Source of the DNA: Thalassotalea ponticola
GTDB taxonomy: Bacteria > Pseudomonadota > Gammaproteobacteria > Enterobacterales > Alteromonadaceae
DNA length: 64,000 bases
Assembly: GCF_041379045.1 (NCBI RefSeq)
Contig: NZ_CP166871.1
Location: 1,798,001-1,862,000, forward strand
Direction of reading: 5' to 3'
A program made the translations under genes and the position numbers. Below the pieces are notes generated by a model, which did not search any database, was not told where the DNA came from, and saw only the letters and a program-made list of their open reading frames with translations. Positions within the stretch are counted from its first letter, which is position 1. Each line of letters starts with the position of its first letter. Shown one piece after another: positions 1-64,000 of the stretch.

Positions 1-807
1 AATCGCGTCATAGCGCTTAGCTTTCTCAGTAATTTGGTATGCTGCGGTAATGTCAGCTGTTGCTAATTCAGCAATTTTGGCGACGAGAGTTTCGTTTTTC
101 GCCGGTGCCTGCCATTCCCACGCTGGGGTATTAACTTCTGCTGCAAATTCTTTAATTGCGTTGATTGCCGCTTGCGATTGCTCGTGACCGTATACAACCG
201 CACCTAGCATCACTTCTTCAGATAAAATATCGGCTTCTGATTCAACCATTAATACCGCTGATTCGGTACCGGCCACAACAAGATCTAATTTACTGTCCGC
301 TAACTCTGATTGTAGCGGGTTAAGTACGTATTGGTCGTTCACATAACCAACGCGCGCTGCGCCAACTGGACCACTGAACGGGATACCAGAAATAGCTAAC
401 GCCGCCGATGTACCTAACAACGAGATAATGTCTGGTGCAATTTCTGGATTCGCCGAAACAACGGTAACAATAACTTGTACTTCGTTGGTAAACCCTTCAG
501 GGAATAGAGGGCGAATTGGGCGGTCAATTAGACGGGCGGTAAGTGTCTCTTCTTCTGAAGGACGACCTTCGCGTTTGAAGAAGCCACCAGGAATTTTACC
601 AGCCGCGTATGTTTTTTCTTGATAGTTAACCGTTAGCGGGAAAAAGTCTTGGCCAGGAACGGCTTCTTTTTTACCTACAACAGTAACTAAAACGCTCGTA
701 TCATCCATTGATGCCATAACAGCTGCAGTTGCTTGACGAGCAATAACCCCGGTTTCTAGGGTTACTTTATGCTGTCCGAATTCAAAAGTTTTCGTGATCG
801 GAGTCAT
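1..807 (-). CDS. pnp: Polyribonucleotide nucleotidyltransferase (PNPase), 5' part only
   Basis: PNPase is a phosphorolytic 3'-5' exoribonuclease of the RNA degradosome. The visible 269 codons cover the first RNase PH-like domain of a protein usually about 700 residues long. The reading frame runs open to the window edge, so the gene is cut by the window and not broken. The start [13 protein letters not shown] and the motif [13 protein letters not shown] near residue 80 are typical of the family. The ATG at 807-805 is preceded by an AAGGA ribosome site. The gene lies downstream of rpsO on the same strand, as in most gammaproteobacteria, but a 558-bp spacer with a terminator separates them. Confidence 0.96.
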
Positions 808-825
808 TGATTTTCCTTATTTTAT

Positions 826-839
826 AGAGCCCTTGCTCT
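826..839 (-). promoter_or_regulatory. Small hairpin in the pnp leader
   Basis: AGAGC and GCTCT pair around an AAGG loop, about 20 nt upstream of the pnp start and next to its ribosome site. In E. coli the pnp leader is a stem cut by RNase III and used for autoregulation. This stem is much shorter, so a shared role is only a guess. Confidence 0.3.
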
Positions 840-1319
840 AACATTTTTTCATATATAATTTCGCGGTTAATTATACGCAAATCACTTGTGATTGCTACAG
901 ATATTATCAAACTATTTCAAAATCAAAGCTGTTGGCAACAAACTGACTCGCATCGTTAAATTGGTCCTCGTCATTAGCATAACGACAATGTGGCAGCGGT
1001 TGAATACTGTTGCCAAAGGGTTACCTGTACCGGCTTGACCTTAGTTATGGCTTTGTCTGTCTCGTCATTTGTCGATAAATGCGCGCAACACGCTCAGATC
1101 AGTTGTGACAATCAGCTGTATTAACACTTAGTAAAGTTGGCGAAAAACAACGAGGTAAAGGACGGTGGAGAAAAAATAGAGTTTATTTGGGTCTATGGAT
1201 GTTTGCGTTAATTTAACCGCAATCACACAAGTATGTGTTACCTGTGACTGTATCTAACAGCGTGATATGCCACTAGCGACAACGGGCTGGCACGTCGAAA
1301 TAATCGGTTAGTACGATCA
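840..1319. other. rpsO-pnp intergenic spacer, no gene seen
   Basis: No open frame with coding character is visible on either strand. A TATAAT hexamer on the minus strand (870-875) could be a pnp -10 box, but I see no good -35 partner. In E. coli the same spacer encodes the small RNA SraG. I cannot identify an equivalent here by eye. Confidence 0.4.
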
Positions 1320-1348
1320 AAAAAGGCCAGTATCACACTGGCCTTTTT
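1320..1348 (-). terminator. Intrinsic terminator after rpsO
   Basis: A perfect 12-bp stem (1320-1331 with 1337-1348) closes a 5-nt loop. It has a GGCCAGT core and an A/T tail that gives a U-run on the minus strand. It begins 17 bp beyond the rpsO stop codon. Confidence 0.9.
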
Positions 1349-1365
1349 ATCGTTTGGGACCTGTC

Positions 1366-1635
1366 TTAGCGACGGATACCTAAACGCTTGATTAGATCTT
1401 GATAGCGAGCAACATCTTTGCGCTTAACGTAGTCAAGAAGCTTACGACGTTGGCTAACCATACGCAATAGACCACGACGTGAGTGGTGATCGTGGATGTG
1501 CTTCTTGAAATGACCTTGTAGGTGGTTGATTTGAGTAGTTAATAGAGCTACTTGAACCTCTGGAGAACCAGTGTCACCTTCTTTAGTCGCGTATTCCGCA
1601 ACGATTGCTGCTTTTTGTTCAGCTGATAAAGACAT
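1366..1635 (-). CDS. rpsO: 30S ribosomal protein S15
   Basis: S15 binds the central domain of 16S rRNA early in small-subunit assembly and forms an inter-subunit bridge. The 89-residue length equals the E. coli protein. The conserved segments [14 protein letters not shown] (residues 20-33) and [20 protein letters not shown] (48-67), the RNA-binding face, are intact. It follows truB after a 161-bp gap, which probably holds its own promoter, and is closed by a strong terminator. S15 often represses its own translation, but I did not resolve the leader structure here. Confidence 0.98.
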
Positions 1636-1796
1636 AATAAATACCTTAGTGTTAAATGTGTTTAATCAAACCCGCTAGGCCAAACACTAATTCAGCGAAG
1701 CAGAAAAGAGCGCGTATGATATCACGAATGTTAGGCTATGCAAGTAATTTTATCGCCCGGCTAACAGACATCGTTTAAGCGACGCGCATCAACTAT

Positions 1797-2747
1797 CTAG
1801 CTACCCTCAGAGCTGTGCTCAACTACCAAACGTTTAGGAGCCAACATGCCGTCGTCATTGATATAGCCGACGCCGATAAATTGACCTGTCTCTGCTAAGC
1901 TGATTTTTAATAAACCATCGGCATCAGTCCCCGGTGCCATAACGGGATTGCCGTGACGCAAATAATGCGCAGACTCGGCATCAACGTGTACTTCAGCCAA
2001 CCCTACCACCGCAGTGTCCATCGGCAATAACAACGGATCGAGTAATACCGACGGCGCGTCGCCCTGCTCTTTGGCCTGGTTAAGCAACGTCTCAAGTTGT
2101 TCTAACGTCACCATTTTTTCAACGGGGTAATTACCAACACGCGTACGTCGCAACATACTCACATGCGCGCCACAACCTAACAGCTCACCTAAATCATCAA
2201 CGATTGTGCGAATATAGGTGCCCTTAGATACGTGAATCTCCATATCTACTTCGTCGTGCTCAAAGCGCAGTAAATCCAAGCGATAGACCTCGATATCACG
2301 CGCTTCACGCTCCACGGTAATACCTTCTCGGGCGTACTTGTACAAAGGCTGGCCTTTGTGTTTCAAGGCCGAATACATTGACGGCACCTGCTGCGATTTA
2401 CCGCGAAACGACTCCAGTGCATGGTCGAGTTGTTCCGGCGACACGTCGACCGGCTTTTCGCTTACAACCTCGCCATCTGCGTCACTGGTAGTGGTGCGAA
2501 TACCCAACTTGGCAGTAACGATATAGGTTTTGTCAGTATCGAGTAAAAATTGTGAAAACTTGGTCGCTTCGCCAAAGCAAATCGGCAACATCCCTGTAGC
2601 AAGAGGATCTAGCGCCCCTGTGTGCCCCGCTTTGTTGGCAAAATAAATACGCTTTGCTGCCTGCAAGGCGTGATTAGATGACATCTCCAGTGGTTTATCT
2701 AACAAGAGAACGCCGTCTATTTGACGACCTTTTCTGCGTCTTGCCAT
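1797..2747 (-). CDS. truB: tRNA pseudouridine(55) synthase TruB
   Basis: TruB isomerises U55 in the T-loop of tRNAs and acts as a tRNA folding chaperone. The catalytic motif [15 protein letters not shown] carries the nucleophile Asp47. The frame continues through the KGTYIRT segment into a C-terminal PUA-like domain. At 316 residues it matches the family (E. coli 314). The gene starts 3 bp after the rbfA stop, so the two are probably translationally coupled. It is part of the rimP-nusA-infB-rbfA-truB-rpsO operon order. Confidence 0.97.
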
Positions 2748-2750
2748 GGT

Positions 2751-3146
2751 TTAGTCTTCCTGCTTATCGTTGTGTTTTTTCGACTTTTTTTCGTCCTCAG
2801 CAATAACCTGATTAACGAGATTAGTCATGCGAACACCTTCTACCAGCGATTTGTCATATTCAAAGCGAAGTTGCGGCATAATGCGCGCGCGCAACACTTT
2901 GGCAAGTAAGCTGCGAATGTAGCCAGCGGCATCATTTAAAATCGCCAACGCATCTTTAATTTTGCTGTCATCGTCGTGAAAAAAGGTGACAAAGACTTTG
3001 GCATAAGCCAAATCTCGGCTGACTTCTACAGCCGACACCGTTACCATGCCCAAGCGCGGATCTTTTACTTCGCGCTGCAATATAACAGCGATTTCTTTTT
3101 GGATTTGTTGTGCCACGCGATCGGTACGAGAAAATTCTCTGGCCAT
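2751..3146 (-). CDS. rbfA: 30S ribosome-binding factor RbfA
   Basis: RbfA is a single KH-fold protein that binds immature 30S subunits and assists 16S rRNA 5'-end processing, notably in the cold. The N-terminus [18 protein letters not shown] and the segment [18 protein letters not shown] are family hallmarks. The 131 residues end in a charged Lys/Asp/Glu tail. It sits between infB and truB. A hairpin with a U-run lies just upstream, so its expression may be reduced relative to infB. Confidence 0.96.
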
Positions 3147-3204
3147 TTATATCTCCAATTTAGACAAAAGCCTGCTTATTCAAACGTTAGTGAATAAACA
3201 GGCA

Positions 3205-3229
3205 AAAATAGGGGCAAAGCCCCTATTTT
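3205..3229 (-). terminator. Terminator-like hairpin between infB and rbfA
   Basis: An 11-bp perfect stem (3205-3215 with 3219-3229) closes a 3-nt loop. The GGGGC/GCCCC core is flanked by A/T pairs, leaving a U-rich 3' side on the minus strand. It lies in the 107-bp gap inside the operon, so it is likely an attenuator or partial terminator. Confidence 0.7.
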
Positions 3230-3253
3230 AATAACATAGATGATATTTGTTGA

Positions 3254-5914
3254 TTACAGTGAACGCGCCACTTCAACCGTTTCAAATACCTCAATTTGGT
3301 CGCCTACGCGTACGTCGTTGTAGTTCTTAACACCAATACCACACTCCGTACCATTGCGCACTTCTTGAACGTCATCCTTAAAGCGACGTAGTGATTCCAA
3401 TTCACCTTCGTAGATAACCACGTTATCGCGTAACACGCGAATTGGTGCACTGCGCTTAACGATACCTTCGGTAACCATACAACCGGCGATTGCGCCAATT
3501 TTCGGTGACTTAAATACATCGCGAACTTGTGCAAGACCAATGATTTCTTGTTTAAACTCAGGGGCAAGCATACCACTCATGGCCGCTTTAACCTCGTCAA
3601 TCAACTGGTAAATAACACTGTAGTAACGCAGGTCAATGTTTTCAGACTCGATTACTTTACGCGCTGCCGCATCGGCACGTACGTTAAAACCAACGACGAT
3701 GGCGTTTGACGCTGCCGCTAATGATGCATCTGTTTCAGTAATACCACCAACACCAGAGCCGATGATCTTAACTTTCACTTCGTCAGTTGACAGCTTCAGT
3801 AGTGAATCAGAAATCGCTTCAAGTGAACCTTGTACATCAGATTTCAACACCACGTTAACTTCAGCCACGTCGCCCTCTGCCATGTCAGTAAACATGTTTT
3901 CAAGCTTCGCTTTTTGTTGACGCGCGAGTTTCACATCACGGTACTTACCTTGACGGTACAACGCTACTTCACGTGCTTTGCGCTCGTCTTTTACTACGGT
4001 CGCTTCGTCACCTGACTGCGGCACACCTGATAGACCTAAGATTTCAACTGGAATTGATGGTCCTGCTGTTTCAACCGCTCGACCTAATTCGTCACGCATT
4101 GCTCGAACACGACCATATTCTAGGCCACACAATACGATATCACCTTGGTTTAACGTACCTTCTTGTACCAAAATGGTAGCTACCGGACCGCGACCTTTAT
4201 CAAGTTTCGACTCGATCACAACGCCGCTTGCCATTTTGTCAACAACCGCCGATAGTTCAAGGACTTCAGCTTGCAACAGTACTGCGTCTAACAGCTCATC
4301 AATACCTAGACCCGATTTTGCCGACACCTTAACAAATTGAACGTCTCCGCCCCACTCTTCAGGAATAACGTCGTGCTGAGCCAGCTCATTCATCACTCTA
4401 TCTGGATCGGCAGTTTCCTTATCCATCTTGTTAACCGCAATAACAATTGGTGCTTCGGCAGCTTTAGCGTGCTGAATTGCTTCAATTGTTTGAGGCATTA
4501 CGCCATCATCAGCGGCAACCACAATAATAACGATATCGGTTGCTTTCGCACCACGAGAACGCATCGCGGTAAATGCCTCGTGGCCCGGGGTATCCAAGAA
4601 GGTAACCATGCCGTTGCCTGTTTCAACGTGATATGCACCGATGTGCTGAGTGATACCACCGGCTTCGCCTGCTGCTACTTTCGCTTCGCGAATATAATCT
4701 AGAAGCGATGTTTTACCGTGGTCAACGTGACCCATAATGGTAACAACTGGTGCGCGAGTTACCGCATCGCCTGAATCACCTCGGTCGGTCAATACCGCTT
4801 CTTCAAGCGCATTTTCTTTTACCAATACCGGCTTGTGTCCCATTTCTTCAGCAACTAATTGTGCTGTTTCTTGGTCGATAACCTGATTAATGGTTGCCAT
4901 GGCACCCATTTTGAACATCACCTTAACAACCTCGGCACCTTTCACCGCCATTTTATCGGCTAATTCAGCTACTGAAATTGTCTCACCAATGCGAACTTCG
5001 CGTTTCACGTCTTTCGCCGGCTTTTGGAAGCCGTGCTGTAAAGACGCAGGAGCACTTAATGTTCCTTTCTTGCCACGACCTTTGGCATGTGGCGCTCGCT
5101 TGTCTTCTTTTGCGCCTTTTTTCTTGCGACGGCGACGGTTTTGCGTTTCTTCTTGCATATCAACCTGATCTTCCGCTTCTTGCGCGTAAACAGATGAGGT
5201 TACATGCACGACTTCTTCTTCCATCGCTTTGCGTTTTTCTTCTTGCTCTTTCCAGCGAGCGGCATTTTCTTCAGCGAGACGCGCTGCTTGCTCAGCCGAC
5301 TTGCGCGCTTCTTCTTCCGCTTTAGCTTTCGCTTCAGCTTCTTGCGCTAAACGAATTTTCTTTTCTTCTTCGTTTTCTTCGCGTGGCGGTGCCTTTTCAA
5401 CCGCGTCAGCGTTGTCAGCTTGCGCCGAGTTTGCTTTCGCTTCGGCTTTTGCCTTAGCCGCGGCTGCCTTGGCCTCTGCTTCAGCTTTGGCTTTCGCCGC
5501 TGCTTCTGCCTTGGCTTTGGCTTCGGCTTCAGCTTTGGCTTTCGCCTCTGCTTGTGCTTTCGCTTCAGCTTCTAGACGCGCTTTTTCTTCCGCTTCAGCC
5601 TGAGCCTTAAGCTCCAAATCACTGGCTTTGACATAGGTGCGCTTTTTACGTACTTCAACTTGCACTTGTTTTGCTTTAGAACCTGAGCCAACCGACAAGG
5701 TCGATTTTTTCTTGCGGTTTAACGTCATGCGAGTTGGCGCTTCTGATGTATCACCATGCTGCTTTCTCAGGTAATTAAGCAAGCTTTCTTTTTCCTGCTC
5801 AGTAACGCTGTCTTCAGCGCCCTTCTTTATACCGGCTTCGTTTAATTGAGTGAGCAAACGATCGGTATCTGTACCTATTTCGCTAGCAAGTTGTTTTACG
5901 GTTACATCTGTCAT
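3254..5914 (-). CDS. infB: Translation initiation factor IF-2
   Basis: IF-2 is the GTPase that places initiator fMet-tRNA on the 30S subunit and promotes 50S joining. Domains in order: an IF2_N subdomain (residues 1-55), an Ala/Lys/Glu-rich linker (about 100-235) of short [13 protein letters not shown] repeats, a basic stretch, a second IF2_N-like domain, then the G domain with [14 protein letters not shown] and NKMD motifs. The C-terminal beta-barrel and fMet-tRNA-binding domains follow. At 886 residues it is close to E. coli IF2 (890). Internal starts giving shorter isoforms are known in E. coli but were not assessed here. It follows nusA by 26 bp. Confidence 0.98.
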
Positions 5915-5940
5915 TAAATATTTTCTCCTTGCTTAGCTTA

Positions 5941-7434
5941 TTATTCGTTGAACCAACAAATGTTTCGAGCAGCCATAATCAATTGTGCTGCTTTCTCATC
6001 AGTTAATTCTTCAATATCGGAAATATCATCAACACCTTGGTCAGCCAAGTCTTCCAAAGTGATGACGCCGCGACTTGCCAATACGTAGGCAAGGTGCTTA
6101 TCCATGCCTTCTAAGTTCAATAAGTCGTCGGCTGGTTCAACGTCTTCAAGCGATTCTTCTGTTGCTAAAGCTGCGGTGGTTAGTGCCCCTTTGGCACGTT
6201 CGCGCAACTCTTCAACAGTATCTTCATCGAGGCCATCAATTTCTAGAAGTTCGCTTACCGGAACGTAAGCAATCTCTTCTAAAGATGAAAAGCCTTCCTC
6301 AACTAACATGGTGGCAAAATCGTCATCGATATCGAGCTTGTCAGTAAACAGCGTGATAATCTTGTCGTTTTCTGCTTCGTGTTTTGCCTTCATATCAGCC
6401 ACGGTCATTACATTCAGCTCCCAACCGGTAAGTTGGCTAGCTAAACGAATATTTTGACCGCTCTTACCAATAGCCATCGCTAAGTTGTTCTCTTCAACCG
6501 CGATATCCATGGTTTTATTATCTTCATCAACAATAATTGACGCGACTTCTGCAGGCGCCATAGCGTTGATCACAAATTGTGCCGGGTTGTCATCGTAAAG
6601 TACGATATCAACGCGCTCGCCACCGAGCTCTCCCGATACCGCTTGTACACGTGAGCCACGCATACCAACACAAGCACCAACGGGGTCAATGCGTTTGTCG
6701 TTTGACTTAACCGCGATTTTAGCGCGGCTACCTGGATCGCGCGCAGCGCCTTTGATTTCTAATAGCTCTTCGCCAATTTCCGGCACTTCAACGCGGAATA
6801 GCTCAATTAGCATTTCTGGTTTGGCACGCGATACAAAAAGCTGTGCGCCGCGAGCTTCCGGGCGAATATCAAACAACAAACCGCGAATACGGTCACCTGG
6901 ACGGAATACTTCACGCGGTAACATTTCGTCGCGGAAAATAACCGCTTCGGCATTGTTGCCCAAGTCGAGAACGATTGAGTCTCTGCTGGCTTTTTTCACC
7001 ACACCGGTGATGATTTCGCCAAGTTGATCGCGGTACTCATTAACCACTTTTGCGCGCTCAGCTTCACGTACTTTCTGTACGATAACTTGTTTTGCTGTTT
7101 GCGTGGTGATGCGGTCAAATTTTACCGATTCGATTTGCTCTTCAACAAAATCACCAACTTGGATTTCCGGTTGATCGTATTGTGCTGCCGCTAAACCGAT
7201 TTCTGCATACGGGTTTTCCATCGCCTCTTCGCTGTCTTCAACAACTTGCCAGCGACGGAAGGTGTCGAATTCACCAGTTTTGCGATCAATTTCAACACGC
7301 ACAGCAATATCGCCTTCATATTTCTTTTTGGTGGCGGTTTCTAGTGCTGTTTCCATTGCTTTGAAGATATCTTCACGTGATAGCGCTTTTTCGTTCGAAA
7401 CGGCGTCGACTACCAGTAGTATTTCCTTGCTCAT
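5941..7434 (-). CDS. nusA: Transcription termination/antitermination factor NusA
   Basis: NusA binds RNA polymerase and nascent RNA, modulating pausing, intrinsic termination and antitermination. The sequence shows the N-terminal polymerase-binding domain ([21 protein letters not shown]), an S1 domain ([21 protein letters not shown]), two KH domains ([17 protein letters not shown] and [18 protein letters not shown]), and two acidic C-terminal repeats (about residues 360-497) as in E. coli. Its 497 residues compare with 495 there. It follows rimP by 75 bp in the same operon. Confidence 0.98.
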
Positions 7435-7509
7435 GCTCTTAAAGCCTCATCTTTTAATTCAATTCCCACTCATTTTGCCGTTCACTCGCTGGCAAAATGA
7501 AAAATATAG

Positions 7510-7965
7510 TTAAAACTTAGCGATTAGGTTCGCTCTTTCGATATTGCCAATTGGCAATTCATAATCTTGACCATCAACGATAACGATTAAGCTATCGCCT
7601 TCAACCGCATCTAGCTCACCTTTGAACTTGCGACGGCCATTAATCGGCATCGAAAGTTTCACATCTACGGTTTCACCAATGACTTTTTCGAAGTGAGGTT
7701 TCTCAAACAGAGGTCTATCTACCCCAGGCGAAGACACTTCCAAGTTGTATTCCGTCGAAATTGGGTCTTCGACATCCAATACCGCACTAACTAATCTTGA
7801 CACTTCTGCACAATCGTCAACATTGATGCCATTCTCATGGTCGATAAACAAGCGTAAAACAGAGTGTTTGCCGGCGCTGACATACTCAACCCCTAGCAAT
7901 TCCTTGCCGGTCATCTCCACCGACGGACGCAGCATCTCAGTTAATTTTTGTTCAAATTTACTCAA
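7510..7965 (-). CDS. rimP: Ribosome maturation factor RimP
   Basis: RimP is needed for late 30S subunit maturation. The family core LRLFIDHENGINVDDCAEVSRLVSAVLDVEDPI and the motif EVSSPGVDRPLF are intact over 151 residues. The start chosen is TTG (7965-7963), because a clear GGAG ribosome site lies 7 nt upstream and no better ATG is near. It is the first gene of the nusA-infB operon. A GC hairpin with a U-rich run ends directly at its ribosome site, so transcription or translation of the operon may be attenuated there. Confidence 0.96.
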   Translation of the reverse strand: MSKFEQKLTEMLRPSVEMTGKELLGVEYVSAGKHSVLRLFIDHENGINVDDCAEVSRLVSAVLDVEDPISTEYNLEVSSPGVDRPLFEKPHFEKVIGETVDVKLSMPINGRRKFKGELDAVEGDSLIVIVDGQDYELPIGNIERANLIAKF

Positions 7966-7976
7966 GAATATTCTCC

Positions 7977-8001
7977 AAAAAAGAAAAGGGCCATTAGGCC
8001 C
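7977..8001 (-). terminator. Attenuator-like hairpin before rimP
   Basis: On the minus strand GGGCC-TAAT-GGCCC is followed by TTTTCTTTTTT, and the U-run abuts the rimP ribosome site. The stem has only 5 bp but is all G/C. In E. coli the leader of this operon also carries terminators, with read-through into rimP. Confidence 0.6.
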
Positions 8002-8111
8002 AATAATGTAAGCTACCTGGCAATGTCATCTACACCGAGGGGCTTGGACAACAATCAGTAGTATTGGTGTCGACTGGGTATCGTTAAGCGATTTAACGAG
8101 TACCAAATACG

Positions 8112-8137
8112 AAAAAGCCCCTATTCACACGGGGCCT
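8112..8137 (-). terminator. Intrinsic terminator in the rimP leader
   Basis: GCCCC (8117-8121) pairs with GGGGC (8131-8135) around a 9-nt loop, followed by five U on the minus strand. No gene is seen just upstream on that strand. It may therefore be a leader terminator of the rimP operon, or a leftover from a gene lost when the neighbouring block arrived. Confidence 0.6.
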
Positions 8138-8371
8138 ATATAACAACCCTTTGTGAACAGTAAAAGATCATGCCATTACAGTGCCATAAATCTTCAACAG
8201 GCCGTGAAACTTAGCTAATTTTCTACCCTAGAGTTGTAAGTAAAAAATCATTTCACGTCAAAGCTGGTGCAAGTATATCCTTGTCAGAGCAAAAGAGCAA
8301 TACCAAGCTCGGCTAACTTAGGCACACAACAACAATATTTGCCTCACCTCATCGCACAGATCTATACATGG
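8138..8371. other. Spacer between rimP leader and 3-hydroxybutyrate locus
   Basis: No coding frame is visible. No tRNA signature is found, although many relatives carry a tRNA-Met gene beside rimP. The rimP operon promoter (minus strand) and the promoter of the dehydrogenase gene (plus strand) should both lie in or near this stretch. Confidence 0.4.
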
Positions 8372-8384
8372 TACTAAGGTGGTA
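8372..8384. promoter_or_regulatory. Candidate operator 1 (TACTA-N3-TAGTA-like)
   Basis: The site TACTAAGGTGGTA lies 76 bp upstream of the dehydrogenase start. It differs by one base from the inverted repeat TACTA-N3-TAGTA, which also occurs before the TonB receptor and between the kinase and MFS genes. Binding by the local LuxR-type regulator is inferred. Confidence 0.4.
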
Positions 8385-8460
8385 AAGGCAAGCTTGATGG
8401 TTTTCTCTACAATGGTGTTATTACAATCTACGAAGATGATTATATTAGGGAACATCGTTT

Positions 8461-9243
8461 ATGTTAAAAGGTAAAACAGCATTAATTAGTGGGTCTACCA
8501 GCGGTATTGGCTTGGCTACTGCACATGTACTAGCCAAGCAAGGCATTAACATCGTCCTTCACGGCTTGATGTCGCCAGCTGATGGCGATAAGTTAGCGAC
8601 AGAGATGGCCGAGCAATACGATATAAGCACACTGTTTGACAATACCGATTTAAGAGACCCCACCGCTATTGGTGCACTAATTGATAGAGCGACAGCACAA
8701 TTTGGCAGCATCGACATTCTAGTCAATAATGCCGGTATTCAGCACACCGAAGCGGTTGACACCTTTCCCACGCAAAAATGGGATGACATCATCGCCATCA
8801 ATCTGAGCTCAGCGTTTCACCTGACTCAACAGTGCTTACCATCGATGCAGGCGAAAAAATGGGGACGTATCATCAATATCGCTTCAGTTCATGGTTTGGT
8901 CGCCTCAGTCCATAAAGCAGCCTACTGCGCGGCCAAGCACGGTCTTATTGGCTTTACTAAGGTAGTGGCTCTGGAAAACGCCGAATGTGGCATTACTGCG
9001 AACGCTATTTGCCCTGGTTGGGTTGACACGCCGTTGATCAACCAGCAAATCGAAAATGTGGCAAGCGAAAAAAACCTGCCAATTGAGCAAGCACGTTACC
9101 AATTAATCACCGCCAAGCAACCACTACCACACATGTTAGAAGCCGAACAAATTGGTGAGTTTATCTTATTTTTATGCAGTGACGCTGCGCGCTCTATTAC
9201 TGGCGCTTCGCTACCAATCGATGGCGCGTGGACCGCGCAATAA
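8461..9243 (+). CDS. bdhA: D-3-hydroxybutyrate dehydrogenase (SDR family)
   Basis: It oxidises D-3-hydroxybutyrate to acetoacetate with NAD+, feeding acetyl-CoA metabolism. The 260-residue short-chain dehydrogenase has the cofactor motif SGSTSGIG (10-17), NNAG (89-92) and the catalytic Ser142, Tyr155 and Lys159. The residues that bind the substrate carboxylate in characterised enzymes (Gln94, His144, Lys152, Trp187, Gln196) are all present at matching positions. This makes the substrate call firm. An AGGGAA ribosome site precedes the ATG. The next gene, a secreted PHB esterase, starts 71 bp later on the same strand, so 3-hydroxybutyrate released outside the cell is the likely substrate. Confidence 0.93.
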   Translation: MLKGKTALISGSTSGIGLATAHVLAKQGINIVLHGLMSPADGDKLATEMAEQYDISTLFDNTDLRDPTAIGALIDRATAQFGSIDILVNNAGIQHTEAVDTFPTQKWDDIIAINLSSAFHLTQQCLPSMQAKKWGRIINIASVHGLVASVHKAAYCAAKHGLIGFTKVVALENAECGITANAICPGWVDTPLINQQIENVASEKNLPIEQARYQLITAKQPLPHMLEAEQIGEFILFLCSDAARSITGASLPIDGAWTAQ

Positions 9244-9314
9244 AGCAATTTAACTCGCGAATCACAAACGCAGACAACAGATCAATATACAACGCAACAG
9301 CAACGGAGAACTCA

Positions 9315-10262
9315 ATGTTAACTTGGAATAAAAGCCTGTTATGGGCATCCCTATTTGTCGCCAGTAGCTGTCATGCCCAGTTTAGCCAACTGACTGACTT
9401 TGGCGACAATCCCGGTGAGTTAACGGCAAACGTACTGACCATCAACAAAGGCGCAACCGCAAACCTGGTGTTATTGCACGGATGTACACAACAGGGAACT
9501 GACCTTGCAACAGACAGTGGCTTTGTCGCCCTCGCCCAACGTTACAACTTTAATTTACTTCTCCCCCAACAGTCGACAAGCAATAATGTGCAAGGCTGCT
9601 TTAACTGGTTTTCGCCCGCCGATACCAGCAAAGATCAAGGCGAGTTGTTGTCATTGAAAAATATGATCAACGCCTACCAGCAACAGACTCAGGCTGAGCA
9701 AACGTATTTGGTTGGTTTGTCTGCCGGTGGTGCTATGGCCAATGTGCTAATGCACACTTACCCTGACATGTTTGATGGCGTCGGTGTCATTGCCGGTATC
9801 CCGTTTAACTGTGCTCACTCGCTTACCGAAGCCATTTCATGCATGAGAAATGGGCCAACGAGTGTCTCGAAAAAGGCAAAAAGCACAGCACAGACTAATA
9901 CAACCAATGGCACACATCTACCCAAGTTAACCGTTTGGACTGGTACCGACGATCAAGTGGTCAATCGCAAAAATGCCAGCTTCACTGTCGAACAATGGCT
10001 GACGAATAATGGGCTTAGCTTAGAGAAAATCCTAAACCAAAAAAGTGGTATCACTCGTAGCCGTTGGCAAACGAATGAGGCCGATGTTGTGTTGGAGCTA
10101 GTAGAAATTGACGATCTTGGTCACGGTATGATGGTGAAACCCGACAGTGAGTTTAGCCAAACAACGGGAAGCTATTTACTCAACGCGCCGATTAGCGCAG
10201 CCGTTGCAATCAGTGAGTTTTTTCAGCTAGACGCTAAGGAAATCTCTAATGAAAAACAATAA
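9315..10262 (+). CDS. Secreted PHB-depolymerase-family esterase
   Basis: Predicted extracellular or periplasmic alpha/beta-hydrolase that cleaves polyhydroxybutyrate or its short oligomers to 3-hydroxybutyrate. The ATG at 9315 was chosen because GGAGAA lies 4 nt upstream; the resulting 315-residue protein opens with a signal peptide ending near SSCHA (residue 21). LHGCTQ (54-59, oxyanion region), CFNWF (95-99) and the lipase box GLSAG with Ser136 match the PHB depolymerase/LpqC group. A late DDQ and a GHGM motif supply candidate Asp and His. I see no separate substrate-binding domain, which favours oligomers or amorphous polymer over crystalline PHB. The role fits the dehydrogenase directly upstream. 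Confidence 0.85.
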   Translation: MLTWNKSLLWASLFVASSCHAQFSQLTDFGDNPGELTANVLTINKGATANLVLLHGCTQQGTDLATDSGFVALAQRYNFNLLLPQQSTSNNVQGCFNWFSPADTSKDQGELLSLKNMINAYQQQTQAEQTYLVGLSAGGAMANVLMHTYPDMFDGVGVIAGIPFNCAHSLTEAISCMRNGPTSVSKKAKSTAQTNTTNGTHLPKLTVWTGTDDQVVNRKNASFTVEQWLTNNGLSLEKILNQKSGITRSRWQTNEADVVLELVEIDDLGHGMMVKPDSEFSQTTGSYLLNAPISAAVAISEFFQLDAKEISNEKQ

Positions 10263-10300
10263 AGCATTATTTAACAACAACTTAAAGAACAAAAATCGCA

Positions 10301-10313
10301 TACTACTATAGTA
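10301..10313. promoter_or_regulatory. Candidate operator 2 (perfect TACTA-N3-TAGTA)
   Basis: TACTACTATAGTA is a perfect inverted repeat 117 bp upstream of the TonB-receptor start and 38 bp after the esterase stop. It is the best of the three copies in this locus. Confidence 0.4.
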
Positions 10314-10430
10314 CACATTATTTATGTTCAAAAATCGTTTAAAGTGATTAACAAGCTACCATACAGCTCCTTTTGTTTGGTGCAAACTCATACAACAAGA
10401 AAGTATTAATAATAATTATTGGGGAATAAA

Positions 10431-12704
10431 ATGAGACAAAGCGTAAAATCTCTCAGTTATCTGTCGCTTGCCATAGCCAGTGCACTTAGTACACAAGCGC
10501 TGGCTGAAGAACAAGCGTTAGACAGCAGCGATCCAAGTCTTGAGCGCATTGAAGTTACCGCGCGTAAAACCGTAGAAAACCTACAAGAGGTACCGGTTGC
10601 GGTGACTTCAATAGGTGCTGATGATCTGGCGCAAAACGGCATTGAAGTACTTACCGAAGTACAGCAGTTTTCACCTAACACGACACTACAACGCAGCCGC
10701 GGTACCAACTCAACAATAACCGCATTTATTCGCGGTGTGGGTCAGCAAGATCCATTATGGGGCTATGAGCCAGGTGTTGGTATTTACGTCGATGACGTAT
10801 ACATGGCTCGTCCACAAGGCGCCGTGTTAGATCTACTTGATGTTGAACGCATCGAAGTTCTGCGCGGACCGCAAGGCACGCTATACGGCAAAAACACCAT
10901 TGGCGGTGCGATCAAATACGTCACCAAAGAAATGTCTGGCGATACCGAGTTAAAAGTGCAAGGTACTGTGGGTAGTTACAACCAAACAGACTTTAAATTG
11001 ACCGGTCAAATTCCACTTATTGACGACAGCTTATACATTGGTTTTGGCGTAGCAAGCTTGCAACGCGATGGCTTTGGCGAATACTTGCAGTCAGCACTGG
11101 AAGGCCAAGACAAAGAAAACTACAACAAAGACGTCACCGCAGCGCGAGTAACATTGGAATTCCATCCGTCTGACGATTTGTTCTTCCGTTTAAACTACGA
11201 TAAAACCAAAGATGAATCGAACGCAAAAGGCGGTTATCGCTTGTTGCCAAGTATCCTAACCGATGCGCCTGTACCTGACAGCGTATACGATTCATACACC
11301 AGTTTACCAACCTGGAACGAAGTCGAGCTTGAAGGCATCAGCTTTACCGCAAGATGGGACGTTTCAGATAATACCCAACTCAAATACATTGCCTCAAGCC
11401 GCGAAAGTTACTCGCCGACCAACATTGACTTTGACAACACCGCACTGCCAATTTTTGACGTGCCGGCGATCTATGACGATGAGCAAATGACCCATGAGTT
11501 ACAGCTCAATAATGTGGGCGATAATTATAAGTTCGTATCGGGTATTTACTATTACGACGGTGAATCATGTGGTCAATTCGAAGCCATTTTGGAAGTCCTT
11601 GGTAATGCATTGGGTGCGCCAGGCCTCACTCGTGAAGTGACCGGTTGCAATAACTCAACAAGCCAAGCGGTTTACGCACAAGTCAGTTATGACTTAACTG
11701 ATCAATGGTCAGTAACCGCCGGTGGACGTTATACCAAAGATGAAAAAGAAGCCTATGTAAACAATGGTTTGATCTTTGCGACCGTATATCCTGAGTCAGG
11801 CTGGGTGCCTGGTTATGTGCGCCCTGAAGGCGAGCTTGTACCTGAAGTGTTAAACGACAAGCAAGACTGGTCTAAATTTACCCCGCGCATTGGTGTTGAA
11901 TATCAAGCACACGATGATTTAATGTTATTTGCCAGCTACGCAAAAGGTTTCAAATCAGGTACCTTTAATCCTCGGGCATCAACCGCCGAGCCAGCGGCAA
12001 ACCCAGAAGATGTCGATTCATTTGAACTTGGTATGAAGAGCGAATGGTTTAACAATCGCTTGCGCGCTAATGTCACCTTTTTTGCTCTAGATCACCAAGA
12101 CCGTCAATACATTTCGGTACTACCTGGTGAGACAGCGGCCGATTTAAATCAACGCTTAGCCAATGTGGGTGAATCAGAATCGACCGGTATTGAAGCAGAA
12201 CTGGCGTTTAGAGCAACTGATAACCTTGAGCTAACCGCTAGCTTGGGTACGATAGATGCTGACTTTACTGAAGTACTTGATACCAACCCAGAAACTGGTG
12301 AGCAGTTTGACAAGTCGGATCGCTTCACTATTTCAAACACGCCGGATTACACCTTTAATTTAGGTGCTAATTATACCCTTGAGTCAAATATTGGTGACTT
12401 TGTATTTAATGCCAATTACTACTACCGTGACGACTATGTGTTATTTGAAGAAGACAGCTTGTTAACACAAGACGGTTACGGGTTGTTAAACGTCGGTATT
12501 AACTGGTTTAGCAATGACGGTCATTGGACCGCGGGCTTACACGCGAAAAACTTAACCGACGAAGAATACATGATCGGCGGTTATCAGTTTGTCGCGCCGC
12601 TAGAAGACGGCAGCTACGCACCAGGCTTAGGTGGTGACAATACGCTAATTGGCTATTACGGCGATCCAAGAACGGTCAGCTTAACGGTCAGTTACCAATT
12701 TTAA
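10431..12704 (+). CDS. TonB-dependent outer-membrane receptor
   Basis: A 22-stranded barrel with a plug domain, driven by TonB/ExbBD, that imports specific ligands across the outer membrane. ATG 10431 follows GGGGA by 5 nt, and a signal peptide ends near TQALA (about residue 25). The plug (EVPVAVTSIGADDL; RGVGQQDP; VLRGPQGTLYGKNTIGGAIKY) spans roughly residues 45-165. The barrel ends in an aromatic residue (VSYQF). Its 757 residues are ordinary for the family. No siderophore or vitamin B12 genes are nearby. Flanked by the PHB esterase and the regulator pair, it probably takes up 3-hydroxybutyrate oligomers or a related compound. The ligand is inferred from context only. Confidence 0.9.
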   Translation: MRQSVKSLSYLSLAIASALSTQALAEEQALDSSDPSLERIEVTARKTVENLQEVPVAVTSIGADDLAQNGIEVLTEVQQFSPNTTLQRSRGTNSTITAFIRGVGQQDPLWGYEPGVGIYVDDVYMARPQGAVLDLLDVERIEVLRGPQGTLYGKNTIGGAIKYVTKEMSGDTELKVQGTVGSYNQTDFKLTGQIPLIDDSLYIGFGVASLQRDGFGEYLQSALEGQDKENYNKDVTAARVTLEFHPSDDLFFRLNYDKTKDESNAKGGYRLLPSILTDAPVPDSVYDSYTSLPTWNEVELEGISFTARWDVSDNTQLKYIASSRESYSPTNIDFDNTALPIFDVPAIYDDEQMTHELQLNNVGDNYKFVSGIYYYDGESCGQFEAILEVLGNALGAPGLTREVTGCNNSTSQAVYAQVSYDLTDQWSVTAGGRYTKDEKEAYVNNGLIFATVYPESGWVPGYVRPEGELVPEVLNDKQDWSKFTPRIGVEYQAHDDLMLFASYAKGFKSGTFNPRASTAEPAANPEDVDSFELGMKSEWFNNRLRANVTFFALDHQDRQYISVLPGETAADLNQRLANVGESESTGIEAELAFRATDNLELTASLGTIDADFTEVLDTNPETGEQFDKSDRFTISNTPDYTFNLGANYTLESNIGDFVFNANYYYRDDYVLFEEDSLLTQDGYGLLNVGINWFSNDGHWTAGLHAKNLTDEEYMIGGYQFVAPLEDGSYAPGLGGDNTLIGYYGDPRTVSLTVSYQF

Positions 12705-12731
12705 TCCCGCCTCCCTCGGTGATTAATGAAC

Positions 12732-12763
12732 AAAAAGAGCTGGTATTTATCAGCTCTTTTTTT
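12732..12763 (+). terminator. Intrinsic terminator after the TonB receptor
   Basis: An 11-bp stem (12732-12742 with 12751-12761) with an AGCTG/CAGCT core and an 8-nt loop is followed by a run of seven T. It isolates the receptor transcript from the response-regulator gene. Confidence 0.88.
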
Positions 12764-12821
12764 CATAATCAACAGTAAATAATCCGGACAATAACGCACA
12801 ATAATAACCCAAGGATTTGCC

Positions 12822-13487
12822 ATGACAGACGCGAAAATTGCGATCGCTGACGACCATCCGCTATTTCGAGCAGCGCTAAAACAAGCCATAGCAGAGTGCT
12901 TTGTCGATGAGGTCAGTCTCGAAGTAGATAACTTTCAGGATTTGTTGGCTTTGATAGACGCTCAGCCAAGTATTGAATTAGTGTTTCTTGATTTGCACAT
13001 GCCCGGTAACGATGGTTTTAGTGGTTTGTCGATGTTGCAAAATCACCACCCCGATCTCGTGGTCATTATGGTGTCCTCGCAAGACGACCAACACGTAATG
13101 CAAAAAGCCATACACCTTGGCGCTGCCGCCTTTATTCCTAAGTCCGCCGATTTAACGGTGATAAATCAGGCCATCAATACGGTGCTCGATGGCGAAGTCT
13201 GGTTGCCTGATAACATGGTTATTGACACCGACGAAAAAACCAAGGCAGAGCAACAAACACTAGCCAAACAGTTGGCGCAACTTACCCCACAACAATTTGT
13301 GGTACTCAAGTTAATAGCCGATGGTCAATTAAACAAACAAATCGCCTACGATCTGGATATTAAAGAGACCACGGTGAAGAAACACGTATCGGCTATTCTA
13401 ACCAAGTTAGCCGTTAACAATCGCACTTTAGCTGGCTTAAAATATCAACAACTGATGCAAGCCACCGAGCCACATTTAGCCAGTTAA
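12822..13487 (+). CDS. LuxR/NarL-type response regulator (CrbR-like)
   Basis: A two-component transcription regulator of 221 residues. The receiver domain has Asp10-Asp11, phospho-acceptor Asp57 in VFLDLHMPG, and the Lys of FIPKSAD. It is joined to a LuxR-type helix-turn-helix (LTPQQFVVLKLIADGQLNKQIAYDL ... TTVKKHVSAIL). The partner is almost certainly the hybrid kinase encoded convergently next to it; the stop codons of the two genes share one TTAA. CrbS/CrbR (MxtR/ErdR in Pseudomonas) pairs control acetyl-CoA synthetase and acetate use, so an input from short acids such as 3-hydroxybutyrate is plausible. AAGG precedes the ATG. Confidence 0.88.
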   Translation: MTDAKIAIADDHPLFRAALKQAIAECFVDEVSLEVDNFQDLLALIDAQPSIELVFLDLHMPGNDGFSGLSMLQNHHPDLVVIMVSSQDDQHVMQKAIHLGAAAFIPKSADLTVINQAINTVLDGEVWLPDNMVIDTDEKTKAEQQTLAKQLAQLTPQQFVVLKLIADGQLNKQIAYDLDIKETTVKKHVSAILTKLAVNNRTLAGLKYQQLMQATEPHLAS

Positions 13488-16400
13488 ACCGCCACTTGCT
13501 TTAACACCCGTTTTAACGCTAAGGCTTTAACGGGTTTTGGTAAAAATTGGTAATTGGCATTACTGGTGTGTTGTCGCACCTGCTCCGACGGATCAGCTGA
13601 GACAATAATACACGGTGTTTGCCAATCCTGAGCACTAACCAACTCGCTTATTACATCAACGCCGTTGGTGTTGCCTCCTAAGTGATAGTCGGCAATGATC
13701 AGATCGGGTTGACCATCACACTGCAACGCACATTGATTTAAGCTAGCTTGGTCATCGGCTGCAACAACACGACACCCCCACTCGCGTAACTGGCTAGACA
13801 ACGCTGTTAACATTAATGGGTCATTATCTAATAACAGTATTTGCACGGCGTTACTTGGCTCATGCGATACCAACTCAGCTGTTGGCGCAACAGTCATAGC
13901 TCGGTTCGATTCTCCTTGAACGCTATTAACCGGTACTTCGACGCGTTTGACATCGAGCATAAAACCACTGCCTTTATTGAGTGTCGATTGCACGCTAATG
14001 GTCAAACCCAACAAGGTGGCAATGCGCTCACATATCGCCAAACCCAATCCTAAGCCGGGGATTTCACGACGTTGCTCTAATCGTTCAAACTCTTTAAAGA
14101 TTTGCGCTTGTTTGTCGCTCGCAATGCCAGGTCCATTATCCCAAACTTGGATGCGAATGGCGCCGTTTGTGCGACGAACGCCCAAAACGATTTTCGGCCG
14201 ACTGTGTGTAGCGTCGTGCCCTTCACTACCGTAGTGCAGCGCATTGGATAAAAAGTTTTGGATAATGCGGCGCAATAAACGCTTATCTGTTTGTACCCAA
14301 ACGTCGCTATCAATACAATGAAATTGCACGCCTCGTTGCTGCGCCAAAACAGTAAATTCATTGGCCAGTGGCGTCAACACATCGCTGAGACAAAATTTCG
14401 ACACCTCAACTTTATGCGAACCACCATCGAGTCGTGAGATTTCCACTAAGTCCGACAATAAGGCTTCAACTACGTTTAGCGAATCATCAATGTGATTGGC
14501 CAGCTGCTGTAACTCTTTATTGTCGGCCTTCTTTTTTAACATCGAAGTGAACAAACTCAATGCGTTAAACGGTTGCATTAAGTCATGACTGGCCGCCGCT
14601 AAAAATCGAGTTTTACTTTGATTGGCCGCTTCGGCTTGCGCTTTAGCGTGCTCTAACTCATAGGTGCGCTTAGCCACTTGTTGCTCGAGTACTTCATTGG
14701 CTTGTTGTAACAGTCGCTCGGCTTGAACGTGCACAGTGATATCACTAAAGGTACTGACAAACCCGCCTCCTGGCATTGCTTGACCGCGAATCTCCAGTAC
14801 TCTGCCATCGGGCATAATGCGTTGGTAATGATGATTGTGCCCATGGCGCATGTGCTCTATTCGCTTTTCAATTAACATCGACTCGTCGTCGCCTTCAATC
14901 ACACCGCGATCAATGTTGTAGCGCAGTAAGTCCGAGACGTGCATACCGGCGACGACAAAACCATCTGGGTAATCAAGCAATTCAACGTAGCGTTTATTCC
15001 ACGCAACTAAACGCATGTCGGAATCTATCACGCTGATCCCCTGCTCAATATTTTCTACCCCAGATTGCAATAATTCGCGATTAAATTGAAATACTTGCGT
15101 TGCTTCATCAACAATACTAACCACGTCTTCTAGCGGATAATGCTGCGCATTTGCTGCCGCTTTCATCACCATACGCGTCGATGCCGAGCCTAGTACGCCC
15201 GACAATTGTAAGCGCGTATATTCCATTAAACGGTTGCTTGGCTCTCGCGTGTTGATATTTTGCTGTTGGGCGAATTGTAATAACCTATCCGCGGCATCCT
15301 TGTCGATAAAGCGTTGTAACAAGCTATACAGATCTTTACTCGACAGTTTTCGCTCGCCTATTTTTTTCTGCTTATTAACATACAAATTGGCCTGTAACGT
15401 TTCTCCGACAGTTTGTTTACTGAACAAGGAAACTACGATAAAACACAAAGCGTTAGCCACCAAGCTAAATACCACGCCATGGGTTAAAGGATCGAGCGAG
15501 GAAAGATAAAACAACGCCGTCGGTTGCAGCCATGCAATTGACCAAGGGCCGTGAATAACCCAACCAGCTTGGGGCGCCAGCATTGGCAACAACAAGGTAT
15601 ACAACCAGACCAAGCTACCAACGCAAACACTGCTAAACGCAGCACGTGATGTTGCCCGTTGCCAATATAAAGCGCCAATAACCGCGGGGGCAAATTGCGA
15701 TAACAATACAAACGACAGCAAACCCACACTGGCTAAGTGACTGTGTTGAATAACCAAGCGCTCAAAGGCAAATGCCAGCGCCAAAATAACCACGATACTG
15801 GTTCGGCGCATGGTTAATAACACACCCGATATTTGCCCGCGGTTTTGCTCATTGAACAAACGCAACTTAAGCATGGTCGGAGTTAAAATGTCATTTGATA
15901 GCATGGTACTTAATACGATCGCCGCTACCACAACCATGCTGGTGGCCGCCGCCAAACCACCAATATAGGCGATGACACCAAGCCACGCTTGTTGATGAAA
16001 CAATGGCAAACTTAAAACAAAGGTATCTGGATTAACGCTGCCCCCAGGAAAACTGAGTAAGCCAGCAAGCGCGATTGGCAACACAAACAAATTGATGGCG
16101 ATCAAATACAGTGGAAACAACCAACGCGCGGTTTTTAACTCGCCCTCGTGATTGTTTTCAATCATGGTCATGTGAAACTGTTGCGGCAAAATAAAGATAG
16201 TGATCGCCCCCAACACCGTTTGCGCAATGATCGCATACCACGGGCTAGGCTCAGAGGGCAACGCAATTTGCGCTTGTTTGGCCAGTAAATCGCCGACACC
16301 ATCAAATAAATAAAAACAGGCAAATAAACCGACAAGGGTAAAAGCGAACAACTTAACCACTGAACTAAATGCAATCGCCAACACCAATCCGGGGTTTTGT

Positions 16401-16942
16401 TTACTGGCTGATACGTGTTGTGCGCCGAAGACAATACTAAACGCTATTAATACTAAGGTCACGATAAGCGCCGTGCTGGCCCCAACTTGCAAGGTACCAG
16501 TGAGCAAGTCAAAACTGGTACTTATCGCCCGTAGCTGAAGGGCAATATAGGGGACGAGGCCAATCAAGGTAACAATCGCTACCAGTGCGGCAATTTGTGG
16601 TGAGCGATCGTATCGACAAGAAATAAAGTCGGCAATTGAGGTGAGGTTTTGCTGTTTGATGATACGCAGTGTTTTTAGCAACATCGGCCAACCGAGCAGA
16701 AAACACGCTATGGTACCTATGTACAAGGGAGCCAACCAATCTCGGCTCAAAGCGGCTTGGCCAACGGTGCCGTAAAATGCCCAAGACGAACAGCACACCC
16801 CTAGCGACAAACTGTACACCCAAGTTTTCGGTCGGCTATTGCTGCGGTGTTGACCGAAAAAAGCGACGATAAATAACACCGCTAAATACGCTATAGAAAT
16901 TAAGGTAACGAACCAAATATCCAGTGATTGCCAAGCTAGCAC
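13484..16942 (-). CDS. SSS-transporter hybrid sensor histidine kinase (CrbS-like)
   Basis: An inner-membrane sensor of 1152 residues. The N-terminal half (about 1-490) has some 13 hydrophobic segments of a sodium:solute symporter. A PAS domain (about 615-745, GISVIDSDMRLVAWN) and a coiled linker follow. The dimerisation domain contains His in ASHDLMQPFNAL. The ATPase domain has NFLSNAL, DNGPGI and GLGLGLAI motifs. A C-terminal receiver has its Asp in IIADYHLGG. This is the CrbS/MxtR architecture. The GTG start is preceded by AAGGA. The transporter part may bind or carry the sensed substrate. The closeness to 3-hydroxybutyrate genes suggests a dedicated paralogue; whether it instead controls acs cannot be told here. 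Confidence 0.88.
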   Translation of the reverse strand: MLAWQSLDIWFVTLISIAYLAVLFIVAFFGQHRSNSRPKTWVYSLSLGVCCSSWAFYGTVGQAALSRDWLAPLYIGTIACFLLGWPMLLKTLRIIKQQNLTSIADFISCRYDRSPQIAALVAIVTLIGLVPYIALQLRAISTSFDLLTGTLQVGASTALIVTLVLIAFSIVFGAQHVSASKQNPGLVLAIAFSSVVKLFAFTLVGLFACFYLFDGVGDLLAKQAQIALPSEPSPWYAIIAQTVLGAITIFILPQQFHMTMIENNHEGELKTARWLFPLYLIAINLFVLPIALAGLLSFPGGSVNPDTFVLSLPLFHQQAWLGVIAYIGGLAAATSMVVVAAIVLSTMLSNDILTPTMLKLRLFNEQNRGQISGVLLTMRRTSIVVILALAFAFERLVIQHSHLASVGLLSFVLLSQFAPAVIGALYWQRATSRAAFSSVCVGSLVWLYTLLLPMLAPQAGWVIHGPWSIAWLQPTALFYLSSLDPLTHGVVFSLVANALCFIVVSLFSKQTVGETLQANLYVNKQKKIGERKLSSKDLYSLLQRFIDKDAADRLLQFAQQQNINTREPSNRLMEYTRLQLSGVLGSASTRMVMKAAANAQHYPLEDVVSIVDEATQVFQFNRELLQSGVENIEQGISVIDSDMRLVAWNKRYVELLDYPDGFVVAGMHVSDLLRYNIDRGVIEGDDESMLIEKRIEHMRHGHNHHYQRIMPDGRVLEIRGQAMPGGGFVSTFSDITVHVQAERLLQQANEVLEQQVAKRTYELEHAKAQAEAANQSKTRFLAAASHDLMQPFNALSLFTSMLKKKADNKELQQLANHIDDSLNVVEALLSDLVEISRLDGGSHKVEVSKFCLSDVLTPLANEFTVLAQQRGVQFHCIDSDVWVQTDKRLLRRIIQNFLSNALHYGSEGHDATHSRPKIVLGVRRTNGAIRIQVWDNGPGIASDKQAQIFKEFERLEQRREIPGLGLGLAICERIATLLGLTISVQSTLNKGSGFMLDVKRVEVPVNSVQGESNRAMTVAPTAELVSHEPSNAVQILLLDNDPLMLTALSSQLREWGCRVVAADDQASLNQCALQCDGQPDLIIADYHLGGNTNGVDVISELVSAQDWQTPCIIVSADPSEQVRQHTSNANYQFLPKPVKALALKRVLKQVAV

Positions 16943-17021
16943 ATCAAATCCTTATTGTTGTTTTTATCCGCCGATGGACATTGTGTTATCGCGCTGCTGT
17001 GCTGTTTTTCATTTAATAGTG

Positions 17022-17034
17022 AACTAAGGTAGTA
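17022..17034. promoter_or_regulatory. Candidate operator 3 (TACTA-N3-TAGTA-like)
   Basis: AACTAAGGTAGTA lies in the divergent 155-bp region, 79 bp before the kinase start and 63 bp before the MFS start. It shares 11 of 12 inner bases with the site before bdhA. It also sits in a wider palindrome (GAACTA at 17021-17026, TAGTTC at 17033-17038). Confidence 0.4.
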
Positions 17035-17097
17035 GTTCTTTTCGCTGCGCATTGCGATAACCTATCAAGCAGTGATTACCATCGTCAATTTTTATTT

Positions 17098-18264
17098 ATG
17101 AAGATAACCAACAAATACCTTATTGAAACTCTTGTTTTTTTCAGTTACGTGCTCTTTGCCATGGCCTGGGTTGGCGGCACCGCGAGCATGAGCCAAATTA
17201 TGGCTTCGTTAAACGTCGACAGTTTAGCATCGGCCAGTTTTATCAGTGGCGCGGTTACCCTAGCTAAAATCGTCGGCACCTTTATCGCAGCGTGGTTAGC
17301 GGTAAAATACGGCGTTAAAATGGCGTTTTTTATCTCCAGCTTATTAATCACCATCGGCATTTTTACCCCCTATTCACCTAATTATGAAGTTTTGTTACTC
17401 AGTCGCTTTTTAATGGGCTTGGGGGGCGCCTTTATGATCGTCTATTTTAATCCCATTGTATTGCAGTGCTTTAAACCGCATGAGCGTCCGGTCATAAACG
17501 GCTTAAATGCGGTAGCCTTTAATGTCGGTACTGGGGTCATATTATGGTTTATGGACGACATCAATGCCCTTACCGGTGGCTGGAAAATGAGTTTAACCAT
17601 ATTTTCGTTAGTCAGTTTAGTGTTAATGTTGGTTTGGTTGTTGGTGCGCTTACACGATGATCAAGCGCAAGTAGCCAATCAACAGGCACCTGCGACCTAC
17701 AGCTACACAGATGGCTTAAAAGACAAATTCAATTGGGCCTATGCTCTGACTTACTCTGGTTTATTGACCTTTTACATCTGTTTATTCACCTTTTACCCGA
17801 AAGCAGGGATCACCCAGAGCAAGTGGGTAATAAGCTTTGGAATTATCGGTACACTCGCCGGTATTGCATACAGTAAGAAAATACTACAGCGACTACCGGT
17901 TATTCGTTGGTCTGGCCTGATCATGACATTGAGCTTAGCCGGTTTATCGTTTAGCCCAACCCCGTGGTTACAAACGGCAAGTGCGATTGTGCTCGGTTTT
18001 TTCATCTTTTTCCCTATCACCGCATTAGTCTCTATTCCACATGAGCTAAAAAATATGACATCAGCGCGGGTCACCGTGATATTCAGTTTGTTTTATTCAA
18101 TTAGCTATTTGTTTGCAACTGTCGTGTTATGGGTGTTTGGCAAGCTAGTTGATATCAATCAAGGCGATTACAGCGCATCGTTAGCCATGGTTTGTGTGCT
18201 CAGTTTGACATTTTTCATCGGTAGCTTTTACCTACCTGAAACGCAGCCTAAAACGGAGAAGTAA
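17098..18264 (+). CDS. MFS transporter, probable organic-acid/3-hydroxybutyrate carrier
   Basis: An inner-membrane major facilitator of 388 residues with about 12 hydrophobic segments and a central hydrophilic loop around residue 190-210. The loop after helix 2 (AVKYGVK) and RFLMGLGGAF in helix 4 are MFS features. I cannot assign a substrate from sequence. The following hydrolase gene starts 2 bp after its stop, with its ribosome site inside this gene, so the two form an operon. Import of hydroxyacid or oligoester for the hydrolase is inferred. The ATG lacks a clear ribosome site, so the exact start is less certain. Confidence 0.82.
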   Translation: MKITNKYLIETLVFFSYVLFAMAWVGGTASMSQIMASLNVDSLASASFISGAVTLAKIVGTFIAAWLAVKYGVKMAFFISSLLITIGIFTPYSPNYEVLLLSRFLMGLGGAFMIVYFNPIVLQCFKPHERPVINGLNAVAFNVGTGVILWFMDDINALTGGWKMSLTIFSLVSLVLMLVWLLVRLHDDQAQVANQQAPATYSYTDGLKDKFNWAYALTYSGLLTFYICLFTFYPKAGITQSKWVISFGIIGTLAGIAYSKKILQRLPVIRWSGLIMTLSLAGLSFSPTPWLQTASAIVLGFFIFFPITALVSIPHELKNMTSARVTVIFSLFYSISYLFATVVLWVFGKLVDINQGDYSASLAMVCVLSLTFFIGSFYLPETQPKTEK

Positions 18265-18266
18265 CA

Positions 18267-19205
18267 ATGAGAGGTATTGTATCATCCAAACTCGCCCCCT
18301 TATTAGCCGATGTGAATAAGGCGCTTGAGGAGATAAAGGCCAACAATATTCCATTCGAGGTAGATATTACGCGGCAAAACCTCAACAACTTATCAGCGCT
18401 AATGGGCACAGGACCGGATATTGCATCGATTCAAGACAAGTCATTAGCACACGACAACGGGGTGATTAACACCCGAATTTATCATCCAGCACCCGAACAG
18501 GCACTACCGGTAGCGTTGCACTTTCACGGCGGTGGGCACATGTGTGGCAGTGTCGAATTATACGACCCAATCAGTCGACGTATTGCCGACACCTGTCGGG
18601 TCGTGGTGATTGCTGTAGATTACCGCCTTGCCCCTGAGCATCCTTATCCAGCCGGAATCGACGACTGTACCTTGGCACTGCGTCACATAGACCAATTACG
18701 CAGTGACATTAAGCACAACGGCCAAGTGTTTATCATCGGCGATAGCGCTGGTGGCGCGATTTGTACGACGTTAGCGTTGAAAAGTTTGACTGACTCAAGT
18801 TTAACCATCGATAAACAACTGTTGATATACCCAAGTGTCGACTACACCATGAGTAGCCCATCAATAGACGAAAACGGACAGGGTTTTTTACTAGAGAAAG
18901 GCAAAATACAATGGTACTTCGAGCAATATTTTCAATCACGAGACAGCCAGCAAACCCGCTTTGATGCCTCACCGCTATTAAATACCATTAACAAGGCATT
19001 ACCTCCGACGTTAGTGATCACCGCCGGTTGCGATCCGCTGCGAGATGAGGGCGTACAGTACGCCAAAGCACTGGCTGGGGCCGGGGTTGAAGTAACCCAT
19101 CACTCGTTTGACGATATGATCCACGCGTATATGTTACTGCACGACTTAGTTGAACACGAATGTCAACAAACATATCAAGCAATGAGCGATTTTATCTCGC
19201 GCTAA
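18267..19205 (+). CDS. Alpha/beta hydrolase, hormone-sensitive-lipase family
   Basis: A cytoplasmic serine esterase of 312 residues with no signal peptide. HGGG (87-90) forms the oxyanion hole, GDSAG carries nucleophile Ser160, and the YRLAPEHPYPAG segment is diagnostic of the HSL (family IV) group. A late DPLRDEG supplies the likely Asp, and HAY near the end the His. Substrates in this family are short acyl esters. In this locus an oligomer of 3-hydroxybutyrate brought in by the neighbouring transporter is the best guess, giving a cytoplasmic step that complements the secreted esterase. Confidence 0.85.
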   Translation: MRGIVSSKLAPLLADVNKALEEIKANNIPFEVDITRQNLNNLSALMGTGPDIASIQDKSLAHDNGVINTRIYHPAPEQALPVALHFHGGGHMCGSVELYDPISRRIADTCRVVVIAVDYRLAPEHPYPAGIDDCTLALRHIDQLRSDIKHNGQVFIIGDSAGGAICTTLALKSLTDSSLTIDKQLLIYPSVDYTMSSPSIDENGQGFLLEKGKIQWYFEQYFQSRDSQQTRFDASPLLNTINKALPPTLVITAGCDPLRDEGVQYAKALAGAGVEVTHHSFDDMIHAYMLLHDLVEHECQQTYQAMSDFISR

Positions 19206-19258
19206 ATTTAAACTGGTATCGCCCACAACTATACAGTACACAGCGGTTAACCTCCCTT

Positions 19259-19301
19259 GGCCACCACAACAAAATAGTGCATGTTGTGGTGGCCTTTTTA
19301 T
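19259..19301 (+). terminator. Intrinsic terminator after the MFS-hydrolase operon
   Basis: A perfect 12-bp stem (19259-19270 with 19283-19294), rich in GGCCACCAC, closes a 12-nt loop and is followed by TTTTTATT. It starts 53 bp past the hydrolase stop. Confidence 0.9.
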
Positions 19302-19554
19302 TGGCGCCGTTTTGCCTTTAAGTCCCCAGTCGCGTCCGCTGATAATATGGCGTTGAATATCATTCCTGCCAGCGCAATTGGTATCTGACAGGTTAAATAG
19401 AACCGCGCATGATGCTTATGTTAGCTAGTGTCTCAAACTGGCCTTTAACTTAGAGTCGGTCAATCGCTTGTTCTTCTAGTTTCGATGTAGACGGATTACC
19501 AGCTAACAGACTAAAAATAATGAGTTTCCACTTGTAGAATTTGCGACTTGAAAC
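19302..19554. other. Spacer, probably insertion-sequence debris
   Basis: No gene is seen. It leads into an IS3 transposase relic and then a full IS256-type insertion, so it is probably decayed mobile DNA. No recognisable terminal repeats remain. Confidence 0.3.
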
Positions 19555-19677
19555 AGAGCACAAGAAGGTATTCTCGATTACATCGAAATGCTTTATAACC
19601 GTGGACTGGAGCATGAGTATTTGCACAATCCGTTACCAATTGACTATGCCAGCTGTTTCATGCCAGCTATTTCATGA
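19555..19677 (+). pseudogene. Relic of an IS3-family transposase C-terminus
   Basis: Forty codons read RAQEGILDYIEMLYNR followed by a segment ending in PIDYAS. They resemble the last part of IS3-family OrfB (…IFDYIE-FYN-…-P-DY). A stop codon precedes it in frame and nothing of the DDE core is left, so this is a remnant only. It shows that the region was a target for insertion before the IS256-type element arrived. Confidence 0.6.
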
Positions 19678-19763
19678 ACCAATAACATGTTTAGGTTAAT
19701 CACTTCATTACCTCTTGGTCATGATGGAGTACATCAACTGGTGAGCTAACATCCGCACCACAT

Positions 19764-19771
19764 AAAGTACG
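19764..19771. repeat. Left target-site duplication (AAAGTACG)
   Basis: An 8-bp direct repeat identical to 20886-20893. It flanks the IS256-type element exactly, with the length normal for that family. Confidence 0.85.
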
Positions 19772-20885
19772 GGTACCGTCCCAAAAAGTGTGTCTCTCTT
19801 ATTTCAATTTCAGTTTCAAACTTTCTAGTTAAATAAGTTACTTTTCTCAAAACGACTTATTGGGTATTGGTAAGTCGTTTGATTCATATCCAATGCAACC
19901 TTACTCAGAATGGTTAACACTGAGTCAACGCTTGGCATAGAGTTTCGTATTTTGAGCGTACGTTTGAATGATTTATTTAATCGTTCGATCCAGTTGGTAG
20001 TATAAATCATATTTCGGATCATCGGCTCAAAGTCTAAATAGGTCGCGTAATAGTACATGTATACTTCATCTATAAACACTTTGAAGCTAGGATATCGTTT
20101 ACCCCATTTATCAGACAACCACCTCGCTCGGAGCAGAAACTCCTCTCGATCATCCGATTGATCTTCTAAGTTGAATACAAACCTTAAATCCTCAGCAACA
20201 TCATTACGATGAGATTTTTTCACTTTCTTTAAGATGTTGCGTTTCATATGCAACACGCATTTTTGAATTCGGCATTGATAATGGCGCTCAATGGCTGAAT
20301 CTAAACCGGCTAAGTTATCTATCACAGCGAGGTCGATTTGTGCGAGCCCTCGAGCTTTTAAGTCTAATAAGATGTCATCCCAATTTGACGCCGATTCCGT
20401 TGGCGCATTGTAGATACCGATAACCTCGCGAGTCATATCATGCTTAACGGCCAGCACAATGTAATAAGCTTCACTGGAAACTGTTTCACGCTTTGTCTTG
20501 ATGAATGTCGCGTCGAGATAAATGATGGGATAGTACTCGCACAGCTTCTGCTTTCTGAAGTCCTCCATTTCTTTATAAAGACTTTTGGTGATGCGTGATA
20601 CCGCGCTACGCGTCAGTTTCTGACCGTAAATCGATTCGGTTACAGATTCGATATCTCGGGTTGTCAAACCTTTAGCATAAAGTTCGAAGCAAAGCTCATT
20701 TAATGTATCACTTTGCTCCTTCATTACATTGAGGATCCAAGGCTTGAATTTGTTTACTATTCAGCGTTAAATTAGTCATGGTCTCTCTCCGTTTGTTGTT
20801 GATTGTTTTTTGGTCGAAACTTTCAACTAAACTAAGAGAGACTTTTTTATTTGTCTAGTGGGACACACTTCTGTGGGACGGTATG
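19772..20885. mobile_element. IS256-family insertion sequence, internally deleted
   Basis: The ends are imperfect inverted repeats: 19774-19794 begins TACCGTCCCAAAAAGTGTG, and the complement of 20862-20883 begins TACCGTCCCACAGAAGTGTG. Both are bounded by 8-bp duplications. At 1114 bp it is shorter than typical members (about 1.3-1.5 kb), because the 5' part of the transposase gene is missing. The intact duplications show that this copy moved as a unit, so the deletion either happened after insertion or the short form was mobilised in trans. Confidence 0.88.
19825..20779 (-). pseudogene. IS256-family (mutator-type) transposase, N-terminal deletion and frameshift
   Basis: Translation begins at ATG 20779 after GGAGAGAG with MTNLTLNSKQIQAL, a normal IS256 N-terminus, but this frame stops after 23 codons. 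The rest, readable from 20724 as 299 residues, is in another frame. It starts around the conserved FxP ... LYAKGLTTRDI region and keeps the catalytic acids (Asp in YLDATFIK, Asp in VIDNLAGLD, Glu in TTNWIERLNK). Relative to about 400-residue relatives, roughly 85-90 codons of the DNA-binding part are lost. It is probably inactive unless a frameshift and reduced N-terminus suffice. Confidence 0.8.
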
Positions 20886-20893
20886 AAAGTACG
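20886..20893. repeat. Right target-site duplication (AAAGTACG)
   Basis: The second copy of the 8-bp duplication that bounds the IS256-type element. Confidence 0.85.
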
Positions 20894-20940
20894 ACTAAAA
20901 GTCTTGGCTTGAAAGGACCTTATCGGGCGTTAGCAGGCAT

Positions 20941-20976
20941 AAAAAAAGCCCAGAGCGTTGATTACTCTGGGCTTTT
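20941..20976 (-). terminator. Terminator of the secG-tRNA-Leu transcript
   Basis: AGCCCAGAG pairs with CTCTGGGCT around a 9-nt loop, followed on the minus strand by a run of seven U. It lies 33 bp past the tRNA 3' end. Confidence 0.9.
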
Positions 20977-21008
20977 CTAACTTTATCGGTTCTTATTGAA
21001 CCTTGAAT

Positions 21009-21095
21009 TGGTGCGGATGGGGGGACTTGAACCCCCACGAGCGTAAGCTCACCACCCCCTCAAGATGGCGTGTCTACCAATTCCACCACATCCGC
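21009..21095 (-). tRNA. leuU: tRNA-Leu (anticodon GAG)
   Basis: The 87-nt gene includes an encoded CCA (complement of 21009-21011). The acceptor arms GCGGATG and CATCCGC pair fully. The anticodon loop TTGAGGG lies between CCATC and GGTGG and gives GAG. A class II long variable arm (GTGAGCTTACGCTC) and the T-arm GGTTCAAGT are present. Its place downstream of secG matches E. coli leuU. Synteny with rimP is broken by the accessory block. Confidence 0.97.
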
Positions 21096-21112
21096 GAAAC
21101 TTTTAGTAGCGA

Positions 21113-21463
21113 TTAGTTAGGAACGTCGTTCTCTTTTTTGTCATCGCTTACTGGAACATCTGAAGCTGGGGTTGCGCTTTCAACTTGCTCTGCGCCACCT
21201 AGGTTATTCCATTCATCTGTTGCTTTTGTGCGTTGGGCTGTTAAGTTACCTAACACTAAGCTGATCAAGAAGAAACAGGTTGCTAAAATCGTTGTTGTTT
21301 TGGTCATAAAGTTACCAGAACCCGATGAACCAAAAATGGTTGCTGATGAACCTGCACCAAAGGAAGCACCCATATCTGCACCCTTGCCTTGTTGTAACAA
21401 GATAAAACCAACAAGCACTAAGGCTATGATCAGATAAATTACTAAGAATATTTGATAATACAT
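21113..21463 (-). CDS. secG: Preprotein translocase subunit SecG
   Basis: SecG is the small inner-membrane subunit of the SecYEG protein-export channel. Two transmembrane helices (about residues 3-23 and 53-73) flank a Gly/Ser-rich cytoplasmic loop (GKGADMGASFGAGSSATIFGS), as in the family. The 116 residues end in an acidic tail. It follows tpiA by 12 bp on the same strand and precedes tRNA-Leu, an ordinary gammaproteobacterial arrangement. Confidence 0.96.
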   Translation of the reverse strand: MYYQIFLVIYLIIALVLVGFILLQQGKGADMGASFGAGSSATIFGSSGSGNFMTKTTTILATCFFLISLVLGNLTAQRTKATDEWNNLGGAEQVESATPASDVPVSDDKKENDVPN

Positions 21464-21475
21464 TCTGTTAAAATC

Positions 21476-22222
21476 CTATTCTGCTAGGCAGATGTTCTTA
21501 AATTCTTCAACTTTCAAACTCGCTCCGCCGATTAACGCTCCGTCAATATCGGTTTGCGAGAATAATTCTTGGCAATTGCCAGCATTTACACTGCCACCGT
21601 ACAAGATTGAAATACGATTGGCAATAGTTTCATCGTAAGATGCCAAATAACCACGGATAAATTCGTGTGTTTCTTGTGCAACCGCTGCCGATGCACTTAC
21701 ACCAGTACCAATTGCCCATAATGGTTCATAAGCAACAATCATCTGCTCAAACGCTTTAATGCCAACTTTGTCGAGCACTGCTTGTAGCTGAGATGTCAAA
21801 TACGCTTCTGTTTCACCTTGCTCTCGTTGTGCTAGCGTTTCACCAACACACAAAATCACGGTCAGATTCTTATCTAACGCTTCAGCGACTTTATCGGCGA
21901 CTAACGCCGAGCTCTCGCCAAAGTGCGTGCGACGCTCTGAATGACCAAGAATCGTGTATTGTACATTCAAATCATTTAGCATCAAAGCAGAAATTTCACC
22001 TGTATAGGCACCGCTTTCGCGATCGTTGATGGTTTGCGCACCAACGGCAATATCCGGATGAGAAAACGCCGATACGGCTTGACTTAAATAAGGCGCCGCA
22101 GGACAAACAATAACCTGTTTATTTTTGTACGTTAACTGGTTTAATGCAGCACTCATATCGTTAATCAATTGAGTGTCGCCATTCATTTTCCAATTGGCCG
22201 CAACGATTATTTTTCTGTTCAT
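21476..22222 (-). CDS. tpiA: Triosephosphate isomerase
   Basis: A glycolytic enzyme that interconverts dihydroxyacetone phosphate and glyceraldehyde 3-phosphate in the cytosol. The 248-residue TIM barrel has NWKMNG at the N-terminus (catalytic Lys), His in ILGHSERR, and the catalytic Glu in AYEPLWAIGTG, followed by the phosphate-binding LYGGSVN. It lies between glmM and secG, as in many Alteromonadales. Confidence 0.98.
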   Translation of the reverse strand: MNRKIIVAANWKMNGDTQLINDMSAALNQLTYKNKQVIVCPAAPYLSQAVSAFSHPDIAVGAQTINDRESGAYTGEISALMLNDLNVQYTILGHSERRTHFGESSALVADKVAEALDKNLTVILCVGETLAQREQGETEAYLTSQLQAVLDKVGIKAFEQMIVAYEPLWAIGTGVSASAAVAQETHEFIRGYLASYDETIANRISILYGGSVNAGNCQELFSQTDIDGALIGGASLKVEEFKNICLAE

Positions 22223-22363
22223 GTTTTTTCTCTTTCTCCAGAAAACGGCGTGATACTAGCAACTGTTAGAACAGGTTACAAGCAATTATCATCATTTGCC
22301 GTTTAGTTGCTCAAATTAACACCATTTATGCGATAATTTGAACAACTAAGCGCGACAAACCTG

Positions 22364-23704
22364 CTATGCTGTAACCGCTTTTACGGTATCGGCGATAACG
22401 TGAGCTAGACGCGTCACGTCACCTTGATTCGGGCCTTCTACCATAACGCGAATCAATGGCTCGGTACCCGATTTGCGCAACAACACGCGTCCTTTACCGG
22501 CTAATGCACTCTCAACTTGACGAACACTTTCGTTTACTGCGTCATCGTTAAGCGGGTCGGTATTCTCGTTAAAGCGAACATTGACGAGTATTTGCGGTAA
22601 CTTATTCATGCCAGCCTTCAGCTGGGCTAGTGATTTACCCGATTGTGCAATGGCTTCGAGTACGTTCAATGCGGCGACGATGCCGTCACCCGTTGATGTG
22701 CAATCTAAATTGATAATGTGACCTGAGTTTTCTGCGCCTAAGGTCCAACCGTTTTGCTTCAGTTGCTCCATAACATATCGGTCGCCGACTTTAGCTCGAG
22801 TAAATGGAATATCTAACGCCTTCAGTGCCAGCTCGAGCCCCATATTGCTCATCAGTGTGCCTACAACACCACCGTTCAACGTGCCGCGCTGTTTGGCATT
22901 TTGCGCAATAATGTAAATTAGTTCATCACCATCGACGACATCGCCATTGTGGTCAACCATCATTAATCGATCGCCATCACCGTCAAGGGCAATACCTAAG
23001 TCAGCTTGCTTATCTAATACAAGCTTGGCAATATTGGCCATTGAAGTGGCACCACAATCGTCATTAATATTGGTACCGTTTGGCGAGCAAGCGTACTCAA
23101 TAACTTCGGCACCCAGCTCTCTAAATACCGCTGGCGCGATGTGATACGTTGCACCGTTGGCGCAATCAACCACAATTTTCAAACCATTAAGTGAGTATTC
23201 TGAGGGGAAATTACTTTTACAAAACTCGATATATCGACCTGCCGCATCATCGATACGCATCGCTTTACCAAGTTTTGCCGAGTGAACACAATCCATTTCT
23301 TCGTCGATCATTTTCTCGATTTGTAACTCAACATCGTCCGGTAGCTTTTCACCTGAGGTTGAAAAGAACTTTATACCATTATCGTAAAATGGGTTGTGCG
23401 AGGCACTGATCACAATACCCGCTTCAGCGCGGAATGTTTTGGTCAAGTAAGCAACAGCCGGTGTCGGCATTGGTCCCATAAGACCAATATCAATACCCGC
23501 CGCTGAGAAACCCGCTTCTAAAGCGGATTCAAGCATGTAACCAGAGATACGAGTGTCTTTACCAATTAACACTTTTTTAGTGCCTTGGGTGGCCAACACT
23601 TTACCCGCAGCCCAGCCTAGTTTCATCACAAACTCTGGGTTAATTGGTGCTTTGCCAACCAAACCTCGTACGCCATCAGTTCCAAAATACTTTCTATCTG
23701 GCAC
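22364..23704 (-). CDS. glmM: Phosphoglucosamine mutase
   Basis: It converts glucosamine 6-phosphate to glucosamine 1-phosphate for peptidoglycan and LPS synthesis. The active serine lies in [16 protein letters not shown] (near residue 100). The metal site [13 protein letters not shown], the sugar loop GAENSGHI and the phosphate-binding [12 protein letters not shown] are all present. Its 446 residues match E. coli (445). It is downstream of folP, as is usual. Confidence 0.98.
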
Positions 23705-23795
23705 GTTTTTCTCCCTTGTAAACTGTCAATACAATATAAATTTAATACTATCTTAATTGGTTAAATGTCACGTACCACGCCCATAGTTGTGGCGA

Positions 23796-24632
23796 CTAAG
23801 CACCGGCTTGTGTCCATTTTGTGGTGTATTCAAGTACCGCTAGCGCGTCAACTGTTTGCTTCACATCGTGTACTCTAATAATTGAAGCGCCGTGTATCGC
23901 TGCTATCACTGCTGCGCTCAAACTGCCAGCAAGCCGTTGTTCCACATCACAATTTAATAAATTTCCAATCATCGATTTACGCGACATGCCCGACAAAATC
24001 GGTAATCCCAACGAGAGCAACTCCGCCTGGCGCGCCAACAATTGATAATTTTGCTCTAACGTTTTGCCAAAGCCATAGCCAGGATCTAAGATTAACCGTT
24101 TGCGATCAATACCAGCTTTATTACACGCGTCGATGCGTTGCTTAAAAAACTGATTAATATCGCCAATGATATCGTGGTACACGGGGTTATCCTGCATAGT
24201 GCGTGGCATGCCCTGCATGTGCATTAAGCAAATTGGCACATCGCACGACGCGGCTACGTCTAAACAACCCTCATTTTGTAGTGCTCGCACATCATTAATC
24301 ATCCCCGCGCCTGCCACAATCGCTTCTTGCATTACCATGGCTTTACTGGTATCGATGGAAATCACGGTGTCAAAGCGCTGGCTAATGGCTGTGATCACCG
24401 GTATCACGCGGTCGAGCTCTTGTTGCATTTGCACTTCTGCTGCACCGGGCCTTGTTGATTCACCACCAACATCAATAATGGATGCGCCATCTGCGATCAT
24501 TTTCTCCGCCTGTCGCAATGCGTTATCGAGACGATTGAAGTTTCCGCCATCAGAAAATGAGTCTGGCGTTACGTTAAGGATGCCCATCACTTGTGGCTGA
24601 GAGAGATCAAGAACTTTGGAGGCAAATCGCAT
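23796..24632 (-). CDS. folP: Dihydropteroate synthase
   Basis: A folate-pathway enzyme that joins p-aminobenzoate to dihydropterin pyrophosphate; it is the sulfonamide target. MGILNVTPDSFSDGG (residues 16-30), GGESTRPGA (near 57) and DPGYGFGKT (about 185) are the pterin- and phosphate-binding signatures. The 278-residue length is normal (E. coli 282). It lies between ftsH and glmM, with a terminator upstream separating it from ftsH. Confidence 0.97.
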   Translation of the reverse strand: MRFASKVLDLSQPQVMGILNVTPDSFSDGGNFNRLDNALRQAEKMIADGASIIDVGGESTRPGAAEVQMQQELDRVIPVITAISQRFDTVISIDTSKAMVMQEAIVAGAGMINDVRALQNEGCLDVAASCDVPICLMHMQGMPRTMQDNPVYHDIIGDINQFFKQRIDACNKAGIDRKRLILDPGYGFGKTLEQNYQLLARQAELLSLGLPILSGMSRKSMIGNLLNCDVEQRLAGSLSAAVIAAIHGASIIRVHDVKQTVDALAVLEYTTKWTQAGA

Positions 24633-24790
24633 AATCTAGAAGCTGGTTTTATTATCAGATAATTGGCGCACATTATAAAATAGTCAACGTTGCAATAGCA
24701 ACGTATATACCTTGCTTGCCGCTGTTTTTTATTCAGAGCGAAGTAATACTGCTTGCCCCCTGCTCGCCGGGCTAACCTCACAAAAAAACC

Positions 24791-24819
24791 ACAAAAAAGC
24801 CCACATAATTGTGGGCTTT
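24791..24819 (-). terminator. Intrinsic terminator after ftsH
   Basis: A 10-bp stem AAAGCCCACA/TGTGGGCTTT (24796-24805 with 24810-24819) has a 4-nt loop and a U-run on the minus strand. It lies 44 bp past the ftsH stop. Confidence 0.88.
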
Positions 24820-24862
24820 ACTCGATCGGCAATTTAATTACCTGTCGTTTTAATGACGATAC

Positions 24863-26779
24863 CTAGTTTGCTGGCTCATCAGCCGGTTTGTCGGTACTCG
24901 TCGGTGACGGAGCACTTGCTGACGGCGGCTGATCATTGCGGTTCTCATCGCCATACCCTTTTGGAGCTCGTACATCTACGCGAGCCATTAAGTCGTCAAT
25001 TTGATCGGCATCGATGGTTTCATATTTCATCAATGCGTCTTTCATCGCGTGTAAAATATCCATGTTGTTATTTAAGATATCTTCTGCGCGCTTATAGTTG
25101 CGCTCGATAATAGCACGGACTTCGTCGTCGATATCTTTAGCAGTATCATCAGACATGTGTTTGTGCTGAGCTGCCGTGCGACCTAAGAAAACTTCGCCTT
25201 CTTCTTCCGCATACAGCATCGGACCCATCTTTTCAGAAAGACCCCATTGGGTAACCATTTTACGTGCGATTTCAGTCGCGCGTTCAATATCATTTGACGC
25301 ACCGGTCGATACTTTATCACTACCGTAGATAATGTCTTCGGCAATACGGCCGCCGTACAATGACGAAATCATACTTTCTAGGTGCATTTTACTGTGACTT
25401 ACCCGATCTTGTTCTGGCAAATACATCGTTACACCCAAAGCGCGACCACGTGGAATGATACTGACCTTGTATACCGGATCGTGCTCAGGCACCATACGGC
25501 CGACGATGGCATGACCAGCTTCGTGATAAGCCGTCATTTCTTTTTCAGACTCACTCATCACCATTGAACGGCGCTCTGCACCCATCATGATTTTGTCTTT
25601 CGCCTTGTCAAATTCAACCATAGACACTAAGCGACGACTGGTACGAGCGGCGAATAACGCGGCTTCATTAACCAAGTTTGCTAAATCGGCACCACTGAAA
25701 CCTGGCGTACCTCGTGCAATTACTGCCGCATCAACATCATCGGCAATCGGTACTTTGCGCATGTGAACTTTCAAGATTTGCTCACGACCGCGAATATCCG
25801 GTAAGCCCACCGTGACTTGGCGGTCAAAACGACCAGGACGCAATAACGCCGGATCTAACACGTCTGGACGGTTAGTCGCGGCAATAACGATAACGCCTTC
25901 AGTCCCTTCAAAGCCGTCCATTTCAACAAGCATTTGGTTCAAGGTTTGCTCGCGCTCGTCGTGACCGCCACCTAGACCCGCACCACGCTGACGGCCTACC
26001 GCATCAATCTCATCGATGAAAATAATACAAGGTGCTGATTTCTTCGCTTGGTCGAACATGTCGCGTACACGCGACGCACCCACACCAACAAACATCTCGA
26101 CAAAATCTGAACCAGAAATAGAGAAAAATGGCACTTTCGCTTCACCGGCAATGGCTTTCGCTAATAGTGTTTTACCGGTACCTGGCTGACCCACCATAAG
26201 AATACCTGATGGGATGCGCCCACCCAGTTTCTGGAACTTAGACGGGTCGCGCAAGTAATCAACAAGCTCGGCAACTTCTTCTTTGGCTTCATCACAACCG
26301 GCAACGTCGGCAAACGTGGTTTTAATTTGATCGTCAGATAACAGGCGCGCTTTTGACTTACCAAAACTCATTGCGCCTTTACCGCCACCACCTTGCATTT
26401 GACGCATGAAGAATATCCATACACCAATCAACAATAGCATTGGGAACCAGTTGACAAAAATACTGGCCAGTAAGCTAGGCTCTTCAGGCGGGACCCCTTC
26501 AACTTTAACGTTGTTCTGAATCAAGTCGTTGAGCAAATCTTTGTCATACTGTGTTGGGATCATCGTGGTAAAGGTCTGTCCGTTGCGCATGGTACCGTTG
26601 ATGGTACCATCTGCTTCAATGCGAACCTCGCCTACCTGACCAGCACGGGTATCAGAAATAAATTGGGTATAATCGAGTTTTGAATCCGCCGTGTTGTTTG
26701 GCGTAAAACTTTGAAATACCGACATCAGTACAACGGCTATGACTAGCCATAATATTAAATTTTTAACCATATCGCTCAA
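24863..26779 (-). CDS. ftsH: ATP-dependent zinc metalloprotease FtsH
   Basis: A membrane-anchored hexameric AAA protease that degrades misfolded membrane proteins and regulators such as LpxC and sigma-32 in E. coli. Two N-terminal transmembrane segments bracket a periplasmic domain (about 28-105). The AAA domain has [16 protein letters not shown] and the [26 protein letters not shown]. The peptidase has the zinc motif HEAGH. The tail is Pro/Ser/Asp-rich. Its 638 residues fit the family. The second residue of the Walker A motif is Gln instead of the more common Pro, a small oddity. It follows rlmE by 101 bp. Confidence 0.98.
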
Positions 26780-26880
26780 TGTGAGGACCTCTTAATGCTA
26801 ACTATGCGATGATTCTTCGATTTTTATCGTGCGAAAATTGTTGTAGAGCAACGCTTGCGCAACCCTGTTAACTAACTTTA

Positions 26881-27516
26881 CTACAGTTTGTAGCCTGTAG
26901 CTACTATATATACCTCTCGAGAACGGGCTCGAGACGAATCTGGTTTACGGGTTTTCACGGCGTTGAAACAGCTTTTCACGTCTTTCATGTATTGATCGAA
27001 GCCTTCCCCTTGAAATACTTTGACCACAAAACTGCCGTTTTTCTTCAACACTTGATGACACATATCTAACGCTAACTCGACTAAATACATGTTACGCGCT
27101 TGATCTGTGGCTTCATTACCACTGAAGTTATGTGCCATATCGGACATCACCACATCTACATTGCGTCCGTCAATGCGATCGAGTAGCGCCTCGAGCACCG
27201 CGTCTTCGCGAAAATCACCTTGTAAAAATGCAACCCCGGGTAGCGGCTCCATTGGTAAGATGTCACAGGCGATAACATTGCCTTCATCACCAACGACCTT
27301 CACTGCGTATTCGGACCAGCCGCCCGGCGCGGCACCTAAATCTACGACGTTCATGCCCTTTTTGATCAACTTGTCTTTGTTGTTGATCTCTTCAATCTTA
27401 AACACGGCACGCGAACGCAAACCAAGTTTTTGCGCTTTCTTTACAAATTCATCGTCGAAATGCTCTTGCATCCAACGATTGGAACTGGCGCTACGACTTT
27501 TTTTAGCTTTGCTCAT
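26881..27516 (-). CDS. rlmE: 23S rRNA (uridine-2'-O)-methyltransferase RlmE
   Basis: It methylates U2552 in the peptidyl-transferase centre A-loop using S-adenosylmethionine. The 211-residue protein starts with a basic tail and [16 protein letters not shown]. It has the SAM motif [14 protein letters not shown] (about 58-71), [12 protein letters not shown], and the C-terminal [11 protein letters not shown] with catalytic Lys. It is also known as FtsJ/RrmJ. The rlmE-ftsH pair and divergent yhbY are the conserved gammaproteobacterial order. Confidence 0.97.
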
Positions 27517-27608
27517 AAATTAACGATTTAACACCATTAAAAATTAGTATTAATCTCAAGATGGCGTTAAAATGTCTGTAATTCAAGTCAGTTAAACGAA
27601 TATTTTCA

Positions 27609-27905
27609 ATGAATCTATCAAAAAAGCAAATTACCTACCTTAAAGGATTAGCTCACTCGTTAAAACCAGTCGTGTTATTGGGCGCAAACGGATTAACCGA
27701 AGGCGTGGTTGCCGAAATCGACGCTGCGCTTAATCACCACGAATTGATCAAAGTTAAAATTCCAACCGATGACCGTGAAATCAAGCAACTCATCATTGAT
27801 GCCATTGTCCGCGAAACCAATGCGATAAAAGTGCAAACGATTGGTAAAACATTGATCATTTATCGCCAAAGTGACGATAAAAAAATTCAAATTCCTCGCA
27901 TTTAA
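27609..27905 (+). CDS. yhbY: CRM-domain RNA-binding protein YhbY
   Basis: A 98-residue single CRS1/YhbY domain associated with pre-50S ribosomes in E. coli. LSKKQITYLKGLAHSLKPVVLLGANGL with the GANG loop is diagnostic. It is divergent from rlmE with a 92-bp shared promoter region, as in E. coli. Confidence 0.95.
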   Translation: MNLSKKQITYLKGLAHSLKPVVLLGANGLTEGVVAEIDAALNHHELIKVKIPTDDREIKQLIIDAIVRETNAIKVQTIGKTLIIYRQSDDKKIQIPRI

Positions 27906-27920
27906 TTCGACTGCGGTGTA

Positions 27921-27948
27921 AAACACTTACATCAGCGCATAAGTGTTT
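27921..27948 (+). terminator. Terminator-like hairpin after yhbY
   Basis: AAACACTTA pairs with TAAGTGTTT around a 10-nt loop, starting 15 bp after the yhbY stop. The U-tract is weak (TTTGC), so efficiency is uncertain. Confidence 0.5.
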
Positions 27949-28065
27949 GCATTGTGAGCATACACTTGTGCCCGCTGAGTGTATCGCCGAAGTACATTCA
28001 CCAATACAGTGAGGTCAGGTAAAACTGTCACTGTTAATCGACATATATCTACGGAACAACACGAC

Positions 28066-28479
28066 ATGAAAAAGCTTGCTCTTACAGGCCTAACCCTAAT
28101 GAGCCTTTTTGGCACAGCCACAACACACGCAACTGAATTGGGCCTCGGCATTGACCAAGGTTTCGGAGTATCTGCAAAAATTAATAACTTTCAGCTATTC
28201 GCTGGCGATGACGGGATTAGCTTGGACTATTTTTTTGCAACGGGTAAGTTGGCACAACAACACGGTCTGTCATGGTACTTCGCTGGTGGCGCATTTGTCG
28301 CTGAGCATGACTTTGGCATTCGCGCGCCATTGGGCGTCACGTTATCATTTGCGCCGCGCTGGCACTTATACGGCCAATTGTCGCCACAATTAGAGAAACA
28401 CGACGATGATCACCACGGCCACGATGACGGTATCCAATTTGGTTTAGATGCCGCAATTGGGGTTCGCTATCGCTTCTAG
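28066..28479 (+). CDS. Small exported beta-rich protein, probable outer-membrane barrel
   Basis: Not assignable to a named family. The ATG at 28066 gives 137 residues opening with a clean signal peptide (MKKLALTGLTLMSLFGTATTHA). The mature part alternates polar and hydrophobic residues (LSWYFAGGAFVAEHDFGI; WHLYGQLSPQLE) and ends in a C-terminal aromatic (VRYRF), as in small outer-membrane beta-barrels. A His/Asp cluster (HDDDHHGHDDG, about residues 108-118) sits in a likely loop and could bind metal; that is speculation. It stands alone between yhbY and a convergent exonuclease gene. Confidence 0.7.
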   Translation: MKKLALTGLTLMSLFGTATTHATELGLGIDQGFGVSAKINNFQLFAGDDGISLDYFFATGKLAQQHGLSWYFAGGAFVAEHDFGIRAPLGVTLSFAPRWHLYGQLSPQLEKHDDDHHGHDDGIQFGLDAAIGVRYRF

Positions 28480-28497
28480 GGTCTGTTCATCTTAGTG

Positions 28498-28660
28498 GTA
28501 TAGATTTTGTGCAAATTAAAAGGGGTTAGCTCGAGGCGCAGTAAGAGACGTATGGTTATTCCATACCAACAAACTGTAACGATGAGCGAATGACTTTTGA
28601 ACAAATCGAATAACAAAATACACAGGACAGTGTTTAGCAAGCAGTTGGTGCTATATCCAT
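28498..28660. repeat. Dispersed intergenic repeat, copy A
   Basis: This stretch aligns with 43482-43673. Shared blocks include ACGTATGGTTAT, CATACCAAC, AATTAAAAGGG, and the trailing AATGACNTTTNAAC and AATAC…ACAG segments. It contains a hairpin (GTATGG-TTATT-CCATAC, 28550-28566). It lies between the convergent ends of the small exported-protein gene and the exonuclease gene. Confidence 0.65.
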
Positions 28661-28672
28661 GCACCGAGATCG

Positions 28673-29410
28673 TTAACGCGGGCTCTCCAGTATATCACTT
28701 GGTCTAGTGGCTTGGAGCATCTGAGTAAGCCAAGCCGGACAGTGTGGCGTGTAGTTCCGGCTGATTTTGTCTAAAAACACAAAACAATCAAGTGGCACCA
28801 TTGCGTCTTGAGCAGCATAGCTTATTTGTTGCCCAGTCAATGGTGTTTTACTCCAGTTACTCAATGAAACCCGTTTACTTTTGCGAAGGTACTGGTTAAA
28901 CAAGGTGGCAACAAGGTGTTGTGCACCCGCCCCTTTTTTTCTTCCCAAACGTTTAAACACGGCAACAAGATCTAAGCTGTTGACTAAGTCAACAGCGTGG
29001 TTTGCTCGCAAATTTTTACTATCGCCGCGCAGGCCAATGCCTATTTTCACAATGTGTTTTGCTTCCAACACTGGCGCTAGTGCGCTGAATGATTGCAGCT
29101 CATTGAGGTGTAACAAATAGCACGTGTTCGGCGTTGCTATTTGGATCAGACACGTGGCAAAATTATCTTCTGCTCGAAAATTTGGTCGAGCCTCTGTATC
29201 AAAGCCTAGCCAGCGGTGAGTTAACATATCGTCGATAGACGCATTAACAGAGTTTTTACTGACAATCACGATGTCTCTTTCACCTGCGCTGTATTGAGGT
29301 AAGGTTTTGATCTTTTCCTTGGCCGTTAAGGTGAGCAACGCTTGCTCCGCACTTCCCCATGTAGGATACCGTTTTAGCCACGTATTCGCATATTGTTGTA
29401 CACTGGTCAT
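28673..29410 (-). CDS. DEDD-type 3'-5' exonuclease domain protein
   Basis: A 245-residue nuclease related to the RNase D/WRN exonuclease domain. FDTEARP (Asp and Glu of motif I, near residue 70), IGIGLRGDSKNLR (motif II Asp) and SYAAQDAMVPLDCF (motif III, Tyr-x3-Asp) form the DEDDy set. There is no HRDC domain, so it is not RNase D itself. Whether it acts on DNA or RNA cannot be read from sequence. Its ATG overlaps the stop of the upstream Na/Pi transporter gene by 4 bp (ATGA), so the two are co-translated. Confidence 0.83.
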   Translation of the reverse strand: MTSVQQYANTWLKRYPTWGSAEQALLTLTAKEKIKTLPQYSAGERDIVIVSKNSVNASIDDMLTHRWLGFDTEARPNFRAEDNFATCLIQIATPNTCYLLHLNELQSFSALAPVLEAKHIVKIGIGLRGDSKNLRANHAVDLVNSLDLVAVFKRLGRKKGAGAQHLVATLFNQYLRKSKRVSLSNWSKTPLTGQQISYAAQDAMVPLDCFVFLDKISRNYTPHCPAWLTQMLQATRPSDILESPR

Positions 29411-31005
29411 TTTGTTATCGCTTCATTAATGTCCGCTATATAGTAACTAGCGCGGTGCAAATTGTGTAAAAGCCGTTGTAGTGCTCTGGCAGAATCTAAC
29501 GATTGCGTTGCTTCTGGCACCGTTATCTCGCCATTGGCAATACGTTGCACAATGTCTTGTCGGTATTGTTCAAGTGATGGCTTAAGATAATTATCACAAT
29601 CTCTAATTTGTCGATATGATTGATAAAAATCACCGGACTCTATGCTATTTAACATGAGCTCTATACTGTAAACCAATTCTGCAACACTGCTGTATAATAC
29701 GTGTTGGCCACTTTGCTGCAGTGACATGACATTTTTATCATAGCAGCGTTCGTGTAAACGTTGCATGTGATCGAGTAAATGAATCAACGACACTAAGGTA
29801 AACCAATCAGGTTTCTCTCGTTTATCAATATGAATCAAATCAACGTATTCATGAGTGCGATCTAAGGCAATCTCTAATTGACCAAACTCGCCGGTCACTT
29901 GCGATCGCCGATCGCCTAACAGCCAGTGAAGGTATCTGAGAAGCTCAACAAACTGTGGTATCACGGCGGATTTTGCGGCGGTCAACGCCACATCGGGATG
30001 AGCGAGAAACGCAGTTTCTAAAGACTGAGTAAAAGACTTTTGCTCGCGGCCAACCAAACGTTTCATCAATGCGGCAAAATGTCGGGTAAACGGCAATATC
30101 AACAAGACCCCTAAGGCATTAAACACGGTGTGAAATGCCACCAAGGCGATTTCCCCGTTACGCTGTAGCTGGTCTGGGAATAGTAACTCGTAAAGGTAGG
30201 TAAATGGGGTAAGTAAAATTAATGCACCGATGGCCGTGAGGATATTATACACCACGTGCGAATACCCCGTTCGCTTGACTGCAACCGAGCCCCCAATGGT
30301 CACCATTAACGCGGTAATTGTGGTGCCTACATCCATGCCTATAACTAACGCGGCCGCTTGATTAAAATTAATAGCCCCTGCGTACAACGCGGTAATTGCC
30401 GTGGCTACACCTGCACTTGACGATTGCGTCACTAAGGTAATGGCGATACCAATAAGTACCAATTTTAACCGACCTAGCGGACTATCATCGGGAAATGTTT
30501 CAGGTGTTATCACACTTTGCAAACCTGACATGCCTTGCTGCAATTGTGAAATGCCAACAAAAATTAGGCCAAAGCCCGCCATCACCATACCAACAGCAGC
30601 CAGTTTGCCCTTGGTAAATAGTTTTAACAATGCGCCAATAAATATCAGTGGTAAAAGCACATTGGTTAACTGCAGTTTGAAACCGACTAAAGCGACCAAC
30701 CAGCCAGTAATGGTTGTTCCGATATTGGCGCCAAAGATAATCCCTAAACTTTCAGAAAATGTAATAATACCAGCACCAACAAAACCGACGGCGGCGACCG
30801 TTGTGGCGCTTGATGATTGCAATATTGCGGTACTGATGGCTCCGGTTACGGCCCCTGTTGTAGGACTTTTGGTAAACCTAAGCAACACCCGTCGCAACGC
30901 CGTACCCGCAAGTTCATGCAGGGCGTTGGTCATGATCACCATACCGATTAGGAAAATCCCTAAACCGCCAAGGGTCGTCAATAACATTGGGTAATTAATA
31001 GCCAT
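29407..31005 (-). CDS. Na+/phosphate cotransporter family protein with PhoU-like tail
   Basis: A membrane protein of 532 residues. Two inverted Na_Pi_cotrans repeats carry the family's QSSSA motifs (ILQSSSATTVAAVG and VTQSSSAGVATAIT), each followed by a GANIGTT/GMDVGTT segment. About 9 hydrophobic helices lie in residues 1-320, then a helical cytoplasmic PhoU-like domain (about 340-532). Family members move phosphate with sodium, sometimes outward. Translationally coupled to the exonuclease gene, an unusual partner that hints at recycling of phosphate from nucleic acid. That link is inference. Confidence 0.85.
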   Translation of the reverse strand: MAINYPMLLTTLGGLGIFLIGMVIMTNALHELAGTALRRVLLRFTKSPTTGAVTGAISTAILQSSSATTVAAVGFVGAGIITFSESLGIIFGANIGTTITGWLVALVGFKLQLTNVLLPLIFIGALLKLFTKGKLAAVGMVMAGFGLIFVGISQLQQGMSGLQSVITPETFPDDSPLGRLKLVLIGIAITLVTQSSSAGVATAITALYAGAINFNQAAALVIGMDVGTTITALMVTIGGSVAVKRTGYSHVVYNILTAIGALILLTPFTYLYELLFPDQLQRNGEIALVAFHTVFNALGVLLILPFTRHFAALMKRLVGREQKSFTQSLETAFLAHPDVALTAAKSAVIPQFVELLRYLHWLLGDRRSQVTGEFGQLEIALDRTHEYVDLIHIDKREKPDWFTLVSLIHLLDHMQRLHERCYDKNVMSLQQSGQHVLYSSVAELVYSIELMLNSIESGDFYQSYRQIRDCDNYLKPSLEQYRQDIVQRIANGEITVPEATQSLDSARALQRLLHNLHRASYYIADINEAITK

Positions 31006-31066
31006 TTACTTTATTGCGAATTGTCTCTTATTATTAGAATAGTTTGTCGATTCTAAAATAACAGTT

Positions 31067-32242
31067 ATGCACAACAGCGCTGCAACTCCACTTCTATTTC
31101 TTGGGTTTATACTGTTGATTTCATTGGTGATATCACCAATTGCCAATCGTTTTAATATTCCTCGTGCATCGCTGTTTATCGTTTGTGGTTTGGTCATTGG
31201 GCAGGTAAGTCCCGAGCCCATTTTACAACTGGTCAAACAATGGTTTAGCAGCATTGCCAACGTAACCTTGTTAATTATCGGTTATTTACTCGGTACGCGA
31301 TTAACCCGAGATTATTTAACCAACTACGCTAAAATCGTTTCGTTAAGCACGTTTACCATCGTACTCTGCACGTTTGGCGTCGTATGTCTTGGCTTATTAT
31401 TGTTGGGCTTTCCTATTGAAGTTGCGGCAATAATGGCATCGATTGCCCTAGCCACCGATCCTGCAGCGACACTCGATGTGATCAAACAGTCGCGTTTTAA
31501 TAATCGATTTACCAAAACCTTGGAAGGTATAGTCGCTTTAGATGATGCAGCGGCACTGATTGTATTTTCTATAACCTTGTCAATTCTCAGTGTTTTCAAC
31601 ACAAATGATAGGTCGTTACTACTCATTGGGCAGATGTTATGGGAACTGATCGGCGCGGTTGTGTTAGGTGGTGGTGTCGGCTTATTACTGGTCTGGTTGC
31701 TCAATTTGAAACAATACGACATTACCCACACTCAATCGGTTCTGGTTGAATCGTTAGGACTGATATTGTTAACAGGTGGCTTAGCCATATACCTCGAGTT
31801 GTCATTCTTATTGGCGGCCATGGTCATGGGGTTGGTGGTGGTCAACTTTTCCGATCAATCACTTGACCATTTACACGAACTTGAATACATCGAGCACCCG
31901 TTGCTGGTGTTGTTTTTTGTTCTCGCCGGCGCCTCTGTGGCACCGGTGCTTAATAATAATCTGATTTGGTTGCTCAGCGGTTACGTTTTCCTGCGCATTG
32001 TTGGTCGCTTTCTCGGTGGCTATAGCATCCCAACTGACGCGCTTTCAAAGACAAACAAAAAGTGGTTAGGTATTGCCTTGCTACCACAAGCTGGTATTGC
32101 CGTTGGTCTGGCACTGTTAGCCGGTCAGCACTTTGAGAGTCATGCCAATACCATCATCTCGGCAACCATTACCCTCACCGTGTTATTTGAAATCGTTGGT
32201 CCTGTGCTCACAAGCTATGCGCTAACGCGCAACAAGAAGTGA
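31067..32242 (+). CDS. Cation:proton antiporter (CPA family)
   Basis: A membrane protein of 391 residues with about 11-12 hydrophobic segments. The segment ALATDPAATLDVIKQ carries the ion-binding TDP-type motif of Na+/H+ exchangers, and GIVALDDAAALIVFSI a conserved Asp pair. Later ALLPQAGIAVGLALLAG is typical of the NhaP/KefB-like domain. There is no C-terminal TrkA domain. It probably exchanges Na+ or K+ for H+. Its last 21 bp overlap the end of the convergent DUF1294 gene. Confidence 0.83.
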   Translation: MHNSAATPLLFLGFILLISLVISPIANRFNIPRASLFIVCGLVIGQVSPEPILQLVKQWFSSIANVTLLIIGYLLGTRLTRDYLTNYAKIVSLSTFTIVLCTFGVVCLGLLLLGFPIEVAAIMASIALATDPAATLDVIKQSRFNNRFTKTLEGIVALDDAAALIVFSITLSILSVFNTNDRSLLLIGQMLWELIGAVVLGGGVGLLLVWLLNLKQYDITHTQSVLVESLGLILLTGGLAIYLELSFLLAAMVMGLVVVNFSDQSLDHLHELEYIEHPLLVLFFVLAGASVAPVLNNNLIWLLSGYVFLRIVGRFLGGYSIPTDALSKTNKKWLGIALLPQAGIAVGLALLAGQHFESHANTIISATITLTVLFEIVGPVLTSYALTRNKK

Positions 32243-32554
32243 TAAAACCGCCACCAATAATGCAATATTTGCGATTGAGGCCAAGATCAGCAAACGCACA
32301 AAGCTTTGCTTGCGCTGCTTGTGGTGAAAGGTTTTCATGGCTAACACAGAGCCTGGCCAACCGCCGACTAACGATAGGCTTAGCAAGGTGCGCTCGCTAA
32401 TTCGCCAGTGTCCGGCCTTGGCTTTGTATTTGTCCAAGCCAAAAGCCAAAAAAGCGATGACCGACATCAGTAATAGGTAAGCGAGGATAATCAACAGCGG
32501 GGAGTTCCCAGGCGCCTGATGATAGTTAATTGCGTCGTTGAGCAGTTGGTTCAT
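32222..32554 (-). CDS. DUF1294 membrane protein
   Basis: A 110-residue inner-membrane protein of unknown function. The family core FGLDKYKAKAGHWRISERT, then LSLVGGWPGSVLAMKTFHHKQRKQSF, lies between N-terminal and C-terminal hydrophobic helices. Some family members carry an extra cold-shock domain, which is absent here. It overlaps the 3' end of the antiporter gene on the other strand. Confidence 0.82.
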   Translation of the reverse strand: MNQLLNDAINYHQAPGNSPLLIILAYLLLMSVIAFLAFGLDKYKAKAGHWRISERTLLSLSLVGGWPGSVLAMKTFHHKQRKQSFVRLLILASIANIALLVAVLSLLVAR

Positions 32555-32663
32555 TGAGAGTTACACCGTTATGTGTGCTGACTTTACCCTGTATTGTATT
32601 ATTGCGCTGATAAATATCGTGCCGTTAGTTGATAACTGATGCCATAGTTGAACGGACCGCGAG

Positions 32664-33065
32664 TCACCAAAGCACCGATACGTCGTCAATAATGGCGATG
32701 GCGTTTTCTTCGAGTGCTTGCTTGCGTTCACATTCAGTAAGGATACCAATGAACGGCGTTTTTCTGCGCAACCGACGCATGGTGCGATCATCACGGGTCA
32801 TTTCGGCCAAAAATAGCGCTTTATCTGCTGCCAGCTGTAAAATGCTCAGCCAGGTAATGTAAGCACCATAACCAATTTTGCCCTGTTCTCGATAACGCTC
32901 TAATGTTTGCGTCACAGAGTCGACTAATTCGGGGTTGGCGATTACCTTTTTCGCTATGGCTGCGTGCAACACACAAATTTGCTTATCAATATACTCATCT
33001 TTTATACCAGCTTTTTTAAGCCGATATGCTCGATGAGTAGAGCGATGTCGATGTCGTGACGTCAT
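32664..33065 (-). CDS. Hypothetical protein, basic N-terminus
   Basis: I do not recognise the family. The 133 residues start with a His/Arg-rich stretch (MTSRHRHRSTHRAYRLKKAG) and continue with amphipathic helices. There is no signal peptide and no membrane segment. A second basic cluster (RTMRRLRRKTPF) suggests nucleic-acid or membrane-surface contact, but this is only composition. It stands alone between the DUF1294 gene and dnaE2. Confidence 0.6.
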   Translation of the reverse strand: MTSRHRHRSTHRAYRLKKAGIKDEYIDKQICVLHAAIAKKVIANPELVDSVTQTLERYREQGKIGYGAYITWLSILQLAADKALFLAEMTRDDRTMRRLRRKTPFIGILTECERKQALEENAIAIIDDVSVLW

Positions 33066-33282
33066 AAGTAACGGATATAGTGATTAAAATCTAACATAGC
33101 ACAGCAATAGCCTATTCGAAGCCGTTTAACGCGTAAAGCACAAGCGATATATTACGCCGATAAACATCGAGAACATAGCGCAGTGTATATCTAGTAAACG
33201 ATAGTAACAGGTATTGGGTTTACAACCAGCAACTATACAAGTATAGGTGGAGGGTAACGAACGCAGTACGTGGCAATAATAA

Positions 33283-36200
33283 TTAATGAAACTCACGTGA
33301 CACATTACCCAACTTGGGTAAGCAGTCGCTTATGTCGACCAATTTACCCGCAATCACATGAGTTACCTCGCCTTCTCGCTCTAAAATCCCTGTCACCTTT
33401 AGTATTTTACTGCGTAAGTAAGGTTGCTTTTGTGCCCGAGCCGTTGCCGCCCAAACCACCACATTAATATTACCCGTATCATCTTCTAACGTAATAAAGG
33501 TAACCCCTGCTGCGGTGCCCGGTGACTGCTTGGCACTGACTAATCCAATAACGGTCACTACCGATTTATGTGCTTTATCGGCAAGGGACTGCATACGGCA
33601 AAAACGACCTAAATAGCCGGCTTCATCCAACAGGGTTATCGGGTGTTTATCAAGTGTTAAGCCCAGCGCTTGATAATCTTCTGTCATCGAATCTACAGCC
33701 GATGGTTTGATACCATAATCAGCCGCTTTAGGCTCCCCCACATTTGACAGTAAAAGAAGTTGATCGTCGTTATTCATTATTGCCCAACGACTTTGATATC
33801 GATCGCCAAGGATACTCGCCAAGGCGTTACTGCTGGCTAATTGCTGAAGATCTTTTGGCTGTGTTATAACGGCCTTGATCTGTTGTATGTTTTGATAACC
33901 GCATACCGGGCGATGAGCAATAAGCGCGGTAGCACTTTGCTTTGATAAGCCTTTAATCAAACGAAACCCTAAACGGATGACATATTTTTGTTGTTCGAGT
34001 ACCAATATATGCTCATATTGCGAGTCATTCACACAAACCGGTAGAACCTCAACACCATGTCGTTTAGCATCTTGTACCAATTGAGAAGCACTGTAAAATC
34101 CCATGGGCAAACTATTTAAAATTGAGGCATAAAACGCCGCCGGGTAGTAGTATTTTAGCCAGGCAGATACGTAGGCAAGCACGGCAAACGACGCAGAATG
34201 ACTTTCTGGAAAGCCGTATTCACCAAAACCTTGAATCTGTTCAAACAAACGTTCGGCAAATGCTTGAGGATAACCTCTCTCAAGCATACCTGAGACAAGC
34301 TTTTGCCTAAATGGCAATAATTTTCCGTCTTTTTTCCAACGCGCCATCGCGCGGCGCAATTGATCGGCCTCGCCACCACTAAAGCCAGCGGCAACCATCG
34401 CCAACTTAATTACCTGCTCTTGAAAAATAGGCACTCCTAATGTGCGCTCCAATACTTCTTTCACTTCTGGCGACGGATACTCTACCGGCTCTTGACCGTT
34501 GCGGCGCTTTAAATAAGGGTGCACCATATTACCCTGAATAGGACCTGGTCGAACGATCGCTATTTGGATGACCAAATCGTAGTACGTTGCTGGCTTTAAT
34601 CGAGGTAACATACTCATTTGCGCCCGTGATTCTATTTGAAAAACGCCAACGGTATCGGCTTTTTGCAACATGTGATAGACCTGTTTATCATCTGCTAAAT
34701 GAGTGATATCGGCAATCGATAGTGATTGTTGATAATGCTGTTCAATCTCAGTAAAACACTTACTGATCGCAGTTAACATACCCAATGCCAGAATATCCAC
34801 TTTTAACAAACCCAACGACTGTAAATCATCTTTGTCCCATTGGATCACCGTGCGCTGCTCCATGGCTGCATTTTCAACGGGTACTAGCTCATATAAAGGC
34901 CCATTAGAAATGACAAAACCACCCACATGTTGCGATAAATGACGTGGAAAACCTAATATTTGCTCAACCAACTCGACTAAGTGACGCCCTTGTGTCGCAT
35001 TTGTGTCTATGCCTAATTCAACAAGTTGGGACTGCCAACATTGCTGATTATCGCGACGATTAATGTTATTAATTAAAAACTCTAACTGAGTGACGTTAAA
35101 GCCCAATGCTTTACCCACTTCGCGAATCGCACTTTTTAAACGATATGTGATCACCGTTGCGGCAATCGCGGTTCGTTCGCGTCCGTACTTTTGATAGATA
35201 TATTGGATCACTTCTTCACGGCGCTGGTGTTCAAAGTCAACATCTATATCGGGAGGTTCGTTGCGCTCTTTCGATATAAAGCGCTCAAATAAAACGGCAA
35301 TTTGGCGAGGATCAACAGAGGTAATTTCAAGGCAATAACAAACAACCGAATTAGCCGCTGACCCTCGTCCTTGATAGAGGATTTGCTGTTGCTTAGCAAA
35401 ACGCACCACATCGTAAATGGTAATAAAGTAATATGCGTAATCCAATTCCTCTATAAGCCTCAGTTCTTTATTAATAATCTCTTGAATGTGTTTAGGTACG
35501 CATTGACCAAAGCGCCTATGTGCCCCTTGTTTCACTAACGATTTTAAATACGCTATCGCGGTTTGTCCCTTGGGAACTAACTCTTGCGGATATTCGTAAC
35601 GCAAGCTAGTTAATTTAAAGCGACACCGCTTGGCAATATTTACCGCTTCATCTAACCACGCTTGAGGAAATAACGCAGTGAGCTTGTTCAATGGTCGCAA
35701 TGCATATTCGGCGTTTGCCAATAAGCTCTGCCCCAGTTGGCTGATGATTTTACCTTCTGCAATGGCGGCTAATGTATGCTGTAAAGGCAGGCGACAAGGA
35801 TCGTGCATCAGTACCCCACCACACGCTGTGATCGGCAATTTAAATAACTTAGCTAAACGCTGGCAATGAGCTTGATAGGTGTGATCACTGGCTTTTAAGT
35901 ATCTGGTATAGCCAATCCATAAACGAGAGCCATGATATTTCGTTAACCACTGCCCCCATTGCTCGTCAGTACAAGGGCTGTTGCTACTCATATCATCTTC
36001 GACCACCGACGGCTCCCCTTTAGGTATCCAAATCAACAGGCAGTGTTGTATCGACATGATATCCCAATCGGACAGCTGGTATTCACCTTTTGCACTGCGT
36101 CGACGTGCATTGCTGATAATACGGCACAGTTCGCCATAGGCTTTGCGATCAGGGCAAAGCAGAATAAAAGTTAACTGCCGATAGTGAAAGACACTGCCGA

Positions 36201-36393
36201 TAATCAGCTCGATAGCCAGCTGTTTACGGTCAATTTCACTATGCGCTCTAACCACACCGGCAACAGAACATTCATCGGTGATCGCCAAGGCTTGATAATT
36301 TAACTCATTCGCCTTTTGCACCAGCTCCTCTGGGTGTGAAGCCCCCGTTAAAAAGGAAAAATTACTTTGACAAAACAATTCCGCATAAGACAT
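33283..36393 (-). CDS. dnaE2: Error-prone DNA polymerase DnaE2
   Basis: An alternative C-family polymerase alpha subunit used in SOS mutagenesis with ImuA/ImuB. The N-terminal PHP domain (FSFLTGASHPEELV … ALAITDECSVAGVV) is followed by the palm with PDIDVDFEHQRR catalytic acids, the fingers with FGEYGFPESHSASFA, and a C-terminal OB fold (VTVIGLVSAKQSPGTAAGVTFITLEDDTG). It ends with a SREFH motif like the SRDFH of known DnaE2. The 1036 residues match the family. It is the last gene of imuA-imuB-dnaE2, 27 bp after imuB. Confidence 0.95.
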   Translation of the reverse strand: MSYAELFCQSNFSFLTGASHPEELVQKANELNYQALAITDECSVAGVVRAHSEIDRKQLAIELIIGSVFHYRQLTFILLCPDRKAYGELCRIISNARRRSAKGEYQLSDWDIMSIQHCLLIWIPKGEPSVVEDDMSSNSPCTDEQWGQWLTKYHGSRLWIGYTRYLKASDHTYQAHCQRLAKLFKLPITACGGVLMHDPCRLPLQHTLAAIAEGKIISQLGQSLLANAEYALRPLNKLTALFPQAWLDEAVNIAKRCRFKLTSLRYEYPQELVPKGQTAIAYLKSLVKQGAHRRFGQCVPKHIQEIINKELRLIEELDYAYYFITIYDVVRFAKQQQILYQGRGSAANSVVCYCLEITSVDPRQIAVLFERFISKERNEPPDIDVDFEHQRREEVIQYIYQKYGRERTAIAATVITYRLKSAIREVGKALGFNVTQLEFLINNINRRDNQQCWQSQLVELGIDTNATQGRHLVELVEQILGFPRHLSQHVGGFVISNGPLYELVPVENAAMEQRTVIQWDKDDLQSLGLLKVDILALGMLTAISKCFTEIEQHYQQSLSIADITHLADDKQVYHMLQKADTVGVFQIESRAQMSMLPRLKPATYYDLVIQIAIVRPGPIQGNMVHPYLKRRNGQEPVEYPSPEVKEVLERTLGVPIFQEQVIKLAMVAAGFSGGEADQLRRAMARWKKDGKLLPFRQKLVSGMLERGYPQAFAERLFEQIQGFGEYGFPESHSASFAVLAYVSAWLKYYYPAAFYASILNSLPMGFYSASQLVQDAKRHGVEVLPVCVNDSQYEHILVLEQQKYVIRLGFRLIKGLSKQSATALIAHRPVCGYQNIQQIKAVITQPKDLQQLASSNALASILGDRYQSRWAIMNNDDQLLLLSNVGEPKAADYGIKPSAVDSMTEDYQALGLTLDKHPITLLDEAGYLGRFCRMQSLADKAHKSVVTVIGLVSAKQSPGTAAGVTFITLEDDTGNINVVVWAATARAQKQPYLRSKILKVTGILEREGEVTHVIAGKLVDISDCLPKLGNVSREFH

Positions 36394-36420
36394 GGCTCTT
36401 TCTCTTGTATCACTCTCTTG

Positions 36421-37890
36421 TTAACTAAACAATCCATGTATAAACCAATCGTTGTCAGGTGTTCTAAATACCCACAACCACTGCCCATGAGCAGAACGAG
36501 CAATAAAATAATCACGACATATACTGTGCTCATCCCACCAACCGCTAATAATGCGTTCAGGGCCGTGGTGCAAGGTAACGTTATCAGTTAACGCGAACGG
36601 TTGTTCTAGTAAGAGACTTGGACGGTGACTCTGCCCTGCCACTTCTTCGACGCGAGTGCTATTTAACTTATTTTCAATGTCTTCTGGTTGATGATAACGC
36701 AAGCCACACTCAGGTCGATGATCGCTAACCGCTGACACTGAAAAGACAGCATCTTGACCTAACTTAGCCTGTAATTTGGCGATCAACTGTGCAGCCCCTG
36801 TCGCCGCTTGCTGTGATGCAAATAAATCGCTGTGTTTAAATTCACTTTTGTCTACCTCACACGCTTTAACCGAAATTGCCACTACAGGCGCCATAAGCGT
36901 TACTGACTCCAGTGTTAACAGGCTAAGCTCTAACCACTGAGATGAGCGATATTCCCCATGTGCGCTATTAATCATCAAGGTTTGATGTGGGGGGTGATGA
37001 TCGCGAAAGTACAAGGTTACCTGTAATTGTTGACAGCGTTGTTGGCGTAGGTAAAGAAACTGCTCTAGCGACTGATAAATACTGTAAAGAGGCTTTTCTA
37101 GATACATCACATTACTGATGTCATGCCATAGGTCTAAGTGCTTAAAAAATTTTTCATCGGGCTGATAAAACGTTATTGGGTGGTGTAATTGGCCAGTAAA
37201 ACGCCCGACATAATTGACTAAATCAATATCAAAACGCTTGGCGATATCGGTTAACGGTAAAGCAATTAATTGCTCTACCTGTTCGATACCGATGCGCTTG
37301 AGGTGATTGATGTTTTTTGCTGATAGCCCAGTATGAGCCAAGGCTAATGGATGCAATTCTTGCTCAATCTCGTGCTGATCAGCACTGATTATATTGCACT
37401 GATTTTTGGCCAAAAGTATGGCGCCATTAACCGAGTAAGCAGTAGCGTAATAATAATCCACATTAGCAGAGTCTAGGTGTGTGCTTAGCGCCTGCCAATA
37501 ATGAGTTAAATTTTGATACAGGGTTAGCATACGACTGACGTTCAATAGCAAGCCATTAGTTGAGTGCATACAAATATCTGCACTCAATAAATACAGGCTA
37601 TCAGCAAGCTCTTGTAAACGCTGTTGTTCAATGTTTTGTTGATATGGATATACGCACACATTAGCTGCTAATGATGCAGCGCTAGCTAGCCCCATATCAA
37701 TGTCGATACCTTGCTGTTTGGCACTCGTATTACATTGCACAATGCGATGCGTTTTTTCATCGACAATAACCGTGGGACGAGAATCGAGATGCTGATACAA
37801 GGTATTTAATTGCAAACAGGGAAAGTGTAAATAAAGCCATAGTGACCGACCCTGTTGTTGATCAGGATAGCGATTATCAAGGTGCGACAT
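36421..37890 (-). CDS. imuB: ImuB, Y-family polymerase-like mutasome subunit
   Basis: A DNA-polymerase-V/IV-like protein that bridges DnaE2 to the beta clamp. The 489 residues keep the Y-family fold (PTVIVDEKTHRIVQCN; the helix-hairpin AHTGLSAKNINHLKRIG; ALPLTDIAKRF). The N-terminal strand LYLHFPCLQLN lacks the catalytic Asp of active Y polymerases, as known for ImuB. Its ATG overlaps the imuA stop (TAATG), so the two are translationally coupled. Confidence 0.9.
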   Translation of the reverse strand: MSHLDNRYPDQQQGRSLWLYLHFPCLQLNTLYQHLDSRPTVIVDEKTHRIVQCNTSAKQQGIDIDMGLASAASLAANVCVYPYQQNIEQQRLQELADSLYLLSADICMHSTNGLLLNVSRMLTLYQNLTHYWQALSTHLDSANVDYYYATAYSVNGAILLAKNQCNIISADQHEIEQELHPLALAHTGLSAKNINHLKRIGIEQVEQLIALPLTDIAKRFDIDLVNYVGRFTGQLHHPITFYQPDEKFFKHLDLWHDISNVMYLEKPLYSIYQSLEQFLYLRQQRCQQLQVTLYFRDHHPPHQTLMINSAHGEYRSSQWLELSLLTLESVTLMAPVVAISVKACEVDKSEFKHSDLFASQQAATGAAQLIAKLQAKLGQDAVFSVSAVSDHRPECGLRYHQPEDIENKLNSTRVEEVAGQSHRPSLLLEQPFALTDNVTLHHGPERIISGWWDEHSICRDYFIARSAHGQWLWVFRTPDNDWFIHGLFS

Positions 37891-38576
37891 TACGACACGT
37901 CTCTCACATTGGGAAACATTGTGATATTTTCGCTTTCAGGAATAGACACCAGCCAGGGCCAGCGACGTCCTAAAGGAAGGATAAAAGGCGCTACTGGCCA
38001 ACCTTTTTTTCGCTTGTTAATGGCCACTTTTACCCCTTGTGGGTGAGGCTCTAGCGATAAACTTAAGTCAACGGGCAAACCGATGTCATCAGGTTTTTGA
38101 TAGCGAATTAAAAACTGTCGGCTCCCCCCTTCTTGAGCAGCTAATTGCAACCGTTTGATATGGCGAACCTGAATCGCTTTATTGCACCACAACAAGACAT
38201 CACTGCAACAACCACTGAGCAAGCTTTGCTCGGCAGTCCATAACGCCTGTTGAGTCGATTGAGGATAAACACACAATATGCGGTGTTGATCGATGCCTGC
38301 GTACTGCCAAGCACTTGCGTTAATTAATCCCGGCGGGTTTATTAACATCAAGCATTGCTTGCTTTGATTGTCGGCGATTAATGGCATCAACAAACGCAGC
38401 TCACCAATAGCTATTGCACTGAGTAACTCGATAACACCAGAGGCAGGAAACCCGCCATTGAGCTTTTCATCGAGCAGCGCATAACCTGTCGATAAAATAT
38501 CTCGTTTGGGTTGGTGAACGTCGTTAGCATGCCAAACCAATTGTTTGCGTTTAAGAAAGTCGATTAATTCATTCAT
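37890..38576 (-). CDS. imuA: ImuA, RecA-like mutasome subunit
   Basis: The first gene of the SOS mutasome operon. The 228 residues show the ImuA pattern DILSTGYALLDEKLNGGFPASGVIEL near residue 27, then a RecA-like core (LMLINPPGLINASAW; LLWCNKAIQVRHIKRLQLAAQEGGS). Family proteins resemble RecA/SulA but lack an intact Walker A motif, as here. A LexA box covers the -10 region just upstream, so damage induction is well supported. Confidence 0.9.
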   Translation of the reverse strand: MNELIDFLKRKQLVWHANDVHQPKRDILSTGYALLDEKLNGGFPASGVIELLSAIAIGELRLLMPLIADNQSKQCLMLINPPGLINASAWQYAGIDQHRILCVYPQSTQQALWTAEQSLLSGCCSDVLLWCNKAIQVRHIKRLQLAAQEGGSRQFLIRYQKPDDIGLPVDLSLSLEPHPQGVKVAINKRKKGWPVAPFILPLGRRWPWLVSIPESENITMFPNVRDVS

Positions 38577-38588
38577 TTTAAATTACAC

Positions 38589-38604
38589 CTGTATATACGT
38601 ACAG
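38589..38604. promoter_or_regulatory. LexA (SOS) box of imuA-imuB-dnaE2
   Basis: CTGTATATACGTACAG fits the gammaproteobacterial LexA consensus CTGT-N8-ACAG exactly, with an A/T-rich centre. It lies 12 bp before the imuA ATG and overlaps the predicted -10 box. Confidence 0.9.
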
Positions 38605-38631
38605 TATATGTACTATAACTGATTTCAGCAA
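38603..38631 (-). promoter_or_regulatory. Sigma-70 promoter of imuA
   Basis: On the minus strand TTGCTG (complement of 38626-38631) and TATACT (complement of 38603-38608) are separated by 17 bp. The -10 box runs into the LexA box, so repressor binding would block polymerase. Confidence 0.65.
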
Positions 38632-39009
38632 GTGTTGAACAAATCAATTTGCGAACGACTAAAATTGAACACTTATATTTACGCTCTAAGTTATATCTCA
38701 GCGCCAATTGTTGATGTGGTTTTCACCGGTAAGAAGACTTTCAGATAACAATATAAACTCTCATCATGCAGGCACTTGAACGTTCGGGTGAGGTTATTGC
38801 TATTATGCTTGACCTCGCGTTTTCTTAAGCGACCATGAAAACTCAAGTTTTGGCAATAATCATTGTATCTGGGGGTAGATCAGGTAATAGTATCAATGGA
38901 TTAGATCAGGAAACTATCAGTGCCAAGCCAGATAACCGCAAATATCCCATGTCGTAAATCGTGCTAATCCACTAAACAATACACCGACAGTAATAATTGA
39001 TATGCTAGA
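38632..39009. other. Intergenic region, no gene seen
   Basis: No coding frame is evident. A short direct repeat, TAGATCAGG, occurs at 38876-38884 and 38902-38910 (26-bp period), each followed by an A/T-rich stretch containing TATCA. I see no function. Confidence 0.35.
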
Positions 39010-39046
39010 TGTTCAAGCTCCCTGCATGACCTCGGGAGCTTGAACA
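39010..39046. terminator. Long perfect hairpin downstream of udp
   Basis: A 13-bp perfect stem (39010-39022 with 39034-39046, TGTTCAAGCTCCC and its complement) closes an 11-nt loop, 80 bp past the udp stop. There is no U-run on either side. A terminator or mRNA 3'-end stabiliser for udp is the likely role, but other structural roles are open. Confidence 0.45.
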
Positions 39047-39125
39047 GAGAGAAGTCACTGTCAGCCACTGATAACCACGCTAAGTACTGTGTACACGAAA
39101 CGACTGAATGTCGTTAAGCGATGAG

Positions 39126-39896
39126 TTACGAGATATCAGCGAGCACGAGTTGCGCGGCTCTGACCACTGCGCTAATGGAGCGATTTTCAACCAATTTATG
39201 CGTTTCTGCATCGGGTATTTCGCTGTTGTGTCGATTGACAATAACCCCAGCTAAACACCCCGCTTTTAAGCCCGAGCTGGCACACATAGTGAGCAGTGTC
39301 GCCGATTCCATTTCGTAATTAAGCACGCCCATTTCTTGCCACTCTTCACACGAGCCAACAAAGCGCTTAACTACCCGTCCGGTATAGGTATCATAACGCT
39401 CTTGCCCTGGGTAGAAAGTATCACTCGAGGCAGTTATACCTGTATACACTGCCCCGTCTTGCTCATTTGCCGCTTGATACATCGCATGGCTGACGTGAAA
39501 GTCAGCGACAGCGGGAAACTCCATCGGTGCAAAGTGTAAACTTGCCCCGTCAAGTCGTACCGACCCGGTACTGACGATAATATCACCGACGTTAATCTCT
39601 GGTTGAATGGCACCTGTTGTGCCAATGCGCAAAAAATAACGCACACCAATCTGTGCCAACTCTTCAACGGCAATCGACGTTGATGGACCACCAATGCCGG
39701 TTGAGCAAACCACCACTGGATGACCATCGATTTGCCCTTTATACAAGGTGTATTCTCGTTGTGATTTGATAAACGTCGGTTCATCTAAGTGTTGTGCGAT
39801 TCGATCCACCCTGCCCGGGTCACCTGGTAAAATAGCCAAGACCGCATCGTCAATATCGTCTTTTGTTACCCCTAAATGAAAAACAGCGTTAGCCAT
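39126..39896 (-). CDS. udp: Uridine phosphorylase
   Basis: It cleaves uridine (and deoxyuridine) with phosphate to uracil and ribose 1-phosphate. The 256-residue protein of the NP-I family has HLGVTKDDI at the start, [38 protein letters not shown], and [13 protein letters not shown] with the ribose-binding Glu. E. coli Udp has 253 residues. It lies at the edge of the nucleoside cluster, 64 bp downstream of the DUF2750 gene on the same strand. Confidence 0.95.
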
Positions 39897-39960
39897 AAAG
39901 CCCCCTTGTTCCGTTGGTAGCTTTAGTCTAGACGCTGAATTGAAAAAACGCGTATGAAAA

Positions 39961-40347
39961 CTAGTTTTTACGCTCTAATTTTGCTTGTTTTTTAGCTAAT
40001 GCTTCGGCAAATTGCCACGGGTATAATATTTGCCCTGTTAAATTGTTATTAGGGAAAATAATGAGACACAAATCGTCTTCCTCCATACCAGGCAACCAGC
40101 GCTGTTGAATTTCGTCAAGGGTTAATTTTAACGGTTCACAATGCGACCACTCGTCTGTAGCCCAACTTTGCGCGGTCTCTTTGGTCGGCCAAAACGGAAC
40201 CAAATCTTCGCCGTCGTCGGTGAGCATAACCGCGCCGTGTTGATCGGTTAAAATCCACGCCTGACGCTCTGCCATCAAGTGTTGCATAAATACATCGTAA
40301 CGCTGTGCGTCAGTTAAGTGTAAACTGTCTTTGTCTATAGCTACCAT
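39961..40347 (-). CDS. DUF2750 protein
   Basis: A 128-residue cytosolic protein of unknown function. The family pattern [15 protein letters not shown], then [51 protein letters not shown], is clear. Family members are often annotated only from this domain. It sits between aroG and udp on the same strand with short gaps (62 and 64 bp), so co-transcription is possible, but no functional link is evident. Confidence 0.85.
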
Positions 40348-40409
40348 GATAAGCTACCTCTTGTTAATGAAACCGGCCAACACTGTGAATTTGGTTCTTT
40401 TACACGCTA

Positions 40410-41465
40410 TTATTTTTGCATTCGCGCCGACGACGCTTTTGCCAGTTTATCTAATAACACTTCGGTATCTTGCCAACCAATACACGCATCAGTAATACTT
40501 TGACCATACGTCGCGGCTTTATTATCGACCAGATCTTGACGCCCTTCCACTAGGTGACTCTCTACCATCACCCCAAAAATAGACTGATTCCCGTCTTTTA
40601 TCTGGCCGCAAACGTCATCACAAACAAGCATTTGGTTTTCAAATTTCTTACTTGAATTAGCATGTGAAAAATCAACCATCACTTTGTCTAGCACATTGGC
40701 CTTGGCTAATTGCTCGGTGATATTATCGATGTGCGGTTTGGTGTAGTTAGGTTCTTTGCCGCCGCGCAAAATAATGTGGCAATCGGGGTTTCCTTTCGTT
40801 TCAACAATCGCAGAATGACCGAACTTGGTTACCGATAAAAAGTGATGCGGTGCACTCGCCGCCCCAATCGCATCAATGGCTATCTTTATCGTGCCATCCG
40901 TGCCATTTTTGAAACCCACTGGACACGATAAGCCCGATGCCAATTCGCGATGAACTTGTGATTCGGTGGTACGAGCGCCAATGGCCCCCCAACACATTAA
41001 ATCGGCCATGTATTGCGGAGTGATCATATCCAAATACTCGCCCGCGGTTGGCAAGCCCATATCATTGAGCTCCAATAACAATTTGCGGCCGATTCTGAGC
41101 CCTTCATTTATGGCAAAGCTATTGTCTAAATGTGGGTCATTAATAAGGCCTTTCCAGCCAACTGTGGTACGCGGTTTTTCAAAATACACACGCATTACAA
41201 TTTCCAAACTGTCGCGATATTTAGTGCGCAGCTTATTTAAGCGAGAGCCGTATTCAAGAGCAGCGGTTGGATCGTGTATCGAACACGGGCCGATAACCAC
41301 CAGTAACCTGTCATCTTGGTTGTTGAGAATGCGGCTTATTGTCTGACGTGCTTCAAACACACTGCGCGCAATTTTTTCGTTTGTGCGATAGCGCTCTAAC
41401 AAGGCTATGGGTGGAAGGAGTTCTTTTAATTGATTAATTCTTACGTCGTCGGTTTGATACAGCAT
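40410..41465 (-). CDS. aroG: 3-deoxy-7-phosphoheptulonate (DAHP) synthase
   Basis: The first committed step of aromatic amino-acid synthesis, joining phosphoenolpyruvate and erythrose 4-phosphate. The 351-residue class I enzyme shows LLVVIGPCSIHDP, MRVYFEKPRTTVGWKGLINDP, WGAIGARTTESQVHRELASGLSCPVGFKNGT, KFGHSAIVETKGN and DFSHANSSK. It matches the E. coli AroG isozyme (350 residues, Phe-sensitive) along its length, including the N-terminus. Which amino acid inhibits it cannot be fixed from sequence by eye. Confidence 0.93.
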   Translation of the reverse strand: MLYQTDDVRINQLKELLPPIALLERYRTNEKIARSVFEARQTISRILNNQDDRLLVVIGPCSIHDPTAALEYGSRLNKLRTKYRDSLEIVMRVYFEKPRTTVGWKGLINDPHLDNSFAINEGLRIGRKLLLELNDMGLPTAGEYLDMITPQYMADLMCWGAIGARTTESQVHRELASGLSCPVGFKNGTDGTIKIAIDAIGAASAPHHFLSVTKFGHSAIVETKGNPDCHIILRGGKEPNYTKPHIDNITEQLAKANVLDKVMVDFSHANSSKKFENQMLVCDDVCGQIKDGNQSIFGVMVESHLVEGRQDLVDNKAATYGQSITDACIGWQDTEVLLDKLAKASSARMQK

Positions 41466-41692
41466 GCCAGACTCTTTATTGATTTATTATTCATGAGTTA
41501 CTAGGGTCTAATTTAACAATGTTTTTACAGATTGCCAATCGTATTTAGCTCGTTATGGCGATATTCGTTAACCTTTAGCACACGCTTACGCTAGCGATTA
41601 ATTTGCAGCCAAAAATTAACAAATATAAAAATTCACCTATATTTAAACTCACCTGTTACACAAATTTCGCCACGACTGATTATTACGCCATT

Positions 41693-42691
41693 ATGATAGC
41701 AACTGATTTACCGCTCATTGATCTACATCGACACCTTGACGGCAACATTCGTGCGTCAACCATATGGCAACTCGCGCATCAGCACAATATCGCCCTACCG
41801 TGTGACAATTTTGACGACTTTATCGCCCATACGCGGATCAATGATAAAGCCAATACCTTAGTCGAGTTTCTGCAAAAGCTCGACTGGGGAGTAAATGTAC
41901 TCAAAACGCTAGATGATATAAAACTTGTCTCCTATCAAAATATCGAAGACTTACACAAAGCCGGTATCGACTACGCTGAACTGCGATTTTCGCCCTACTA
42001 CATGGGCATGGCGCACAACTTATCGACAACTGATGTCGTTGCTGCAGTGATCGATGGCGTACAGAGCGGCTTACAAGATTTTCCGGTGAAAGCTAATTTG
42101 ATTGGTATATTATCGAGAACATTTGGTGTTGAGGCCTGTCACATCGAACTCAATGCCATTCTCGCTCACAAACAGCACTTTGTCGCCGTTGATCTCGCAG
42201 GTGACGAACTCGGTAAGCCCGCCACGTTGTTTGTCGAACACTTCAATAAGGTCGCACAAGCGGGGCTATGTGCCACCGTTCACGCGGGTGAAGCCGATGG
42301 GCCAAGTAGTGTTTGGAATGCCATTAATTTACTCAGCGCTCGACGCATCGGTCATGGTGTTAACAGCTATCGCGACAATGCACTTATGGATTATCTTCGC
42401 GATAACAACATATTTCTCGAGACGTGTCTGACATCAAATTATCAAACGGGGACGGTTGAACGGCTTGACGATCATCCAATTCACACATTTATTCAACACG
42501 GTGTCGGCGTGTGTCTTAACACCGATGACCCTGCAGTTGAAGGCATTGAACTTCGAGATGAATACGCACTTGCCAAAAATCAACTGGGCTTTACTGATGC
42601 CCAGCTAAGACAGTTACAACTCAATTCGCTCAAAGCCGCCTTTATAAGTGACAGCGAGCGCACTGAACTCAAACTGATGAAACAAAAGTAA
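41693..42691 (+). CDS. add: Adenosine deaminase
   Basis: It deaminates adenosine and deoxyadenosine to (deoxy)inosine, the substrate of the next enzyme, DeoD. The ATG at 41693 gives 332 residues and aligns with the E. coli start (MIxTxLPLxDxHRHLDGN; 333 residues). An upstream in-frame TTG would add 30 unrelated residues. Zinc and active-site motifs: DLHRHLDGN, HAGEADGP, RIGHGV, and LNTDDPAVEG with the catalytic Asp pair. It lies 21 bp before deoD on the same strand. Confidence 0.95.
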   Translation: MIATDLPLIDLHRHLDGNIRASTIWQLAHQHNIALPCDNFDDFIAHTRINDKANTLVEFLQKLDWGVNVLKTLDDIKLVSYQNIEDLHKAGIDYAELRFSPYYMGMAHNLSTTDVVAAVIDGVQSGLQDFPVKANLIGILSRTFGVEACHIELNAILAHKQHFVAVDLAGDELGKPATLFVEHFNKVAQAGLCATVHAGEADGPSSVWNAINLLSARRIGHGVNSYRDNALMDYLRDNNIFLETCLTSNYQTGTVERLDDHPIHTFIQHGVGVCLNTDDPAVEGIELRDEYALAKNQLGFTDAQLRQLQLNSLKAAFISDSERTELKLMKQK

Positions 42692-42712
42692 TCAACAATA
42701 GGAATATTAACT

Positions 42713-43423
42713 ATGGCTACTCCACATATAGAAGCAAAAGAGGGTGAAATTGCGGATACCGTGTTACTTCCCGGCGATCCATTACGAGCAAAATTTATCG
42801 CTGAGAACTTCATTGATAATCCGGTACAATTTAATGGCGTACGCAATATGCTTGGTTTTACCGGTACTTATAAAGGCAAACGCGTATCGGTTATGGGATC
42901 AGGTATGGGAATTCCTTCGGCTTCCATATATGCCACGGAGCTTTATAAATTTTACAATGTCGAAAACATCATCCGCATAGGTAGCTGTGGTGCGGTTCGC
43001 GACGATGTCAATGTGCGCGATGTGGTGATCGGCATGGGCGCAAGTACCGACTCAAAATGTAATCGCATGCGCTTTAATGGCCATGATTTCGCCGCTATTG
43101 CCGACTACGGCTTACTAAAGCGCGTGGTTGATGCCGCTGGTAATCTCAACATCGATGTAAAAGTTGGCAATATTTTCAGTGCCGATTTGTTTTATGCGCC
43201 AGATTTCGAGTTTTTTCACACCATGGCAAAACACGGTATTCTCGGCGTAGAAATGGAAGCGGCTGGTTTATATGGCGCTGCTGCTGAATACGGTAAAAAA
43301 GCTCTTTGTGTGGCAACCGTTAGCGACCACATTATTCGCGGTGAAGAATTGTCGTCAGCAGACCGACAAACAACCTTTAAAGATATGATGATCATGACTC
43401 TTGAGTCGTTATTACTTGAGTAA
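42713..43423 (+). CDS. deoD: Purine nucleoside phosphorylase, DeoD type
   Basis: It splits purine (deoxy)nucleosides with phosphate to base and (deoxy)ribose 1-phosphate. The 236-residue hexameric type shows [67 protein letters not shown], and the SDHI segment with the catalytic Asp. It follows add by 21 bp, so the pair degrades adenosine stepwise. Confidence 0.97.
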
Positions 43424-43448
43424 AAGCACTCATGGTTAACGTCTATGG

Positions 43449-43478
43449 CAAAGCAGTTCATTGGCGTGAACTGCTTTG
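43449..43478 (+). terminator. Terminator-like hairpin after deoD
   Basis: A perfect 12-bp stem (43449-43460 with 43467-43478, CAAAGCAGTTCA) with a 6-nt loop lies 25 bp past the deoD stop. The following TAATATAG is only moderately U-rich. Confidence 0.6.
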
Positions 43479-43481
43479 TAA

Positions 43482-43673
43482 TATAGATGTTGTGCGAATT
43501 AAAAGGGATTTAATCAAGGTGTAAGACGTATGGTTATGTCATACCAACGCAAGCAACCCAACGCGTAGCACCAATGGAGAAAATGACATTTAAACGAATC
43601 CAATAGTCGCAAATAATCGAATTCATATAACCAAATACGTGACACAGCGTTTTTCAAGCTGGGTCCTGTGCCC
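43482..43673. repeat. Dispersed intergenic repeat, copy B
   Basis: Homologous in the same orientation to 28498-28660. Shared landmarks are TAGATNTTGTGC, AATTAAAAGGG, ACGTATGGTTAT, CATACCAAC and GAGNNAATGACNTTT. It carries the matching hairpin (GTATG … CATAC, 43528-43544). It too lies between convergent gene ends, here deoD and deoB. Confidence 0.65.
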
Positions 43674-43857
43674 TACTTTACCTCCAAAGCGCTCCACCTT
43701 AACCTTGACTCTACACGCTGATAAGGTGGCGAACAAAGACCATTGATCACCCTTACCGCCCCATTAAGCACAGTGGGTAAACGTACACTCTTAGCCTCTT
43801 AGCCGAGCTTCACTGTCTCAACAGTTTCTAGGCAACCACACGACTTGGCCAGGCGTT
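43674..43857. other. Spacer before deoB 3' end, nothing recognised
   Basis: No coding frame or clear structure is seen between repeat copy B and the deoB stop. Confidence 0.3.
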
Positions 43858-45072
43858 TTACTGTAACTTCGACGCAAATGACGTGCCGTACTCTGGAGCT
43901 TTTACTTCAAATAGCTCCGCAATGGTGGCGCCAATATCGGCAAAAGTATCACGCTCTCCCAAGTCAATGGACGGCATGTTGCGCTTGTACACCATAACGG
44001 GGACGTATTCTCGTGTGTGGTCGCTGCCGTGCCATGTCGGATCACAACCGTGGTCGGCGGTTAAAAACACGTAGTCATCATCTTTGAGTTCGACACCAAT
44101 CTCATTTAACCGAGAATCCAAATATTCAAGCGCTTTGCCGTAACCAACGGGATCGCGGCGATGACCATAATCTTGGTCAAAATTAACCAAATTGGTGAAA
44201 ATCAAACTGCCTTCGGGTTGAGATTTCAGCTGCTCAATACTGGTATTGACCAAGTCCTCTAACCCCGTTGCCTTGAATTTTTCGCTTATCCCTTGATGGG
44301 CAAAAATATCGGCAATTTTACCGACGCTAACTACCTTGCCACCCGCTTCCACAATGTTATCCAGTACCGTGGGTGCCGGCGGTAATATCGAATAATCTCG
44401 ACGATTGCCCGTACGCTGAAAGTCATCAGGACTCGAACCAACAAAAGGGCGAGCGATCACCCTACCAATATTTAATTGCATCTCATCAAGAACTTCTCTG
44501 ACTTGTTGACAATACGTGAGCAGATTGTCCAAACCAAACGTCTCTTCGTGAGCGGCAACTTGAAATACACTGTCTGCCGAGGTGTAGCATATCGGCACAC
44601 CGGTTTTCATGTGTTGTTCGCCAAGCTCGTTAATGATATTAGTCCCCGAAGCGTGACAGTTGCCAAGGATCGCATTGATCCCTGTTCGCTGATAAATTTG
44701 CTCGAGTAACTCAGCCGAAAAAGAATTGGTTTTATCGGTAAAATAGCCCCAGTCAAACAAAACCGGTACGCCCATCATTTCCCAGTGACCACTGGGGGTG
44801 TCTTTTCCTGAACTGATTTCAGCCGCATAACCATATGCGCCAGTCGAAGGAGCCTCTCCAGTTACTGCTGGCGCCTGTTTACCTGCGGCAGTGGCGGCGT
44901 TAATTAACCCTAATTTGGACAATGTCGGCAAGTTGAGTTTACGACCGCTTTGTTGATAAAACTCAGCGGCTAAATTGGCAAATGTATTTGCTCCTACATC
45001 ACCAAAGTCTTCAGCATCTGGTGCTGCCCCTAAACCAAAACCATCGACGACTAAAATTAATGCTCGTGCCAT
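43858..45072 (-). CDS. deoB: Phosphopentomutase
   Basis: It moves phosphate from C1 to C5 of ribose or deoxyribose, linking the phosphorylases to DeoC and the pentose pathway. The 404-residue alkaline-phosphatase-fold enzyme has the metal ligands of VDGFGLGAAPDA and TADHGCDPTWHGSDHTRE, and the phospho-Thr region SSGKDTPSGHWE. The E. coli protein has 407 residues. It is transcribed against the rest of the deo genes, divergently from udk across a 212-bp gap. E. coli has it inside deoCABD. Confidence 0.97.
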   Translation of the reverse strand: MARALILVVDGFGLGAAPDAEDFGDVGANTFANLAAEFYQQSGRKLNLPTLSKLGLINAATAAGKQAPAVTGEAPSTGAYGYAAEISSGKDTPSGHWEMMGVPVLFDWGYFTDKTNSFSAELLEQIYQRTGINAILGNCHASGTNIINELGEQHMKTGVPICYTSADSVFQVAAHEETFGLDNLLTYCQQVREVLDEMQLNIGRVIARPFVGSSPDDFQRTGNRRDYSILPPAPTVLDNIVEAGGKVVSVGKIADIFAHQGISEKFKATGLEDLVNTSIEQLKSQPEGSLIFTNLVNFDQDYGHRRDPVGYGKALEYLDSRLNEIGVELKDDDYVFLTADHGCDPTWHGSDHTREYVPVMVYKRNMPSIDLGERDTFADIGATIAELFEVKAPEYGTSFASKLQ

Positions 45073-45284
45073 GAGATATCCTTTTAAACAACTAGTGTAC
45101 GCGTCAAAGCAAAGCCGAAATGCAACGCTTTACTTCGCCCTGAATCAATAAACGAAAAGAATGTAACTTTATTATAGAAGGATTTATTAAATTGTACGGA
45201 AAAACACTTTTTACTACCTACTGACTAGTTTTTGAGCAAAAATACGCAATACTATTTAGCATGCTTAACCTTTTGGGATTTGTA

Positions 45285-45920
45285 GTGTCTATCAATAACC
45301 TGACAATTATCGCGATTGTTGGAGCATCAGCGTCCGGTAAATCATTATTCGCTGAAACAATATACAACGAGCTCACCGAAGAGCTTGGCAATACCTCGAT
45401 GACCATCATCAAAGAGGATTCCTACTATCGTTGCCAAGACCATCTTTCAATGGATGAGCGTGTCAAGACGAACTACGATCACCCTCATGCATTCGAGCAC
45501 GAATTACTTGCCCATCACTTGTTTCAATTAAGCGAGGGGCACTCGATTGAAGTCCCCATGTACGATTACAAAGAACACACTCGCAGCAAAGACGTAGAAA
45601 TCGTCAACCCGGCAAAGGTTGTGTTAGTCGAAGGCATTTTGTTGCTGACCGATCAACAACTGCGCAATCGCTTTGATATCAATATATTTATGGATACGCC
45701 GTTGGACGTCTGTTTAATTCGCCGTATTAAACGCGATTTAAAAGAGCGTGGCCGCGATCTGGATTCTGTTGTGCGGCAGTATCAGGCCACTGTTCGTCCG
45801 ATGTACTATCGATATATCGAGCCTTCAAAAGAACATGCGGACATCGTTATTACCAAAGGTGGGCGCAATCGTATGGCGCTCGAACTAATTAAGTCAAAAA
45901 TTCGCGAACTAGCGAATTAA
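45285..45920 (+). CDS. udk: Uridine kinase
   Basis: It phosphorylates uridine and cytidine for pyrimidine salvage. P-loop GASASGKS near the start, then ERVKTNYDHPHAFEHELL, PMYDYKEHTR, VEGILLL and RRIKRDLKERGRDLDSV match E. coli Udk. I prefer the GTG at 45285 (211 residues), with GGGA 6 nt upstream. An in-frame ATG at 45261 would add eight residues but has no visible ribosome site. A 32-bp gap separates it from the nucleoside transporter gene. Confidence 0.93.
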   Translation: MSINNLTIIAIVGASASGKSLFAETIYNELTEELGNTSMTIIKEDSYYRCQDHLSMDERVKTNYDHPHAFEHELLAHHLFQLSEGHSIEVPMYDYKEHTRSKDVEIVNPAKVVLVEGILLLTDQQLRNRFDINIFMDTPLDVCLIRRIKRDLKERGRDLDSVVRQYQATVRPMYYRYIEPSKEHADIVITKGGRNRMALELIKSKIRELAN

Positions 45921-45952
45921 TTTTTTATGTTTAATAACCCATAGGTGCAATT

Positions 45953-47203
45953 ATGGATTTAGATACATTTCGTGGCGTGTTGGGAATAGTAGCTATTTTA
46001 GTCGTTGCTTATTTAGCAAGCTCCAATCGCAAAAATATTAACTGGCGCACTGTTGGCGGTGCTTTAGCAATACAGATCACACTCGCTGGTTTGGTTTTGT
46101 ATAGTGATACAGGTCGCATGGCGCTAGAGGGCATTTCGAGTGCGGTTGGTAGTATCATTGACTACTCAGCAGCAGGTATCGCCTTCTTGTTTGGTGGCTT
46201 AGGTACCGATGCCATGTTTGCCAATGGTGTTGGTTTTGTCTTCGCCATTCGCGTACTTCCGGTGATTGTCTTTTTCTCGTCATTAATTGCCGTGCTCTAT
46301 TACTTGGGCATTATGGACAAGATAGTCACCTTCTTAGGTGGTGCGTTAGCCAAGCTACTCAAAACGTCGGATCCAGAATCTTTGTCTGCTACCGCCAATA
46401 TTTTCGTTGGTCAAACTGAAGCGCCATTAGTAGTGCGCCCATTTTTGCCAACGATGACTCGTTCAGAACTATTTGCCGTCATGACCGGTGGTTTGGCGTC
46501 AGTTGCGGGGGCCGTGTTAGTCGGCTACGCCGGTATGGGGGTTGAACTCAAGTATCTGATCGCCGCATCTTTTATGGCCGCGCCCGGTGGCTTATTAATG
46601 GCTAAATTTATCATGCCAGAATCCGGCGAACCCAAAAATGAACTGTCTGAACTCGATGAAGTTGAAGAAGACAAAAAGCCCGTCAACGTTATCGACGCCG
46701 CGGCAGAAGGTGCATCAAAAGGTATGATGCTAGCCCTAAACGTCGGTGCAATGTTAATGGCGTTTGTTGCCCTAATCGCGCTTCTAAACGGTATGATTGG
46801 TTGGTTTGGTGGCTTCTTTGGCATGGAGAACTTAACCCTAGAAATGATTTTAGGCTACGTATTACAGCCAGTTGCCTGGTTACTCGGTGTACCGTGGGAT
46901 GAAGCGTTTAGAGCAGGTAGTTTCTTGGGTCAAAAAATTATCGTCAACGAGTTTGTTGCCTATGTTGACTTCATTAAGTACAAAGATGAACTTAGCGCCG
47001 GTACACAAGCGATCATCACCTTTGCGCTGTGTGGCTTTGCCAACCTGTCATCGATTGCGATTCTATTAGGTGGTTTGGGTACCTTGGCACCCAACCGTCG
47101 CCACGACATCGCGCAAATGGGTATGAAAGCCGTTTTTGCTGCAACATTAGCCAACCTAATGAGTGCGGCAATTGCTGGTGTATTCATTTCATTAGCCGCT
47201 TAA
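45953..47203 (+). CDS. Concentrative nucleoside transporter (NupC type)
   Basis: An inner-membrane cation:nucleoside symporter of 416 residues. Hydrophobic repeats include the CNT signatures [50 protein letters not shown] (nucleoside-binding QTEAP) and [12 protein letters not shown], and the late [17 protein letters not shown]. It is flanked by udk and deoC. Substrate range (purine or pyrimidine) is not decidable here. Confidence 0.93.
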
Positions 47204-47210
47204 CACCTCA

Positions 47211-47232
47211 AAGCCCGCTGTTGCGGGCTTTT
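47211..47232 (+). terminator. Terminator between the nucleoside transporter and deoC
   Basis: AAGCCCGC (47211-47218) pairs with GCGGGCTT (47223-47230) around TGTT, followed by TTCCTT. DeoC starts only 20 bp further, so read-through or partial termination may set the ratio of the two products. Confidence 0.75.
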
Positions 47233-47252
47233 CCTTAATCAAGGGGTAATTT

Positions 47253-48020
47253 ATGACTGAGCAAGCATTAAAAGATGTGGCCAAAGAAGCCATTGGTTAT
47301 ATTGACTTAACAACACTAAATGACACGGATACAGATGAAATTGTTGCCACCTTATGCGACCAAGCCATCAGCCCTGCAGGTAAAACGGCTGCCATTTGTA
47401 TCTACCCTAGATTTATTCCAGCAGCGAAAAAACGCCTCGCTGGTAGCGGAATAAAAATTGCCACGGTAACCAACTTTCCACATGGTAACGACGATATTGA
47501 TATTGCTGTTGCAGAAACCAAAGCCGCGGTTGCTTATGGCGCCGATGAAGTAGATGTCGTGTTTCCTTACCGCGCATTTATGGCTGGCAACGAGCAAGTT
47601 GGTTTTGACTTAGTAAAAGCCTGTAAAGACGAATTGCCTGACAACGTGCAGCTAAAAGTGATCATTGAAACGGGAGAGTTAAAGTCAGCCGACTTGATCC
47701 GCAAGGCAAGTGAAATTTCAATTAAAGCCGGTGCTGATTTTATTAAGACTTCGACCGGCAAAGTAGCAGTCAACGCCACGCCGGAGGCAGCGCGCATTAT
47801 GATGGAGGTGATTCGCGATCTCGATCCCAGTGTAGGTTTTAAACCGGCAGGTGGTGTGCGCACCACAGAAGAAGCTAAGTATTATTTAGATATGGCTCGT
47901 GAAATCCTCGGTGATGATTGGTTGTCACCAGCAAAATTTCGTTTCGGAGCCAGTGGATTACTCGGTAATTTATTAGCTACCCTAGGTCACGGTGAAGTAA
48001 AGAAAAGCACCGGCTATTAA
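47253..48020 (+). CDS. deoC: Deoxyribose-phosphate aldolase
   Basis: It cleaves 2-deoxyribose 5-phosphate to acetaldehyde and glyceraldehyde 3-phosphate, the last step of deoxynucleoside catabolism. The 255-residue class I aldolase has DLTTLNDTD, the catalytic Lys in [11 protein letters not shown], and the second Lys in [20 protein letters not shown] lies upstream of the ATG. Acetaldehyde produced here would feed acetyl-CoA. Confidence 0.97.
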
Positions 48021-48041
48021 ATCAGCTGTCGTTGCTACCAT

Positions 48042-48077
48042 CCAACAATGCTCGCCTAAGTTAACGAGCATTGTTGG
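48042..48077 (+). terminator. Long perfect hairpin after deoC
   Basis: A 13-bp perfect stem (48042-48054 with 48065-48077, CCAACAATGCTCG) has a 10-nt loop, starting 21 bp past the deoC stop. The flank GTTCATAA has no U-run, so the structure may stabilise the mRNA end as much as terminate. Confidence 0.55.
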
Positions 48078-48181
48078 GTTCATAACATCTTGTCATCCAC
48101 TAGGCTGGTGCGTCGTGTTATGTAGCTGACAATCCACCGACATCTCATCTACCTCTCGTTTAGTAACCAAGAAAAGATCCT

Positions 48182-48766
48182 ATGGCGCAACTTTATTTTT
48201 ACTACTCTGCAATGAATGCTGGTAAATCAACCTCATTATTGCAATCGGCTTACAACTATAACGAGCGCGGTATGAATACAGCCATATTTACCGCCTTAAT
48301 TGACGATCGGTATCAGCAAGGCAAAATAACATCGCGATTGGGCTTGAGTAGCGATGCGCTGCTGTACGATAAAGACACCAATTTATACGATCAAATTAAT
48401 CTGCTTCTGGCGAGGCAAAAGCTCGATTGTGTTCTGCTTGATGAAGCCCAGTTTTTGACCAAGCAACAAGTAAAACAGCTATCTGACGTTGTTGATTACT
48501 TAAATATTCCGGTACTTGCCTATGGAATTCGTACCGACTTTATGGGCGAAACATTTACCGGCAGTGCCGCTCTTCTGGCTTGGGCTGATAAACTGGTTGA
48601 ACTGAAAACCGTATGTCATTGCGGTCGCAAAGCGAATTTTATTATACGTTTTGACCAGTCCGGTAACGCAGTAACATCTGGCTCACAAGTACAAATCGGT
48701 GGCAACGATATGTATGAGTCGGTATGCCGAAAACACTTTAAGGCATCCGTTTGGGACAAAACATAA
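48182..48766 (+). CDS. tdk: Thymidine kinase
   Basis: It phosphorylates thymidine and deoxyuridine for DNA precursor salvage. The 194-residue type II enzyme has the P-loop [16 protein letters not shown], the lasso region [15 protein letters not shown], and a zinc site built by CHCGRKA and the later CRKHF. The E. coli length is 205. It closes the plus-strand nucleoside run and shares a terminator with nhaA. Confidence 0.96.
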
Positions 48767-48847
48767 AGCTTGTAGCAATTTTTCCTCGGCAAAGCGAAGT
48801 CCTCAACTGAGCAGATAGCAAAACGATTACACAAGCGTCAACAGATA

Positions 48848-48883
48848 AAAAAACCGCGATGCTATTTAGCATCGCGGTTTTTT
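48848..48883. terminator. Bidirectional terminator between tdk and nhaA
   Basis: The stem 48848-48862 with 48869-48883 (AAAAAACCGCGATGC) has a 6-nt loop and A/T runs on both sides, so it works for both converging genes. Confidence 0.92.
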
Positions 48884-48927
48884 AACTTGTTTATTGATCA
48901 AAACACGTGTTAATTCGCATTTTAATT

Positions 48928-50142
48928 TTACGGCTTTTGCACTTCATTATCTTGAACATCGTCTTTGTGTTTGGGCAATGAATAGCGCAACACAAAGAAA
49001 CCGATAAAACCAGAGATTAGCGAGCCAATGACGATACCTATGCGCTCGTCAAAAATCTGATTCGCATAGCTGCCCTCAAAGGTGAGAGAGCCGATAAATA
49101 AACTCATGGTAAAACCAATGCCACACAAGGCAGATGTACCGTATAAGGTTTTAAAGCTCATCCCTGCGGGCAGCTCAGTAAGCTTGGCTTTGATTGCCAA
49201 GTAGCAAAATCCAAACACCCCGATTTGTTTACCCACTAATAAGCCTAAAGCGATTCCCAACGGCACCGGGTGCAGTAAATCATCGACCGACATCCCGGAT
49301 AAATTTAAACCGGCATTGGCAAATGCAAAAACAGGTAGAACAAAAAACGCAACCACAGAGTGTAAGTCATGCTCCAACGATTTTAATGGTGAGTAATCTG
49401 GGTTGGTTTTTGAGCGCATCGGAATAAATAAGGCGACCAACACGCCAGACAAGGTCGCGTGAACACCGGATTTCAACATCGCAACCCACATAATAATGCC
49501 GATCATCATGTAAAGGCTTCGCGCCTCTACTTTGCGATGATTCATCCACCAAAGTATCGGAATACACGATGCGACAACAACCAAGGATGCAAATGAAATA
49601 TTGTCGGTGTAAAAACAGGCGATAATAATAATGGCGCCAATATCGTCGAAAATAGCCAGTGACGTTAAGAAGATTTTCACCGTTGCAGGTACTCGAGAGC
49701 CCAACAACATTAACACGCCTAGCGCAAACGCGATATCGGTCGCTGCAGGAATTGCCCACCCTTTTGCGTATTCTGGATTGTCATAGTTAAAGTACGCATA
49801 AACTAACGCAGGGATGAGCATACCACCAATAGCGCCGATCCCCGGTAAAACGATATTTTTCGGGTCTTTGAGTTCGCCTTCGCGCAGTTCGCGCTTCAGT
49901 TCAAGACCTACGAGAAAGAAGAACACCGCCATTAAACCATCGTTAATCCAAAGCAACAGTGGTTTAGCAACCTCTAGTGGTCCGACTTTAACGGCAACGG
50001 GTGTGCTCAAGAACAAATCATAGTAGACCGATAATGACGTATTGGCAAAAATCATCGCGAGTACCGCAGCCATCATTAAGATAATGCCGCCTGATGATTC
50101 CAGTTTAAAAAAGCCTACAATAAAATTAGGTTCAGTTTTCAT
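48928..50142 (-). CDS. nhaA: Na+/H+ antiporter NhaA
   Basis: An inner-membrane sodium/proton exchanger for salt and alkali tolerance. Twelve hydrophobic segments over 404 residues carry the family marks: the start FFKLESSGGIILM, NDGLMAVFFFLVGLELKRE, PAATDIAFALGVL, the ion-binding Asp pair in IFDDIGAIIIIA, and GKQIGVFGF. The discontinuous-helix residues are present. It has its own 215-bp upstream region. No nhaR-type regulator is beside it. Confidence 0.96.
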   Translation of the reverse strand: MKTEPNFIVGFFKLESSGGIILMMAAVLAMIFANTSLSVYYDLFLSTPVAVKVGPLEVAKPLLLWINDGLMAVFFFLVGLELKRELREGELKDPKNIVLPGIGAIGGMLIPALVYAYFNYDNPEYAKGWAIPAATDIAFALGVLMLLGSRVPATVKIFLTSLAIFDDIGAIIIIACFYTDNISFASLVVVASCIPILWWMNHRKVEARSLYMMIGIIMWVAMLKSGVHATLSGVLVALFIPMRSKTNPDYSPLKSLEHDLHSVVAFFVLPVFAFANAGLNLSGMSVDDLLHPVPLGIALGLLVGKQIGVFGFCYLAIKAKLTELPAGMSFKTLYGTSALCGIGFTMSLFIGSLTFEGSYANQIFDERIGIVIGSLISGFIGFFVLRYSLPKHKDDVQDNEVQKP

Positions 50143-50358
50143 ATAACTCCTGTCGAATAACTACCGAATATAACGCGACGCCTGTAGTTAGAAATAAGAA
50201 TAGCGTTAACAATACGCATCGTCCCTGCACTTCGATTTGCGCGAAACTCACATATCATCTATTTATTCATCGCGTCCTCTAAGATATACATTTACCCATT
50301 GAACTTGCAAGTAAAACCGTATCTCGAGCGTCCTGTTGTGACAATATTTAACCAATCA

Positions 50359-51537
50359 TTACTGCTGTTCGTTGTAACGAGCTAAGCCCGCTTGCAAGTC
50401 AGCGATTAAATCGTCGACATCTTCTAAACCTATGTGCAAGCGCACCAATGGGCCTTGATATGGCCAATGGGTAACGGTGCGTTGTGATGCCACGTTGCGA
50501 TTGGCGAGAATAAGACTTTCGAATCCGCCCCATGAAAAGCCCATTTTAAAATGCACCATGGAGTCGAGCATCGCTGTTAATGCTCGTGGACTAGACGGCT
50601 TTAAGATAAATGAAAACAAGCCATTACCGCCTAAAAAATCGCGTTTGAAGAACTCGTGACCGGGACACGACTCTAACGCAGGATGCAAAACAGCTTCCAC
50701 TTCTGGCCGCTCTGCTAACCAACGAGCGACAGTCAGTGATGAGCGTTGATGCTGCTTAAGGCGCACGCCAATGGTGCGCAAACCGCGCAATGCTAAATAA
50801 CTATCATCTGGCGACGCACACTGTCCCAACAGGTAGGAATTTTCGCGCAGTGTTGGCCAACAACGAGCATTAGCCGTGGCGGTCCCTAGCATACAATCTG
50901 AATGTCCGGCGACGTATTTGGTTGCCGCTTGCACTGAAACATCAACGCCATAGGTAAATGGCTGAAAGTGAATTGGCGATGCCCAAGTATTGTCTAAAAC
51001 GATCACCACATCGCTATTTTTTTGACGCGCTGAATGACAAATACCCGGTACATCTTGTACTTCCATGGTTAAACTACCGGGAGACTCTAAAAATATCACC
51101 GACGTATTATCCCGCATTAATGCCTCGATACCTGAGCCTATCATCGGATCGTAGTAGGTAACTGAAACGCCCATGCGCGACAAAGTCTTATCACAAAAGT
51201 CACGCGTTGGCTCATACACAGTATCCACCACCAATACGTGGTCGCCCGCTTTGACAAACGACAACATAGCACTGGTTATCGCTGCCGTGCCACAAGGATA
51301 AACATAACACCCTTTTGCACCTTCTAGTTCGCTCATCGCATCGGCAAAGGCAAATGTCGTCGGTGTTCCTCGACGACCGTAAAAAGGCACTTGATTGGCG
51401 CGATTCGCCGCGGCGTGCTGCATCTCGCTTACCGAGTCAAAAAGTACCGTTGAAGCGCGCACAACCGGAGGATTGACCACACCATTCGTCCATTTCGCGC
51501 TTCGCCCTGCACGCACTATTTTGGTATCTTTTTTCAT
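50359..51537 (-). CDS. metC: Cystathionine beta-lyase
   Basis: A PLP enzyme that splits cystathionine to homocysteine, ammonia and pyruvate in methionine synthesis. The 392 residues show PFYGRRGTPTTFAFADAMSELEGA, YPCGTAAI, DNTWASPI, and the PLP Lys in QAATKYVAGHSDCMLG, with the MetC-type C-terminus FSWGGFESL. This last motif separates it from MetB-type enzymes. It stands alone on the strand. Confidence 0.94.
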   Translation of the reverse strand: MKKDTKIVRAGRSAKWTNGVVNPPVVRASTVLFDSVSEMQHAAANRANQVPFYGRRGTPTTFAFADAMSELEGAKGCYVYPCGTAAITSAMLSFVKAGDHVLVVDTVYEPTRDFCDKTLSRMGVSVTYYDPMIGSGIEALMRDNTSVIFLESPGSLTMEVQDVPGICHSARQKNSDVVIVLDNTWASPIHFQPFTYGVDVSVQAATKYVAGHSDCMLGTATANARCWPTLRENSYLLGQCASPDDSYLALRGLRTIGVRLKQHQRSSLTVARWLAERPEVEAVLHPALESCPGHEFFKRDFLGGNGLFSFILKPSSPRALTAMLDSMVHFKMGFSWGGFESLILANRNVASQRTVTHWPYQGPLVRLHIGLEDVDDLIADLQAGLARYNEQQ

Positions 51538-51670
51538 AGAGCCCTCGTTTATTGTTCTAACACACCTCGCCTAGCCAACACGCCCGTAAAAATGGGTAAC
51601 CAGCTACTGAGTAAATAGAAATCTAGCCATCTAAATAGTTATACCTAATTACCTGTAAAAAGGCACGCTT

Positions 51671-54064
51671 TTAAAACAACTGTAATTGATCATCGATGAT
51701 TTTATTAAAATTTTTACCAATAAACGGTAATATGCCATCGGCGACAGCCGCTAACTGACGCTCGATATAAACAGGGTAATCGATGTCACTGCGCAGATAT
51801 TCTACCGCTTGGGGCCCCTCTTTGGTGTACGCGTATTCAATCCAACTTTTGTGCTGATAACGAAGTGGTTTACCCCGTCGTTCATTTTGTAAATCTGCAT
51901 CGCGAGCTGCCTTTACGTGCGGTGGCACATTCTTTTGATAGAGACTTAATTGTTGACGAATTCGCTTGCGAAAAATAAGTTTATCGTCAAATTCACCTCG
52001 CAAAGTGCGTTCCACTATGTCGCGAATATAAGCGTCGACCGGTTCGCCTTTAAACACCTTTAAATATAACGAGCGCTGAAATTCTTTGGCAAGTTCCGTC
52101 CAGTCGGTACGCACACTCTCTAAGCCTTTAAAAATAAGCCGTTCACTTGTACCGCGTCCCACTAAGCCTGCATAGCGCTTTTTAGTACCGATATCTTGTC
52201 CGCGCACAGTGGGCATTAAAAACGTGTGAAAATGAGTTTCAAATTCAATTTCCAACGCTGATTCAATGGCAAATTTCTGCTGTAAATACTCTGCCATATT
52301 GGCATTGACCAAGGTGACCATTTGTTGCCCTATCTGCTGACTTTGCTGATCGCTCTTGTCCTCGCCAATACTGACAAAGATTGAATCGGTATCGCCGTAA
52401 ATCACCTGATAACCTTGGTTTTCAATCCACTGTTTGGTTAAATTTAACAGCTGATGGGAACGTTTGGTAATCGCCCCGGATAAACGCGGATCAAAAAAAC
52501 GACACCCTGTTGAGCCCAATACCCCGTAAAAGCTGTTCATAATAATTTTGATCGCTTGTGATAACGGGGCATTTTTCTGCGCTTTTGCTTTATCCCGCTC
52601 GCGCCACAGGCGCTCGATAATAGTAGGTAAAAAGTGTTTTTTCCTAGAAAACCACGCGCCGTCAAAGCCCTCAATCACCTCGTCATCAAGGTTTTGTAAG
52701 TGGTCTTTGATGCCCTCAACCATGCCCATAGGATCTATTTTAAAGGTTCGAATAATACTGGGGTACAGGCTCTTAAAATCGAGTACTAACACGTTTTTGT
52801 ACAGCCCAGGAACGGAGTCCATAACAAAACCGCCGGGCGAAACCAAATCGCGTTCCCCATCACCCATATTAGGAGCAATGTATCCAGCGCGATGCAATTT
52901 AGGTAAGTATAAGTTGGTAAATGCAGCAACACTGCCACCAATGCGATCTAGTTCCAAACCGGTTAACTGACTGCGCAACACCGCGTAGTTGAGTAATTGG
53001 GTTTTCTCAAAAATCAGCCAGACTAAACGACAATCTTCTAAATTGTACTCGGCTAATGCCTGCTTGTGGTAAAGAAACTTTCGGGTGATTTCCGCCCCGC
53101 GGTTGTCAACATCGTCGATGGCCTTACCAATACCGAGTAATTCTTGAGCCACATTTTCTAACGCAAAACTGGTAAAGCTGTACGTTGCCGAGCGCAACAT
53201 ATCAATGCCATCGATCACAACGCGCCCAGCAATATCAATAAAGTGTTGTTCATTGGCAAGGCGATTGGCTCGCCAACTTGGCGGACTGGCATCGCGTCCA
53301 ATAGAAAACTTAATATTGTTTAAATCATAGCGTTTTTGCAGTAATTTAAAGTCAAAATTAATGACGTTCCAGCCGATTAATATATCGGGGTTGAGCTCAT
53401 TAATCAGGTCAATAAAACGCATTAATAAGTCGTATTCATCCTCGACCCATTCGATGTAACTCTCGGCATTGGGCTCGGGCTCACCGATCATTAACACTCG
53501 CTTGATAGCCTGTTGGCTGTTGTCTTGTGCGTACGCACCAATTGAATAGAGCTCGCCGTCAAATGAACATTCAATATCGATTGAAAGCATTGTCAACGCC
53601 GGCGAATACGCTGAACGTCTGAGTTTCGCTTGTTTTACTTGCTCAAAACCATGCGCATTAGAACGCTGACCGATAAACTCGGCAGCTCCGTTAATAAAGC
53701 GTTCACTGAGATAGCGATCCTCTGGCCGAATATCGTCCTCATAGCACTTTATCATCGCCTGTTTGAGGATATCTCTGGCGCGGTAAAACGCCGATAACGA
53801 GCTGAAGTAAAAACCGACGACAGCATCTTGCTCAAAGGTTCGCAGCTCGAGCGGTTTGCTTAAAAATGATATATGCGCTTGTTTTAAATGACGAACAGCT
53901 TCATCAGCGCTGTTTGCTTCAACAAAAAAAATGGCTTTTTCATCATCAATGATAAGCTTGGCCGGACCCTCGTTGGTTTGCAGCCAATAAATTAACTGTA
54001 GCTTATTCGCGACATCGCGACTTTGGCGTGTTAAAACAAAACCTTTTTTTATTGAATCGACCAT
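51671..54064 (-). CDS. polB: DNA polymerase II
   Basis: A B-family polymerase used in replication restart and translesion repair. The exonuclease domain has Asp and Glu in SIDIECSFDG, and GWNVINFDFKLL. The polymerase domain has DFKSLYPSI, KIIMNSFYGVLGS and YGDTDS. Its 797 residues compare with 783 in E. coli PolB (DinA). The start lies 25 bp from a LexA box shared with divergent dinG, so SOS control is expected. Confidence 0.96.
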   Translation of the reverse strand: MVDSIKKGFVLTRQSRDVANKLQLIYWLQTNEGPAKLIIDDEKAIFFVEANSADEAVRHLKQAHISFLSKPLELRTFEQDAVVGFYFSSLSAFYRARDILKQAMIKCYEDDIRPEDRYLSERFINGAAEFIGQRSNAHGFEQVKQAKLRRSAYSPALTMLSIDIECSFDGELYSIGAYAQDNSQQAIKRVLMIGEPEPNAESYIEWVEDEYDLLMRFIDLINELNPDILIGWNVINFDFKLLQKRYDLNNIKFSIGRDASPPSWRANRLANEQHFIDIAGRVVIDGIDMLRSATYSFTSFALENVAQELLGIGKAIDDVDNRGAEITRKFLYHKQALAEYNLEDCRLVWLIFEKTQLLNYAVLRSQLTGLELDRIGGSVAAFTNLYLPKLHRAGYIAPNMGDGERDLVSPGGFVMDSVPGLYKNVLVLDFKSLYPSIIRTFKIDPMGMVEGIKDHLQNLDDEVIEGFDGAWFSRKKHFLPTIIERLWRERDKAKAQKNAPLSQAIKIIMNSFYGVLGSTGCRFFDPRLSGAITKRSHQLLNLTKQWIENQGYQVIYGDTDSIFVSIGEDKSDQQSQQIGQQMVTLVNANMAEYLQQKFAIESALEIEFETHFHTFLMPTVRGQDIGTKKRYAGLVGRGTSERLIFKGLESVRTDWTELAKEFQRSLYLKVFKGEPVDAYIRDIVERTLRGEFDDKLIFRKRIRQQLSLYQKNVPPHVKAARDADLQNERRGKPLRYQHKSWIEYAYTKEGPQAVEYLRSDIDYPVYIERQLAAVADGILPFIGKNFNKIIDDQLQLF

Positions 54065-54089
54065 TATTTAGGTGTAATTGCAGACAAAC

Positions 54090-54105
54090 CTGTTAATATA
54101 TACAG
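54090..54105. promoter_or_regulatory. LexA (SOS) box shared by polB and dinG
   Basis: CTGTTAATATATACAG matches CTGT-N8-ACAG with an all-A/T centre. It lies in the 81-bp divergent gap, 25 bp from polB and 40 bp from dinG. Both genes are known LexA targets in E. coli. Confidence 0.9.
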
Positions 54106-54145
54106 CAGTATATTAAAGACCCGTGCCAATGGAAACCGTTATTTT

Positions 54146-56242
54146 ATGCTAGGTGACAAAACCAAGGAGTCAATTCGCTCCGCTTATAAGCGAATTGGTG
54201 AAAGCCTCGAAAACTTTAGTCCGCGCAAAGAGCAAGCGTATTTAATTGCTGAAATCGCTAAAACGATTGCCGGCGAATACGATCGAAATACTCGGCACAT
54301 AGTCATTGAAGCAGGTACTGGTACGGGCAAATCGCTGGCCTATTGCTTGGGCAGTATTCCCATTGCCCTAAAACGCAAAAAGAAAGTCATCATTTCAACG
54401 GCTACCGTGGCATTACAAGAGCAGCTAGTAAACAAAGATTTGCCATTCTTATTGCGACACTCTGGTCTTGCCTTCGAATTTTGTTTGGTAAAAGGTAGAC
54501 AGCGCTACGTTTGCGCCCAACGCTTAGCCTTGGCTAATCACACTCACAGTGACAGTGACAGTGACATAGAGCAAGTTGCACTGTTTGAGCGCAAACCGAC
54601 AAAACACGATACGCAATTACTCAAACGCATGCACAAAGCATTAGTTGATGGCAAATGGCAAGGTGACCGCGATTCGTGGCCAACTCCAATAGCCAACGAT
54701 ATTTGGCAATATATTCAAAGCGATAAACACAGCTGTTTACGTCATCTCGATGAACACGCACAGTGTCCATTTCATCGCGCGCGAGATTATATGGACAACG
54801 CCAATGTCTTGGTGGTCAATCACAGTCTATTACTAGCAGACCTAGAACTCGGTGGTGGAAAGATTCTCACCGAGCCCGAAGATACCATTTACATCATCGA
54901 CGAAGCGCACCATTTACCTGATATTACCCGCGATCACGCCAGTGCGATGGCCACTGTTAAGGGTGCCGTTGAGTGGTTACAACGCCTAGCTCCAACAGCA
55001 GATAGAATCAACAAGCTAGCAACGACAGACCGGACGATTTCGCCGGCGTTAAAAGTAGCCGACCTAAGTGAAGAAATCATCACTGAACTGCGCCGGGTTA
55101 ATGAATATTTTGACGCCAACCAAAATGTGTTTTTTGGCGAAGACAAGCAATACCGATTTGAAAATGGCGTGGTAAGCGATGAACTGCGTCATTTTGGTGA
55201 AGACATCGCCAATGCCAGTAAAAAGTGCTTTTCTGAATTAAACAAACTCTACAATACCCTGCTCGAGGAAGTTAAAGACGGCAATGTTCAAATGTACAAG
55301 GCCGAACCGTTACTTGCCGAAGCAGGCTTTGAAATTCAACGCGTAGAAAACCTCGAAAAGATATGGTCAATGTATGCCAAACAAGACAGCGAAAAAGCCG
55401 CACCTCTGGCGCGTTGGATTGAAAAAACAACAGGTAAGCGCGACGACTACTTAGTCAGCGCCTCCCCTATTGATGTCGGCTTTATGTTGCAAGATAACCT
55501 ATGGGATAAATGCGATGCTGCGGTGTTGTGCTCAGCGACGCTTTGTGCGTTAAATTCATTCGATCACTTTCGCCGCCAAGTGGGCTTAGGTAACGATGAC
55601 GGGACACAATATAAAAAGCTCAATTCACCGTTTGATTATCAACAAAACGCGGTGTTAACGATACCCAAAATGCAACACGAGCCCAATGTCAGTGAACCGT
55701 TTACTCTAGAGTTGATTAGCAAACTGCCATCACTACTTCGAGAAAACCAAGCAAATCTCGTACTCTTTTCTTCGTATTGGCAAATGGAGGCGGTCGCCAA
55801 CGCGTTGCGCGAAAAACCCCAGTACAAAACCATTCAAGTACAAGGCGAGCAATCAAGGCAGGCCATACTCAATCTGCACAAAGAGCGCTGTGACCAAGGT
55901 AAAACAAGTATCATTTTCGGCAGTCAAAGTTTCAGCGAAGGTTTAGATTTACCGGGAAAATACTTAACTAATTTAATCATTACCAAATTGCCGTTCTCCG
56001 TGCCAACCTCACCAGTTGACCAAGCACATGCCGAATATATAAAGCACAAAGGGGGCAACCCATTCATGCTTCTTAGCGTGCCTGATGCGTCAAAAAAATT
56101 GGTTCAATCGTGTGGTCGTTTACTTCGCAATGAAAAAGATACCGGAATGATCACCATTTTAGATCGACGCTTAGTGAGCAAACGCTACGGCAAAGACCTG
56201 TTGGACTCGTTACCACCGTATCGCCTAAACATCGAGTATTAA
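54146..56242 (+). CDS. dinG: ATP-dependent helicase DinG
   Basis: An XPD-like superfamily 2 5'-3' helicase that removes R-loops and aids replication through transcribed genes. The 698 residues have Walker A EAGTGTGKS, DEAHHL, and late QSCGRLLRNEKDTG. The iron-sulfur region is odd: cysteines appear in GRQRYVC, KHSC and AQCPF, but the Cys expected between the last two (E. coli C199) is missing. The spacing is one residue shorter, with LDEH there instead. A tandem AGTGAC hexamer (about 54548-54565) encodes a short Ser-Asp run. DinG is preferred over YoaA from the N-terminal match and the polB/LexA context. Confidence 0.93.
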   Translation: MLGDKTKESIRSAYKRIGESLENFSPRKEQAYLIAEIAKTIAGEYDRNTRHIVIEAGTGTGKSLAYCLGSIPIALKRKKKVIISTATVALQEQLVNKDLPFLLRHSGLAFEFCLVKGRQRYVCAQRLALANHTHSDSDSDIEQVALFERKPTKHDTQLLKRMHKALVDGKWQGDRDSWPTPIANDIWQYIQSDKHSCLRHLDEHAQCPFHRARDYMDNANVLVVNHSLLLADLELGGGKILTEPEDTIYIIDEAHHLPDITRDHASAMATVKGAVEWLQRLAPTADRINKLATTDRTISPALKVADLSEEIITELRRVNEYFDANQNVFFGEDKQYRFENGVVSDELRHFGEDIANASKKCFSELNKLYNTLLEEVKDGNVQMYKAEPLLAEAGFEIQRVENLEKIWSMYAKQDSEKAAPLARWIEKTTGKRDDYLVSASPIDVGFMLQDNLWDKCDAAVLCSATLCALNSFDHFRRQVGLGNDDGTQYKKLNSPFDYQQNAVLTIPKMQHEPNVSEPFTLELISKLPSLLRENQANLVLFSSYWQMEAVANALREKPQYKTIQVQGEQSRQAILNLHKERCDQGKTSIIFGSQSFSEGLDLPGKYLTNLIITKLPFSVPTSPVDQAHAEYIKHKGGNPFMLLSVPDASKKLVQSCGRLLRNEKDTGMITILDRRLVSKRYGKDLLDSLPPYRLNIEY

Positions 56243-56287
56243 CCGTTAATTCGACAGAGTATTTGGATGTGATTACGCATTAAACAC

Positions 56288-57094
56288 TTATGCCGAGCCA
56301 ATCACTGTGCGGATCATATTCAGTGAAATAAACACAACAAAAACGGCAAATAACTTCTTTAATACCGTGACCGACAAGGTGTGTGCGAGTTTGACCCCAA
56401 CAGGTGCGCTAAAAAAACTAGTCACTGCTATCAATGCCACCGCCGGCCAATAAACAAAGCCGGTGGTATACATCATATCGTTGCTTGCTAGGCCATTGAT
56501 AACGTACCCTAAGGTGCCCGCTAACGCTATCGGGAAGCCACAGGCCGCCGACGTGCCTATAGCTTGGGTAATCGGTATGTTGCGAGCGCTCAAATAGGGC
56601 ACCGTCAGTGTACCACCGCCAATAGAGACTAAAGCCGAAATTGCGCCAATCCCAGAGCCCACCAAGGTCAGTGTTGCGGGAGAGCCTACGTTTGCTCCTG
56701 CTTTGGCTGGCTTATTGATAAACAAGCCCATCGCGACATAACTCATAAACACGGCAAAAAATATCGCTAAATACAGCGATGGAATTTGTGCCGCGATAAA
56801 CGTCGCGGCAAATGTTCCAACTAAAATTCCAGGTACCATATAGCCCACAATCGGCCAACGCACGGAGCCTCGTCGATGATGAGCCCAAAATGACGATAAC
56901 GACGTGAGAATAATGCACGCCATTGAGGTACCCAAAGCAAGGTGTACCACCTTGTTTGATGGCAATTCCATCGCCATGAACACCGCGGTCAGAGCAGGCA
57001 CCAACAGCGCGCCCCCACCAATACCAAGTAATCCCGAAAGGACGCCAACAACAGCGCCTAGCAATAGCAGAAGCAATAAAAAGTCAATCGTCAC
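56288..57094 (-). CDS. TauE/SafE-family membrane permease
   Basis: A 268-residue protein with about eight hydrophobic segments in two repeats. GVLSGLLGIGGGALLVPAL and GAISALVSIGGGTLTVPYL are the paired glycine motifs of the family. Members export or import sulfite, sulfonates or other small organic anions; the substrate here is unknown. It follows queE by 69 bp on the same strand but has no obvious role in queuosine synthesis. Confidence 0.9.
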   Translation of the reverse strand: MTIDFLLLLLLLGAVVGVLSGLLGIGGGALLVPALTAVFMAMELPSNKVVHLALGTSMACIILTSLSSFWAHHRRGSVRWPIVGYMVPGILVGTFAATFIAAQIPSLYLAIFFAVFMSYVAMGLFINKPAKAGANVGSPATLTLVGSGIGAISALVSIGGGTLTVPYLSARNIPITQAIGTSAACGFPIALAGTLGYVINGLASNDMMYTTGFVYWPAVALIAVTSFFSAPVGVKLAHTLSVTVLKKLFAVFVVFISLNMIRTVIGSA

Positions 57095-57163
57095 ACTCGG
57101 TCCTTATGATTATTATTATGATCGATATCTTGTGCGCTAACCGGTACCTACATGCCTTTACGG

Positions 57164-57835
57164 TTATTCTATGCCAATGTACTTGTGTACTTGTACCGAT
57201 AGTCGCCAATTGTTAGCAATACATGTCTCTATTGCTAATTTGGTAGCTCGCTCCTTTTGGCTAATCGGTTGCAAATACACAGGGGTGTCGGTTACTTTAC
57301 ATTGGCTCAGTAAAGCTTTGAGTTCGTCAACGTGTTGCTCTGTGGCAACCGGATGTTTTATCTCATTGGCGCGTTGCATCGCCGTTGATAACACCTTGTA
57401 ACCACCGCGCATATTCACTTTCGGTGATACCGTCACCCAACAATCTGCCGTCGTCAGAATTTCAAAGGTACCCGAGGTTTCAATTTGAGTCGAATAGCCA
57501 TGTTGTTCAAATAATTGACACAAGTCTGTTAAATCGTACATGCATGGCTCACCACCGGTAATGACAATATGGCGCGCTTGAAAACCTTGTGATTGTACAG
57601 TGCGTAAAATTTGATCCGCGTCCAATTCAGTCCATTCATCGGTTTCTGCGGTTTTCGTTAATACCGCATTGGTGCTTACTTGTGATTCTAAGTTTATCTC
57701 CCAAGTGTGTTTAGTATCACACCAACTACAGCCAACGGGACATCCCTGTAGTCGAATAAAAATAGATGGCTGACCGGTAAAAGAGCCTTCACCCTGAATG
57801 GTTTCAAACAATTCGTTAATTTTGTATTGGGTCAT
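57164..57835 (-). CDS. queE: 7-carboxy-7-deazaguanine synthase
   Basis: A radical-SAM enzyme that contracts 6-carboxytetrahydropterin to 7-carboxy-7-deazaguanine, the second step towards queuosine. The cluster motif CPVGCSWC (near residues 32-39) is followed by DTKHTWE, and GGEP supports SAM binding. The start YKINELFETIQGEGSFTGQPSIFIRLQGC is typical. Its 223 residues match the family. It is divergent from queC, the next enzyme of the pathway. Confidence 0.95.
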   Translation of the reverse strand: MTQYKINELFETIQGEGSFTGQPSIFIRLQGCPVGCSWCDTKHTWEINLESQVSTNAVLTKTAETDEWTELDADQILRTVQSQGFQARHIVITGGEPCMYDLTDLCQLFEQHGYSTQIETSGTFEILTTADCWVTVSPKVNMRGGYKVLSTAMQRANEIKHPVATEQHVDELKALLSQCKVTDTPVYLQPISQKERATKLAIETCIANNWRLSVQVHKYIGIE

Positions 57836-57931
57836 AATAAACTTTGGTACCAGAGGATTTTCGAGTAAAATTATAGTTTTAAGCAGAGATACGTTTAGTA
57901 TACCTCATCTTATCAAACAAAAGGCTGAAAA

Positions 57932-58600
57932 ATGTCAGAAATCACTGCAAATAAAGTTGTCGTCATCTATTCAGGTGGTATGGATTCATTCACCGTATTA
58001 AATAAGGCGTTGCGCGATGGCAAGCAGGTATATGCCCTCACCTTTGACTACGGGCAAAAGCACGTTAAGGAGATAGATTTTGCCGCCAAGGTGTGTGCTG
58101 AATTGTCTATTGAACACAAGGTGATTGATATCACCGCCATTAACCAATTACTTAGTGGTTCATCACTCACCGATGACATCGACATTCCCGAAGGTCATTA
58201 CGAAGAAGAGAGTATGAAATCAACGGTGGTACCGAACCGCAATATGATTTTGTTGTCATTGGCCGTCGGTTACGCCGTATCGGTTGGCGCAAGTCAAGTG
58301 TATTACGGCGCTCATTCCGGCGATCACGCTATCTATCCCGATTGTCGGCCTGAATTTGTTGAAAAGATGAATGATGTTTGTCAAATCGCCAACTACCAAG
58401 CCGTAGAAATTTACAGTCCATACCTTAGAGACAGTAAAATTGACATTCTCACTGATGGCTTAAAGATGGGATTAGACTACAGCAAAACATGGACTTGTTA
58501 TAACGGTCGTGACAAAGCTTGCGGTAAGTGCGGTGCCTGCCAAGAGCGCCTAGAGGCATTCGCTAAAAACAACGCCACAGACCCGCTGTTATACGAGTAA
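57932..58600 (+). CDS. queC: 7-cyano-7-deazaguanine (preQ0) synthase
   Basis: It converts 7-carboxy-7-deazaguanine to preQ0 with ATP and ammonia. The PP-loop SGGMDS is near residue 15, [14 protein letters not shown] and [12 protein letters not shown] follow, and a zinc site is built by [15 protein letters not shown] near the C-terminus. The 222 residues fit (E. coli 231). It faces queE across a 96-bp promoter region, so both queuosine genes could be controlled together. The stop lies 10 bp from that of the convergent EAL gene. Confidence 0.96.
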
Positions 58601-58610
58601 CAGGCCTCAT

Positions 58611-61046
58611 TTAGCCAACGCTGGCGTTGCGCACCGTTGCAGCGGGCAAGGTAAAATCTTGAGGCTGTCTGGTTCTGGAATTGTTCGCTGTGATATGCTG
58701 CTTGGCCGATAGTTTTTTACGCGGTTGTTTGCTGTTTTGGGTGAAATACCCCTTAGAACGACGCAACCAGCGAGCAAACTCCTGGGCAGGCATCGGACGG
58801 CTAATAAAGTAGCCTTGTGCTTTTTCACAATGGTGCTCTAGTAGCCATTTAAGCGTTTCTTCATCTTCAACGCCTTCAGCGACAACAACCAGGCCCAATT
58901 TGTGAGCCAACTCCAAGGTCGAACGGACAATCATTTGATCGGTGCTGTCACTGACCACATTATGGATGAAGCAACGATCGATTTTTAACTCCTCCACCGT
59001 CAAACTTTTCAGCTTAGCCAGTGATGAATACCCGGTGCCGTAATCGTCAATAGATAGGCAAATGCCTTGCTCTTTTAGCAATTGGATATTCTCCATGGCG
59101 TTTGAATTTTCATCGATAAAGGCGTTTTCGGTGATTTCTAAAATCAACGCACTAGCAAGATTATTCTGATTAATGACAATGTCGATCAACTCATCGCAAA
59201 AATCCCGATCAACCAGATTACAAGGGGATATATTGACGCTGATTTTAATATCTAGCCCTTGTTTACGCCAGCCCAAGTATTGGGCAATCGCATGTTTGAC
59301 CACCCATATGCTCAGCGCCTTCATTTGACCGGTTTGTTCGATATTGTGCATAAAGCGATCGGGTTTTAACAAACCGTGTACCGGATGTTGCCAACGAACT
59401 AGCGCTTCGACTTCATCAATGCGGTTATCGGCCAAATTTAACTTGGGTTGAAAATGTAACACAAATTCATCGCTTTCGAGTGCTGGCTTGACGCGACTGA
59501 GTAGTTGCAGTCTGTCTAGGGTATTTAAATCTATTTGATCATCGTAAATTTGGTAAGGAACATTCATCCGTTTAGCCAGTTGCATCGCCGAGTCCACTTC
59601 TTTGAGGATCTGACCGGCATTAACCTGACCTTTTGCCACCGTAACACCGGCATGCGCTTGAATATGTAGAGCAATGTTTTGCACCACAAACGATGCTTCA
59701 ACTTTGCGAATTAACTTGTTAATACAAGGCTCGATTTGACTGGACTGACAGTTTGGAAACACCACGATAAAGCCATTACCAGAGGTTTTATAAAGCGGAA
59801 CATGCAATTGCTTTAAGCGATGAGCCACTTCACAAATCACTTCATCCCCGACCTTATGCCCCAAGGTATCATTGATTTGTGACAACCGACAGATACTAAT
59901 TTGGCTGACTACCAAAGCGCCCTGTTCGCTTTTCATATCGCGATAAAACTGATTGCGATTGGGTATTTGGGTCAAATGGTCGTAATAGGCTTGGCGCGAT
60001 ATTTCTCGTTCGCGTTGATGAATTGCGTTTTGCATCGTGTCGAGTTGCTTAGCCAGTAAGTTGAGTTCTTTACTTTTTCCGACATCGACGTGACTTTCGT
60101 ACTCACCCTTAGCAATTGCCTTGCTAAAACGCAGTAAGCGGGTCAACGGTTGCGTAACAATAATTGCGATATAGTAGGCTGCTACTAACGATAATGCGCA
60201 CATAACGAGGATCATCAGTATCAACCCCGCGCTGTCTTTGCTCACTGCGCCAATTAAACTGGCTCGGGTACGATAGGTTGTTACAATAAGCGAGCTTTCA
60301 TTGACATTCCCCAACGGATAACTCGAATACACCAAATCGTAGTCATCGACATGCGCTATTGGCGCGAACCCCTCTAGCCGCCTGTTGCCTCGTTCACTTT
60401 TTGCGATCCAACGCCACTGACCATGCTCTACCATGCCAATACCGACGTGAAAGCTGATTAGTTTTTCGAGTTCATCAACTAATCGTTGGTCAATTTTATA
60501 GCCAAAACTGACGTAACCGATCAGCTTGCCTTGATCATTAACTGGCGATAACACTAACTGGTACAGATTGTCCTGATACAGCCAAAAGTGAGTTTGGCTT
60601 TGCTGACTTAACCAGTTTCGATGTTCAAACTGCTCACCGATTTGTTGGCCCAATACTGTTTTGGCTTGTTCGCCTTGAGCATCTGTTGTTAACAGTTGGC
60701 CAATAACCCGCGCATTGCCATCTAGCGCCATAGCAATATCAGCTTCGATGCGCTGACGGTGATTATCGAGGGACAGTAAAATGCGACGCTCATCCGCAGA
60801 AAATGCATTTTTTAGATCCGAATCTTTAGCGACTGTTTCAGCAAACGCCAAAGTGTAATAACTGCGATTTTCCAGTTCGTTTTGTAGCAGTGTTTCGGCT
60901 CTGAGAAGTTGTAACTTAAGTTGTTGCTCTTCTAGGCGTTTATTCGCTAGATAGGTGGTATACAAAGAAACCCCTTGCACGGTTAACAAAAGTACCACCA
61001 CTAAAAACACGATATTTTTGCGAAGACTGTCGAATTGCAATGCCAT
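58611..61046 (-). CDS. Membrane EAL phosphodiesterase with degenerate GGDEF domain
   Basis: A predicted c-di-GMP phosphodiesterase in the inner membrane. Of 811 residues, a first helix (about 11-30), a periplasmic sensor region (about 31-270), a second helix and a HAMP segment (about 275-350) precede the GGDEF-like domain. Its active motif is SGNGF, so it is unlikely to make c-di-GMP. The EAL domain is intact: EALVRW, NISPCN, EITENAF, DDYGTGYSS, KIDRCFI, AEGVED, QGYFISRPM. A basic tail of about 50 residues follows. The degenerate GGDEF could serve as a GTP sensor, as in some relatives. It stands alone; its ligand is unknown. Confidence 0.92.
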   Translation of the reverse strand: MALQFDSLRKNIVFLVVVLLLTVQGVSLYTTYLANKRLEEQQLKLQLLRAETLLQNELENRSYYTLAFAETVAKDSDLKNAFSADERRILLSLDNHRQRIEADIAMALDGNARVIGQLLTTDAQGEQAKTVLGQQIGEQFEHRNWLSQQSQTHFWLYQDNLYQLVLSPVNDQGKLIGYVSFGYKIDQRLVDELEKLISFHVGIGMVEHGQWRWIAKSERGNRRLEGFAPIAHVDDYDLVYSSYPLGNVNESSLIVTTYRTRASLIGAVSKDSAGLILMILVMCALSLVAAYYIAIIVTQPLTRLLRFSKAIAKGEYESHVDVGKSKELNLLAKQLDTMQNAIHQREREISRQAYYDHLTQIPNRNQFYRDMKSEQGALVVSQISICRLSQINDTLGHKVGDEVICEVAHRLKQLHVPLYKTSGNGFIVVFPNCQSSQIEPCINKLIRKVEASFVVQNIALHIQAHAGVTVAKGQVNAGQILKEVDSAMQLAKRMNVPYQIYDDQIDLNTLDRLQLLSRVKPALESDEFVLHFQPKLNLADNRIDEVEALVRWQHPVHGLLKPDRFMHNIEQTGQMKALSIWVVKHAIAQYLGWRKQGLDIKISVNISPCNLVDRDFCDELIDIVINQNNLASALILEITENAFIDENSNAMENIQLLKEQGICLSIDDYGTGYSSLAKLKSLTVEELKIDRCFIHNVVSDSTDQMIVRSTLELAHKLGLVVVAEGVEDEETLKWLLEHHCEKAQGYFISRPMPAQEFARWLRRSKGYFTQNSKQPRKKLSAKQHITANNSRTRQPQDFTLPAATVRNASVG

Positions 61047-62176
61047 AACGTTAGGCCCCTTCCTTATCGTGTGCTAACTCCTTTAGCGAGGTTGTTACTC
61101 GGCAAAGACGGATAACGTGCGCGCGTTGGCTTAAAGCAAACCACACGGTAACGCCGATGGCTAAAGAGAAGCGAATTATGGACCAACAGTAATTAGAGGA
61201 ACGAGCAGGCAAACGATAATTGTTTAACCAGTTGAAATGAAATAAGCGAGCATCAATAAAATCGGTTGTCAGGATTTGGTGCGACAAACGAATACAGCAA
61301 AAGCAACCCAGTTCAATATCTCTATTGACAGGTTGATCATTGTCATTGTCGATTACTTTCGTCGTTACCAAGCCTATCGCATAATTTTTTTGTTTTTGCG
61401 CATAGGAGGCAGTATTAAGACGCTGCACCCAAACCTCGTTTTTTTTATTATCAGGGGCTATTGTGGCTCATCATTATGGCATCAAGCGTTTGATACTTGT
61501 CGTAAATTGGGTCGTGCTTAAGGTTTTACCCGTTGTTCGCATCCAAATTTTCTAGCACGTTGTCTATATTTACGCCTTGAAAAAACAACCCTAAAGTGAA
61601 CATAAAATAACCAATGTAAAACTAAGCTTAGGATCAAAATAAAAAAAAACAAAAAAAAAATTCAATTATTTCATTATTTTAATCTTCCGGTTAACTTATA
61701 TCTGTCATTTTGTATAACCATACGCGAGTTGCTTTAAGACGAGGTAAATCGTGTGTAAATCATGTAGAATTGGCGTTTTGTATCGCCATCAAGCTAGGTG
61801 GTGTATGACACGCAGCTTTTTAGTTTAGAGCTCTGTTAGTGTGTTCTGAAAACGCTTTGATAACACCAACGCCTGCCTATTGCCAATTGCCAATTGCAGG
61901 CGTTTATCATTGCAATGGAGTACTTGGTGATGGGAGAATAATGGCTACGGTTCTCGGTTGTTTAGCTAGGTGATTTATATTTTGTTAACAGTATCAAACG
62001 CTAAGCTACCTGCACAGGAAAAAACGCTAATGCCATTTTGCAACTAGGCAGATCAATCTTCAAAAGCAAGCGAACAATTGGCCGACAAAAATCGTTGTCA
62101 ACACTGATAAATACGGGCTGTAACGCAATTTGTGACCTATACTCAACAATGGCTCAGAAAGTTTTTTGGAGGGCTT
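61047..62176. other. Long intergenic region, no convincing gene
   Basis: The 1.1 kb has no frame with ordinary coding character. A 125-codon minus-strand frame (61051-61428) ends next to the EAL gene start, but its Cys/Trp/His-rich composition fits no family I know. A very A-rich stretch (about 61639-61680) and a hairpin (AACGCCTGC at 61868-61876 with GCAGGCGTT at 61896-61904, followed by TATC) are visible. The latter contains a short repeat of TTGCCAA. Confidence 0.4.
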
Positions 62177-62383
62177 ATGGCATCGGTTTGGCGTCATCAC
62201 GCAAAGCATTTACAACACTTACTCGCTGACAAAGATGAACTGCAAGCTCATCTATATTTGGAACAATTGATGCTTTTCCCCGTCGATATACAAGACCAGA
62301 TCATCAATGACATTGCCAATCTGCCAACGTGTAGCAGCAAAGACATTGCTGAGATCATTACCTTTTATTCAAACAGAGTATAA
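62177..62383 (+). CDS. Small hypothetical protein
   Basis: Family not recognised. An excellent ribosome site, GGAGGG, ends 3 nt before the ATG at 62177. The 68-residue product MASVWRHHAKHLQHL… is predicted to be helical and cytosolic, with an acidic-hydrophobic middle (LYLEQLMLFPVDIQDQIINDIANL) and one Cys. An in-frame GTG at 62132 would add 15 residues but lacks such a site. It lies between the intergenic region and the convergent uvrB. Confidence 0.55.
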   Translation: MASVWRHHAKHLQHLLADKDELQAHLYLEQLMLFPVDIQDQIINDIANLPTCSSKDIAEIITFYSNRV

Positions 62384-62484
62384 GTAACGAACCGACTATC
62401 CAACGGCGCATGGCTCACGCGCTTCGGCGCGACCTCTTCGTTATGTCTTGTACCTTTAAAGGAAGTATCCGTCTTCAGCAACCG

Positions 62485-62528
62485 ATACTAAGCCTGACAG
62501 ACCACTGACTGTATTTCTGGCTTAGTAT
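62485..62528. terminator. Hairpin between the small ORF and uvrB
   Basis: A perfect 10-bp stem (ATACTAAGCC at 62485-62494 with GGCTTAGTAT at 62519-62528) spans a 24-nt loop. No clean U-run follows. It could end either converging transcript or be an RNA structure of its own. Confidence 0.35.
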
Positions 62529-62616
62529 TGATTTCTCACATCGTTTGGTTACGCGCCAAGTCGAGCAAAGTACTTTACTCGCAATTCCTACACGCAATTT
62601 AAGATGTTGTTTTATA

Positions 62617-64000
62617 TTAGGTGTTTAGTTGCAACTCTCGTAACTTAGCTATCTCATCTCGACATGCTGCAGCTTTTTCAAACTCCAGATTACGCGCGTG
62701 ATCAAACATCTCATTTTCTAAGCTTGCCACTTGCTTATCTATCTGCTCGGTACTCATCGCCGGTTGGTGAGTTTTAGCCTCTGCTACTTGGTTTACCTTA
62801 CCAACACTGGTATCAACGCCCATGATATCTGCAATTTTCTTCACTAGCCCTTTCGGGGTGATACCGTGATTCTCGTTGTAGGCTTGCTGTTTAGCGCGGC
62901 GACGCTCGGTTTCATCGATGGCTTTTTTCATCGAGCGGGTAACAGAGTTAGCGTATAAAATAGCCATACCATTGAGATTACGAGCCGCACGACCTATGGT
63001 TTGTATGAGAGAGCGCTCAGAACGCAAAAAGCCTTCTTTATCGGCATCGAGAATGGCAACTAAGGATACCTCTGGCATATCCAACCCCTCGCGCAATAAG
63101 TTGATACCAATTAGCACGTCAAATTTACCCAAGCGCAAGTCTCGAATAATTTCCATGCGTTCAACCGTATCAACATCAGAGTGCAAGTAACGCGTTTTAA
63201 CGTCATGCTCGCTTAAGTAATCCGTTAAATCCTCTGCCATTCGCTTGGTTAATGTGGTCGCTAACACCCGCTCATTTTTCGTCACGCGAATTTTGATTTC
63301 ACTGAGTAAATCGTCAACCTGAGTATCTACAGGGCGGACCTCAATAACGGGGTCAAGCAAGCCTGTTGGACGCACCACTTGCTCGGCTACTTCGCCACCG
63401 CTTTTGTCTAATTCATAGTCGCTTGGTGTCGCTGAAACATAAATGGTTTGCGGTGCTAGCGCCGTAAATTCGTCGAATTTCATCGGTCGATTGTCTAACG
63501 CCGATGGCAAGCGAAATCCGTATTCGACTAGGTTTTCTTTGCGCGATCTGTCGCCTTTGTACATCGCCCCTAATTGCGGCACGGTGACGTGCGACTCGTC
63601 GATAATCAGCAGACCATCGTCGGGTAAATAATCAAACAAGGTCGGAGGCGCTTCGCCCGGCTGACGCCCGGATAAATAGCGCGAGTAATTTTCAATACCC
63701 GAGCAATAACCGAGTTCGGTCATCATTTCAATGTCAAATTGGGTACGTTGAACAATGCGTTGTTCTTCAATTAATCGATTGTTGTCTTTTAATTGTTGCG
63801 CGCGCTCTTTGAGCTCTATTTTTATCTCTTCCACCGCTTTTAAAATGCGCTCTCGCGGGGTTGCATAGTGAGTTTTTGGGTATACGGTAACACGCGGTAA
63901 CACCGCTTCCACTTCACCGGTTAGAGGATCAAATTGACTGATCCGCTCGACTTCTTCGTCAAACAACTCTACCCGCAAGGCCAATCTGTCTGATTCAGCA
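62617..64000 (-). CDS. uvrB: Excinuclease ABC subunit B (UvrB), C-terminal two thirds
   Basis: UvrB is the damage-verifying helicase of nucleotide excision repair. About 461 codons are visible; the N-terminal part with Walker A and the beta-hairpin lies beyond the window edge, where the frame is still open. Seen here are [32 protein letters not shown]-type switch [18 protein letters not shown], helicase motif [14 protein letters not shown], motif [11 protein letters not shown], and the C-terminal UVR motif ([16 protein letters not shown]). Usual length is about 670. Any LexA box would lie outside the window. Confidence 0.97.

Follow-up and report, generated by a model that had tools for sequence, protein, structure and literature searches.

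Seven genes at positions 8461..19205 of the window, the 64-kb stretch of DNA analysed here, probably form a system for the utilisation of polyhydroxybutyrate (PHB) or 3-hydroxybutyrate oligomers that is built like a polysaccharide utilisation locus. This reading, already put forward in the initial annotation, is supported by the conserved linkage of the genes and by receptor relatives that stand beside PHB-type gene sets; the uptake step itself is a prediction. For marine Gammaproteobacteria at large, we lean slightly towards a more general proposal, in which one receptor family would be the import gate for polyester fragments and, as a module, would have been combined anew with two unrelated sets of enzymes and transporters, each having its own SLC5-kinase/CrbR-type pair that acts on a common palindrome. 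Such loci would constitute a “polyester utilisation locus” class, where the receptor determines the substrate while the enzymes can be exchanged.

Gene content and predicted pathway

The features of the locus are the following:

8369..8384, + strand: ACTU/CrbR-like palindrome TGGTACTAAGGTGGTA, before the dehydrogenase-esterase unit
8461..9243, + strand: (R)-3-hydroxybutyrate dehydrogenase (above the TIGR01963 cut-off; alignment to 1wmb; seven named residues)
9315..10262, + strand: exported type-1 short-chain PHA depolymerase/esterase, catalytic domain only (above the NF050058 cut-off; signal peptide by eye)
10301..10316, no strand assigned: ACTU/CrbR-like palindrome TACTACTATAGTACAC, before the receptor
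10431..12704, + strand: TonB-dependent receptor, 757 aa (Pfam Plug and beta-barrel; relatives)
12822..13487, + strand: CrbR/ErdR-like LuxR-family response regulator (NF041830 ErdR as best NCBIfam model; tree)
13484..16942, - strand: CrbS-like hybrid histidine kinase with SLC5-transporter fold, PAS, HisKA, HATPase and receiver
17019..17034, + strand: ACTU/CrbR-like palindrome GTGAACTAAGGTAGTA, in the promoter region common to kinase and MFS genes
17098..18264, + strand: MFS carrier, proposed inner-membrane importer of 3-hydroxybutyrate or short oligomers (PF07690)
18267..19205, + strand: HSL-family hydrolase (HGGG, GDSAG), proposed cytosolic oligomer hydrolase (PF07859; motifs)

All seven genes are found at these positions, and the families first proposed for them hold in profile matches. 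They are ordered as dehydrogenase-esterase (+), receptor-regulator (+), kinase (-) and MFS-hydrolase (+), the kinase gene overlapping the 3' end of the regulator gene by 4 bases, and their clustering is conserved in relatives.

The dehydrogenase scores 320.6 bits against the 3-hydroxybutyrate dehydrogenase model TIGR01963 (cut-off 307.05). Residues Q94, S142, H144, K152, Y155, W187 and Q196, which we take to be the substrate-binding residues of D-3-hydroxybutyrate dehydrogenase, are all present, as the initial annotation had claimed. They fall within a gap-free alignment to the solved enzyme 1wmb. The esterase most likely starts at ATG 9315 rather than GTG 9228, and an apparent signal peptide, judged by eye, follows. 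It belongs to the type-1 extracellular short-chain PHA depolymerases (NF050058, 228.6 bits; curated cut-off 150), and its structure model (pLDDT 87.3) has a PHB depolymerase (8daj/9byu) as best PDB match. S136, D213 and H270, invariant across 19 aligned sequences, are the probable catalytic triad. Family, triad and fold together predict an enzyme acting on PHB or its oligomers. A separate substrate-binding domain, which lies outside the NCBIfam model, is common among enzymes for solid PHB; none was found in this esterase of 315 aa, where the NF050058 match fills nearly everything after the signal peptide. The HSL-family hydrolase carries the motifs HGGG and GDSAG and reaches 273.7 bits against NF058653 (LipP1), under its cut-off of 350.

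For the pathway as a whole, we infer the receptor ligand, the direction of transport, the substrate of each enzyme and the signal of the kinase as follows. The exported esterase would cleave PHB or its soluble oligomers, acting either extracellularly or within the periplasm, and the TonB receptor would draw oligomers across the outer membrane. The MFS protein would then move monomers or short oligomers inward, the HSL hydrolase would complete ester cleavage, and the dehydrogenase would convert (R)-3-hydroxybutyrate to acetoacetate, which may be activated by a CoA-transferase encoded outside the locus. The units would be switched on via the common palindrome by a CrbS/CrbR-type sensor, that is, the transporter-fold kinase and the LuxR-type regulator. 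The locus had been described as self-contained and covering every step, which goes too far: acetoacetate CoA-transferase and thiolase are absent from the seven genes. The CoA-transferase of this genome is located at G000:C1:2337977, and both subunit families lie near the receptor in 9/61 receptor loci. With the CoA-transferase elsewhere, the locus falls outside a working definition of PHB utilisation loci that places all catabolic steps inside; the definition by a PHA depolymerase linked to a 3-hydroxybutyrate dehydrogenase describes both the window and relatives.

Two enzyme sets beside one receptor family

Public receptor loci, 61 in number, were collected by peptide patterns taken from the window's own receptor and therefore favour close relatives; one representative per gene family was annotated. 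Type I comprises the 18 loci that carry the window's type-1 PHB esterase, 14 of them together with kinase, MFS carrier and HSL hydrolase, and 9 with the dehydrogenase family. Type II (41 loci) has a GntP-like permease set, with a MetX-like hydrolase in 40, the dehydrogenase family in 35 and a type-2 PHB depolymerase in 23. Either the esterase or the permease set is thus present in 59/61 loci.

The expectation that the locus genes would be found together in other genomes was borne out. Among 97 related genomes, a depolymerase of either type occurs in 35/42 receptor-positive and 0/55 receptor-negative ones, the dehydrogenase in 39/42 and 3/55, and the MFS carrier (E<=1e-60) in 16/42 and 1/55; as genomes and loci are related, these counts are not independent and Fisher values overstate their independence. 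The two depolymerases never share a genome. For the type-1 esterase, the query was the protein of the window itself (E<=1e-20), and remoter members of type 1 may have escaped it. Within the window's genus, receptor and depolymerase are found in the same 7/15 genomes. The type-1 esterase lies at most 6 kb from the receptor in 16/16 genomes and the type-2 depolymerase in 15/19, being far from it in 4/19. A regulator match is equally close in 38/42 genomes, or in 37/42 when only the best-scoring match is taken, the match nearer the receptor having been used for G020 and G070.

Could the genes serve to draw on PHB that the cell itself has stored? The window's genome has one PHB synthase (PhaC), as would suit such a role. 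However, PhaC was not found in 31/42 receptor-positive genomes, for which reason this explanation was rejected as highly improbable, and it does not follow the receptor (11/42 receptor-positive against 10/55 receptor-negative genomes, Fisher p 0.46). Furthermore, the esterase looks exported, and an outer-membrane receptor would be superfluous for internal stores.

It is also conceivable that the PHB names mislead and that the true substrate is some other short-chain hydroxyacid ester or polyester, such as another PHA, a 3-hydroxyacyl-decorated compound or an acylated glycan. The likeness of the type-1 esterase extends to feruloyl and acetylxylan esterases, and certain loci with an acyl-CoA ligase-like gene lack the dehydrogenase. 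Further findings speak against the PHB reading at large: neither depolymerase was found in 7/42 receptor-positive genomes, three of which (G024, G040, G042) also gave no match to the dehydrogenase or the CoA-transferase; the ligase-like gene, annotated in one case, is part of the set in the two of these three that were read (L090, L092) and at L083. Locus L088 has no PHB set; its hydrolase bears a weak resemblance (30 bits) to PhaZ7. A substrate other than PHB nevertheless seems unlikely to us, given that the window's dehydrogenase has the residues of a 3-hydroxybutyrate site and that its family accompanies 35/41 type-II loci, where the annotated representative exceeds the TIGR01963 cut-off. 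Moreover, the type-2 depolymerase is akin to a solved PHB depolymerase (2d80/2d81, 2.9e-52), CoA-transferase subunit families occur in the 9 loci mentioned above, and an isocitrate lyase family occurs in 5 loci.

Trees were quick LG+G4 reconstructions with SH-aLRT support only; they drew solely on ORFs that had been clustered, namely those of 58 regulators, 49 kinases and 45 dehydrogenases, and left out 2 untyped loci. The regulator and kinase trees divide by locus type with 1 change. The receptor tree, with long branches in several of its rows, shows no such division: it calls for 4 changes or more, and a single type-I clade is rejected (p-AU 2.65e-07). Receptor and enzyme set have therefore been re-paired, which makes the receptor ligand directly testable.

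The receptor and its predicted cargo

The start of the receptor gene needs correcting to ATG 10431 from the alternative start TTG 10419; the database copy has 757 aa. That the same receptor stands beside two different PHB-type gene sets in relatives suggests that it imports PHB fragments, and linkage together with re-pairing points to 3-hydroxybutyrate oligomers as its probable cargo. The initial annotation had made its reading depend on the receptor not grouping with receptors of known unrelated ligands; close relatives adjoin PHB-type gene sets, and solved TonB receptors match only distantly in a PDB sequence comparison (best 4epa, 68.9 bits). These distant matches include siderophore, colicin, heme and B12 receptors and do not reveal the ligand. 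Against the TonB siderophore receptor model TIGR01783 the protein stays under the cut-off (183.9 bits; cut-off 223.5), and a plasmid search with an Alteromonas receptor gave no match.

Linkage of receptor and PHB genes weakens among more distant receptors. Three such receptors are located away from PHB gene sets: L098, a second copy with 53% identity, and L111 and L112, with 48-49%. Receptors at about 40% identity, from another bacterial family of the class, are still linked to kinase, regulator and dehydrogenase (L113, L115). The locus might serve 3-hydroxybutyrate or PHB catabolism with a receptor for a different ligand, such as iron or a vitamin that growth on this substrate requires, and with monomers entering via porins, which the 3-hydroxybutyrate monomer is small enough to pass. 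The receptors outside PHB sets would be in keeping with this, as would the siderophore- or colicin-type best NCBIfam and PDB matches, sub-cut-off or distant as they are. We judge it improbable all the same: the receptor is kept while depolymerase and permease families differ, the linkage at about 40% identity holds, and a receptor of Alteromonas macleodii next to a PHB depolymerase, a possible ortholog of the window's, answers to carbon rather than iron according to the available text (PMC7190382).

The import of PHB fragments by the receptor would fit a familiar plan. TonB-linked polysaccharide utilisation loci bring together in one place an outer-membrane TonB receptor, an exported depolymerase, an importer for the inner membrane, cytosolic enzymes that finish the breakdown and a sensor. 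The window locus unites the same components and differs in that its substrate would be a polyester and not a glycan, in having no SusD-type gene among the seven and in its CrbS/CrbR-type sensor. TonB uptake of hydroxybutyrate oligomers had been called not established. Indeed, no uptake paper was among the matches listed in a mostly open-access literature without preprints (nearest PMC7190382), and the available text of PMC7029141, PMC10882806 and PMC12912811 describes none. The idea itself is older, as PHB was a predicted receptor substrate in 2020. The accessible part of that A. macleodii transcriptome study names polyhydroxybutyrate for receptor MASE_06600, which, like the window receptor, adjoins a PHB depolymerase and whose expression rises when carbon is limiting but not when iron is (log2 1.59; PMC7190382). 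As described there, it is one receptor judged from its neighbourhood; the second architecture, the sensor pair, the motif and the re-pairing are added here. DdvT of Sphingobium SYK-6 resembles the proposed receptor in importing a polymer-derived compound that is not iron, vitamin or sugar, and differs in that its substrate is a lignin-derived biphenyl and its import experimentally shown, as far as the available text goes (PMC6874591). If the proposal is true, it would name the genes by which marine bacteria use PHB fragments, and would supply both a sequence marker for PHB consumers in the ocean and a candidate family of 3-hydroxybutyrate-responsive sensors.

Sensor pair and common palindrome

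Kinase and regulator make up a pair of the CrbS/CrbR (SLC5/STAC) type. The N-terminal domain of the kinase has an SLC5 fold fused to a histidine kinase, as in the CrbS family; a Pfam search at E<=10 listed no SLC5 model, and the assignment therefore comes from fold comparison. The same search did not list a STAC domain between SLC5 and PAS. With 211.8 bits against NF041830 (ErdR/CrbR) the regulator stays under the cut-off of 390 and outside formal membership, yet this is its best-scoring NCBIfam model. In the accessible descriptions, the known SLC5/STAC two-component systems CrbS/CrbR and RpuS/RpuR are those for acetate or pyruvate; the window pair shares their SLC5-fold hybrid kinase, LuxR-type regulator and ACTU-like palindrome, and its genes converge, an arrangement also found in the chromosomal pair of Sinorhizobium, taken to be the CrbS/R of that organism. 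Unlike those described, it belongs to a PHB-type locus that includes a TonB receptor (PMC5715377, PMC9100948).

Is this simply the acetate system of the genome, located here by chance? The regulator is the sole match at E<=1e-30 in this genome, the next ErdR-model match having 77.5 bits, and the motif is like the CrbR ACTU motif as far as the latter is given (PMC5715377). A further CrbR-like regulator match is present in 38/42 receptor-positive genomes, and the locus regulators form two groups that track the enzyme set, so that a chance location appears rather unlikely. Of the “dedicated” pair claimed initially, the companionship stands, since the pair accompanies the locus in relatives; its being the sole such regulator found in this genome tells against the term.

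Most transcription units are preceded by the ACTU-like palindrome. Site 8369..8384 is the only zero-mismatch site for TRSTACTAWRGTRSWA in the 3.35 Mb genome, the pattern being drawn partly from such sites. The motif core, picked post hoc from matches of an ACTU-like pattern, lies upstream of the receptor in 43/61 sequences (60 loci and the window; L075 is without upstream DNA) against 35/577 for other genes. It precedes the type-I dehydrogenase in 9/10 cases and the MFS gene in 12/15, is rare before the type-II dehydrogenase (4/35) and type-II kinase (8/32), and is missing before genes expected to be operon-internal (MetX-like 0/40, type-2 depolymerase 0/23). When loci are grouped at 80% receptor identity, 14/23 groups have it in the majority. 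The P. fluorescens acs site TACTACCATCGTCGAAT, as published in the available text, does not contain this core (PMC5715377).

A genome-wide regulon was sought from the motif and abandoned: with <=2 mismatches allowed, the reversed control pattern gives more sites (217) than the motif pattern itself (98), which makes so relaxed a search uninformative. With <=1 mismatch, six sites remain in the genome, two of them inside the locus; site 17019 has three mismatches and is thus excluded. Around three of the four others (L106, L107, L108), nothing PHB-specific was recognised among the ORFs. An alpha/beta hydrolase, noted by eye, lies near the site at L106.

Two locus architectures around one receptor

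Scanning of the named genomes with the receptor yielded 61 loci, whose ORFs were clustered into families and annotated through one representative per family. Type I comprises the 18/61 loci with the type-1 esterase, as in the window; these contain the regulator (18/18), the kinase, MFS carrier and HSL hydrolase (14/18) and the dehydrogenase family (9/18). Type II comprises the 41/61 loci with a GntP-like permease, accompanied by a MetX-like hydrolase (40/41), the dehydrogenase family (35/41) and a type-2 depolymerase (23/41), which has a relative of solved structure in the PHB depolymerase 2d80/2d81. Both CoA-transferase subunit families occur in nine loci, drawn from the two types.

Some loci carry further genes. 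In five from Alkalimonas (L049-L052, L055), receptor and regulator are followed downstream by a gene of the isocitrate lyase family, 530-560 aa long, as called from one annotated representative (L052). Isocitrate lyase is a glyoxylate-cycle enzyme, expected in growth on acetyl-CoA sources. A variant in L083 (Pseudidiomarina) and in two genomes resembling it (L090, L092) combines MetX-like hydrolase, permease, receptor and sensor with an acyl-CoA ligase-like gene, annotated from the L092 copy; a search of these three genomes for the dehydrogenase found none. Two loci belong to neither type: L075, a 9.7 kb contig with the receptor at its edge, and L088 (Pseudoalteromonas denitrificans), where a receptor relative stands without the PHB set and the adjoining hydrolase (12214-13446) is weakly PhaZ7-like (30 bits, far under the 450 cut-off).

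The initial annotation had read the seven genes of the locus as one functional unit from their neighbourhood, and the families also occur together elsewhere, as seen among the 61 loci and in a set of 97 related genomes. The receptor is present in 42/97 genomes, the type-1 esterase in 16/97 and the type-2 depolymerase in 19/97. All 35 depolymerase-bearing genomes are receptor-positive; neither enzyme was found in the 55 receptor-negative genomes, and no genome of the 97 carries the two together. The dehydrogenase occurs in 39/42 receptor-positive vs 3/55 receptor-negative genomes, and in the window's genus receptor and depolymerase share the identical 7/15 genomes. Within 6 kb of the receptor lie a regulator match in 38/42 genomes (37/42 if the best match alone counts), the type-1 esterase in 16/16 and the type-2 depolymerase in 15/19. 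PhaC (PHB synthase), found in 21/97 genomes, has no association with the receptor.

Re-pairing and reach of the receptor

Do receptor and enzyme set share one history? A single change separates the two types in each of two trees, that of the regulator with 58 rows and that of the kinase with 49; the dehydrogenase tree (45 rows) requires two. The trees indicate that receptor and enzyme set were newly combined several times, since well supported branches force four changes of type in the receptor tree (60 rows), and placing all type-I receptors in one clade is rejected (p-AU 2.65e-07). Depolymerase and permease families differ between the sets; the simplest reading is a ligand common to type-I and type-II receptors.

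In a wider sample of 369 genomes of the class, seven have the receptor at E<=1e-120. Two of these, the window's own genome and G038, had also been among the 97; from the other five, six receptors were examined in gene context. Four (L113-L116, ~40% identity), from three genomes of one other family, retain kinase and regulator relatives, with a permease relative in L113, L114 and L115, the dehydrogenase in L113 and L115, and a weak esterase match in L114 and L116. The L111 and L112 receptors (48-49% identity) have other surroundings, read in L112 as dehydrogenase-like, symporter-like, ligase-like and hydrolase-like genes, and L098, a second receptor copy at 53% identity, has no member of the gene set beside it. 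Because these three lie outside the set, the tie of the wider family to PHB is, judged by gene context, not universal.

A 2020 transcriptome study gives polyhydroxybutyrate, from gene neighbourhood, as the predicted substrate of the A. macleodii receptor MASE_06600, which was raised under carbon limitation (PMC7190382). MASE_06600 is a possible ortholog of the receptor described here. Literature searches turned up no experiment that demonstrates TonB-driven import of PHB fragments. As far as these searches show, the two mutually exclusive architectures and their re-pairing with the receptor are new, as are the SLC5-type sensor tied to each architecture and the shared palindrome.

A shared palindrome

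Published CrbR ACTU sites include TACGACTAAAGTCTAAA and TAATACTAAGGTCGTCT; another, TACTACCATCGTCGAAT, is without the core used here (PMC5715377). This core, ACTAWRGT, occurs in the 300 bp ahead of the receptor gene in 43/61 sequences, vs 35/577 other genes of the same loci. Within 250 bp, it precedes the type-I dehydrogenase (9/10), MFS (12/15), kinase (11/15) and esterase (10/19) and the type-II permease (29/41). Upstream of presumed operon-internal genes it is rare (regulator 4/58, HSL 3/15) or absent within 250 bp (MetX-like 0/40, type-2 depolymerase 0/23), and the type-II dehydrogenase (4/35) and kinase (8/32) seldom have it either. The window locus has cores at 8373, 10305 and 17023, one in each of its three promoter regions; the core by itself is not rare, because the whole 64 kb holds 11 vs ~6 expected. 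An additional CrbR-like regulator match occurs in 38/42 receptor-positive genomes; the window's genome has none beyond the locus regulator.

Proteins and surroundings of the window locus

Family-model searches recovered all seven genes of the initial annotation in the families it had claimed, and every one of its seven substrate-site residues is in place in the dehydrogenase. This protein scores above the TIGR01963 cut-off and aligns nearly end to end with the solved D-3-hydroxybutyrate dehydrogenase 1wmb. The esterase most likely starts at 9315, with what looks from its sequence like a signal peptide, and S136, D213 and H270 are kept in 19/19 aligned sequences. Its structure model (pLDDT 87.3) is nearest to the PHB-hydrolysing esterase 8daj/9byu, then to feruloyl and acetylxylan esterases. 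By fold comparison of a model (pLDDT 77.8), the N-terminal ~500 residues of the kinase have an SLC5 transporter fold, in common with that reported for CrbS and RpuS (PMC9100948).

The locus is bounded on the left by rimP, after infB-nusA (7510-8461), and on the right by tRNA-Leu/secG/tpiA (19205-21463); a related locus in another genome (L058) likewise lies beside rimP-nusA-infB. Other features are:

19825-20724, IS256-family transposase ORF without its N-terminal part, near the right edge of the locus
1579-1703, minus strand, ribosomal S15 leader
G000:C1:215631-216146 (window's genome), PhaC, the PHB synthase gene

Since PhaC is present, the organism may store PHB too. Away from the locus, its genome also encodes a GntP-like permease (L105, G000:C1:463557-464858) with 56% identity to the type-II locus permease.
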